From NCBI GenBank assembly GCA_017471705.1, contig JAFUSH010000016.1:1-41427 (forward strand): DNA of 41,427 nucleotides, given 5' to 3'. The notes below the pieces were generated by a model. It made no database searches, was not told the DNA's origin, and saw only the letters and a program-made list of their open reading frames with translations. Each line of letters opens with the position of its first letter. The first letter of the stretch is position 1. Shown in pieces: positions 1-41,427 of the stretch. Source of the DNA: Alphaproteobacteria bacterium. Lineage in GTDB: Bacteria; Pseudomonadota; Alphaproteobacteria; RF32; CAG-239. The position numbers and the translations under genes were made by a program.

Positions 1-151
1 GCCAGCTCGTAAGAAAATCTCTCTTAAAATTACTATTTCAGGTAGAATGTTTGTGTCATATCGTGATAAATCTTTCTCCTTGTTTTAACGACTTTTTTGT
101 TACTCTAACTGTTCCGTTTTAAATTTGTCGTAACATTTTTTTGTTTCAACG

Positions 152-180
152 TTGACTCTGCTTATCCTTTGTGATACAAT
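152..180 (+). promoter_or_regulatory. Sigma-70-type promoter of glgX
   Basis: TTGACT at 152-157 and TACAAT at 175-180 are separated by exactly 17 bases, each one mismatch from the consensus hexamers. The start codon of glgX follows 40 bases later with an AAGGA-type ribosome binding site around 208. Nothing else recognisable is seen in bases 1-151. Confidence 0.75.
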
Positions 181-219
181 TTGCCAAAAAATTGATACCC
201 TAAACGAAGGATAATAAAA

Positions 220-2328
220 ATGGCAAAAGATTTTCCCCTCGGCGTTAGCCAAAAAGGCAAAGAAGTTCAATTTTCGGTATTCTCCGAACACGCACAAAAA
301 ATAGAGTTGTGCTTATTTGATGAAAACGAAAAAAATGAAACCAGAATAGAGCTCAAGAAAGATGAAAATAACGTATGGAAAATTACGCTGCCGAATATTA
401 AATCCGGTCAAAAATACGGATACCGCGCTTACGGAGAATTTGCGCCGGAGAAAGGTCTGTATTTCAATCCCAATAAATTGCTGATTGACCCGTTTGCCAA
501 AGATTTATCATCTTCCGTCAAAGATTGGGAGGATCCGGCGCTTGCTCTGACTAATAATATTGACAGCGCATACGCGGTTCCTAAATCTGTGGTTGTATTT
601 GATAATCCCAAAGAAGATGCAAAAAAATACCCTTATCTGCACAAAAAACCGCATACACAGTGGAAAAATACCATTATTTATGAAGCTAATGTCAAGGGCT
701 TTTCCGCAATTCACCCTGATTTGCCTGATGAAGTTAAAGGAAAATTTAAAGCTTTTGCTCAACCGGAAGTTATTCAATATCTTAAATCTTTGGGTATTAC
801 GCATCTGGAATTAATGCCGGTAACCACCACCTGCGGCGGTCTGCAGCTGAAAAAAGAAAAAGGACTGAGTGATTATTGGGGATATAATCCGATTAACCAT
901 TTTGCTTTAGATAAGCGCTACGGCACCAGAGAAGACTTCAAAAATATGGTGAACGAACTGCATAAAGCCGGAATTGAGGTTGGATTAGACGTTGTTTACA
1001 ATCACTCCGGAGAATTTGGCGCTGAACACAATTTGCTCTCTTATAAAGGTTTGGACGCACCTAATTATTACCGTTTAACTCCCGACGGATATTTCATTGA
1101 TACCACCGGCTGCAAAAACAGCATAAATACCAATACTCCGATTACTCATCGCCTGCTGAAAGATTCGCTCACTTATTTTGCCGATGATATGGGGGTGGAC
1201 GGTTTTCGTTTTGACTTAGCCGGAGATTGCGCATTAGATGGTAATACCCGTTTTGATGTTAACGGACAATTTATGCAGATTGTGCGTAAAATTTCCGAAG
1301 ACAAAGGAGTAAAAATCAGCGGTGAACCGTGGAGTGCGCTCGGAGGATATTACCGCGGTCAACTTGACGGTATGATGGAATGGAACGATAAGCACGAAAC
1401 CGCCATACGCCGTTTTTACCGCGGTGACGAATGGGTGGTGCCGGAATTGGCCGGACATATCTCCGGCGGGGAAGGTTTGTGGTACGGACAGCCTACTTCC
1501 AAATACATTCGCTACATTGCCGCTCACGACGGATTTACCGCCTACGATATCGTAAATTACAATGAGAAAAACAACTGGGCAAATAATGAAAATAACAATG
1601 ACGGCAACAATAACAATCACTCCTCGGTTTCGCCGAACCGTGAAATTGCTTTTCGCCGTCTTAAATCTATGATGGCTGCCAATATATTATCGCGCGGTGT
1701 GCCGATGATTTGCGCCGGAGATGAAATCGCCCGCACCCAACAAGGTAACAATAATGCTTATTGTCAAGACAATGAGCTGACTTGGCTCAATTGGAAAAAC
1801 TTTTCCAAAGAACAGCAGGATTTATATATTCATATCCGCAAATTAACGGCGTTGCGTTCCGAACACCCTACTTTTGCCAACCTAGATGTTTTCTCCGGTG
1901 AAAAAGTACCGTCCAACGGACGCAAAGACATAGAATGGATACGTCCGGACGGTCAGGAAATGCAGGGAGGAGACTGGAATAATCAATTTAATCATATTTT
2001 GGCCTGCGTCATTAACGGCAAAAACGGCGAAGTATCCAGAAACCCGCAATCAAAAAACAATGTAGATGATGACTTTATGATTTTGATGTGCGGTAATACA
2101 TACGGCGTGGTTGATTTTAAATTACCTACTCCTCCAAACGGAAAATCTTGGGAACTGCTGTTTGATACAGTCGGAAAGCATAAAAAGATTAACGAAAACG
2201 GTACCTATAGTTTGGAGCCTTACAGCTATGTTCTGCTGACAAGCAGAAACAAAGAAAGGACAAACCAACGCTCGCTTGATTTGAACAATCCGCAAGTTAA
2301 AGAGAAAATCGGACGCCAAGGAAGATAA
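220..2328 (+). CDS. glgX: Glycogen debranching enzyme (isoamylase/GlgX type, GH13)
   Basis: This protein probably hydrolyses alpha-1,6 branch points of glycogen or limit dextrins in the cytoplasm. The N-terminal part (about residues 5-100) looks like the CBM48 domain of the family (PLGVSQKGKEVQFSVFSEHA). The GH13 barrel motifs follow in order: DVVYNH near 260, GFRFD with nucleophile Asp332, GEPW with acid/base Glu369, and AAHD with Asp437. At 702 residues it is somewhat longer than a typical GlgX (about 650), with an unusual polar tail after the last beta domain (KERTNQRSLDLNNPQVKEK). An asparagine-rich loop lies near residues 447-466. It stands alone behind a good promoter and no other glycogen gene is adjacent, but a phosphoglucomutase at 34.2-35.8 kb would use the released glucose-1-phosphate. 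Family assignment is firm; GlgX versus TreX substrate preference is inferred. Confidence 0.93.
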   Translation: MAKDFPLGVSQKGKEVQFSVFSEHAQKIELCLFDENEKNETRIELKKDENNVWKITLPNIKSGQKYGYRAYGEFAPEKGLYFNPNKLLIDPFAKDLSSSVKDWEDPALALTNNIDSAYAVPKSVVVFDNPKEDAKKYPYLHKKPHTQWKNTIIYEANVKGFSAIHPDLPDEVKGKFKAFAQPEVIQYLKSLGITHLELMPVTTTCGGLQLKKEKGLSDYWGYNPINHFALDKRYGTREDFKNMVNELHKAGIEVGLDVVYNHSGEFGAEHNLLSYKGLDAPNYYRLTPDGYFIDTTGCKNSINTNTPITHRLLKDSLTYFADDMGVDGFRFDLAGDCALDGNTRFDVNGQFMQIVRKISEDKGVKISGEPWSALGGYYRGQLDGMMEWNDKHETAIRRFYRGDEWVVPELAGHISGGEGLWYGQPTSKYIRYIAAHDGFTAYDIVNYNEKNNWANNENNNDGNNNNHSSVSPNREIAFRRLKSMMAANILSRGVPMICAGDEIARTQQGNNNAYCQDNELTWLNWKNFSKEQQDLYIHIRKLTALRSEHPTFANLDVFSGEKVPSNGRKDIEWIRPDGQEMQGGDWNNQFNHILACVINGKNGEVSRNPQSKNNVDDDFMILMCGNTYGVVDFKLPTPPNGKSWELLFDTVGKHKKINENGTYSLEPYSYVLLTSRNKERTNQRSLDLNNPQVKEKIGRQGR

Positions 2329-2379
2329 TACGGTTTTATTAAAAAGCTCACTTATGGTTTGTGTATGATGCGAAAACGT

Positions 2380-2845
2380 CATCTTTTTCTGTTTTTGCTT
2401 ACAAAAGCAGATTTTTCTACGTCATACCTCGCAGTGCGCTGCGCTGGAGAAAAACAAACAACCTCAAAATGTTGTTTGTTGACGACAGGCGAAGAACACT
2501 TAATAAGCCGAAACGACAGTGACGGCGAATTTAGTGTACGAGTGACCGAAGCGAGCGATAGCGAAGCAAGACAGTCGTCAAGGAATCTGACCTTCAACGC
2601 GATAGCGTTGCTTCCGTATTGATTCAAGCGGTAGACCCCTTGACCTCGCTAAAGCTCGGAGGGGTGACATTATTATACTGTCATCGCTCGGAGGGGTGAC
2701 TCTTATAGTCATCGCTCGCTTTGCCGACAGGCAAATGCGTCAAGCGATCTTCGAATTAAATAACACAGAAGCAACGCTATCGCGTTGAATGTCAGATACC
2801 TTGACGCACGAATGCACAGCATCGTGCGAGGTATGACGGTTAAGC
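2380..2845. repeat. Mosaic of intergenic hairpin repeats
   Basis: The stretch between glgX and the reverse transcriptase gene contains several units of a repeat family found throughout the window. Units here include GTCATACCT at 2421, CAAGGAATCTGACC at about 2579, CCCCTTGACCTCGC..GGAGGGGTGAC at about 2637-2670, and a larger hairpin GTCATCGCT..AGCGATCT at about 2708-2755. Another is an inverted copy ending CGAGGTATGACGG near 2840. A separate perfect 10-bp inverted repeat (AACAAACAAC / GTTGTTTGTT, 2453-2462 and 2471-2480) also lies here. Open frames crossing the region are low-complexity by-products of the palindromes and are not called. Confidence 0.7.
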
Positions 2846-2850
2846 ACAAA

Positions 2851-2879
2851 AAAACGGGGATAAAGCCACCCCGTTTTTT
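2851..2879 (+). terminator. Bidirectional rho-independent terminator
   Basis: A 9-bp stem AAAACGGGG (2851-2859) / CCCCGTTTT (2869-2877) encloses a 9-base loop and has runs of A before it and T after it. It lies between convergent glgX and the reverse transcriptase gene, so it can serve both strands. Confidence 0.8.
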
Positions 2880-2975
2880 CTTGTGTATATATATTATCTA
2901 ATAGGATCTATGTTTGCTTATTTTTTTTATATTACTTTCTGTTTTTTTCTCCTTTTCTGTTAGTTAACAAGACGA

Positions 2976-3060
2976 AGAACTTAAAGTTATATTTCAATTT
3001 TATTTTTGTATTCCGTTTGAGATTTCAATAAGGTTCCCATTCCTCATAACTTTAAGTTCT
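2976..3060. repeat. 15-bp perfect inverted repeat with 55-nt loop, 3' of the RT gene
   Basis: AGAACTTAAAGTTAT (2976-2990) and its exact reverse complement ATAACTTTAAGTTCT (3046-3060) flank a 55-base AT-rich segment. The repeat begins 23 bases past the stop codon of the reverse transcriptase on the minus strand. It could be an RNA stem ending the DGR transcript. It has no T tail, so it is not called a terminator. Confidence 0.55.
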
Positions 3061-3083
3061 CCACATCAAACGTATTTATTTTA

Positions 3084-4262
3084 TTATCCTTTCATCACTA
3101 CATACGCACAGTTTTTGACATACAAAAAGCAATTCTGCAGTTCGTTTTTCAGCAATCGCCAACCGCGCATCCGCAAGTTATAAGCATTTAAATGAATCAT
3201 ATATCCGCAATACGAATTAAAGAATGCTCTGGTATCTTCTGCCCGTTTAGAAGTAACCTTGCCTTTTTTCAGGTTCATTTCGGTTATTTTCTCGAAGAAG
3301 TTGCGTTTTAATCTATTTCCGGCCAGAATCAGCGCTCCTTTCAAGCGCACGCCGACAAAATTGACTCCCTTTTGATAGTGCTGCAGATAAATTTTTTTAG
3401 GATGCAGCACCAGACTAAGTTTTTGCTTCAGCAACTCTCTGATTTTCGCAATCAGTTTTTTAAGTGTATCTTTACTGTTTCCTATCAGTACAAAATCATC
3501 CACATAACGCACATAATCGACTTGCGGCAGAGAATCAACATAGCCATCCAAATCATTAAGATAGAAATTGGCAAAAATCTGTGAGGTAAGGTTTCCTATA
3601 GGCATACCATTCATATCGGCGGCATAAAACAAGCTTTTGTGCCGCGGCAATCCGTCCCACGAGCTGTATTTTCCGCGTCGGATGCAACTGTATTGAGGTC
3701 GGTTCAGCACTATCATTTCGACTAATTTTTTGACCAGATTTTTATCGCTTTTCATATAATATTGCTCAACAAACTCCAATAATTTGCGGCACAGCAAATT
3801 GCAATCGATACTCATAAAAAATGCCTGTATATCCATTTTCAGCACGTAACATTCGCCGTTAGCCTGTTTGGCGCGTTTTTGAATATAATCGGCGACGCGT
3901 TTAACGGCGTAGAGAGTTCCCTTACCTTTGCGGCAACTGCAACTGTTCGGACTGAAAACCTTTTCGAAATATTGTTCTAATTTGCGAATAACCAAATGAT
4001 GCACCACTCTGTCACGGAAGTCGGCGGCAAAGATTTCGCGTTTGACCGGTTTTTCGACAATAAAAGCAATAGAACGTCCGATTTTATAAGTTCCGTTGTT
4101 TATTTGCTGCCATAGCTCGATCAGATTATGCTCGTAGTCGACTTCAAAGCTGAGAGCGTTAAGCGTTTTACGCTTATGCTTGCGGCATTCGAAATAAGCT
4201 TCGAACAAATCTTCCAGCGCTATCGGCGCGTTAAAATCAAACAGTTCAAGTTGTTGTTCCAT
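3084..4262 (-). CDS. DGR-type reverse transcriptase
   Basis: This 392-residue reverse transcriptase is the enzyme of a diversity-generating retroelement. It copies the template-repeat RNA into cDNA with errors at adenines. Visible RT motifs include VLKMDIQAFFMSI (palm strand A), MPIGNLTSQIFANFYL, and the catalytic YVDD at residues 253-256. The GNLTSQ variant, in place of the QGxxxSP seen in group II intron and retroviral enzymes, is typical of DGR reverse transcriptases. No maturase or endonuclease domain follows, and the length fits DGR enzymes. The start is placed at MEQQLELF (4262) because AAGGAAAA precedes it; an upstream in-frame ATG at 4310 lies in a repeat. It is the last gene of the minus-strand DGR cassette, downstream of avd and the TR. 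Confidence is high because the TR/VR pair confirms the system. Confidence 0.96.
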   Translation of the reverse strand: MEQQLELFDFNAPIALEDLFEAYFECRKHKRKTLNALSFEVDYEHNLIELWQQINNGTYKIGRSIAFIVEKPVKREIFAADFRDRVVHHLVIRKLEQYFEKVFSPNSCSCRKGKGTLYAVKRVADYIQKRAKQANGECYVLKMDIQAFFMSIDCNLLCRKLLEFVEQYYMKSDKNLVKKLVEMIVLNRPQYSCIRRGKYSSWDGLPRHKSLFYAADMNGMPIGNLTSQIFANFYLNDLDGYVDSLPQVDYVRYVDDFVLIGNSKDTLKKLIAKIRELLKQKLSLVLHPKKIYLQHYQKGVNFVGVRLKGALILAGNRLKRNFFEKITEMNLKKGKVTSKRAEDTRAFFNSYCGYMIHLNAYNLRMRGWRLLKNELQNCFLYVKNCAYVVMKG

Positions 4263-4280
4263 AATATTTTCCTTTTTTAA

Positions 4281-4850
4281 TCGGTAGACCCCTTGACGAT
4301 TGCTGCGCAATCGAGGGGTGACTCTCTTAATGCTTGCGCAATCGAGGGGTGACTCTTGTTGTCATTCCTCCGACTGCGCGGTGCGTCAGTCGGTCAAGGA
4401 ATCTGACCTTCAATGCTCTAGCATTGCTTCCTTATTGATTCAAGCGGTAGACCCCTTGACCTCGCTATGCTCGGAGGGGTGACTCTCTTAATGCTTGCGC
4501 AATCGAGGGGTGACATTACTATATTGTCATTCCTCCGACTGTGCGGCGCATCAGTCGGTCAAGGAATCTGACCTTCAATGCTCTAGCATTGCTTCCTTAT
4601 TGATTCAATCGGTAGACCCCTTGACCTCGCTATGCTCGGAGGGGTGACTCTCTTAATGCTTGCGCAATCGAGGGGTGACTCTTGTTGTCATACTGAGCCG
4701 TGTTGGCGGCGAAGTATCCAACAACGCCGTCGGCGTTGTTTCGTTCCGCAGGAACGAAATGGATTCTTCACCCATTCGCTATGCTCAGGGTTCAGAATGA
4801 CGAAAAGAGTCGGCTCGTCCGAGAATGACAATAAAAAAGTGCCGTACTGC
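4281..4850. repeat. Tandem hairpin repeats between TR and RT
   Basis: Three successive copies of a composite repeat begin with GGTAGACCCCTTGAC at about 4282, 4446 and 4612. Each is followed by AGGGGTGACTCTCTTAATG or a close variant. The first two continue with GTCATTCCTCCGACTG..CAGTCGGTCAAGGAATC and a second small hairpin (TTCAATGCTCTAGCATTG). The third switches to a GTCATACTGAG..GAAGTATCC unit, nested hairpins near 4720-4760, and an inverted GGATTCTTC..TTCAGAATGACG unit near 4760-4803. The copies are nearly identical to one another, which suggests recent duplication. No gene is called in 4263-4876. Confidence 0.75.
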
Positions 4851-4876
4851 ATAAAGGAGTTTATATTTTCTATACA

Positions 4877-4982
4877 AAAAGCGGAAACTACTTACATACC
4901 GCGTAATTGTTGCTATTGTTGTTGTTGCGATTGTTGTTGTTCAAGTTCCCATTGTTGAGATTCGCGTTGAACGCGTTGCAAC
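4877..4982 (-). repeat. DGR template repeat (TR)
   Basis: This 106-base segment matches 6003-6108 at the 3' end of the target gene except at 17 positions. All 17 are T on the plus strand here, meaning adenine on the transcribed minus-strand repeat: 9 A-to-G, 6 A-to-T and 2 A-to-C. Read in the target frame the TR has 16 AAC/AAT codons, the signature of engineered-looking DGR templates; 13 of them differ in the VR. The 31 bases at its minus-strand 3' end (4877-4907), including five adenines and the stop codon, are identical in both, as expected for the initiation-of-mutagenic-homing segment. It is noncoding here and lies between avd and the RT gene. Confidence 0.97.
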
Positions 4983-4988
4983 CCATTA

Positions 4989-5022
4989 GGCAAACTTTTA
5001 ATTCAAACGTAAAAGTCTTGCC
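4989..5022 (-). other. Hairpin immediately 5' of the template repeat
   Basis: GGCAAACTTTT (4989-4999) pairs with AAAAGTCTTGCC (5011-5022), with one bulged base, around an 11-base loop. On the minus strand it ends 6 bases before the TR begins, inside the avd-TR spacer. In the studied Bordetella phage DGR, RNA flanking the TR is structured and needed for cDNA synthesis. A similar role here is inference. The rest of the spacer (5023-5192) shows nothing recognisable. Confidence 0.4.
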
Positions 5023-5192
5023 GTAAAAGTTTTCGCTGTATCATTAACTTCGCTTTATATTACAAAAGAAAAGTGGAAAACCCTTTTTATATAAAAAAAT
5101 GCTCTCTCAGACCCGCACTAAACGGTATCTGACTCCCGCACACTCCTTTAGCTTAAATTTTCCTTTCCTGTTGGCAGCGGCTCCTGTTCTGT

Positions 5193-5582
5193 TTAAGGCT
5201 CCGCGTGCGATTGTTGCGTTTCGATTTTTTTCTGCAAGCGTACTTTTTCGTGTTTACGCCAAGCATTTGATTGTTTACCGATATTTTCCATCATCAACGA
5301 CAATTGCGCATATTTTCTTTGGGAAATAATATTCAAATCGTGCGCCAGTCTTATTTCCAGACGCACCGCCTCAAACCACGCGGCAAAATCTTCCAGATAA
5401 GGGACTTTATCCTGATGGCTGTTAGCTCTGTATATGCATCTGAAAAGCTCCATAGTGTCTTTTTGAATATCCTGTCCGAGAGAAAATTTATATTCCCGCG
5501 GAAAGTTTGTGGTTACTTTGTATAGTTCCACCAACAGCTTATAGCTTTCCAAAAAAATCGGCAATGTATCGCTTCTTGACAT
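5193..5582 (-). CDS. avd: DGR accessory variability determinant (Avd-like four-helix protein)
   Basis: This is a 129-residue, entirely helical-looking, basic protein of the Avd / S23-like four-helix-bundle family. Avd proteins form a positively charged pentamer that binds the reverse transcriptase and the TR RNA and is required for mutagenic homing. Visible features are four amphipathic helices (about residues 8-25, 36-55, 60-85, 88-118), an aromatic-rich third helix (YLEDFAAWFEAVRLEIRLAHDLNIIS) and a lysine/arginine-rich C-terminal tail. Length and position, directly upstream of the TR and RT and downstream of the VR gene, match canonical Avd. AAAGGAAAAAT precedes the ATG. The family call rests on pattern and context; sequence divergence in this family is high. 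Confidence 0.88.
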   Translation of the reverse strand: MSRSDTLPIFLESYKLLVELYKVTTNFPREYKFSLGQDIQKDTMELFRCIYRANSHQDKVPYLEDFAAWFEAVRLEIRLAHDLNIISQRKYAQLSLMMENIGKQSNAWRKHEKVRLQKKIETQQSHAEP

Positions 5583-5614
5583 ATTTTTCCTTTCTTAGTC
5601 GGTTGTTGTTTGCT

Positions 5615-5880
5615 TAATCGGTTTAAGCGGTTTAATCGGTAGACCCCTTGACCTCGCTATGCTCGGAGGGGTGACTCTCTTAATGCTTGCGCAATCGAGG
5701 GGTGACTCTCTTAATGCTATCGCAATCGAGGGGTGACATTATTATACTGTCATACCTCGCAGTGCGCTGCGCGTCACTGCGTCAAGGTATCCTTTCTTCC
5801 AACGCGTCAGCGTTGCTGCCGTATTATTTTAATCGGTAGACCCCTTGACCTCACTTCGTTCGGAGGGGTGACTTTATCAT
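5615..5880. repeat. Hairpin repeats between the target gene and avd
   Basis: Two more composite copies of the intergenic repeat family lie here. GGTAGACCCCTTGACCTCGC..GGAGGGGTGAC appears at about 5638-5674 and again at about 5836-5872. Between them is GTCATACCTCGCAGTGCGCTGCGCGTCACTGCGTCAAGGTATCC (split: GTCATACCT at about 5751, CAAGGTATCC at about 5783), followed by TTCCAACGCGTCAGCGTTG. The hairpin core differs from the copies near 4360 and 4530 while the outer arms keep the same design. Confidence 0.7.
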
Positions 5881-5925
5881 CCTTTATTTTTACTGTTCTT
5901 ATTTACGATGTCTTTCGGGGGGGGT

Positions 5926-6001
5926 CTTCCGCGGGGCTTTTAAATGCCCCGCGGAAGGGGATAAGGGACAAGTCCGCGGGGTCCCCCGTCCCCGCGGATT
6001 T
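5926..6001 (-). other. Tandem GC-rich hairpins adjoining the VR (candidate DGR homing structure)
   Basis: Hairpin 1 is a perfect 12-bp stem (CTTCCGCGGGGC 5926-5937 / GCCCCGCGGAAG 5946-5957) with an 8-base loop. Hairpin 2 is a 9-bp GC-rich stem (TCCGCGGGG 5973-5981 / CCCCGCGGA 5990-5998) with an 8-base loop, extended by A-T, A-T and G-T pairs to 5970-6001. Hairpin 2 starts only 1-4 bases past the end of TR/VR identity (6003) on the coding strand. In the Bordetella phage DGR a GC-rich hairpin/cruciform a few bases after the VR promotes target recognition. No such structure adjoins the TR here. A role as transcription terminator for the target gene is the alternative; there is no clear T tail. 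Confidence 0.7.
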
Positions 6002-6002
6002 T

Positions 6003-6108
6003 AAAAGCGGAAACTACTTACATACCGCGTAATCGTTGCTACTGCCGTAGTAGCGATCGTTGTTGCGCAAGTACCCAACGTAGAGACCCGCGTAGAACGC
6101 GGTGCAAC
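6003..6108 (-). repeat. DGR variable repeat (VR) in the target gene
   Basis: This is the diversified copy of the TR at 4877-4982. It covers the last codons of the target protein, its TAG stop (6014-6016) and 11 further bases. Compared with the TR, Asn codons became Thr, Tyr, Gly, Tyr, Val, Tyr, Arg, Asp, Tyr, Tyr, Gly, Ser and Asp, and three remain Asn. The enrichment in Tyr, Gly, Ser and Asp is typical of binding surfaces. No mismatch is found at a non-adenine site. Identity stops sharply at both ends. Confidence 0.97.
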
Positions 6109-9100
6109 TATTTTGTCCAATATTGGACGAATAACTGGTATCTGTCCAAGCATAGTAGACACTATAGCTGTTATACAACGTTCTCATAGCAGTCATCACC
6201 GCGCTAGAGCAACTTCCGGTTGAAGTAGTCCCTATAGTACCTCCACAATTGTAATCAGCAGCGCTCAGCAAGTTCTTACCCTGCGCCTTGCACCAGTTAT
6301 ACGCGCTCCACCAGTTAAATCCGCCGGTAGAACTGAAGTAAACAGTGCCGATTCCGCTTATATTAGCCGTACGAACAGTTCCGATATCCTCATAAGTTCC
6401 GGTCAAGTTCGCTGCATTATAGTAACTGGCGTTACTGTTATTGCAGGAACCCGATGTAGAACCGTAAGAAGTTATCTTACAATACTTACCACTACCACCG
6501 GTACCTGTGCAAGTACCAATGCCAACTGATACACAAGTTCCGTTTGAGCAGGTCTTGCCGCTGCCGCAAGCCGTGGTGGTCTTGGTATAGCAAGTATTAC
6601 CGCCGTAAGCAGCGCTTGCGCAGCTGACCGTAGAATTCCCGTCACAGCCCGCCGTGCAACTGTCAACATATCCGCCGTCCGAACAAGGTCTTTGATTACA
6701 TTTGCCGCACAACTGGTTGCCGTAATAGCCGCTTGTCGCCAAACTATATCCGGTGCCGCAACTCGTTACGTCTTTGCTGTAACCGCTTGTGCAACCGTTC
6801 TTAGCCGTACAAGTACCGCGCAATTCATCGCCGTAGTAGCAGGAAGTATACGTCCAACCCGTAGAACCGCCGGCGCCGCAATCCGCAACCTTGGTCTTGG
6901 TCTTATCACCGCTGCAGCTCTTTTGCGTACACGTTCCGCATTGCGTATTGCCGGCATAGTTGCTGGCTCCCGTCCAAGTCCATCCGCTGCTTCCGGTTGT
7001 TCCGCAATCCGCAACTTTGGTCTTTTGATTGGCGGTGCAAGATTTTGCCACACATTGATAGCATACACTGTCACCGCTGTAACCATTGGTCGCTGTGCCT
7101 AAGCTCCAGCCGCTGGCTCCGCTGGTGCCGCAGTTTGCCGCACTGGTGGCGTAGCCGCTGGCACAAGATTTTGCCGATGTATGGCTGTAACAAACTGTCT
7201 TGTTGCATAACGTGGTATTGCCGCAATTCCAACCCGAACCGCAAGTGCCGTACGGATACGAACCGGAACAGGTCGGGGTTTGTCCCGATTTGAAAGCGCA
7301 AGTGCCCCAAGTACCGTCGTTCCAACCCGTACCGTTATTCTTACACGTAGGCGTGCGGCTCTGCGTGCCGGTCGTAGCCGCGCAAGTGGTGCCGCTGACT
7401 ACGCAATCCTGCGTTGTTCCCGGTTTGGTAAACTCAGAGCAATTACCATAAGTTCCGTCATTCCAACCCGTACCGTTATTCTTACACGTAGGCGTGCGTT
7501 CTTTCTTACCGCAGGTGCCGCAGTGTGCATATGTGGCAGGTTGGGTAAACTCAGTACAACCGCTCCAAGCCGGATCAGTCCAACCCGTACCGTTATTGTT
7601 ACAAGTAACCGTACGCGTCTTCTTACCGCAGGTGCCGCAGTGTGCTAACTCTGCAGGTTTGGCAGGCGTGCCTATATTATAGTAGCAAGTTGTGCTTGTT
7701 CCGTTGTCAGCTGACGGATTACCGCTGCTGTATGTATGACAATCGGTATTGGTTACCGCCGGCGGTGTTGTCGTAGCATCAGTTGCCATCTTGCTCGGAT
7801 TATAGTAATAGGTCACGCCGTCAGCCGCCGTAACTTTTGAATATTTGTAGCAATTTGTGCGGTTAGACGCAGTCACGCAGCTGCCGTTTGTCAGGTTGTA
7901 GTGCGTATATGTGGCGCCGCCGCAAGATACCGCCGCTTTGGTGGTGTCTTTGGTGTAGCAGCCGCTTGGCGTAGACGCATACCAATACGAGCTTGTCGGA
8001 TATGTCGTGGTGCAAGCCGTGCAGCTTGATGCTCCGGCATTAGACCATTTGCCGCTGCCGCAAGGCGTACAAGTGCCTGAACCTGCCGCGGCGTATGTAT
8101 TTGCCTCGCATTGAGTCTTTTTGCCGTCTTTGCAGGAATAGCCTGCTTCACAGTTCTGAGTACAACTGCTTGAGCCTGCTGTTGACCATTTACCATCCGC
8201 GCACTTACTGCAGGTACCGGAACCGGCAACCGCATAAGTTCCGGCTTCGCATTGCTCTTGCTTGCCGTCTTTACAAGCGTATCCTGCCGGACAATCCAGC
8301 GTACAACTGCCGGATTTGGCATTAGACCACTTGCCCGCCTGACAATTCGTACAACTGCCCGAACCTGCCGCGGCATATGTACCTGCCGGACAATTCGAAC
8401 AGGTGCTTGAGCCTGCAACCGCATAAGTTCCGGCTTCGCATTGCTCTTTCTTGCCGTCTTTACAAGCGTATCCTGCCGGACAATCCTGAGTACAGCTCCC
8501 TGAGCCGGCCGCCGACCATTTACCGTCAGCGCAGTTACTGCAGGTGCCGGAACCGGCAACCGCATACGTACCCGCCGGACATTGAGTCTTGTCGCCGTCT
8601 TTGCAGGAATAGCCTGCTTCACAATTCTGCGAACAGGTATTGGAGCCTGCTGTTGACCATTTACCGTCAGCGCACTTACTGCAGGCGCTTGAACCGGCAA
8701 CAGCATAAGTTCCGGCTTCGCATTGCTCTTTCTTGCCGTCTTTGCAAGAATAACCTGCCGGACAATCCTGAGTACAGCTGCCGGATTTGGCATCTGACCA
8801 CTTGCCTGCCGGACAATTACTGCAACTGCCCGAACCTGCCGCGGCGTATGTGCCTGCCGAACAATTACTGCAGGAGCTTGAACCGGCAACAGCATAAGTT
8901 CCGGCTTCGCATTGTGTTTTATTGCCGTCCTTGCATTTATAACCGGCTTCGCAGTTATCCGTGCAAGCACTGCCGCGCCCTGCCGCCGACCATTTACCGT
9001 CAGCACAGTTAACGCAGGTATCTGCCGAAGTTGCGCCCTCGGCTATCGAGTATTTGCCTGCCGCACAGTTGGTGCAGGTGGTGCCGGCAACCGTGGCGTT

Positions 9101-10852
9101 ATAAGTGCCCTTGCCGCACTTGGTGCAGGTAAAACCGTAAGAATTGCTCGCCGCGGCTTGCTTATATCCCTTGTTGCAGCTTTCAACCTTATGACAGGTA
9201 TATGTGTTCTCGGTGGCGCCGCTGCCGTATACGTAAACAGTGGTGTCACGGGTAGCCGCCAACGAAGCGTTGACCGCACAGCCGGTCGCTAAATAGCAAT
9301 ATGTTTCATCACCGTCACCGTTGAAGTAACGCTTGCCGCCGGCGTCATAAACAAAGCGCGAATCTTTGTTAAGCACCGCAGCCGCGGAGCAACCGGTCGC
9401 GTTGTAGCAGTAAAGGTCTTTGTTCTCACCGCCCTGCTTGCGAACCAAACCGGAATCATACACAAAGTGCGCCGTATCGGTGGTGTTATCGGTATAAGCT
9501 TTGGCAGCGCAATCGGTTACATCAAAGTATTTAACCGTCGCATTGGTGCCGTTCAAATAACCGCTCGCACCATCGTCATACGCAAAATGCGTCGTTTTCT
9601 TTTCGTTTTCCGCATACGCATAACTGCCCTTGCCGGTGATGTTCCAGCAGGTTATATTGCTGTTAACGCCGCCCTTCTTGCGGGTATATGAATATGAAGC
9701 AAAATATTTGCTGTCAGGCTCTTCGCTGTACGCATACTGCATACAGTTTTTAATGCGGTAATAGGTGGCTTCGGTATCACCTCCGTCAAGATACGCCGTC
9801 GCGCTCTCGTATTCAAAATACGTCGGCTTTTCGGCGCTGTCATAGGCATAATCCGCCTTGCCGCTCACTATCCAACAGGTAAAACCGTTCTGCGTTTTGC
9901 TTGACGATTTGAAATACGTGGTATCCGGTTGGTTGCCTGCATAAGCGTGAACATTACAGCCGGTTACCTTATACACGCTGATGCCCGATGCACTGTCGGT
10001 CGAATACTTGAAATACTTGCCGTCAGGTTTTTGGTCGGTATATCCGTTGTCGGTATTAGCTCCGGTCGCCTTAAAGCATTGAACACCGTCAGCCAGTTTA
10101 TCGGAAACTTTGAATATCACCGTGCTGGGCGATTCATTCAGCCAACCGTTGACCGCATTGCAGCCCGTCGCCTTGTAACAAGTCTTTTTCTCGGTGACGG
10201 TGACGATTTCAGGTTCGGCAGAAGTATCTATATAACGCTGCGAACCGGTCTTGGTGTCTACCGTAAAGACATTGGTGTCGCGGGTTTCGGTAGTATATCC
10301 CTCGCCCACGCTTACCGCGTTGGCATAGCACTGCTTGCCGTTGGTGCCGCGCTTGGAGTCGTAGTTATAGCAATTGTTATCGCTCTTGCCCGGCTCACTC
10401 GTCGTATAATTGCCGCCGCTCAACCGAGCTATGTTATAATAACAGTCGCTCCTTTTAAGCATAGTTATCGTCGTTCCGGAAACAGTCGCACCATAGGTAT
10501 ATTCAGGCATTTGATATGTTGTGCAGTCATTAGGCTCAATCAAACCTTTCGACGCACAATCGCCTTTGGTGCAATATTCTTCAACCGGCGTGCATTTGCC
10601 GTTTATCCGATTTCCCGTGAAGCCGCTGTACGAATACTCATAACACGAAGTCGGACAGGCTTCCAATCCAGCCCTGTATCCGCTCGGAGTTGCTTTTTCC
10701 GTACACCTGAAATAAGTGCCTTGCGCATTCGTACACGAATCGCAATCCCACCCTTCTTCACAAGCTTGATTTTTACATTTGATTTGGGTTAAATAATACC
10801 CGATACACTGCTCGCCTTGGACAGCTTTAATAGCGGACCTCAGCTCGCCCAT
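6014..10852 (-). CDS. DGR target protein: giant Cys-rich surface-type protein with C-terminal C-type-lectin-like variable domain
   Basis: This is a 1612-residue open frame. About residues 1-560 hold degenerate 30-45-residue modules of the form YFxYxS...CYxxTGC. About 570-920 hold tandem cysteine-rich modules (GKWSxAGSxxC, CxAGYxCKDG, QCEAGTYAVAG) resembling the ephrin-receptor-like/GCC2-GCC3 repeats of surface proteins. About 1000-1100 hold CGTCGKKxRTxTCxNNGTGW repeats, and more Cys-rich repeats run to about 1480. The last 120 residues look like a C-type lectin fold (GGFNWWSAYNWCKAQGKNL...AWTDTSY...YAVCK) carrying the VR. The protein presumably displays a diversifiable binding domain outside the cell on a long disulfide-rich stalk; ligand unknown. 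The ATG at 10852 has no ribosome binding site. The true start is probably 10980, out of frame by one base across a G tract (see the leader entry). Confidence 0.93.
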   Translation of the reverse strand: MGELRSAIKAVQGEQCIGYYLTQIKCKNQACEEGWDCDSCTNAQGTYFRCTEKATPSGYRAGLEACPTSCYEYSYSGFTGNRINGKCTPVEEYCTKGDCASKGLIEPNDCTTYQMPEYTYGATVSGTTITMLKRSDCYYNIARLSGGNYTTSEPGKSDNNCYNYDSKRGTNGKQCYANAVSVGEGYTTETRDTNVFTVDTKTGSQRYIDTSAEPEIVTVTEKKTCYKATGCNAVNGWLNESPSTVIFKVSDKLADGVQCFKATGANTDNGYTDQKPDGKYFKYSTDSASGISVYKVTGCNVHAYAGNQPDTTYFKSSSKTQNGFTCWIVSGKADYAYDSAEKPTYFEYESATAYLDGGDTEATYYRIKNCMQYAYSEEPDSKYFASYSYTRKKGGVNSNITCWNITGKGSYAYAENEKKTTHFAYDDGASGYLNGTNATVKYFDVTDCAAKAYTDNTTDTAHFVYDSGLVRKQGGENKDLYCYNATGCSAAAVLNKDSRFVYDAGGKRYFNGDGDETYCYLATGCAVNASLAATRDTTVYVYGSGATENTYTCHKVESCNKGYKQAAASNSYGFTCTKCGKGTYNATVAGTTCTNCAAGKYSIAEGATSADTCVNCADGKWSAAGRGSACTDNCEAGYKCKDGNKTQCEAGTYAVAGSSSCSNCSAGTYAAAGSGSCSNCPAGKWSDAKSGSCTQDCPAGYSCKDGKKEQCEAGTYAVAGSSACSKCADGKWSTAGSNTCSQNCEAGYSCKDGDKTQCPAGTYAVAGSGTCSNCADGKWSAAGSGSCTQDCPAGYACKDGKKEQCEAGTYAVAGSSTCSNCPAGTYAAAGSGSCTNCQAGKWSNAKSGSCTLDCPAGYACKDGKQEQCEAGTYAVAGSGTCSKCADGKWSTAGSSSCTQNCEAGYSCKDGKKTQCEANTYAAAGSGTCTPCGSGKWSNAGASSCTACTTTYPTSSYWYASTPSGCYTKDTTKAAVSCGGATYTHYNLTNGSCVTASNRTNCYKYSKVTAADGVTYYYNPSKMATDATTTPPAVTNTDCHTYSSGNPSADNGTSTTCYYNIGTPAKPAELAHCGTCGKKTRTVTCNNNGTGWTDPAWSGCTEFTQPATYAHCGTCGKKERTPTCKNNGTGWNDGTYGNCSEFTKPGTTQDCVVSGTTCAATTGTQSRTPTCKNNGTGWNDGTWGTCAFKSGQTPTCSGSYPYGTCGSGWNCGNTTLCNKTVCYSHTSAKSCASGYATSAANCGTSGASGWSLGTATNGYSGDSVCYQCVAKSCTANQKTKVADCGTTGSSGWTWTGASNYAGNTQCGTCTQKSCSGDKTKTKVADCGAGGSTGWTYTSCYYGDELRGTCTAKNGCTSGYSKDVTSCGTGYSLATSGYYGNQLCGKCNQRPCSDGGYVDSCTAGCDGNSTVSCASAAYGGNTCYTKTTTACGSGKTCSNGTCVSVGIGTCTGTGGSGKYCKITSYGSTSGSCNNSNASYYNAANLTGTYEDIGTVRTANISGIGTVYFSSTGGFNWWSAYNWCKAQGKNLLSAADYNCGGTIGTTSTGSCSSAVMTAMRTLYNSYSVYYAWTDTSYSSNIGQNSCTAFYAGLYVGYLRNNDRYYGSSNDYAVCK
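8030..9130 (-). repeat. Tandem Cys-rich repeat array within the DGR target gene
   Basis: Within the coding sequence there are seven GKWS modules and six CxAGYxCKDG modules, alternating with CxAGTYAVAGSxxCSxC modules. The DNA units are nearly identical in places (recurrent TTGCCGTCTTT and GCATAAGTTCCGGC on the plus strand). Such arrays change copy number by recombination and may also be collapsed or expanded by assembly. Confidence 0.8.
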
Positions 10853-10980
10853 ACACTGCCCGCCGGGCAGAAAGCAGATTCTCGAGTAAGCGTCTGAGCA
10901 GAGGAGTACCGTTGTAATGAGTATATAATACCCCCCCCCCCCAAGATTTTTACGATTTTGCGTAAGATTTTTCTTCTCAT
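10840..10980 (-). other. Out-of-phase signal-peptide leader with 12-G tract (candidate phase-variation switch of the DGR target)
   Basis: On the minus strand AAGGAG lies 7 bases before ATG at 10980-10978, the only well-formed translation start for the target gene. It opens MRRKILRKIVKIL, then a run of exactly 12 G (10931-10942). With 12 G the frame ends at TGA 10842-10840 after 46 codons. With 13 G the frame continues GGGGYYILITTVLLCSDAYS and runs without a stop into the 1612-residue frame. That arrangement gives a basic n-region, hydrophobic core and S-D-A cleavage-like site, i.e. a secretion signal. The long frame has no ATG of its own between a TAG just upstream of 10980 and the RBS-less ATG at 10852. 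Either this is a slippage ON/OFF switch captured OFF, or a homopolymer miscount. Confidence 0.75.
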
Positions 10981-11315
10981 CGCTCTTCTCCTTCTAAATT
11001 CTACTTATCTCAAAGGCTTTTGCGCTATATGCACAAAAAACCCCGAACAGATTCACGGCACTATCACTAATGCCAAGTATACAAAGAGCTGTTGAGACTC
11101 CAAATCTTTTTGAGATTTCAGACACACTTGTGGCGTATCATAACTTCAATATATCACACTTTTTTAAAAAGAAATATGAATTTTTTGTGAACTTTAAAAA
11201 ATGTGGAAAATTTTGCAATCAAAAACAGCATAAAAAGCAAATATAATCATATTTAAATAAAAAAATACCCGACATCAACCAAATGACATCGAGTAAAATC
11301 TTAAAAAAAACATTC
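10981..11315. other. Intergenic region upstream of the DGR target
   Basis: About 335 bases without a gene. The part next to the target gene holds its ribosome binding site (AAGGAG, plus-strand complement near 10988-10993). I see no convincing promoter hexamers, hairpin terminator or repeat in the remainder, which is AT-rich. Confidence 0.4.
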
Positions 11316-11504
11316 TTATTTTATCATATATGCAAATAAAGCATAGCAGGCAGATATACCCACAACAATATAGATAATCGGAATTACCGCCGGAGCAAAT
11401 CCAAACAGAAATTCAACCAAATTAAATTTGAAAGCTCCGACTAATCCCCAGTTAATGCCGCCGATGATAGTCAACAGCAGAGCTATTCTTTTCAATGCCA
11501 TCAT
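11316..11504 (-). CDS. DUF378-family small membrane protein
   Basis: This 62-residue protein has two hydrophobic segments (about residues 5-27 and 33-60). It carries the family pattern ALKRIALLLTIIGGINWGLVG in its first half, recognisable as DUF378 (YuzA-like). The function of the family is not known; such proteins sit in the cytoplasmic membrane. AGGAGG lies 5 bases before the first ATG. It is a single gene transcribed away from pgpA, with its own promoter. Confidence 0.85.
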   Translation of the reverse strand: MMALKRIALLLTIIGGINWGLVGAFKFNLVEFLFGFAPAVIPIIYIVVGISACYALFAYMIK

Positions 11505-11533
11505 ATTTCCTCCTAAAATTAATGATATTAATT

Positions 11534-11563
11534 ATTATATCCAAAGTCTTAACTTTGTGTAAA
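11534..11563 (-). promoter_or_regulatory. Promoter of the DUF378 gene
   Basis: On the minus strand TTTACA (11563-11558) and a perfect TATAAT (11539-11534) are separated by 18 bases, about 30 bases before the start codon. A second TATAAT on the plus strand at 11567-11572 may serve pgpA but lacks a good -35 hexamer. Confidence 0.5.
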
Positions 11564-11634
11564 AAATATAATATCATTTGCCAATAATTCCAACTTGCGC
11601 TAAGAAATAAATAATTGTATGAAAGGATAAAAAT

Positions 11635-12117
11635 ATGTCGAAAAAACTTGCATTGATACTCGCTACTTATTTTGGATTAGGGCTGTCCCCCAAAGCTCCG
11701 GGAACGGTGGGGTCAATCGGAACCATTCCGCTCGCCTTCGTTTTAACTTACTTTTCCGGAATTTACGGAATACTGATTGCCGCTATTTTGGTAACCATTG
11801 TCGGTATTATGGCAACCGATGCAGTTATCAGTGACCAAGAAGACAAAGACCCCGGAAAGGTCGTTATTGATGAAGTGGCCGGACAATTGTTGGCTTTTGT
11901 TGCAGTCGCCGATAACCTGTATCATAACACCCAAATTTGGTGGATTTATCTCGTAGGATTGGCCGCATTTCGCTTTTTTGATATATGCAAAATGGGACCT
12001 GTCAAATGGTTTGATTCCAAAATGAAAAATGCCTACGGAGTTATGATGGATGATGTCTGCGCCGGACTTATGGCAAGCGTCGTAGTTTGGATGATTTTCA
12101 AGTACTTCGCTGCATAG
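11635..12117 (+). CDS. pgpA: Phosphatidylglycerophosphatase A
   Basis: This enzyme dephosphorylates phosphatidylglycerol phosphate to phosphatidylglycerol at the inner membrane. The 160-residue protein has the family signatures LGLSPKAPGTVGS (about residues 16-28) and DPGKVVIDEVAGQ (about 72-84), the latter with the metal-binding acidic residues. Hydrophobic helices follow. AAAGGATAAAAAT precedes the ATG. It lies alone between the DUF378 gene and the low-GC restriction-modification island. Confidence 0.93.
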   Translation: MSKKLALILATYFGLGLSPKAPGTVGSIGTIPLAFVLTYFSGIYGILIAAILVTIVGIMATDAVISDQEDKDPGKVVIDEVAGQLLAFVAVADNLYHNTQIWWIYLVGLAAFRFFDICKMGPVKWFDSKMKNAYGVMMDDVCAGLMASVVVWMIFKYFAA

Positions 12118-12202
12118 AATTAAAAAAAATAGTTAATAATCTTATTTTTTAGTATATTTAAAATTCATATTATGCAACAATCGTCTTACGTTGGTGTAAT
12201 CT

Positions 12203-13549
12203 ATGGAAAGGTCTCATAAATCGATGCAATACAATTTGGCTCTGGATAATCCGTATTTATCTATAAGTGAGATTGCAAATATAACAAATAAAAGCATAAA
12301 ATTCATAAGGAGAGAAGTTGCCTTAGGTAAATTAGAAAGTACAAAAAAAGGAAATAAAACATTAATCAATAAATCTTCTTTTGAACTATGGAAAAACAAT
12401 ATAAATACGGAGTACAACGAATATATAAATACAGTTGATTGTAGACTTTCTGAATATATTAATAAATCCAAAAGAAAAGCGGATATTGTTAATTGGGTTG
12501 ATATTGAAAATGAAATTAACAATATAGATGCATGGAAAGATAATAGCCAAATACGAGACTTTAATTTTATTGATTTGTTTACCGGAGCAGGAGGACTCAG
12601 TTGCGGATTGACAATGGCGGGAATGATGCCTGTCGGTTCAATTGAGATTATGCCCCAAGCTGTTGAAACTTATAAGTATAATTTCAGCAAAATAAAAGGA
12701 TTCACAGATAACGTTACTAACAAAGATATAAGAGAGACTTCTGTCAAAAATGATTTAATTAATTCCGTGAAGGATAGACATATTCATCTTATTGCAGGCG
12801 GTTTCCCTTGTCAGGGATTTAGTATGGCCGGAAATAGAATAGTCACAGATTCCCGAAATTCATTATACTTAGATATGTTGGAAATAGTTAAAAGAATTAA
12901 ACCTGATTTTGTTCTAATGGAGAATGTCGAAGGTTTAAGATCTATGTTAAACGGAAAAATTGAAGAAAAAATCATAAATGACTATAAAAACATAGGTTAC
13001 AATATAAATGTTACAGTTTTAGATAGTGCCGATTACGGAGTTCCTCAATTCAGACGCAGAGTTATCTTTATAGGTAACCGATTGGGAATTAAAAACTTTC
13101 ATCCTAAGCCATTCTTAAATGAAAAATCTTACAAAACAGTTGGAGATGCTTTGAATAAGTTTTTAGATATGCCTGAAAATAAAGAAATAAATCATATATT
13201 TGCCAAGACAAGTGATAGTATGAAAAAAAGATTGGAAAATGTGCCTATTGGTAAGAGTTTATATGGCAATTATAGCGATGCGTGGAAAAAAGTTGACTGG
13301 AACAAACCTTCTTGCACTGTCAAAGAAAATCACGGAGGAGTAAATATACACCCTATTTTAAATAGGGTTATGACCCCTAGAGAACTGGCTAAATTACAAT
13401 CATTCCCTGATGATTTCATATTCAAGGGAGCTAAAAAATGGCAATTGGTTCAAATAGGGAATGCTGTTCCGTGTTTATTAGGAAAGGCTATCGGTTTAGC
13501 TATACTATCATCGTATGATAGGAAAGAGAAGGAGAAAGATAATGACTAA
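12203..13549 (+). CDS. DNA (cytosine-5-)-methyltransferase of a type II restriction-modification system
   Basis: Methylates cytosine C5 in a specific DNA site using S-adenosylmethionine. The C5 family motifs are in order: FIDLFTGAGGLSCG (motif I, SAM binding), GGFPCQGFS (motif IV, catalytic Cys near residue 203), LMENVEGL (motif VI), GVPQFRRRVIFIG (motif VIII) and QIGNAVP (motif X). Residues about 16-60 (YLSISEIANITNKSIKFIRREVALGKL) form an extra N-terminal helix-turn-helix-like segment that may autoregulate the operon. The 448-residue gene is much richer in A/T than its neighbours, suggesting horizontal transfer. It overlaps the next gene by 8 bases. A second possible start is the ATG at 12224. 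Recognition sequence cannot be told from the sequence. Confidence 0.93.
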   Translation: MERSHKSMQYNLALDNPYLSISEIANITNKSIKFIRREVALGKLESTKKGNKTLINKSSFELWKNNINTEYNEYINTVDCRLSEYINKSKRKADIVNWVDIENEINNIDAWKDNSQIRDFNFIDLFTGAGGLSCGLTMAGMMPVGSIEIMPQAVETYKYNFSKIKGFTDNVTNKDIRETSVKNDLINSVKDRHIHLIAGGFPCQGFSMAGNRIVTDSRNSLYLDMLEIVKRIKPDFVLMENVEGLRSMLNGKIEEKIINDYKNIGYNINVTVLDSADYGVPQFRRRVIFIGNRLGIKNFHPKPFLNEKSYKTVGDALNKFLDMPENKEINHIFAKTSDSMKKRLENVPIGKSLYGNYSDAWKKVDWNKPSCTVKENHGGVNIHPILNRVMTPRELAKLQSFPDDFIFKGAKKWQLVQIGNAVPCLLGKAIGLAILSSYDRKEKEKDND

Positions 13550-14276
13550 TGAATATTTTGTAAATATATCATATGTAAAAAAGAAACTAGAGGAATATCT
13601 GTCCACCATTTTTAAGGTTTACGGAAATGAGTTAGTTTTAAAACTTGAAGATTATAATTTATTGCAATCAGAACATAATTGCATAGAAAGTTCAACCGCA
13701 ACCGGTTTCATAATGGAAGAATTTATTACCTCCAAATTGGAAATATATACTAGTAATCATAATGAAACAAATGAAATTAAGGTACATAAGATTTCAAATT
13801 CAACAGTAAATTCAAGTTACGATTGTTACGTTGAATATAAAAATATATTTTTTATGATAAATATAAAAGTTGAAAAAAGTAGATCAAATAACAATGGGGT
13901 TTCCGCTATAAATATATTGCATTATGATTATGTCGAATGTAACGCAGACAAAGACAAGGCTTACCTTGTGTTAAAAACAAATTACTGCTTTAATAAATCA
14001 TCTAAAGATGGTGAAAGAAAAATTTTTATTGATAAAATTTATGGTTATTTTCTTGAACAAATTGATTTTTCTAAAGGTTATCAACAAGATAATCGAAACT
14101 GGTCGTCGAATTTTAACGGCAATTCAGGAAGATTACAAATTACTCAAACAATTTTAAAGAATAACCAATTAAAGGAAAAAGATATATCGTATGAAAGAAC
14201 TAAGGAATTTATACACAAAATATATTTGGATAATTTATTGAATTTAAATAAAGAAAGTACCGAGGATATTGAATAA
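13542..14276 (+). CDS. Candidate type II restriction endonuclease paired with the C5 methyltransferase
   Basis: This 244-residue protein begins at ATG 13542 inside the end of the methyltransferase gene (ATGACTAA overlap) behind GGAGAA, so the two are translationally coupled. I do not recognise the family directly. A possible PD-(D/E)xK-like core is visible: Glu59-Glu60 in FIMEEF, then YDCYVEYKNIFFMINIKVEK (Asp94, Lys109, Glu111, Lys112), in which a beta hairpin separates an acidic residue from a lysine cluster. Position, size and AT-rich composition fit the endonuclease partner of an RM system. The endonuclease call is inference from context and should be taken as likely but unproven. Confidence 0.65.
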   Translation: MTNEYFVNISYVKKKLEEYLSTIFKVYGNELVLKLEDYNLLQSEHNCIESSTATGFIMEEFITSKLEIYTSNHNETNEIKVHKISNSTVNSSYDCYVEYKNIFFMINIKVEKSRSNNNGVSAINILHYDYVECNADKDKAYLVLKTNYCFNKSSKDGERKIFIDKIYGYFLEQIDFSKGYQQDNRNWSSNFNGNSGRLQITQTILKNNQLKEKDISYERTKEFIHKIYLDNLLNLNKESTEDIE

Positions 14277-14294
14277 TTTGCAAGGAATAAATAT

Positions 14295-14322
14295 AAAAAT
14301 GAGAGCAACTGCTCTCATTTTA
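14295..14322 (+). terminator. Rho-independent terminator of the RM operon
   Basis: An 11-bp perfect stem AAAATGAGAGC (14296-14306) / GCTCTCATTTT (14311-14321) with AACT loop lies 20 bases after the endonuclease stop codon. The T-rich right arm and symmetric A/T flanks let it act on both strands. Confidence 0.8.
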
Positions 14323-14401
14323 TCCTCTTATTTTTTAGGATATTTAACCTCTAATGGCAAATTGTCATTATAATAAGATTTTATTTTTCCTGTAATTAAA
14401 A

Positions 14402-14752
14402 CTAACTGAATAAAGCAATGCCTAAACTTATTAGAAATGGTATCAGTTGCATCAGAATTGCAATCAAATTTATACGAGCAATGAAAAAATAATTCCAAAT
14501 AATCGGAAAAGCAAACAACAACCCATATAGAGAAGTTTCAATAATATCACCCATAAACATATTATGTGCCATATCGAAAGTTCTTATTTCTCCGTATGAT
14601 TTCGGATTATTAATTCCACCGTCATAATTGAATAAATGGAAACAAAATGAAACGAAACATAAAATATTAAAAACCATAACGCTCCAGAAACAGCAAAAAA
14701 CAATGATATTTGCTCTATTATTTACAATTTTTAATACATTTATCATAGACAT
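14402..14752 (-). CDS. Small membrane protein, function unknown
   Basis: This 116-residue protein is not recognised. Three hydrophobic stretches are visible (about residues 17-42, 72-92 and 94-115), with a polar loop YDGGINNPKSYGEIRTFD between the first two. AAGGAAAATGGG precedes the ATG. It follows 14763-15122 by 10 bases on the same strand, so the two probably form an operon. Both share the low GC content of the adjacent restriction-modification genes and may belong to the same acquired island. Confidence 0.65.
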   Translation of the reverse strand: MSMINVLKIVNNRANIIVFCCFWSVMVFNILCFVSFCFHLFNYDGGINNPKSYGEIRTFDMAHNMFMGDIIETSLYGLLFAFPIIWNYFFIARINLIAILMQLIPFLISLGIALFS

Positions 14753-14762
14753 CCCATTTTCC

Positions 14763-15122
14763 TTAGAAAGAATTTATTATTCCATAAACAATCATAATAC
14801 TCATAGAAGCCAGTCCTAAAAATACAGGAATTAGTAAAATGCCATAAAAATAATGACTTTTTTTATATAGCAAATACAAGGATATCAAAATAATCATAAA
14901 GAGAAATATTATAATTGCTATATCAAAATGCACACTGTGATGATTTGACAACCACTGCCTTTTATTGAGAATGAAGTTGTAGTAATCATTATCAATTTTC
15001 GTTAAAACAGATTCATAAGACAGATAAACTATACGCATATAAAGTACGTATATACACAAAGTAATCGTTTCACAAAACAATTTTTCTTTGTTTTCCTTTA
15101 TAATTTTAAATAAACTTTTCAT
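14763..15122 (-). CDS. Small membrane protein, function unknown
   Basis: This 119-residue protein is not recognised. Hydrophobic segments run at about residues 17-34, 68-85 and 91-115, with a charged N-terminus (MKSLFKIIKENKEK). The ribosome binding site is weak. It is the first gene of a two-gene minus-strand unit with 14402-14752, and the unit ends opposite the RM terminator. The AT-rich composition matches the RM island. A role linked to the RM genes cannot be shown. Confidence 0.6.
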   Translation of the reverse strand: MKSLFKIIKENKEKLFCETITLCIYVLYMRIVYLSYESVLTKIDNDYYNFILNKRQWLSNHHSVHFDIAIIIFLFMIILISLYLLYKKSHYFYGILLIPVFLGLASMSIMIVYGIINSF

Positions 15123-15177
15123 TGTTAAAATATCATTTATCTAAAGTTGTATTTGCTTCATTATACCACTAAAGCTC

Positions 15178-15213
15178 AAAAGAGCAAGAGTTTTTTATCA
15201 CTCTTGCTCTTTT
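15178..15213 (-). terminator. Rho-independent terminator downstream of tig
   Basis: A stem AGAGCAAGAG (15181-15190) / CTCTTGCTCT (15201-15210), extended by three A-T pairs (15178-15180 / 15211-15213), lies 25 bases past the trigger factor stop codon. Both flanks are A/T runs, so it can work in both directions. Confidence 0.85.
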
Positions 15214-15237
15214 TTTATTATTGCCTAAATCAGCAAA

Positions 15238-16599
15238 TTAGGCCGATTTTTTTGTGCTTTTTTTAGCAGGCTTTTTCGAGCCGTCCGAAAAATCATAAAG
15301 TTCTTCAACCGAAACCTCAGTATCGGCAACTTTAGCTAAAGACAAAACGTGATCAACTATTTTTTCTTCATAAGCCGGAGCGCGCAAGGCTTCAACAGCT
15401 TCTTTATTTCTGACATAATAGTCAAACACCATTTGTTCCTGTCCCGGATACTTTTTAGCTTCATTCATAATGGCTTTGTTAACATCATCAGCCGTCAATG
15501 TAATTTTAGCATTAGTACCGATTTCCGAAAGCAATAAACCTAATTTAACACGACGCAAAGCAATTTCCTTATACTCTGCCAACACATCTTTTTCATCGCG
15601 GTTCTTTTCGGATTCATCCAAATGACCGTGTTCTTTGGCGTGCTTATATTGCTTCTCGATGGCTTCATATTCGGCATCAATCAGTTTTTGCGGAATTTCA
15701 AACTTATACTCTTTATCTAAAGCATCCAATAAATCGCGTTTTAATTTAATGCGAGCGGTTGAATTATAATCTTCTGTAATACGCTCTTCAATCTTCTTTT
15801 TCAAGTCAGCCAAGTCTTTGGCACCGGCAGATTTTGCCAATTCATCATTGATTTCGACCGGTTTATATTCACGCAACTCTTTGATGGTAGTAACAAACAA
15901 AGCTTCCTTACCAGCCAAATCTTTGGCGTGATAATTTTCCGGAAAGCTGGTTTTTACTTCTATGGTTTCGCCGGCTTTATGACCGATTAATTGGTCTTCA
16001 TAGCCCGGAATGAAAGAGTTAGAACCGAGTTCCAACGGATAATCATTTCCCTTACCGCCTTTAAATTCTTTGCCGTCAATAGAACCGACAAAATCGATAA
16101 CCGCAACATCACCTTTTTTAGCGGCGCGGTCTTTTTCTATCTTAACGGTATCACGACGAGAATCTGCCATATACTTGACAGCTTTTTCAATTTCTTCCGC
16201 CGGAACTTTAGCCGTATACTTTTTAAGCGAAATCTTAGAAAAATCACCTAATGTAATTTCCGGAAGAACTTCGGTTTCAATGGTAAATTCAATATCTTTA
16301 CCGTCTTCAAACTTTTCAATTTTTATATCAGGAGTAACCGCCGGACGAAGCTTATTGTCTTCTATCACTTTATTGGAAGCATCTCTTATCATATCATCCA
16401 ACACTTCACCCAAAACCGACGGACGGTATTTTTGCTCAATCATAGACTTCGGAGCTTTACCGGCTCTGAACCCCGGCAATTTGATATTTTTAGCAACCGA
16501 ACTTAATTTTTTATCCACAGCGGCAGCAAAATCGGCAGCGGCAATGGTTACTGTGTATTTTTTATTTAAACCCTTAGATTTTCCTTCTTTTACATTCAT
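15238..16599 (-). CDS. tig: Trigger factor (ribosome-associated chaperone, prolyl isomerase)
   Basis: This protein binds near the ribosomal exit tunnel and helps nascent chains fold. The 453-residue sequence has the N-terminal ribosome-binding domain with LPGFRAGKAPKSMIEQKY (family signature GFRxGKxP, about residues 42-58). The FKBP-type isomerase domain follows at about 160-245 (GDVAVIDFVGSIDGKEFKGG...FIPGYEDQLIGHKAGE), then a long helical C-terminal domain ending in a Lys-rich tail (KKPAKKSTKKSA). It lies 31 bases downstream of the tRNA-Leu gene on the same strand. The ribosome binding site is weak (AGAG). Confidence 0.96.
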   Translation of the reverse strand: MNVKEGKSKGLNKKYTVTIAAADFAAAVDKKLSSVAKNIKLPGFRAGKAPKSMIEQKYRPSVLGEVLDDMIRDASNKVIEDNKLRPAVTPDIKIEKFEDGKDIEFTIETEVLPEITLGDFSKISLKKYTAKVPAEEIEKAVKYMADSRRDTVKIEKDRAAKKGDVAVIDFVGSIDGKEFKGGKGNDYPLELGSNSFIPGYEDQLIGHKAGETIEVKTSFPENYHAKDLAGKEALFVTTIKELREYKPVEINDELAKSAGAKDLADLKKKIEERITEDYNSTARIKLKRDLLDALDKEYKFEIPQKLIDAEYEAIEKQYKHAKEHGHLDESEKNRDEKDVLAEYKEIALRRVKLGLLLSEIGTNAKITLTADDVNKAIMNEAKKYPGQEQMVFDYYVRNKEAVEALRAPAYEEKIVDHVLSLAKVADTEVSVEELYDFSDGSKKPAKKSTKKSA

Positions 16600-16630
16600 T
16601 TTTTTTCTCTGTTAAAAGTTAATATAAAAA

Positions 16631-16715
16631 TGGTGCGGATAAAGAGACTTGAACTCTTACGCCTTGCGGCACCAGATCCTAAGTCTGGCGTGTCTGCCAA
16701 TTCCACCATATCCGC
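16631..16715 (-). tRNA. tRNA-Leu (anticodon UAG)
   Basis: The minus strand folds into a class II tRNA. The acceptor GCGGATA pairs with TATCCGC, followed by ACCA encoded in the DNA (CCA at 16633-16631). The D-arm contains GGTGGAATTGGCAGAC. The anticodon stem CCAGA/TCTGG has loop CTTAGGA, giving anticodon TAG. A long variable arm (TGCCGCAAGGCG) and T-arm GAGTTCAAGTCTC follow. Length is 85 bases including CCA. Confidence 0.97.
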
Positions 16716-16792
16716 GGTTTATGACAAGCCGGAGTACAACACAAAAAATTCAATAAATCAAGCAAAAAACGCTATTGTTCAGATAAAAAATA

Positions 16793-16820
16793 TTGCAAAA
16801 TTTTGTTTTTTAGGTATAAC
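16793..16820 (+). promoter_or_regulatory. Probable promoter of prfC
   Basis: TTGCAA at 16793-16798 and TATAAC at 16815-16820 are separated by 16 bases, with the prfC start codon 33 bases further on. Confidence 0.5.
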
Positions 16821-16852
16821 AAGGCATAATTTGAATTTATCACGAGGAAAAA

Positions 16853-18439
16853 ATGCCAGAAAATATCAATCCGCGCAAGACTTTTGCGATTATTTCACAC
16901 CCTGATGCCGGTAAAACAACTTTAACCGAAAAATTGTTATTGTTCGGCGGTGCCATTCAGCAAGCCGGTGCGGTTAAAGCCCGAAAAGAAGACCGCAAAG
17001 CACACTCCGATTGGATGAAGGTTGAACAAGAACGCGGTATTTCCGTGGCCTCCTCGGTTATGAATTTTGAGTATCAAAATATTACTTTTAATTTATTGGA
17101 TACCCCCGGACACGAAGACTTTTCCGAAGATACATACCGTGTACTTACTGCCGTTGATTCGGCGGTTATGGTGCTTGATTCCGCCAAAGGTATTGAAACT
17201 CAAACCAAAAAGTTGTTTGAAGTTTGCCGTTTGCGCAACATCCCTATTTTGACTTTCATTAACAAACTTGACCGCGAAGGTTTAGACCCTTTCGAATTGC
17301 TTGATGATATTGAAAACACTCTGGCATTGGAAGTTACCCCTGCCAGTTGGCCAATCGGTAGCGGTAAAGACTTTTTGGGGTGCTATGATTTACTCAACGA
17401 CCAACTTATTTTGATGAATAAAACCGGCGATAAATCGCAAATAAACGACACCATCGAAACCTGCAACGGACTTGATGATGAAAAGTTGGATAAACTTCTT
17501 CCGGCACACGCAGTTGCCAAATTACGCGAAGATGTAATGATGATTCGCGAGCTTTGTCCGGCTTTCAATTTGCAAGATTACTTATCGGGAGCCTTAACTC
17601 CGGTATTTTTCGGCAGCGCCGTTAATAACTTCGGTGTCCGCGAAGTGCTGGGAGGCTTACACAATTTTGCCCCTACTCCGCGCCCTCAGCCGAGTGCGGA
17701 AAGAATTGTCAATGCCGATGAGAATAAAGTTACCGGATTTATTTTCAAAATACAGGCCAATATGGATCCTAAGCATCGTGACCGTATTGCTTTTATGCGT
17801 ATATGCTCAGGACATTTTAAGCGCGGAATGAGTTTATTACAAGTCAGAACTGGCAAAGAAGTCAAAATTGCCACTCCGGTAATGTTTTTGGCACAAGAAC
17901 GCGAACTCACCGAAGATGCTTATGCCGGCGATATTATCGGTATTCCCAATCACGGTCAGCTCAAAATCGGTGATACTCTGAGCGAAGGAGAGAAAATTCA
18001 CTATACCGGCATTCCGAGTTTTGCTCCGGAACTTTTGAAATCTGTTCGTCCGAAAGACCCGCTCAAATCCAAGCACCTTGCCAATGCTCTGCAACAAATT
18101 GCCGAAGAAGGCGGTGCCAGTATATTCAAGCCGATTAACGGCGCCGAATACATCGTGGGAGTAGTCGGAGTTTTACAATTTGAAGTTATCGCCGACAGAT
18201 TGCGTACCGAGTTCAACATTGATGTTATATTCGAACCTACTCAATACTTCACTGCTCGTTGGCTGAGCTGCGAAGATAAAGCAGTTTTGGAAAAATTCTG
18301 CACCGCCAATACATTTAATATTGCCGAAGACTACGACGGCGCAAGAGTGTTTTTGGCTCGCAATGCTTGGCATTTGGGAAAAGTTAAAGAAGATTTTCCG
18401 CAAATTGAATTGCATAAAACCCGTGAACAGAGTTTTTAA
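16853..18439 (+). CDS. prfC: Peptide chain release factor 3 (GTPase)
   Basis: RF3 is a translational GTPase that recycles release factors 1 and 2 from the ribosome. The 528-residue length is typical. GTPase motifs are visible: G1 HPDAGKTT (about residues 16-23), a switch I region ending ERGISVASSVM, G3 DTPGHEDFSEDTYR, and G4 NKLDRE. The ERGISV and SEDTYR forms separate RF3 from EF-G. The beta-barrel and C-terminal domains follow (VVGVLQFEV). GAGGAAAAA lies just before the ATG. It is transcribed divergently from the tRNA-Leu/tig unit. Confidence 0.97.
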   Translation: MPENINPRKTFAIISHPDAGKTTLTEKLLLFGGAIQQAGAVKARKEDRKAHSDWMKVEQERGISVASSVMNFEYQNITFNLLDTPGHEDFSEDTYRVLTAVDSAVMVLDSAKGIETQTKKLFEVCRLRNIPILTFINKLDREGLDPFELLDDIENTLALEVTPASWPIGSGKDFLGCYDLLNDQLILMNKTGDKSQINDTIETCNGLDDEKLDKLLPAHAVAKLREDVMMIRELCPAFNLQDYLSGALTPVFFGSAVNNFGVREVLGGLHNFAPTPRPQPSAERIVNADENKVTGFIFKIQANMDPKHRDRIAFMRICSGHFKRGMSLLQVRTGKEVKIATPVMFLAQERELTEDAYAGDIIGIPNHGQLKIGDTLSEGEKIHYTGIPSFAPELLKSVRPKDPLKSKHLANALQQIAEEGGASIFKPINGAEYIVGVVGVLQFEVIADRLRTEFNIDVIFEPTQYFTARWLSCEDKAVLEKFCTANTFNIAEDYDGARVFLARNAWHLGKVKEDFPQIELHKTREQSF

Positions 18440-18523
18440 GCGGATAAATCGGGCATTGCTCTTGCTTTTTTTACAAAGCTGAATATAGTAACTCTTGAAT
18501 GGAAAATTCAGGAGGGGACTTAA

Positions 18524-19129
18524 GTGAAATTTATGATGGCGCTGATATATGCTTTGGCGGCAACTCTGATTATGGGGCTGTTGGCAGCTTTCTTTTATTT
18601 CAGCGTTCTGCAGCAACAAACACCTGATGCCGAAGTTTCCGGTTCTGCCAATCTGGCGCTTCTGCTTTTTGTAAATGCCGTACTTGTTTTCTCACTCATT
18701 TTAATTTGGTTGGAAAATATTCCGGATACCCCGTCGCAATCACCATTAGATAAATATATTTCCGAAGTCAGAGAAAACGAGAAAAAAGACGGATATCCGG
18801 CAGAACGATTACAACCTCTTTTACAAAAGCTGGAGCAAATCAGCCAATCACTGTCTTTAACCAATAAAACCCTCAATCTGGGTTTGGAAAGATTGAACAA
18901 TCGCATTGATGATATCGAAAACGCCTCAATAGATAAAATCGTCAATATGGAAAAAGATGACGGTAAAACGGAAAAACATCCGGAACTGGATAAAATTTTC
19001 AACGATGAATTGGCTCAAACCCTTTCAGGCTTGGAAATAATGCAAGACGCTAATAATAAAGAAACAACCGAAGAAGCATTTGAAGATATAGACTTAGATA
19101 CCCTGTTAAACAACAAAAACAACAAATAA
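18524..19129 (+). CDS. Membrane-anchored coiled-coil protein, function unknown
   Basis: This 201-residue protein starts at GTG with GGAGGGG about 8 bases upstream. Two hydrophobic segments (about residues 5-28 and 42-62) are joined by a short polar loop. A cytoplasmic tail with a predicted coiled coil follows (LQPLLQKLEQISQSLSLTNKTLNLGLERLNNRIDDIEN, split here: about residues 96-135) and an acidic, Asn-rich end. I do not recognise a family. It sits between prfC and the flavodoxin gene on the same strand with only 19 bases to the latter, so it may share their transcript. Confidence 0.75.
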   Translation: MKFMMALIYALAATLIMGLLAAFFYFSVLQQQTPDAEVSGSANLALLLFVNAVLVFSLILIWLENIPDTPSQSPLDKYISEVRENEKKDGYPAERLQPLLQKLEQISQSLSLTNKTLNLGLERLNNRIDDIENASIDKIVNMEKDDGKTEKHPELDKIFNDELAQTLSGLEIMQDANNKETTEEAFEDIDLDTLLNNKNNK

Positions 19130-19148
19130 AAACTCAAAGGAGAAAAAA

Positions 19149-19706
19149 ATGAAAAAAATATTGTCATTGATATTAACATTTTTAATAACATTCACAGGAT
19201 TTAACGCACAAGCGGAGGATAATATGGTAAATAAAAAAGTGTTGGTTGCATACTTCAGCGCAACCGGAACCACTGCCGAAGTGGCTAAAAAATTGGCAAC
19301 CTCGATTAATGCCGATTTGTTTGATATTAAACCGGAACAACCTTATACTGCCGCCGATTTAAATTGGCGTGACGATGAAAGCCGCAGTTCGGTAGAAATG
19401 AAAGACAGAAACAGCAGACCGCAAATTGCTTCTAAAGTAGAAGATATGAGTAAATATGATGTTGTATTTGTCGGTTTTCCGATTTGGTGGTATAGAGAAC
19501 CTTCCATAATCGACACCTTTATGGAAAGCTATGATTTCAGCGGTAAAACAGTTGTTCCGTTTGCCACATCGGGTACAAGCGGAATGGGAGATTCCGGTAA
19601 AAATATGCAGGAACTCGCGCCAAATGCCAAAGTCTTTGACGGCAAACGCTTCTCTGCCGATGTTTCAGCGGAAGACTTAAAACAATGGGCAGATGAATGG
19701 TTGTAA
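19149..19706 (+). CDS. Exported flavodoxin-family protein with a possible second, cytoplasmic start
   Basis: This is an FMN-binding electron carrier of the small flavodoxin type. The phosphate loop FSATGTTAE (about residues 36-44) and the FVGFPIWWYREPS region are visible. Unusually it begins with a signal peptide (MKKILSLILTFLITFTGFNAQA, cleavage after AQA at 22). A second in-frame ATG at 19224 (codon 26) is preceded by a strong GGAGGA at the right distance (19214-19219). Initiation there would give a normal cytoplasmic flavodoxin, MVNKKVLVAYFSATG. Either both forms are made, or one of the starts is decorative. Family membership is sure; location and partner are not. Confidence 0.88.
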   Translation: MKKILSLILTFLITFTGFNAQAEDNMVNKKVLVAYFSATGTTAEVAKKLATSINADLFDIKPEQPYTAADLNWRDDESRSSVEMKDRNSRPQIASKVEDMSKYDVVFVGFPIWWYREPSIIDTFMESYDFSGKTVVPFATSGTSGMGDSGKNMQELAPNAKVFDGKRFSADVSAEDLKQWADEWL

Positions 19707-19731
19707 TAACTTTCACCGTGACAACGAACTA

Positions 19732-19773
19732 AAAATAAATTCCGCCGGAAAATTAACCGACGGGATTTATTTT
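19732..19773 (+). terminator. Rho-independent terminator after the flavodoxin gene
   Basis: A 17-bp stem with one G-T pair and one mismatch spans 19732-19748 and 19757-19773 around the loop AAAATTAA. Its right arm ends in ATTTATTTTTG, giving the T tail. Confidence 0.75.
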
Positions 19774-20130
19774 TGTTGAATTCTGAGCATTGTAATACTG
19801 ATTTTGTCATCTACAAGATGATAGTGGAAATGATTCGGCAAAGATTCCGCATCAAGTGTGGGATTAACCGTAAAGAGTATGCCGTATTGATGACGATGAA
19901 AGAAAATATCATTGTTTTTTTATCGTCATTCCTTTTGCGGTGCAGCGCATCCGCAAATCAAGGAATCTGACCTTCAACGCCTCAGCGTTGCTTCCGTATT
20001 GAATAATCGGTAGATCGCCGGACGCATTTGCCTAAAGGCAAAGCGAGCGATGACTTTTATTGTTATATCAATTCGCATACCCTCTGACGTTTTCTGACGA
20101 AAACGAAGGGTGACCCTATTATTCTGTCAT
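19773..20130. repeat. Long degenerate repeat plus hairpin repeats
   Basis: From 19773 (TTGTTGAATTCTGAGCATTG) to about 19935 the sequence resembles 41211-41345, with TAATACT.ATTTTGTCATCTA..AGAT and GATGACGATG.AAGAAAAT in the same order. It continues into CGTCATTCCTTTTGCGG..CCGCAAATCAAGGAATCTGACC, CTTCAACGCCTCAGCGTTG and a CGCCGGACGCATTTGCC..GGCAAAGCGAGCGATGAC hairpin (about 20017-20052). No gene is seen between 19707 and 20243. Confidence 0.6.
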
Positions 20131-20243
20131 TTTAATAGCGTTCACTACCGCTCAATTCCTTAAGATTAAGACTTTTTTTGCAAGATTTTTCCTTTTTCAA
20201 CAAAATTGTTTAATAGAGCCAAAGTCATTTCCGTAAATAAATT

Positions 20244-20642
20244 TTAATTACGGAAATTTTCCGGTTTCGCAGTTGTCTGATTATCCTTGCTTTTTTGAAT
20301 ATTCTGCGACATTTTTATAATTCTGGCGCGCAAATTATTGGCAGCCGCCGCCTTAGCATCAGGCATCGTAATCCAATCCGGAATTTGCTCTAAATCAGGC
20401 TGTTCCAGAACTTTACGATAAAGCTGTAAATTCAAATCAGAAAACGGCACACGCTTATGCTGATTTATCAATTCGCATTTTTCCATAAGACCTGACATAT
20501 ATCTATCGGCAAAATCCTTATTTTTCGCCATATCAAATCCCAAACACCCTATTGCGTCCAACTCCTCGTCGGTATACGGCAAAACACAAATTTTATTAAG
20601 CACAAAAGTAGCTTCTTTAAACAATGGTTGCTCTTTAGCCAT
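20244..20642 (-). CDS. Hypothetical protein, coupled to the gene upstream
   Basis: This 132-residue, mostly helical soluble protein is not recognised. The start is placed at MAKEQPLF (20642), preceded by GGGGAATTC. That start overlaps the stop of the preceding minus-strand gene in ATGGCTAA, so translation is probably coupled. A second ATG 18 bases upstream (20660) is less likely. The C-terminus is rich in Asn/Lys. The pair sits alone between repeats and a GNAT gene. Confidence 0.7.
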   Translation of the reverse strand: MAKEQPLFKEATFVLNKICVLPYTDEELDAIGCLGFDMAKNKDFADRYMSGLMEKCELINQHKRVPFSDLNLQLYRKVLEQPDLEQIPDWITMPDAKAAAANNLRARIIKMSQNIQKSKDNQTTAKPENFRN

Positions 20643-21552
20643 TTTGAATTCCCCTATCATTTATCGGTAATTTATCTATGCTTTTCTCACCGGTTAATGC
20701 TTGGCGCTTAGCATCTTGAACGGTTTTATCCTTCTCCCATTTCGAAAATTTACGAAATTCCTTGGTATCAAAAACTATCTCTGCTGCTTTTCCCGATTGC
20801 TCGGCAATATATTGAACAAGCAACTTAAAATCCTTCATTCCTCCGGCAGCGCTGTTAACTGTTATATCTATTTCTTTTTTAGCTTGTTCCGAAGTCAAAG
20901 CATCCTTCTCTATATTATCGTTCAACATTATAACTTGCGCCGAAAATATAGGTCCTCCGATTGCTCCCATTTTTTCATCATCACTCAATTTATTATCGGA
21001 AAATATATTTTCTGCATACTTGCCTATATTATAAAAATTCTTCAGCAAACGCGATGTAATATTTTCGAAATCTTTATACGCATCTGCAAATTCAAATTCA
21101 GTTCCATCATTACGCAGTACTTCCCTGATTTTAGATATTTTCAATGCTGCCGCAACCATATGTAACTTATCTTCATCGGGAGTATCTTCCAGCAATCGGA
21201 TAAATTTATCTCTTAACTCTTCGTTTCCTTTTAATTCAGGATTGAATTCTTCAAGTCGATTAATTGCTTCTATGGTGCAAGCAGTTCCCAAAATCGGTTG
21301 CAAGTATTTATGCAATTTATCATCAGGTATTTGCTGACTATATTGACTACACTTAATTTCGCTTGCATATTTTCCCAAAGATCTCATAACCTCAGCCTTA
21401 TCTGTAATTAATGCCAGCTTATCGGCGATTTCATCTCTGGCAGATTGAAATGAAGCCAAATCTTCAAAACTTCTTTCAAAGTTTGAAAGTATCGGCTTGG
21501 CTAATGCTCCCAATTTTTCTTGTAGAATTATTTTCAATTTATCATCAGCCAT
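20635..21552 (-). CDS. Hypothetical helical protein
   Basis: This 305-residue soluble protein has no signal peptide or membrane segment and is not recognised. It is predicted to be almost all helix. A glycine-rich segment GAIGGPIFSAQVIM occurs near two thirds of its length and it ends with a basic region (KWEKDKTVQDAKRQALTGEKS). The start is set at MADDKLKIIL (21552), preceded by GGGAG; a longer frame begins at 21585 without a binding site. It overlaps the following gene by 8 bases. Confidence 0.7.
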   Translation of the reverse strand: MADDKLKIILQEKLGALAKPILSNFERSFEDLASFQSARDEIADKLALITDKAEVMRSLGKYASEIKCSQYSQQIPDDKLHKYLQPILGTACTIEAINRLEEFNPELKGNEELRDKFIRLLEDTPDEDKLHMVAAALKISKIREVLRNDGTEFEFADAYKDFENITSRLLKNFYNIGKYAENIFSDNKLSDDEKMGAIGGPIFSAQVIMLNDNIEKDALTSEQAKKEIDITVNSAAGGMKDFKLLVQYIAEQSGKAAEIVFDTKEFRKFSKWEKDKTVQDAKRQALTGEKSIDKLPINDRGIQNG

Positions 21553-21694
21553 TGTAAACTCCCTAATCTTGCTTGATTCTAACACTTTGCATATTTTTTG
21601 TCAAGTATTTTGTGCAATTATTTTACTTGTTTATTGGTGTTTAATTTGTATAATTAAACCGTTATTTAATCCTTTGAAACTTGAAAGATTTGTA

Positions 21695-22234
21695 ATGGAA
21701 ACTTCAAGATTAATAATCAGACGTTGGAGCGATGATGATGCTGAAAATTTATACCTATTATTCAGTGATGTAGACGTTGCCTCTGCCTGCGGAGTACAAC
21801 CTCACAGCTCAATCAATTACAGCCGCCACATCATAAGCGACTATTTTTCACAAGAACCGTTCACTTTTGCCATTGAACTGAAAATGCTGAAAACTCCCGT
21901 AGGAATGATATGTCTGAAACCTAAAGAACACAGTAATTTAGTTACCGGAGATGATGAACTGGAATTTTCATTCTGGCTCGGGAAAAAATATTGGGGGCAA
22001 AAAATAATTATTGAAGCCGGAAATTACCTGATTAAATATGCTTTCAAATACTTAAAAAAACAAAAAATAACGGCAAAAATTTATGCAGGTAACGACAGAG
22101 CTTGGAAAGTATTGAAAAATTTGGGATTTAAATATCAGTATACCAGAAAAAATATTGAAGTACCGGCATTGGAAGAAAAACGTGACGAGCATATATTTTT
22201 GCTAAATGCAATTAATTTTGCACATAAAATTTGA
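21695..22234 (+). CDS. GNAT-family N-acetyltransferase (RimJ/RimL-like)
   Basis: This 179-residue protein begins METSRLIIRRWSDDDAENLY, the usual N-terminus of ribosomal-protein-alanine acetyltransferase-like GNATs. It continues with LEFSFWLGKKYWGQKIIIEAGNYLIKYAF, the acetyl-CoA-binding motif A region. YAGNDRAWKVLKNLGFKYQ is motif B, with the N-x-x-x/A-x-x-L-x-x-x-G-F pattern. Substrate unknown. The in-frame region upstream of 21695 is open but has no binding site and crosses the divergent promoter space, so the shorter start is chosen. Confidence 0.85.
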   Translation: METSRLIIRRWSDDDAENLYLLFSDVDVASACGVQPHSSINYSRHIISDYFSQEPFTFAIELKMLKTPVGMICLKPKEHSNLVTGDDELEFSFWLGKKYWGQKIIIEAGNYLIKYAFKYLKKQKITAKIYAGNDRAWKVLKNLGFKYQYTRKNIEVPALEEKRDEHIFLLNAINFAHKI

Positions 22235-22295
22235 TGACAAAACCATATTTCTATGGTAGACTGCACATACGTAACAACAAGTAAGGATATCCATT

Positions 22296-23711
22296 ATGTT
22301 TGATTGGTTGTTTAACAAAAATGAAGACGAACTGGCGGCATCTCAGGTTGAAAATGCTGATTCGATAAATTTGGATTTAAGAGTTAAAGAAGGTGTTACT
22401 TTATTGGTATCTTCTTTGATTAATGAATATGTCCCTACACAAAACAGCCCGACTTTAATTAAAAATGCCACTACATCAATTGTTAATTATGTAATGTCCG
22501 ATTATAAAGGCGGATTGAATGAAACGCAAATTTTAGCCAAAGATGGTGAAAAACTTTTTTTACCGCAACCGGCAATGTTAGCGCATTGGGCTGAAAGTAA
22601 AGGTTTTAAACAACTGCCTAATAACGAAAACAAGCTGTCTGCCGAAGATGTGTCCGGAAAATACGTACTGACATATTATCCTCCTATGACCGAAAGTTGG
22701 GCTAAACGCACAACGGATAATATTGATGATACAACCAACAAACACTGGTACTCTCATTGTAAATCTTCAATTTATGACGTATCCGGTAACCCTATTGCTT
22801 CGGCAAATCCGGAAGCTGCTTATAATGATACGATTCACGATGCGACTGCCTATGTACCGGAAGACTCCTACTCCTATGTTATTGATTATCAAAAATTAGG
22901 CTTGAACAGAGCCGACATCGTAGAAGGATTTGAGTTACAAAGCGCAGGTATTAACATTATGCATCCCGATATTCAAAAATCGGTATTTCGCTTAAAAGAA
23001 GCCGGAATGGAAACCGATGATATCGTAGCTTTGTGGAACAATAAAATAGATATAAGCAATAACAAGAATATTAATGAAATAGAAAAACAACTGCGCGACG
23101 GTAAAAGCAAATTTGCGCTCAATACGGGTAATTTGGTAAAAAGTGAAAACAATGAATATCGCTATAACCTGCAAGATAACAGCTGTGCAATTCAGCCTAC
23201 CGCTCCGATTTTATACGCTTCAGAGGCTAAAATCCGCCGTGAAAGTATGACTGCCGAACAAGCTGATAATTTCAGAAATTCCATAGGATTGTATAATATT
23301 CATAATCCGGCTGATTACGGAAAGATAAACAAAAAGTTTTATGATGACTATAAAAATAATGTTTGGGAAAATTTCAAAGCAGCCATAAAAGAAGATGCCA
23401 AACATCTGATTCAAGAACCGGCAGAAACTCTGACAAAATTAAAAGATAACGCAATCGGAGCCGGTAAATGGTTAAGCGCCAAAACAATGTTATGGGCACC
23501 TCGGGCTATGGAAATCGTAAAAACTGATATTGAATCCGTTAAAAACTCTTTGATGCAAACATTATCCGATGACGGTAAAAAGTTCCATAAAATGCTTTCA
23601 TCTTTAAGTTGGAGTAATTTGGTGAGTAAATATTTTCCGAAAGAAGAAAAACCGCGTCATTCAACATACAACGCGGCTTTATCGGGCAATACCAAACAAA
23701 TAGAACGTTAG
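22296..23711 (+). CDS. Hypothetical protein of 471 residues
   Basis: I do not recognise this protein. It has no signal peptide or clear membrane segment. The N-terminus (MFDWLFNKNEDELAAS) is acidic. A region near residues 100-180 (GKYVLTYYPPMTESWAKRTTDNIDD...HWYSHCKSSIYD) looks like a folded beta-rich domain, and the C-terminal third is helical and amphipathic (IKEDAKHLIQEPAETLTKLKDNAIGAGKWL). AGTAAGGATATCC precedes the ATG. It is not tightly linked to its neighbours; a secreted or effector-type protein is conceivable but unsupported. Confidence 0.75.
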   Translation: MFDWLFNKNEDELAASQVENADSINLDLRVKEGVTLLVSSLINEYVPTQNSPTLIKNATTSIVNYVMSDYKGGLNETQILAKDGEKLFLPQPAMLAHWAESKGFKQLPNNENKLSAEDVSGKYVLTYYPPMTESWAKRTTDNIDDTTNKHWYSHCKSSIYDVSGNPIASANPEAAYNDTIHDATAYVPEDSYSYVIDYQKLGLNRADIVEGFELQSAGINIMHPDIQKSVFRLKEAGMETDDIVALWNNKIDISNNKNINEIEKQLRDGKSKFALNTGNLVKSENNEYRYNLQDNSCAIQPTAPILYASEAKIRRESMTAEQADNFRNSIGLYNIHNPADYGKINKKFYDDYKNNVWENFKAAIKEDAKHLIQEPAETLTKLKDNAIGAGKWLSAKTMLWAPRAMEIVKTDIESVKNSLMQTLSDDGKKFHKMLSSLSWSNLVSKYFPKEEKPRHSTYNAALSGNTKQIER

Positions 23712-23718
23712 TACTTAT

Positions 23719-24186
23719 TTATTTAACCTTCTTCTTTATCAAATCTACCAATTCTTTTTGATCTTCCGGTTTCATAACATCGTATAGAGGTATCGAAAAC
23801 GGAGTAAATCCGCTGTTATGTTTTTGTAAAAAGTTATATTTATAATCTATGCCTTTTTTAGGGTGCAAAATTAAAACCGGCATTTTGCTAAACCCGCAAT
23901 ATACGACTTTTTCTTCCGTACTTGCAATATCTTCCCAATTAAGCGGATTACAATGGTCAATTTGGATACTTTTATCGTTTACATAAGCAACCGAATGCTT
24001 TAACAAATATTTATAACACCATACCGCTATTGATACGAATATACATCCCAATATTACGTACGACTGAGGATACGCAAATACTATCGGACATTTTATCAGG
24101 CAATAAAACACTTTAACCACTAATATAATGTTGAAAATAAGCCACAAATTGAAACGCTTAAAACTGTAATAATATATTTTATTCAT
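23719..24186 (-). CDS. Small membrane protein with cytoplasmic domain, function unknown
   Basis: This 155-residue protein has two hydrophobic helices (about residues 12-31 and 42-62). A soluble domain of about 90 residues follows with an alternating hydrophobic pattern (SIQIDHCNPLNWEDIASTEEKV...VLILHPKKG), reminiscent of the small bacterial PH-like domains of two-helix membrane proteins such as the STM3941 type. That likeness is weak. GGAGGGG precedes the start. It converges with the 471-residue gene, with 7 bases between stops. Confidence 0.65.
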   Translation of the reverse strand: MNKIYYYSFKRFNLWLIFNIILVVKVFYCLIKCPIVFAYPQSYVILGCIFVSIAVWCYKYLLKHSVAYVNDKSIQIDHCNPLNWEDIASTEEKVVYCGFSKMPVLILHPKKGIDYKYNFLQKHNSGFTPFSIPLYDVMKPEDQKELVDLIKKKVK

Positions 24187-24342
24187 ATATCCCCTCCTTA
24201 AACAAAATCACCTATTGCATATTATAACATCAAAAAGTGACCGCTAGTCAACATATTTTACAAAAACTGTTGAATTTACGAAAATAAACTTGCGAAAATC
24301 ATTATTTCACTGCTAAATAGAGCTATCGGCGGAGGATGAAAT

Positions 24343-25644
24343 ATGAAACTTTCTTATTTAAAATATTTGCGTTGGCTGATTGCCGTGACGGTTTTTATTT
24401 TGTGCATTTTAGCCTTCAGCGGTAAATTTTACGGATTAAAAATATTCAATGTGCAATTTTTGGCGTTAACACAAAATGCCTTGCTACACACTTCTTTGAG
24501 CATACTTATTATGCTTGCCGCTTTGCTGATAATAACCTTGATTTTCGGCAGAATTTACTGCTCTGTCTTATGTCCTCTCGGTGTCTTGCAAGAATTATTG
24601 ATGCTGATGTTTTCACCGATAAAAAAATTAATGAAAAAAAACACACCATTTATACAAAAGCATTACAAATTTTCATATATATTGGCAGCGGTTTGCTTTG
24701 GCGGACTTTTGGGCGGAACTGCGGTAATAATCCGCCATTTTGATCCATATTCGGTTTTCGGCAATGCTATGGGATTTGGTATATACGGTTTAATATTTAT
24801 TGGTTTTCTGACCGTTTTGGTATTTTTCAAAAATCGCTTTTTCTGTTCAAATATATGCCCTATCGGTGCTCTGCTCGGCTGGATTTCACGCTGCTCGATA
24901 TTTAAAATCAGAATTAATCCGGATATTTGTGTCGGCTGCGCCAAATGCGCGCAAAAATGCCCGATGGGATGTATAGATTTCAAAAACGGCTCGGTTAATA
25001 ACGAAACCTGTATAAAGTGTTTCAATTGTTTGGGAAGCTGCCACCGCAATGCCTTGACATACGGTTTAAAAAAAGATGATGATACGACTTTTGATATGGG
25101 AAGACGCGAATTTTTGCTTAAAGGCGGTTCTTTTATTTTGTTGGCTCTGGCTTTCAGAGCCGGACTCACTTATACCAAGCGTGTCGGTCAGAAATTCAAA
25201 AAAGCTCTTCTTCCTGCCGGAGCCGGAAGCACCAAAGAATTTGCCAACCGTTGTCTAAACTGTAATTTATGCGTGCAAAATTGTCCGATGAAAATAATCA
25301 AAAAAGCAAATCGGGAATTTCCGGTTGTCCATCTGGACTACAGTGACAGTCATTGCGGCTATAATTGCCGTAAATGCTCGGAAGTTTGCCCGTCGGGAGC
25401 ATTAAAACAGCTCACCCTGAAACAAAAACAACACACTAAACTCGGCTCGGCAAACATTGATACCGCAATATGTGTAAAATGCGGTTTATGCATTATGGAA
25501 TGTCCGCGTAAAGTCATTAGTAAAGAAAACGGACAACATCCGATAATCAACGCCAAAGAATGTATCGGCTGCGGCGCGTGCCAAAATGTATGTCCGGTAA
25601 AAGCAATTAAAATTGAACCGATTGAAAGGCAAAGATTAGTATAA
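24343..25644 (+). CDS. Membrane polyferredoxin, NapH-like part fused to a NapG/MauM-like ferredoxin part
   Basis: This is an electron-transfer protein of the cytoplasmic membrane. Residues 1-185 hold about five membrane helices with the two CxxxCPxG motifs (CSVLCPLG, CSNICPIG) of the NapH/YccM/NosR-type family. Six iron-sulfur cluster motifs follow: CVGCAKCAQKCP, CIKCFNCLGSC, CLNCNLCVQNCP, CGYNCRKCSEVCP, CVKCGLCIMECP and CIGCGACQNVCP. Between motif sets 2 and 3 lies GRREFLLKGGSFILLALAF, a twin-arginine-like motif followed by a hydrophobic helix, as at the N-terminus of NapG/MauM proteins. The gene therefore looks like a fusion of the two partners. GGAGGATGAAAT precedes the ATG. No reductase gene lies beside it; the partner enzyme is unknown. 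Confidence 0.88.
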   Translation: MKLSYLKYLRWLIAVTVFILCILAFSGKFYGLKIFNVQFLALTQNALLHTSLSILIMLAALLIITLIFGRIYCSVLCPLGVLQELLMLMFSPIKKLMKKNTPFIQKHYKFSYILAAVCFGGLLGGTAVIIRHFDPYSVFGNAMGFGIYGLIFIGFLTVLVFFKNRFFCSNICPIGALLGWISRCSIFKIRINPDICVGCAKCAQKCPMGCIDFKNGSVNNETCIKCFNCLGSCHRNALTYGLKKDDDTTFDMGRREFLLKGGSFILLALAFRAGLTYTKRVGQKFKKALLPAGAGSTKEFANRCLNCNLCVQNCPMKIIKKANREFPVVHLDYSDSHCGYNCRKCSEVCPSGALKQLTLKQKQHTKLGSANIDTAICVKCGLCIMECPRKVISKENGQHPIINAKECIGCGACQNVCPVKAIKIEPIERQRLV

Positions 25645-25663
25645 AAATATTAAAGGATAATAT

Positions 25664-25690
25664 AAAGCCCGATATAAATTCGGGCTTTTT
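25664..25690 (+). terminator. Rho-independent terminator between polyferredoxin and def
   Basis: A 9-bp stem AAAGCCCGA (25664-25672) / TCGGGCTTT (25680-25688) with a 7-base loop is followed by TT. It separates convergent genes and may act on both strands. Confidence 0.85.
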
Positions 25691-25705
25691 GCATTTTTAC
25701 CTTAC

Positions 25706-26239
25706 CTACGCTTTATCGCGTTCTTTTTCTTCGCGATACTTCTTGAGCTTATTCAAAAGACGAGTGCGCTTCAAGCGGCTTAAATGGTCAATATACAGAA
25801 TACCGTCAAGATGGTCTATTTCGTGCTGCAATATTATTGCCAACAAATCATCAGCCAAAATTTCCCGTTCATCACCGTTATAATCAACAAAATGCACCCT
25901 GACCTTTTCATTTCTTTCAACTTCGGCTCGCTGATCGGGAAGCGATAAGCACCCTTCATTGAACAGCACGGTTTCCTCGGAACGCCATACGATTTCCGGA
26001 TTTATCAAAAACATCGGACGACGCGCCGATTTATCTTCATCGCTCGGATTATCGTCAAGCACAATAATCCTTTTAGTAACACCGACCTGAGGAGCTGCCA
26101 GACCGCACCCTTTATCGACATACATTGTTTCCAGCATATCATCTAAAAAACGGCGCAACTTATCATCAACGACGCTTACTCTTTCGCATTTTTGCCGTAA
26201 CACTTCATCGGGATATTCGTATAATTTCAAAACTGCCAT
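25706..26239 (-). CDS. def: Peptide deformylase
   Basis: Removes the formyl group from the N-terminal methionine of new proteins. The 177-residue protein has all three metal-site motifs: GCGLAAPQVGV (GxGLAAPQ), EGCLSLPD (metal-ligand Cys) and QHEIDHLDG (HExxH with two His ligands and catalytic Glu). It is the last gene of a tight minus-strand operon (hydrogenase-like gene, murF, nrdR, nusB, def), 3 bases after nusB. Confidence 0.97.
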   Translation of the reverse strand: MAVLKLYEYPDEVLRQKCERVSVVDDKLRRFLDDMLETMYVDKGCGLAAPQVGVTKRIIVLDDNPSDEDKSARRPMFLINPEIVWRSEETVLFNEGCLSLPDQRAEVERNEKVRVHFVDYNGDEREILADDLLAIILQHEIDHLDGILYIDHLSRLKRTRLLNKLKKYREEKERDKA

Positions 26240-26242
26240 AAC

Positions 26243-26731
26243 TTATCCTCTGACCGTATGCGCTATCTGATCCAATAAAGCGTTTATCATCTTAGGCTCA
26301 TTTTTACTGAAAAACGCATAAGCCAAATCAACATATTCTTGAATCAATACTTTAACATCAACATCGGTAGTTGTCGTAATTTCATAAACAGCACTCAACA
26401 ATAACGATTGCATCATTGTGTTCATCTTGTCATATGACCACTCGCCGTGCAAAAATTTATTGAGCGATTTTTCCAAATCTTCCTTACGTGATTGAACACC
26501 TCTTACCAATTTTTCAAAATATTCGGTATCAATCGGTCCAAGCTCGACAAACTTTTCCTCAGCTTCATTTTGACCGTCTATAATAGCCACTCTGCCGACT
26601 TTTCCTTGCACAAAATCCTCAATTACTTCGTCCACCGGTAAATTACTTAATGCTATCATATAATTTGCTTGCACTAATGCCAATCTTGCACTCGATTTCA
26701 TCTTAATTTTAGGAGATATGAACTTACTCAT
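26243..26731 (-). CDS. nusB: Transcription antitermination factor NusB
   Basis: NusB binds the boxA element with ribosomal protein S10 and supports antitermination of rRNA operons. The 162-residue, all-helical protein shows the family pattern: SARLALVQANYMIALSN near the N-terminus, WSYDKMNTMMQSLLLSAVYEI in the middle, and VLIQEYVDLAYAFFSKNEPKMINALLDQIA at the end. It lies between nrdR (1 base) and def (3 bases), so it is cotranscribed. In many alphaproteobacteria nrdR and nusB also cluster, which agrees. Confidence 0.93.
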   Translation of the reverse strand: MSKFISPKIKMKSSARLALVQANYMIALSNLPVDEVIEDFVQGKVGRVAIIDGQNEAEEKFVELGPIDTEYFEKLVRGVQSRKEDLEKSLNKFLHGEWSYDKMNTMMQSLLLSAVYEITTTTDVDVKVLIQEYVDLAYAFFSKNEPKMINALLDQIAHTVRG

Positions 26732-26732
26732 T

Positions 26733-27221
26733 TTATTTATCCTCTATATTAATATCTTTATTATCGACGGTTAATTTTTCAATAGTTGCCACAAAATCTT
26801 TTAAATCATTCAAACTGCGGAAATCCTTATATACCGAAGCAAAACGAATATACGCTATATTATCCAGATGTGACAATGCCTCCATTACCCACTCACCAAT
26901 GGTAGTGGTAGTAATCTCGGTTTCACCCGAACTTTCAAAGCGGCGCTGCAACGAATTTACAATCTTCTCTACCCGCTCCGAAGATATAGGGCGTTTACGC
27001 ACCGCCAGAGATATGGATTTTGCCAACTTATCTCTGTCAAAAAGAGTTTTCTCACCGTTTTTTTTAATCACTATCAATTCACGCAACTGCACTCTTTCAA
27101 ATGTGGTAAAACGAGAACCGCATTCCGGACATTCGCGTCTGCGCCGCACCGAAGTATTGTCGTCGGTATTACGCGAGTCTTTCACCTGAGTTTCTTCACA
27201 TCCGCAAAATGGACATTTCAT
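26733..27221 (-). CDS. nrdR: Transcriptional repressor NrdR
   Basis: NrdR is a nucleotide-sensing repressor of ribonucleotide reductase genes. The 162-residue protein begins with the zinc ribbon MKCPFCGCEETQVKDSR...RRRRECPECGSRFTTFE (two CxxC pairs). The ATP-cone domain follows (VIKKNGEKTLFDRDKLAKSISLAVRKRPIS). Its start overlaps the end of murF by 4 bases. No ribonucleotide reductase gene is in the window. Confidence 0.97.
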   Translation of the reverse strand: MKCPFCGCEETQVKDSRNTDDNTSVRRRRECPECGSRFTTFERVQLRELIVIKKNGEKTLFDRDKLAKSISLAVRKRPISSERVEKIVNSLQRRFESSGETEITTTTIGEWVMEALSHLDNIAYIRFASVYKDFRSLNDLKDFVATIEKLTVDNKDINIEDK

Positions 27222-28546
27222 TGCATTTCCCCTCTTTTTATCAGTTCTTCGGTTATTTTATACACCTGAGAAGAATATCTGGCTCCCTTTATAAGTATTG
27301 TATCGCCGTTTTGCAAGAGTTTATTTAATAAAAACTCGGCAATCCCGTCTTTTGAAGCAAAATAATATTGTTCTTTATCGACCGGTAATTGCGCCAACAT
27401 ATCCTTTGTTTCCGGACATACTCCCACCACAATATCAACATTGCTTTGCGCCAAAACCCGTCCTACTTCTTTATGACGTTCCCGACTGGTTTCACCTAGC
27501 TCTGCCATTTTACCCAACACGGCAATTTTGCGCCCTTTTGTCTGCATTTTACTCAAGTTATTAATTGCCATAATCATAGCTTCCGGCTGTCCGGAATAAC
27601 TGTCATCAATCAGAGTATACGAACCGTCTGACAAACTAAGTGTATGACGTTTACCGCGCCCTTCTAACGCTCCGAAATCTTTTATATACGAAGCGGCTTT
27701 TTGTACGTCTAATCCCAATATCTCAACAACTCTCAATGCGCACCAAGCATTATATTCGTATTGTTCTCCTTCTTCTTGCGTCGTAAACTTTGCTTGAGGA
27801 TGATTATTTTTGCCGAAAGTTTTAATGTTGTGCGTATACTTAAAAGCTGTTTCTTTTAATAACGACGCAAAATTTGTATCTTCATTAATAACGGCAACTC
27901 CGTTTTTGCTCATACTTTCAAATATTTCCGCTTTAGCGCCGGCAATACCTTCGAAATTTTCAAAAAACTCAATATGCATCGGATAAACATTGGTAATAAC
28001 CGCTATATCAGGTTTAACCAGATTGGTCAAATACGATATTTCACCCTTTGCGCTCATACCCATTTCAATCACGGCATAGCTCGCTTTCATATCCATTTCG
28101 CACAAACTTTGCGGAACGCCCACCGCATTATTGTGATTGCCGCCGGTAGCATAAACCGGAGCAAATTTCGAAAGCAAAAAGGCAATCTCTTCTTTCGTGG
28201 TGGTTTTACCTGCGCTTCCGGTCAAACCGATTACGGTTCCGGTAAAAAGGCTACGATTATATGCCCCTATCTTGCCAAAAGCCTGCAATGTATCTTCAAC
28301 AACAAGCTGACGCTCCGACGGAACATCATCAAGCAAACGCTCAACAACAACCAACGGGCAACCTGCCGATATAACTTCTTTTACAAAATTATGCGCGTCG
28401 AATCGCTCTCCTTTAAGAGCAATAAATAACGAAGTCGGTGTAATTTTGCGGCTGTCGGTTGAAACGTTATCAATCACAACATCAACTATCTTGTCAGCCG
28501 TGCATCCTAAAATCTGCGCTAGTTTTGCCGAAGTTATTTTTTCCAT
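27218..28546 (-). CDS. murF: UDP-N-acetylmuramoyl-tripeptide--D-alanyl-D-alanine ligase
   Basis: Adds D-Ala-D-Ala to the peptidoglycan precursor in the cytoplasm using ATP. The 442-residue protein has a MurF-type N-terminal domain (DNVSTDSRKITPTSLFIALKG). The Mur ligase P-loop is GLTGSAGKTTTKE. The central domain contains GNHNNAVGVPQSL, EMGMSAKGEISYL and ITNVYPMHIEFF, and the C-terminal domain LIDDSYSGQPEAM and VLGKMAELG. It is unusual that no other mur/fts genes are adjacent. Instead it sits in an operon between the hydrogenase-like gene (1 base upstream) and nrdR. Confidence 0.96.
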   Translation of the reverse strand: MEKITSAKLAQILGCTADKIVDVVIDNVSTDSRKITPTSLFIALKGERFDAHNFVKEVISAGCPLVVVERLLDDVPSERQLVVEDTLQAFGKIGAYNRSLFTGTVIGLTGSAGKTTTKEEIAFLLSKFAPVYATGGNHNNAVGVPQSLCEMDMKASYAVIEMGMSAKGEISYLTNLVKPDIAVITNVYPMHIEFFENFEGIAGAKAEIFESMSKNGVAVINEDTNFASLLKETAFKYTHNIKTFGKNNHPQAKFTTQEEGEQYEYNAWCALRVVEILGLDVQKAASYIKDFGALEGRGKRHTLSLSDGSYTLIDDSYSGQPEAMIMAINNLSKMQTKGRKIAVLGKMAELGETSRERHKEVGRVLAQSNVDIVVGVCPETKDMLAQLPVDKEQYYFASKDGIAEFLLNKLLQNGDTILIKGARYSSQVYKITEELIKRGEMQ

Positions 28547-28547
28547 T

Positions 28548-29990
28548 TTATTTCTCTATATCCGCACTGGTTTTAACATAATTTTCCACCAATAACGCAC
28601 CTTTTTTGGCCATACACATTGTCCCCGGACCGGCGATACACCCGCCCTCGCAGCACATAACCTCAAGCATATTGATATCAGCCGGCGCAGTCATAGCATA
28701 CCGTTTCAGTTTTTTAACTGCTTCCGGATTTAAGCCGTCAATGCGTTCAGGTTTATATTCAGCTTTATCTCCCACAACAAATGCTACTGCACCCGCTACA
28801 CCGCCGGAAATCGGATAGCGGCGCCCTTGAGCAGAAGACTCAACTGCAAAAGAATCCGCCTGCATTTCATTGACCTTAATTCCGGCAGCATCAAATAAAG
28901 CCTGTGTTTCTTCAAACACCAATACGCAGTCCACATTCGGATTTTTTTCGGCTTCCAAGCGTTTTGCCAAACAAGGACCTACAAATACCGATACACAATC
29001 CGGCCATTGTTTTTTAACTATCTCGGCAATATAATACATCGGACTGCCTGAGTTAGAAACATAAGGCTTGATTTCCGGAATATGCTTATCAACCGCCGCC
29101 ATCCACGCCGGACAGCAAGAAGTAGTCATAAACTTAGCGCCTTCCTGCATACGCTCAATAAATTCAGCAGCTTCGGTTCTGGTAGTAACATCAGCTCCCT
29201 GTGCAACTTCCACCACCTCATCAAAGCCGAGTTTTTTAAATGCTGCAATCACTTTGCCCAAATCATTGCCGAATTGTCCGATAACAGCCGGTGCAAGCAT
29301 TGCCACCGTCTTTTTATTTTTATCTTTGATTACTTTCAACACATCAACAATCTGCGAATTATGCACTATTGCCCCAAACGGACACGAAAGCAAACATTTA
29401 CCGCAAGAAATACATTTATTGTAATCTATATGTTCGAAACCGTTTTCATCTTTACTGATAGCACTGACCGGACAAGCGTCTTCGCAAGGAACCGGTGCCT
29501 TATTAATGGCGCTGTATGGGCAATTTCCGTGGCAAATACCGCATTTTATGCACAAATCCTGATTAATTGAAGCTTTTTCACCAACGGTGATTGCTTTTTT
29601 CGGACAATTTACTTCGCAAGGTCTGGCATAACATCCGCGGCACATATCGGTAACCGTGTAACGAGTTTTCATACAAGCCGCGCAAGCCGACGGCATAACC
29701 GATACCGTAGCAATTTCCGGTCTACTGCGCTGCAAAGCTTTTTCTGCCATTACTGAAAGCGGAGCCTCAATATCTGCCTCACAAGGAGTAAATCCCATTG
29801 CCGCCAGACATTGTTCTTTAACTACCTGACGATCGCGTTCAAGTGAGCCGCGCATAACTCTTGCTCCGTCGGGTACAATGATGTTAACCGCATTATCAAT
29901 ATCCGTAAAATCATTTTCCAAAAAGCTTTTGGCAACCTGCGTCAATACATTCATACGCAGGAATGCCGCGTTGTTTTTCGGGTTAAGCAT
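28548..29990 (-). CDS. [FeFe]-hydrogenase-like protein (group B type) with ferredoxin domain
   Basis: This 480-residue protein has an N-terminal extension with a Cys cluster (CAACMKTRYTVTDMCRGCYARPCEVNCPKKAI). Two or three [4Fe-4S] motifs follow (CIKCGICHGNCP, PCEDACP, CISCGKCLLSCP), then the hydrogenase catalytic domain. The H-cluster motifs are present: L1 TSCCPAW, L2 GPCLAKRLE, and L3 MCCEGGCIAGPG, including all four cysteine ligands. The GPC and CCEGGC forms resemble group B [FeFe]-hydrogenases of anaerobes rather than prototypical HydA. It would evolve or take up hydrogen with ferredoxin, or act as a sensor. AAAGGA precedes the ATG. It heads the operon with murF, nrdR, nusB and def. No maturases (HydE/F/G) are in the window. 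Confidence 0.88.
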   Translation of the reverse strand: MLNPKNNAAFLRMNVLTQVAKSFLENDFTDIDNAVNIIVPDGARVMRGSLERDRQVVKEQCLAAMGFTPCEADIEAPLSVMAEKALQRSRPEIATVSVMPSACAACMKTRYTVTDMCRGCYARPCEVNCPKKAITVGEKASINQDLCIKCGICHGNCPYSAINKAPVPCEDACPVSAISKDENGFEHIDYNKCISCGKCLLSCPFGAIVHNSQIVDVLKVIKDKNKKTVAMLAPAVIGQFGNDLGKVIAAFKKLGFDEVVEVAQGADVTTRTEAAEFIERMQEGAKFMTTSCCPAWMAAVDKHIPEIKPYVSNSGSPMYYIAEIVKKQWPDCVSVFVGPCLAKRLEAEKNPNVDCVLVFEETQALFDAAGIKVNEMQADSFAVESSAQGRRYPISGGVAGAVAFVVGDKAEYKPERIDGLNPEAVKKLKRYAMTAPADINMLEVMCCEGGCIAGPGTMCMAKKGALLVENYVKTSADIEK

Positions 29991-30085
29991 AAAAAAATCC
30001 TTTCATTAGTCCTCAAAATATGTGGGCAAGATATAGCAACTCACCGTAAATTGCAACAAATTTTTATTCTTTTAAAATCTGCCTG

Positions 30086-30808
30086 CTACGCTGCTTTTTT
30101 TTCTTCCTGCAACCATTTATTTACACCGTAATTGACTCCGAATAAAATAACAAAAGTAGCCACAATTCCTATATTATACCCGATAATCATTGTCAAAGCC
30201 GAAACTACTATATAGGCAAACGTATTAATGCGTAATGTTTGTCTGAATTCGTTATGGAAAATACCGGACAAAGCCCAGTGCATTGCCAAAGAATACAATC
30301 CGATTGCCGCAGCCGAAAACATTAAGAAAAATAGCACTATACCTGAGAAAATATATCTTCCCGATTTTTCCTGAATATACTCCGCAGCGCTATGCAATAC
30401 TTCCGAATCAACAACAATATCCGGTACGTTTTTAAAATCGTGAATTTCCGTTTTGCTGTCAGATACGATGTATATATATTTGCGGCTGATATACAAACCC
30501 TTGTCTTTTAAGCCTGATGTCTCAAATTCATCCGTACGCGTATCCAGAACAACTTTGCGCACATTGTAGTTTGAACCGTAAGTACGGTCGATAATCGTAT
30601 CTCGCGGCGCAACAATTTCGCCGCCGGAAACGGTAATAGGCAAAAAGCCGTCAATCTCCTGCTCCACTACCGGTATAGTCTGCTTTACGAAACTGGCACT
30701 CATATTCGTAAAGAACATCGAAACTATAACAGCATACACAACCAACGCTATAGCTCCAATCCATTTTCTGTTAAGCAAAGTATCATACATTACCTTTATC
30801 TCCTCCAC
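30086..30808 (-). CDS. Membrane protein, DUF1189-like topology
   Basis: This 240-residue protein has an N-terminal membrane helix (about 17-38), an extracytoplasmic domain of about 110 residues (VEQEIDGFLPITVSGGEIVAPRD...) and three membrane helices from about 155 to the end. That layout, and the motif region IPVVEQEIDGFLPITVSGGEI, resemble DUF1189 proteins; I hold this only tentatively. It begins 2 bases after the hda stop codon on the same strand and is the end of the pgm-cckA-hda unit. Function unknown. Confidence 0.7.
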   Translation of the reverse strand: MEEIKVMYDTLLNRKWIGAIALVVYAVIVSMFFTNMSASFVKQTIPVVEQEIDGFLPITVSGGEIVAPRDTIIDRTYGSNYNVRKVVLDTRTDEFETSGLKDKGLYISRKYIYIVSDSKTEIHDFKNVPDIVVDSEVLHSAAEYIQEKSGRYIFSGIVLFFLMFSAAAIGLYSLAMHWALSGIFHNEFRQTLRINTFAYIVVSALTMIIGYNIGIVATFVILFGVNYGVNKWLQEEKKAA

Positions 30809-30810
30809 AA

Positions 30811-31560
30811 TTAAAATCCATCAAATAAATCAGGTTCTTTTGTTTTTCTTTCCGACAACTGTTCCATTGCCTTTTTGACAACGTTATAATTTACGGCACT
30901 CTGATAAGCAAGCGAAACTTCATCAATTTCTTTTACCAAATCTCTGATATATGCAAACGAGCGCTCGGTATTATTAATAATATACGTCAAAATATCTTCC
31001 CTGATAATAATTTGCCTGTCATTAAACAATTTAACAATCAGCATTTTCAGCATTACATCATCCGGTTCGGATATGGCAATACTCGGCAGAGAGTTAAGTC
31101 TGGTTTGCAAATCCGGCAATGAAAAATGCAAATTGTTTGCTGCCTTTTCTGCCGTCAACAGCATATATCTGCCTTGTTCGTTAAACATATTAAATAAATG
31201 AAACAAAGCCTCCTCATTATTTCCGCGATGCACATTTTCAACAACCAGACACTTATTTTCTTCCGCCAAACGCCTAACATTGCGGGAATTTATCTGCGCC
31301 GCCTCAATAATTGATGCTTCTTGCGGTTTAGAAAGATTTTGCCTTACTTTATTGATAAACAAATGCGCCAAATGCGACTTTCCGCACCCTTGAGGACCAT
31401 AAATCAGTAATCCGAATGACACCCAATCAGGCCAAGTATCCAACATTTCGAAGGCTTGTATATTGCAATCGGAAACCATAAAATCTTCACGTCCCATATA
31501 ATTACGGGCTTCAAATTCAAACGGTAATTGCCTTAATTTATTGTTCGCATTGTCTGTCAT
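30811..31560 (-). CDS. hda: Hda-like DnaA-related ATPase (regulator of replication initiation)
   Basis: Hda proteins act with the DNA polymerase sliding clamp to convert DnaA-ATP to DnaA-ADP and limit re-initiation. The 249-residue protein starts with an N-terminal LRQLPFEF, which fits the clamp-binding motif of HdaA. It continues with a DnaA-type AAA+ domain: Walker A YGPQGCGKSHLA and a Walker B-like LVVENVH. It lacks the DnaA DNA-binding domain. Its start overlaps the cckA stop (ATGA), so expression is coupled to that of the CckA kinase. The VENVH form, instead of the usual D-D/E-x-D, is somewhat degenerate. Confidence 0.85.
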   Translation of the reverse strand: MTDNANNKLRQLPFEFEARNYMGREDFMVSDCNIQAFEMLDTWPDWVSFGLLIYGPQGCGKSHLAHLFINKVRQNLSKPQEASIIEAAQINSRNVRRLAEENKCLVVENVHRGNNEEALFHLFNMFNEQGRYMLLTAEKAANNLHFSLPDLQTRLNSLPSIAISEPDDVMLKMLIVKLFNDRQIIIREDILTYIINNTERSFAYIRDLVKEIDEVSLAYQSAVNYNVVKKAMEQLSERKTKEPDLFDGF

Positions 31561-34184
31561 AATTTGGCTAGAACTTCCTTTATTTTCTTGTTTAAATCAT
31601 CCAAACCGTAAGGTTTACCGATAAAATAAAAATCTTTCGAACCTGCCAGTTCTTTACGGGCAATCTCTTCGGAATAACCGGAAGCCAAAATAATGATGGT
31701 CTGCGGATTTTTTTCTTTCATAATATTTGCTAACTCTGCCCCGCTCATTCCCGGCATCATCATATCGGTAATCATCATATCAAACTTTTCGCCGCTCTCA
31801 ATATGTTCCAACGCATTTTCCGCCGATATACAATCCACGACTTCGTACCCCTTCTGTCTTAAACCGCGTGCACCTACAATTCTTACGGCATCTTCGTCAT
31901 CAACAAACAGAATTTTAACTTCTCCCGGATTGCGTAACACACTGCGCTGTGTATCAAATTCGGCAATATGCAAATCCAAAACCACTTTTTCACCGGCGGT
32001 TAAATTTTTTCCGGTCGCAATCGTTGTCATTGCAACTTTGCCGGATTTATCAAAAATAACTTTTTCTTTAGCTCTGTCCTCTACTTCGGTATCTTCCGTT
32101 TTTTCACGCGAAGGCAGATAAATTTCAAAGGTTGTCCCCTTGCCTACCTCACTGGTTACTTTTATAAAACCTTCCATCTGGCGAACAATTCCGTAAACCA
32201 TAGAAAGCCCCAATCCCGTACCGGAGTTCAATACATTTTTTTTGGTTGAGAAAAACGGTTCAAAAATGCGTTCCATATTTTCTTTAGAAATGCCGCATCC
32301 GGTATCTTTCACACTCAAAACGGCAAAATCTCCCGGCTGAATTATATCTCCGCCGAACTGATAAGGTTCATCCAAATGTTCTACCCGAGCCGCCAATGTC
32401 AGCTCTCCTTCTCCGTTCATCGCATCCTTGGCATTAATTGCCAAATTAAGCAAAACCTGCGAAAGCTGAACCGTATCAACTCTGATATACCCCAAATCAG
32501 AACCGTAATTAACCTGCAGCCTTATTTTCTCACCCAAGATTCTTGAAACCAGATGTTCGTTATCGGCAAATGCTTCCGTAACATCTATCAGCTTAGGATT
32601 AAGCGGTTGCTTACGCGAAACGGTTAAGAGCTGTCTGGCTATTTCGATTGCCCGTGTAACATTATTCTTAAGTTCAATTAAATCGGCAAAAGACGGATCA
32701 CCGATACCGTGCCTGCGAAGCAGCATATCGCAAAGCCCGACTATAGCGGTCAACAAGTTATTGAAATCGTGAGCAACTCCGCCGGCCATTTGCCCGAAAG
32801 CCTGCATTTTCTGCGCTTGCGCCACTTGCATTTCCAAATTGCGGCGATTGGTAGTATCTTGAATATAAAATAATAAGTTTTCACCGTCTGCCCCTTCGGG
32901 TTTCAAGTGATTTTCCAATTTACTCAGTGAAATTCTGACATTTTTCTCAGTCTCTTCGTTTTTAAATACTGTATCAAAACCTAATATTTTTTTATTTTCA
33001 TCAGCCAAAGCTGCTATAATTTTCTTAATATCGTCACGACTTAAATAAGCGCTGAACTTTTGCCCGCCCAAATCATTATTTTTTCGTCCCAGCAATTCGG
33101 TTGCATAATCGTTTATCTCCAAAATCTGTAATTTTTTATCTGTCAATATTATACCCATCGGCAGCGTATTAAACAAATGCTCCAGTTTATAGGTGAGTAA
33201 ATTAAGTTTTTGCCTTAAAGCATCATCGTTAGGAATATTCCATACCACAACTCCGCGTGTTTTAAGTTCCTCATTTTCCCGAATATTTTCTTGCTTTACA
33301 AATGCTTCACATTCTCCGTCCTTGGTTTTGAAGACTATATTATCGCTATATTCACCGTTTGCGGTGTGCAGCATTTCCGCCTTATAGGCTATAAAATCAT
33401 CTATTGTTTTTCCGATGGCATCATTTTTATCGGTATCCAGCTTTTCCGCCAAGGCATTATTTATATATTCTATCTTACCGTTAGCATCGCAACTGTATAA
33501 CCCTACCGGAAGATAGTCCAGAAAATGATGCAATGAAGACATCTCACTTTGAAAAACTTCGTCCATATTCTTGTAAGCGGTAATGTTTTCCACCGACCAA
33601 AATAAATATGCTTCTTTACGGATTTTACTCAGCGAATATTCGTGTTCAAAGATATCCGTCTTATTCAAATAAATCGGCTTTATATTTATTCTCAGCCACT
33701 CCTTTGCCACAAACACACTGTTTTGTTCCGGCTTTACCGAGATAATCACAGCCGTGGTCTGTAATTTATTGACGGCGGACGACAATTTTTGAAAATCCAT
33801 TTTATTTGCTTGTGTATCAAGCATATTCTGTTCCAAAAATGTTAATATCGGAACATTTTGAAAATAATCAACTGCCGCTTTATTTATCAATACGGTCTCG
33901 CCTTTTGAATTATCAACTCGGCAATATTTACTGCGATCATTTATTATTTCGGAAGCCAGTGTACCAAAACCTATGGCATTTTCGCTTACTTTTAAAATTC
34001 TGATGGTAATAAGAATACACATAATATTCCATATCACCATTGATATTACAACATAAAGTGAATACTGCGGATATAAAAACAACGCAAAAACGCTTAAGGA
34101 CATAAACATAATAGCATAGGCAAGAAACACCAAATTTCTTTCCAACTGGCGATCCGGACGGCGATTGTTTATATCCCCAAGCAT
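31557..34184 (-). CDS. cckA: CckA-type hybrid histidine kinase
   Basis: CckA is the membrane kinase-phosphatase that feeds phosphate through ChpT to the cell-cycle regulator CtrA in alphaproteobacteria. The 875-residue protein starts with two membrane helices (about 18-38 and 43-63). It has PAS-like domains at about 225-320 and 335-440. A DHp domain carries the CckA-type H-box QAFGQMAGGVAHDFNNLLTA (His472), followed by the ATPase domain (NLAINAKDAMNGEG, DTGCGISKENMERIFEPFF, GTGLGLSMVYGIV). A C-terminal receiver carries phospho-acceptor Asp807 in ITDMMMPGMSG. The DFNNLL H-box distinguishes it from ordinary hybrid kinases. It lies 13 bases after pgm and overlaps hda by 4 bases. Confidence 0.93.
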   Translation of the reverse strand: MLGDINNRRPDRQLERNLVFLAYAIMFMSLSVFALFLYPQYSLYVVISMVIWNIMCILITIRILKVSENAIGFGTLASEIINDRSKYCRVDNSKGETVLINKAAVDYFQNVPILTFLEQNMLDTQANKMDFQKLSSAVNKLQTTAVIISVKPEQNSVFVAKEWLRINIKPIYLNKTDIFEHEYSLSKIRKEAYLFWSVENITAYKNMDEVFQSEMSSLHHFLDYLPVGLYSCDANGKIEYINNALAEKLDTDKNDAIGKTIDDFIAYKAEMLHTANGEYSDNIVFKTKDGECEAFVKQENIRENEELKTRGVVVWNIPNDDALRQKLNLLTYKLEHLFNTLPMGIILTDKKLQILEINDYATELLGRKNNDLGGQKFSAYLSRDDIKKIIAALADENKKILGFDTVFKNEETEKNVRISLSKLENHLKPEGADGENLLFYIQDTTNRRNLEMQVAQAQKMQAFGQMAGGVAHDFNNLLTAIVGLCDMLLRRHGIGDPSFADLIELKNNVTRAIEIARQLLTVSRKQPLNPKLIDVTEAFADNEHLVSRILGEKIRLQVNYGSDLGYIRVDTVQLSQVLLNLAINAKDAMNGEGELTLAARVEHLDEPYQFGGDIIQPGDFAVLSVKDTGCGISKENMERIFEPFFSTKKNVLNSGTGLGLSMVYGIVRQMEGFIKVTSEVGKGTTFEIYLPSREKTEDTEVEDRAKEKVIFDKSGKVAMTTIATGKNLTAGEKVVLDLHIAEFDTQRSVLRNPGEVKILFVDDEDAVRIVGARGLRQKGYEVVDCISAENALEHIESGEKFDMMITDMMMPGMSGAELANIMKEKNPQTIIILASGYSEEIARKELAGSKDFYFIGKPYGLDDLNKKIKEVLAKL

Positions 34185-34197
34185 TTATTCACCTTTT

Positions 34198-35817
34198 TTA
34201 AGTTAGCAAGTCAGCTTTTGTTTTACCGGTACGTTCTGTAATTTCACCGATTTGACGAGATACATCTGCCAACGGTTCAAGATATTTTTCAACATCTTCA
34301 TTAAAACTTTTTGTTTCATAACGTTCCAAATATACACGAAGCGTTGCACCGCTTGAACCTGTACCTGACAATCTGTATACAATTCGCGAACCGTCCTCAA
34401 AATATACGATAAGACCGTTTTTGGTAGAACTTCCGTCAACCGGATCATTATAGATAAACGGTTTGGCTTCGCTCACTTTAAAAGCACCGAATGTTTTACC
34501 GGACAATGACGGCAGACGATTTTCCAAATCTTCCATCAATTTATTTGCCAATTCCGCATCGGCAATCTCGTAATCATTCCGCATATAATAGCTGCGACCG
34601 TATTTTTTCCAATGTTCACGCGTTATTTCTTCCACCGACTTACCGGTCGCCGCAATAATATTCAGCCAGAACAAAATAGCCCAAATTCCATCTTTTTCTC
34701 TGATATGGCTCGAACCGGTTCCGAAACTTTCTTCTCCGCAAAAAGTAATGCGTTTGCTATCCATCAGATTGCAAAAATACTTCCAACCGGTAGGAACTTC
34801 ATAATACCCTATATTCAAGGCCTTGGCTACTCTTCCTACTGCACGGGAAGTTGCAGCCGATTTGGCAACCCCGTAAATACCGTCTTTATATGCAGGAATA
34901 AGTTTATAATTATCGGTTAATATAGCCAAACTGTCACTTGGAGTGACGAAAAACTTCTTACCCAGAATCATATTACGATCGCCGTCACCGTCATTGGCTG
35001 CTCCCATATCCGGAGCTTTATCGGACCACATTAAATTAACCAAATCTTTGGCATAAATCAAATTCGGATCCGGATGCAACCCGCCGAAATCTTCCATCGG
35101 TACGTAATTAACCACCGAACCTTTCGGTGCTTCCAAGATATCTTCAAAAATTTTTTGAGCATACGGACCGGTTACCGCATTCATAGCATCAAAACAAAAA
35201 GTAAATCCGCTCTTAAACAACTTTTTGATTGCCTCAAAATCAAAAATATTCTCCATCATATCAATATAGTCTTGAAGCGAATCAATAACTTCTATTTCCA
35301 TATCGCCGAGTTTTTGTTTACCGATTTTACTCAAATCTACGTCATCGGCATCAAGAATCTTGTATTCTTTGATGTTGAGCGTATTGGCATAAATCTTATC
35401 GCTGAGCGATGTCGGGCATTGTCCGCCGGTTGACACGGCATATTTAATGCCGAAATCGCCGTTTATGCCTCCCGGATTATGAGAAGCTGTCAACACAAAG
35501 CCGCCGTCTGCCTTATTTTTCAACAATACTCGCGAAGAGGTCGGAGTAGATATAAAACCGTTCTGCCCGACAATCACTTTTTTCATTCCGGCGGCTGCTG
35601 CCATTTTCAGTATTTTCTGAATTGCTATCTTGTTATAATAACGACCGTCACCGCCGAGTATAAAAGTTTGTCCTTCAACTCCGCCGATGGCATCAAAAAC
35701 ACTCTGAATAAAATTTTCTACGTAATTTTCTTGTGACGCCACTTTAGACTTGCGGCGTAAACCTGCCGTTCCCATTTTTTGATCGGTATACGGCTTGGTT
35801 TGAACTGTTTTAATCAT
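34198..35817 (-). CDS. pgm: Phosphoglucomutase (alpha-D-glucose specific)
   Basis: Interconverts glucose-1-phosphate and glucose-6-phosphate, linking glycogen breakdown (glgX in this window) with glycolysis. The 539-residue protein has the phosphoserine loop LTASHNPGGINGDFG, the metal loop DGDGDRNM and the sugar-binding CGEESFGTGSSHIREKDG. These are the forms typical of the PGM1-like class. The C-terminal phosphate-binding loop is RLSGTGSSGATLRVY. The start at 35817 (MIKTVQTKPY) is preferred because AAAGGGG lies 7 bases upstream. ATG 35823 overlaps that site, and a longer open frame to 35934 overlaps the next gene. Confidence 0.96.
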   Translation of the reverse strand: MIKTVQTKPYTDQKMGTAGLRRKSKVASQENYVENFIQSVFDAIGGVEGQTFILGGDGRYYNKIAIQKILKMAAAAGMKKVIVGQNGFISTPTSSRVLLKNKADGGFVLTASHNPGGINGDFGIKYAVSTGGQCPTSLSDKIYANTLNIKEYKILDADDVDLSKIGKQKLGDMEIEVIDSLQDYIDMMENIFDFEAIKKLFKSGFTFCFDAMNAVTGPYAQKIFEDILEAPKGSVVNYVPMEDFGGLHPDPNLIYAKDLVNLMWSDKAPDMGAANDGDGDRNMILGKKFFVTPSDSLAILTDNYKLIPAYKDGIYGVAKSAATSRAVGRVAKALNIGYYEVPTGWKYFCNLMDSKRITFCGEESFGTGSSHIREKDGIWAILFWLNIIAATGKSVEEITREHWKKYGRSYYMRNDYEIADAELANKLMEDLENRLPSLSGKTFGAFKVSEAKPFIYNDPVDGSSTKNGLIVYFEDGSRIVYRLSGTGSSGATLRVYLERYETKSFNEDVEKYLEPLADVSRQIGEITERTGKTKADLLT

Positions 35818-35911
35818 AAGCATACCCCTTTCTGAAAATATAATTATTATGTATATATATGTAACATTAAAAAGATTGCGAGGTAAAGTATTTTTATTTT
35901 GTTTGCCACAT

Positions 35912-36592
35912 TTATTTATGTTTCCACAAATCATCGGTCAGATTTAAGATTTCGCGTCTGGCATAAACATCGTCCATTGACATTTTAAATATCTGCTTGT
36001 ATTTAGCCATATCGGCGGCGCAATAGCCGTTTTCTACGTATCTGTATGCATCTCGATAATGCAAAGGCTCGGCAACCCTAAAACCTAATTGTTTACTCAT
36101 ACTCTGCATATCATCTTTCAGACTGTCATTTTTGCCCGTATATTTATTTTGCACCGCAATCCAGTTAAAATGCTTTATTCCTTTGGACGCCGCATTTTTT
36201 TTCGTTTGCCAAATAAGATTTATGTACGGATTATTAAACGACCAATTAAAATCTTTTTTTTCACATCCCAACGAAATCAGTGTATGAGCTTTGAAGAACA
36301 CTTCGGAATATTTTTCGTTTTCCGCACTCGGAATTACCGCTACGACAATTGTTTTTTCATCATTATCTTCATTTATTGAATTTATTATCTGCGGCATCGG
36401 CATATCAATTTTGCATTGTAAACACATCAAAAGCCTGCGGCTCATAAATTCTTCAACCGTTTGATTTTTCGGAGCGAATAATTTTATTTTATACCCGTCA
36501 GACCACAAAGCCGCCGCCAAATTAACTCCGATAGTTGTTTTTCCGACGTCTTTTTCAGAACTGCTGACTATAATAACCGGAGTTTCTGCCAT
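35912..36592 (-). CDS. ParA/MinD-type ATPase, MipZ-like
   Basis: This 226-residue P-loop protein starts MAETPVIIVSSSEKDVGKTTIGVNLAAAL. That is a deviant Walker A (KxxxGKTT with the extra Lys) as in ParA/MinD/MipZ proteins, although KGG has become KDV. The second half reads FNWIAVQNKY...MSKQLGFRVAEPLHYRDAYRYVENGY. This follows the arrangement I recall for the end of MipZ (WIVxRNR... GFR..xGLxERVIFRELF), the division-site regulator of alphaproteobacteria. The middle is divergent and short compared with MipZ (about 270 residues). Its ATG overlaps the carboxypeptidase stop codon (TAATG), linking it to cell-wall enzymes. MipZ-like is a moderate call; a distant ParA relative is the alternative. Confidence 0.6.
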   Translation of the reverse strand: MAETPVIIVSSSEKDVGKTTIGVNLAAALWSDGYKIKLFAPKNQTVEEFMSRRLLMCLQCKIDMPMPQIINSINEDNDEKTIVVAVIPSAENEKYSEVFFKAHTLISLGCEKKDFNWSFNNPYINLIWQTKKNAASKGIKHFNWIAVQNKYTGKNDSLKDDMQSMSKQLGFRVAEPLHYRDAYRYVENGYCAADMAKYKQIFKMSMDDVYARREILNLTDDLWKHK

Positions 36593-37821
36593 TATTTCTG
36601 CGCCAAATTCAGAGAAGTATTATCAGCCACAACCAAACAATTTTTCTTTTGACGCTTCATATTGGAACATATTTGATTTGCGGTATTTTTTGCCATTCCC
36701 ACAACTTTAGAGCGATACATTGTTCCGGAACCTGTCTGCACTTTTTCAACCTTAATATTATAAACCGCATATTTTTTAGCTAAACTGTTCTTAATGCTTA
36801 AAGCATAATTTTTTGCCCGCTTATAATCGGAAAAAGCACCTACTTGCAAAGCATACTTACCGTTAGATACGATTTTTGTCTGCACCGGTTCTGATTTTAT
36901 ATTCCCCGATGCAACCGCAATGTTTTTTACTTTTGCGGCCAGCTTAGTTTCATTTTTAGCGTAAGCAACCGCTGTTGGCTTACCGTCAATTGCCTCACGC
37001 AAACCCGCTATATCAATATTCTTGGATTTTTTAAGTTCTATTAATCCCTTATCCATCATTAAAGCAGCTTTTTTATCGCGTTCATTCAGATATTTATGTC
37101 CCATCGTAACGGCGATAACTCTCTTACCGTTGCGCTTTGCCGAGGTAATTATATTATACCCCGAAGCCGCAGTATATCCGGTTTTCATACCGTCGGCGCC
37201 GGAAAACGTATCAAGCAAGTGATTATGACCGGTAATTGTCTGCCCTTTGTATTTAAAACTTTTCATAGCAAACAATTTATAATATTGCGGAAAATGATGA
37301 TACACCGCCATTGCCAACTTAGACATATCACGGGCGGTTGTTTTTTGCTGAGAGTTAGGAAGTCCGGAAGCATTTTTAAATATCGTATGATTCATTCCGA
37401 GTTTTTTGGCTGTTTTAGTCATTAATACGGCAAATTCAGCTTCCGATTTAGAAAAATGTTCTGCCAGAACCGTAGCGCAGTCGTTGGCAGATTTAACAAT
37501 CACCGCTTTGATAGCATCATCAACGCTAATTGTTTCTCCGGCTCTTACGCCTAATTTTGAAGGCGAGCGTCCGGCGGCAACTTTAGATACTTTGAGCTTA
37601 TCGCTTAATTTCAAATGTCCGTTTTCCAGAGCATTGAAAGTAATGTATAAAGTCATTAATTTGGTAAGTGATGCCGGATATCTCACTGCATCAGCATTAG
37701 ATTCGTACATAATTTTTCCGTTATCGGCATTAACCATAATCGAAGAAGTGGAAGCCTGAACATTTCCGGTTCCTAAAACGCTCCCTAAAAATAACAAAAT
37801 AAACGCTGCTTTTCTGAACAT
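36592..37821 (-). CDS. D-alanyl-D-alanine carboxypeptidase (peptidase S11) with SPOR domain
   Basis: This penicillin-binding protein trims the terminal D-Ala of peptidoglycan pentapeptides in the periplasm. The 409-residue protein has a signal peptide (MFRKAAFILLFLGSVLGTGNVQA). The three active-site motifs are SLTK (in RYPASLTKLMT), SAN (VKSANDCATVLAEH) and KTG (GMKTGYTAASGYN). A linker of about 55 residues leads to a C-terminal SPOR domain (about 325-400; GKYALQVGAFSDYKRAKNYA) that binds denuded glycan at the division septum. It is translationally coupled to the MipZ-like gene, a plausible septum link. DacA/DacF-type naming is uncertain, so no symbol is given. Confidence 0.95.
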   Translation of the reverse strand: MFRKAAFILLFLGSVLGTGNVQASTSSIMVNADNGKIMYESNADAVRYPASLTKLMTLYITFNALENGHLKLSDKLKVSKVAAGRSPSKLGVRAGETISVDDAIKAVIVKSANDCATVLAEHFSKSEAEFAVLMTKTAKKLGMNHTIFKNASGLPNSQQKTTARDMSKLAMAVYHHFPQYYKLFAMKSFKYKGQTITGHNHLLDTFSGADGMKTGYTAASGYNIITSAKRNGKRVIAVTMGHKYLNERDKKAALMMDKGLIELKKSKNIDIAGLREAIDGKPTAVAYAKNETKLAAKVKNIAVASGNIKSEPVQTKIVSNGKYALQVGAFSDYKRAKNYALSIKNSLAKKYAVYNIKVEKVQTGSGTMYRSKVVGMAKNTANQICSNMKRQKKNCLVVADNTSLNLAQK

Positions 37822-37969
37822 TCCATACCTCTTAAAAAATCATTGTATTGATTGTAGCGGTTAAAATGTAACAAAAGGTTAATAATGCGGTATATTTTTT
37901 TTATTTTCTTATAATTTCATAGCATTTTCGTCAAAATACATCTGTAGGCTTCCTATTAAATGTAACAAT

Positions 37970-38108
37970 AAAGACCATCGCTCGCTTTGCCTCTAGGCAA
38001 ATGCGTCCGGCGATCTTCGAATTGATATAATACGGCTGCAACGCTAAAGCGTTGAAGATCAGATTCCTTGACGCACGAATGCGTAGCATCGTGCGAGGAA
38101 TGACGTTT
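37970..38108. repeat. Hairpin repeats between tolB and the carboxypeptidase gene
   Basis: Two units of the intergenic family lie here: CATCGCTCGCTTTGCC..GGCAAATGCGTCCGGCGATC at about 37977-38016, and GATTCCTTGACGCACGAATGC..GCATCGTGCGAGGAATGACG at about 38060-38104. Between them is GCAACGCTAAAGCGTTGAAG. They match units near 2708-2840 in design and orientation. The remaining bases of 37822-38158 hold no gene that I can support. Confidence 0.65.
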
Positions 38109-38158
38109 TCATATCATACACAATTCAAACCGCCGTTCTTTTATTGACCGTATTGCTT

Positions 38159-39481
38159 TTATAACGGTAAAAGCGGAGACCACGCCGGATCGGAAGCATC
38201 CGCAGGAGTAATAATACGGCGTTCATTATATCCGGTTAAATCAATGGTATACAAACGAACAGGCGAACCTCTGTCCTGACGGAAATACATCAAAACGCGT
38301 CCGTTCGGAGACCACGTAGGTCCTTCCACCAAATAACCATCTGCCAAAATACGTTCACCGCTGCCGTCAGGAGCCATAACACCGATATAAAACGCCCCGC
38401 CCTGCATTTTGGTAAATGCTATATAATCACCGCGCGGCGACCATACCGGAGTTGCATAACGCCCTTTACCGAAACTTATGCGTTCAACATTACTGCCGTC
38501 GGCGTCCATAACATAAAGTTGCTGATTTCCGCCGCTGTCGGAATTAAATACTATTTTTGAGCCGTCCGGCGAATAACTCGGCGATGTGGATATTGCACTG
38601 CCGAAAGTTATTTGCTTGATACTGCGCGAATTTAAATTCATCTCATATATATTGGTTGAACCGTTATGGGCGTAACTCATCAATACTTTTGAGCTATCCG
38701 GCGACCAAACCGGAGCAAATGTCATCCCCGGAAAATTACCCAAAACCTGTTTACGGTTATTGGTCAAATCCATCATATAAACGCGCGGATTGTTACCGAC
38801 ATATTCCAAATAAGTAATTTTTTGCATATTCGGAGAAAAACGCGGAGTTAACACCAGATTTCTGCCGTCTGTCAGGAATTTATGATTTTCACCGTCCTGA
38901 TCCATAATAGCCAACCGCTTAACCCGACGATTTGCCGCTCCGCTTTCCGACACATAAACCACGCGAGTATTGAAATATCCTTTATCACCGGTAAGTCTTT
39001 CATAAATGGCATCAGCCACTACGTGAGCGATTCGGCGCCAATTGTTTTTAGATGATGTAAAGGTCTTGCTCAAGAGTTCTTTCTGAGAAACTACATCCCA
39101 CAAACGGAAATTAACTTGCAATTTTTCGCCTTCCGTTTCCACAATCTGACTTTGTACCAAAGCTTGCGATTTTATCGCCTGCCAATCAATAAACTGCGGT
39201 TTTTGATTAATGGAAGTCAGCCTTTCAATATAACTATCCTGCGGAATAATCCTGAACAAACCGCTTCTGTCTAAATCAGCCGAAATCACCTCGTGGATTT
39301 TATCTCCGTAATTTTTACCGATAATTTTGGTAAAAATATTGGAATTGGAGCCAATCATTTCCGGAATGGCAATCGGCATCGGATTGCGGGTAGCTCCTCG
39401 CACATCAATTTCCAACTCGGCGTGTGCCGGAGTAACGGCAAACAAAATTAACGCCGCAAGCAAATACTTGAACTTTTTCAC
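38159..39481 (-). CDS. tolB: Tol-Pal system beta-propeller protein TolB
   Basis: TolB is the periplasmic partner of Pal in the Tol-Pal complex that keeps the outer membrane attached during division. The start is set at GTG 39481 ([21 protein letters not shown]), preceded by GAGGTG at a good distance. This gives a signal peptide with cleavage after AHA. The 440-residue protein has the N-terminal TolB domain ([21 protein letters not shown]). A six-bladed propeller follows with repeated SPDGSKI / WSPDSSKV / [10 protein letters not shown] strands. A longer open frame to 39574 lacks a binding site. No tolQRA or pal gene is in the window. ruvX is transcribed divergently. Confidence 0.95.
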
Positions 39482-39581
39482 TTTTTCACCTCTTTTAATA
39501 AACTTTATACGTACGCGATACAATACTATTGAATTTGTAAATAGTAAAGTAAAAAAAAGATTATAGACAGCCATTAATCCG

Positions 39582-39610
39582 TTGACATTTAGTTTTGGTT
39601 TATTTAAGAA
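39582..39610 (+). promoter_or_regulatory. Probable promoter of ruvX
   Basis: A perfect TTGACA at 39582-39587 is followed 17 bases later by TAAGAA (39605-39610). Transcription from here would begin after the first in-frame ATG of the open frame (39595), which supports the downstream start at 39631. Confidence 0.45.
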
Positions 39611-39630
39611 TGAATATCAACGGAGATAAT

Positions 39631-40098
39631 ATGAATATAAATGATTTTAACAAATGTCTGCCGCCGTATAAGGCGCTTTTGGGCTTTGACTACGGAGCAA
39701 AGCGCATCGGATTGGCGGTATCTGATTTAATGCGCGGAATTGCCACTTCTTACAAAATTCTTTATCGCTCTGCTTGGGAAAAAGATTTGGCGGAAATCAA
39801 AAAAACGGTTATCGAAAAAGAAATCGGCGGATTCGTATTCGGTTTACCTTTGCAAATGAACGGAGAAGAAGGTGAAATAGCCAAAGAAGTCCGCGCTTTT
39901 GCCGATAAACTTACCAAGGAAATTCCTCTGCCGGTTTTGTTTTGGGATGAAAGACTTTCTTCTTCTGCAGTCGAGCGCTTTTTAATTGATGAAATTGACC
40001 TTTCGCGCGCCAAACGCAAAAAAGTTTTGGATTCTTCTGCCGCCGCTTATATTCTGCAAGGCGCGCTTGACGCTCTGCAATATCAAAAATCAGATTAA
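39631..40098 (+). CDS. ruvX: Holliday junction resolvase-like RuvX (YqgF family)
   Basis: This RNase H-fold nuclease is implicated in Holliday junction resolution and 16S rRNA 5'-end maturation. The 155-residue protein has LLGFDYGAKRIGLAVSD (first catalytic Asp), FGLPLQMNGEEG and FWDERLSSSAVE (catalytic Asp-Glu), then DSSAAAYILQ (last catalytic Asp). The start at 39631 (MNINDFNKCL) follows GGAGATAAT at the right distance. It is divergent from tolB and followed by a strong terminator. Confidence 0.95.
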   Translation: MNINDFNKCLPPYKALLGFDYGAKRIGLAVSDLMRGIATSYKILYRSAWEKDLAEIKKTVIEKEIGGFVFGLPLQMNGEEGEIAKEVRAFADKLTKEIPLPVLFWDERLSSSAVERFLIDEIDLSRAKRKKVLDSSAAAYILQGALDALQYQKSD

Positions 40099-40111
40099 TG
40101 ATATTTTACGT

Positions 40112-40148
40112 AAGAAACCCCGCTGACATAATGTCCGCGGGGTTTCTT
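40112..40148 (+). terminator. Rho-independent terminator of ruvX
   Basis: A perfect 12-bp stem AAGAAACCCCGC (40112-40123) / GCGGGGTTTCTT (40137-40148) encloses a 13-base loop with its own GACA/TGTC mini-stem. It separates convergent ruvX and the next gene. Confidence 0.8.
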
Positions 40149-40157
40149 GTATTTAGA

Positions 40158-41015
40158 TTAGAAGGATTTCATACCTAAGGCAACACAAGCACGCTTCAGC
40201 CTGCTGCTCAGCTCAGTCATATCCGTGGTCTCATCGAAACCGACGGTTACAACCTTGCGTCCGGCACGGCGAGCGGCTCTGCTGATAGCCTCCCAGTTCT
40301 CTACTCCATTCTTGTTGTAGATGATAACCTGAGGTATCTCAGGGAACGCCGTCAGCATAATCCACGTATGGGTTCCTGCGATGCCTATACTGCCGTTCAG
40401 ACGGCTGTATAGGTTGTGGTACATACGATGCTCAACACCGCGTATACCCAGAACCTCCTGATGCTCCTTAAGCCCAGGAACGAACATATTGAACTCTTTC
40501 GCCAGCTTCTTGACAGTGTCAAGGTCGGCTACTTTGTTAAAATGCTGTCCGAGTATCAAGTCACACTTGTCCTTCAAGGACTCGAATACCGACGGATCAA
40601 CTGATTGTTCCTTGGCACTTACTCCGCACTCGCCGTCACTCAGCAACTTCTGAGGAACGACAAGAATGTTGTAGTAGTGCGACGGAGAGTACTTGAAGAA
40701 CTCCGGCTCGTCGAACTCCACAGACGGCTCAATAGATGTTGAGAAGAACTTTTCCCACTCCAAATCAGAGAGCTGTCCGGCCTTAAGCTCTGCTATAATA
40801 TCGCGAGCGTCCAGCGCGTCTTTCTTCTCAAAAGGAACGATTTTTACATCGTAGAAGTAGCGCATAAAGCGAGCTATCTTCTCGGCCTCAGCGTTATACT
40901 CTTCCTTGTTCTCCTTGTTTGGGCAAACGAGAACATCTACCCCGTAAGCGGCTGCAAAATTACAAGCCATAATCTCGTGACCAAAGTTGGCACGAATAAT
41001 GATACTTTTTCTCAT
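40158..41015 (-). CDS. Hypothetical protein with atypical codon use
   Basis: This 285-residue protein is not recognised. It starts MRKSIIIRANFGHEIMACNFAAAYGVDVLVCPNK and ends with a segment SIGIAGTHTWIMLTAFPEIPQVIIYNKNG. That segment is faintly reminiscent of the donor-binding end of GT9/GT-B glycosyltransferases, but the likeness is too weak for a call. Codon use differs from neighbours, with a higher GC content in third positions and frequent CTC/AAG/ACC/GTC-type codons. It also has no Shine-Dalgarno sequence before the ATG (AACCAATAAAATC). Both suggest foreign origin. It has its own consensus-like promoter 125 bases upstream. Confidence 0.75.
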   Translation of the reverse strand: MRKSIIIRANFGHEIMACNFAAAYGVDVLVCPNKENKEEYNAEAEKIARFMRYFYDVKIVPFEKKDALDARDIIAELKAGQLSDLEWEKFFSTSIEPSVEFDEPEFFKYSPSHYYNILVVPQKLLSDGECGVSAKEQSVDPSVFESLKDKCDLILGQHFNKVADLDTVKKLAKEFNMFVPGLKEHQEVLGIRGVEHRMYHNLYSRLNGSIGIAGTHTWIMLTAFPEIPQVIIYNKNGVENWEAISRAARRAGRKVVTVGFDETTDMTELSSRLKRACVALGMKSF

Positions 41016-41140
41016 GATTTTATTGGTTAATTGTTAATATTTAATTAGGAGATATTAACACAGCCAGAACATCACAAAGCAACTGCTCCGCTAATCTAAA
41101 CCATCCATAATCTCCTAAAATAATTTCTATAAACACCTGT

Positions 41141-41169
41141 AGTGTAGCAGACTTTGTCAAATTTGTCAA
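41141..41169 (-). promoter_or_regulatory. Strong promoter upstream of the 285-residue gene
   Basis: On the minus strand a perfect TTGACA (41169-41164) and TACACT (41146-41141) are exactly 17 bases apart. The resulting leader is about 115 bases. It contains AGGAG followed 3 bases later by ATG GAT GGT TTA GAT TAG (41108-41091), a possible five-codon leader frame. It also holds a 7-bp inverted repeat (AGGAGAT 41047-41053 / ATCTCCT 41110-41116). Confidence 0.7.
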
Positions 41170-41204
41170 CAGTTTTATGCCGAATTTTTAAATATAGCTC
41201 GATT

Positions 41205-41380
41205 AAACAGTTTTGTTAAATTCTGCGCATTATAATACTAATTTTGTCATCTATAAGATTCGGCAAAAATATCGGCTCATAGACCGGTATGACGATGGAA
41301 GAAAATGTCATTGCCTTTTTACTGTCATTCCTTTTGCGGTGTGCGGCGCATCACTAAAAATGTCATCAATCCAGTTGAAA
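41205..41380. repeat. Second copy of the long degenerate repeat
   Basis: TTTTGTTAAATTCTGCGCATTATAATACTAATTTTGTCATCTA (split: starts 41211) through about 41345 resembles 19773-19935 in order and content. It ends in the same GTCATTCCTTTTGCGG hairpin left arm, but the right arm has been replaced here. No gene is seen between 41016 and the window end at 41427. Confidence 0.55.
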
Positions 41381-41427
41381 AAGTTATACACAAAAGTTTT
41401 TAGATTTAGCGTTTAAGCAAATGATAA

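Follow-up and report, generated by a model that had tools for sequence, protein, structure and literature searches.

Diversity-generating retroelements (DGRs) are able to make astronomically many variants, most of which are presumably useless or costly, and how a cell avoids the cost of a diversified surface protein is an open problem. The DGR of the Bordetella phage BPP-1, which targets a tail fibre, is annotated with mtd including the variable repeat (VR), avd, the template repeat (TR) and brt in this order on one strand. For the hairpin that follows the VR of BPP-1, the passages of Guo et al. (2011; PMC3240598) dealing with this structure describe that the stem is required and that length and sequence of the loop are critical, and they give GRNA as loop consensus of the phage hairpins, a tetraloop needed by BPP-1. 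The second type of system relevant here comprises the phase-variable poly-G loci of Campylobacter and Neisseria, in which the reading frame is set by a long run of G in the 5' part of the coding sequence and for which HsdS, methylase and acetyltransferase genes are typical. DGRs of phages also meet phase variation of host surfaces in the portion of PMC10053308 that touches on both, which is a different relation. DGRs and poly-G phase variation are each known kinds of systems, and for their apparent pairing on one gene, with a tract switch controlling the target of a DGR, no report was found in the searched open-licence literature.

Here, we analyzed a window of 41,427 nucleotides, which is contig C67 of an assembly (1.82 Mb, 89 contigs) from a bacterium whose relatives place it within the Alphaproteobacteria. 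Judged by its sequence, the window carries a complete DGR, a cassette of known kind, which is likely still functional in retrohoming. In addition, we consider it probable that a giant target gene has its final 30 codons rewritten by this DGR and that a 12-G tract toggles the very same protein.

Genes of the Cassette and Their Genomic Setting

All parts of the cassette are located on the minus strand in the order target with VR, accessory variability determinant (Avd), TR and reverse transcriptase (RT), which is the order found in BPP-1 and confirms the initial annotation, according to which Avd, TR and an RT with GNLTSQ and YVDD motifs are all present in canonical arrangement. The RT (3084–4310, minus strand) comprises 408 aa if read from a TTG, matches PF00078 with an E-value of 1.5e-23 and contains the motifs IGNLTSQ and YVDD. 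A database protein identical to this RT (P0002, listed on 4 contigs, the longest of 42,032 bases) has only 392 aa, and therefore an ATG further in is the likely start rather than the TTG. In RTs of the DGR lineage the motif [IVL]GxxxSQ replaces QGxxxSP, and the IGNLTSQ of the window RT fits this lineage motif. Brt of BPP-1 also has the IG-LTSQ motif and is identical to the window RT in 100 of 362 aligned columns (28%). The Avd protein (5193–5582, minus strand) was identified by PF22296 (bAvd) with an E-value of 1.3e-20 and 74.3 bits at a cut-off of 40, and it reaches 72.7 bits with the Avd model NF033474, which is 7 bits below the cut-off of 80. An Avd is common to BPP-1 and the window; the BLASTP comparison of the two proteins was not significant (E 0.066), and a sequence search of the PDB found no chain for the window Avd.

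The initial annotation had named, as an outcome that would speak against a DGR, an RT falling among the group II introns or the retrons. The best chain in a sequence search of the PDB is 8ub7 (“Reverse transcriptase”, E 2e-26), which we take to be the DGR reverse transcriptase of BPP-1, followed by the best group II maturase with an E-value of 8e-10. In a tree of 30 RTs, which includes two group II RTs as outgroup and is free of retrons, the window RT groups with P0003–P0005 (63–67% identical), and the two group II RTs are set off from it as a separate clade with a support of 1.000. The separation from group II RTs is upheld by the tree and by the best solved chain, whereas the top model in NCBIfam is a group II RT/maturase, at 103 bits compared with a cut-off of 300.

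In contrast to the phage-borne DGR of BPP-1, the cassette is located among housekeeping genes, namely those for PgpA, trigger factor, RF3, peptide deformylase, TolB and a Mur ligase as well as tRNA-Leu, and therefore we regard it as a cellular DGR. A prophage origin was considered and ruled out by the housekeeping neighbours and tRNA-Leu. The tRNA is the sole match in Rfam, and promoter and terminator scans performed no better than on shuffled sequences. Next to PgpA there is a C-5 cytosine methylase gene (12203–13549, plus strand) with an N-terminal helix-turn-helix match, which precedes an ORF of 253 aa, a possible restriction-modification pair.

The Repeat Pair and Its Hairpins

The TR (4877–4982, minus strand) has a length of 106 nt and is present in the assembly in only one further copy, the VR (6003–6108, minus strand), which encodes the last 30 residues of the target and its stop codon. 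As in BPP-1, the VR is thus positioned at the 3' end of the target gene. The adenine-specific pattern described in the initial annotation was reproduced in every detail: the gapless alignment covers 106 columns with 17 differences, all 17 at an adenine of the TR as read on the coding strand (9 A>G, 6 A>T and 2 A>C), and between 4907 and 4976, 17 of 32 adenines are changed compared with none of the 38 other bases. Over the whole repeat, all 68 non-A bases are identical in TR and VR, and the probability that 17 random differences among 106 positions with 38 adenines all hit an A is 1.5e-9. The 37 adenines in the coding part of the TR are found almost exclusively at codon positions 1 and 2 (18 each), and the differences to the VR are distributed over position 1 (11) and position 2 (6).

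A scan for A-biased repeats, which covered the initial 15 kb of the window, yielded TR/VR as the single pair. Comparison of the TR with the whole 1.82-Mb assembly revealed matches to itself and to the VR, apart from one 15-base match with an E-value of 0.58, and no further VRs were found in this assembly. A copy of the 3' end of the repeat was not found in viral contigs. A repeat of another type, 79 nt in length, is interspersed among the components of the DGR and surrounds TR and Avd (4278–4356, 4439–4517, 4604–4682 and 5631–5709); its 26-base core is present in three copies in the window and in one more copy, with one mismatch, elsewhere in the genome.

Downstream of the VR a GC-rich inverted repeat (5973–5998, minus strand) with a 9-bp stem and an 8-nt loop starts 4 nt past the VR and is predicted to form a hairpin or cruciform. 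Further downstream of the target gene lies another GC-rich inverted repeat (5926–5957, minus strand; DNA fold) with a 12-bp stem, an 8-nt loop and no T-run behind it. With the same stem test no hairpin was found after the TR. In BPP-1, this test recovered the known 8-bp stem with the loop GAAA 4 nt past the VR, so the offset of 4 nt is common to both systems, whereas the 4-nt GRNA loop of BPP-1 differs from the 8-nt loop in the window. In a comparison of the window with ten relatives, a perfect stem of at least 6 bp within 70 nt was found after the VR in 10 of 11 loci and after the TR in 2 of 11. Random 70-mers contained such a stem in 276 of 1800 cases in nine relative loci and in 75 of 500 cases in the window. 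The resulting p-values are 7e-8 after the VR, which is too small because several loci are close relatives (L054/L055; L058/L059/L061), and 0.52 after the TR. The only locus lacking a stem after the VR is L049, with just 52 nt left before the contig end, and the count omits the pair of relative L062, which sits among TR-like copies. Some of the hairpins among the 11 loci precede T-runs and may be terminators.

The Target Protein and Its Leader

The target ORF as listed (6014–10852, minus strand) encodes 1612 aa from an internal ATG, including 132 cysteines (8.2%), and the body of about 4.9 kb is free of stop codons. Whereas BPP-1 targets a tail fibre, the target here is a Cys-rich protein of at least 1612 aa with a predicted leader containing a G-tract. 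The C-terminal domain with the VR (6017–6382, minus strand) is predicted to have a C-type lectin fold on the basis of a structural model, and the VR corresponds to the last 30 residues of this modelled domain. By sequence, nothing significant was found for the VR domain in Pfam, NCBIfam and the PDB, and none of 1616 candidate proteins matched the C-terminal region of the target at an E-value of 1e-5. For the N-terminal region, five relatives with 36–47% identity were detected, to which the target itself does not belong; one of them (P0126) has the start of a paralogue on contig C63 of the same genome. We infer that the target sits on the surface and binds something.

The frame of the target stays open upstream of the internal ATG (10852) through the hydrophobic stretch YYILITTVLLCSDAYS up to a run of 12 G (10931–10942, minus strand), which is the longest G-run of the assembly. 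Directly upstream of this tract and in another frame, there are a Shine-Dalgarno sequence (AAGGAG, 10988–10993), an ATG (10980–10978) and the basic n-region MRRKILRKIVKIL. Taken together, these parts form a leader (10883–10993, minus strand) composed of start signals, basic n-region, G-tract and a hydrophobic segment ending in CSDAYS, which is predicted to be a signal peptide with the tract inside its coding region. Position 10980, the end of the element in the initial annotation, is where the probable genuine start codon begins; in the assembly, however, the 12-G tract, which that annotation does not mention, puts this ATG into a different frame from the ORF of 1612 aa. Even without the leader the ORF of 1612 aa stays open, but its product would be devoid of a signal peptide. 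Counting frames, one tract length in three would rejoin start and body.

Additional evidence comes from three paralogues on contigs C48, C49 and C63 of the same genome, which share with the target the sequence GGAGAAGAGCG-ATG and the overall shape of the leader. Their leaders are in frame, continuous and tract-free, e.g., MQIKKFKRIAQALRKGSCILILLCILFSDAYAKVCFLPGGRC, and by eye the position of the tract in the window corresponds to K-G in the paralogous leaders. As the paralogous leaders are continuous, the homologous leader of the target is to be read as split by the tract. C63 is the sole full paralogue with 1296 aa, whereas C48 is a truncated gene of about 70 codons and C49 is cut by the end of its contig. 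A similar leader, out of frame and with an interruption in its G-tract, is found on contig C241 of the sister genome G106. In a second similar leader of this genome the contig (C61) ends where the tract would begin; such a break can occur at an unstable or repeated site, and other causes are possible. The length of the tract at the target is known from one assembly of the species, and it would be expected to vary between cells. A slipped-strand ON/OFF switch likely gates the DGR target.

G-Tracts in the Genome and the Genus

Long G-tracts were searched for with a minimum length of 9 in the window's own genome (G000) and of 10 in 25 congeners, an approach that may favour out-of-frame cases splitting an ORF. 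The own genome contains six runs, all of which are 10–12 bases long and none exactly 9, whereas 0.33 runs of at least 10 and 1.3 runs of exactly 9 are expected by chance in random sequence with the composition of the window. The probability for six or more runs of at least 10 is 1.3e-6, calculated with the G+C content of the window and not of the genome, and this value is too small because two of the six tracts are located in near-identical gene copies and are not independent. Among the congeners, 23 of 25 have no run of at least 10, G106 has one and G110 has two.

Besides the target's, six tracts split an ORF, and all of them are out of frame as assembled. In an AlgX-like gene the tract occupies an identical site in two species, represented by G000 and G106, with the AlgX match on the downstream half only. 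A Dam-like gene with a tract at a common site exists in three copies, with 10 and 11 G on contig C42 of G000 and 10 G in G110; the Dam match is restricted to the upstream half and lies 0.4 bits below the cut-off. In G110 an HsdS gene is split, and Methylase_S, the specificity domain, matches on both sides of the tract. The two remaining tracts of G000 precede an ORF whose start is signal-like (C11) and another ORF (C74), and neither tract is inside a clear ORF. As in the poly-G loci of Campylobacter and Neisseria, the tract sets the frame in the coding region of the target, the tracts of the window's genome exceed chance, and those of the genus hit typical gene classes. In contrast to these loci, the gated gene would be the target of a DGR.

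With regard to single copies, the two Dam-like genes of G000 (C42:17240–17249 and 59370–59380; L036 and L037) are alike in the stretches shown, and their tracts differ by one base. The 10-G tract between the halves of the type I restriction specificity gene (L133, G110:C16:5951–5960) might indicate a phasevarion.

Proposed Mechanism and Alternative Explanations

In the mechanism we propose, the transcript of the TR would be reverse transcribed with errors at A, and the resulting cDNA would take the place of the VR, guided there by the hairpin and by the 3' end that is identical in both repeats. In this way the first and second positions of AAC/AAT codons would be randomised in a lectin-like face of the protein. 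Independently of this, slipped-strand mispairing during replication would add G residues to the tract or remove them and thereby connect the body with the secretion signal or disconnect it, so that only a fraction of the cells would display the current variant. We are inclined, with some reserve, to go one step further and to regard the locus as a two-layer generator of antigens or adhesins, in which the DGR rewrites the lectin-like tip and the G-tract in the signal peptide picks the cells that display it. If this is true, OFF cells could silently generate or retain variants, which are released from selection there and shown later. Gating the target stochastically between ON and OFF would then be a simple answer to the problem of cost, namely to diversify while hidden and to display when it pays, and two classic local hypermutation systems would be joined on one gene. 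The proposal is directly testable, since a single metagenome sample can give both VR and tract, and long reads can give both on one molecule.

An ordinary DGR with a simply expressed target, in which the G-tract reflects a miscount in the assembly or has arisen by chance, seems rather unlikely to us. None of the DGR features depends on the tract, and the sequence is only an assembly consensus, in which homopolymers are error-prone. A homopolymer of 12 bases can be miscounted, so that the OFF state seen in the assembly may be erroneous; nevertheless the tract itself would remain, as a miscount of one base would not abolish a long tract. A chance run is difficult to reconcile with the six runs of 10–12 in this genome and none of 9, with the 23 congeners that lack such runs, and with the three paralogous leaders that are free of a tract at that place. 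The broken frame in the assembly could also be taken as the sign of a young pseudogene, i.e., a target recently inactivated by the tract with the DGR decaying alongside. We judge this to be highly improbable, as the long body is still devoid of stops, the frames of RT and Avd are open, and the VR has diverged far from the TR at A only, without a single non-A change between the repeats.

Finally, the RT could belong to another class, such as group II introns, retrons or defence RTs, and the repeat pair could be coincidental. The top NCBIfam model points in this direction, albeit far below its cut-off, and we give practically no weight to this explanation in view of the adenine-only pair, Avd, the BPP-1 order, the RT motif and several relatives with about 50% identity that have their own TR/VR pairs. 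The DGR assignment made in the initial annotation is instead supported by the combination of A-only differences, RT, Avd, BPP-1 order, a hairpin after the VR only and the modelled C-type lectin fold.

Related Retroelements

A related RT (E up to 1e-20) is present in 25 of 152 genomes of the family, and within the genus of the window (26 genomes) exclusively in the window's own genome; the cassette is therefore distributed in a patchy manner. Named relatives of the RT belong in part to Alphaproteobacteria and otherwise to Bacteroidia, KSB1 and Brumimicrobium. A first scan of the genome collection for the RT gave no match, and a scan with an RT alignment yielded 21 loci, the best with 50% identity over a long match. 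As the best locus of the collection is only 50% identical, the relatives with 63–67% identity are not among these 21 loci.

An A-biased repeat pair was found in 11 of 27 relative loci, many of the others being short or cut by contig ends. Ten DGRs of the family (L049, L052–L055, L058, L059, L061, L063 and L069) have RTs that are about 50% identical to that of the window and likewise TR/VR pairs, and in nine of the ten a stem follows the VR. By eye, their VRs mostly end in the YYWSSSEY...VRPVLAF kind, which is unlike the window, and the two that were tested showed weak Lcl_C matches. None of the ten loci contains a run of G or C of at least 8, at least three of them lacking the start of the target gene.

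In two of these loci the DGR is directed at a flagellin, L069:6522–8879 (minus strand, G048:C2) and L049:24–1442 (minus strand, G028:C185), both with a Flagellin_N match and L069 also with Flagellin_C. Around the VR both have a weak match to Lcl_C below the cut-off, and the differences between the repeats are located at A in 13 of 15 cases (L069) and 13 of 14 cases (L049). Flagellin is among the DGR targets listed in a section of PMC6642488, and these flagellins are possibly more striking than the window itself. Some cassettes contain several template-like copies. L063 has three TR-like copies for one VR (5406–5477, 5676–5747 and 5945–6082), L054 has two TR segments for overlapping parts of one VR (5255–5331 and 5483–5557), and L062 contains TR-like copies (820–1515) whose mutual differences fall mostly at A.
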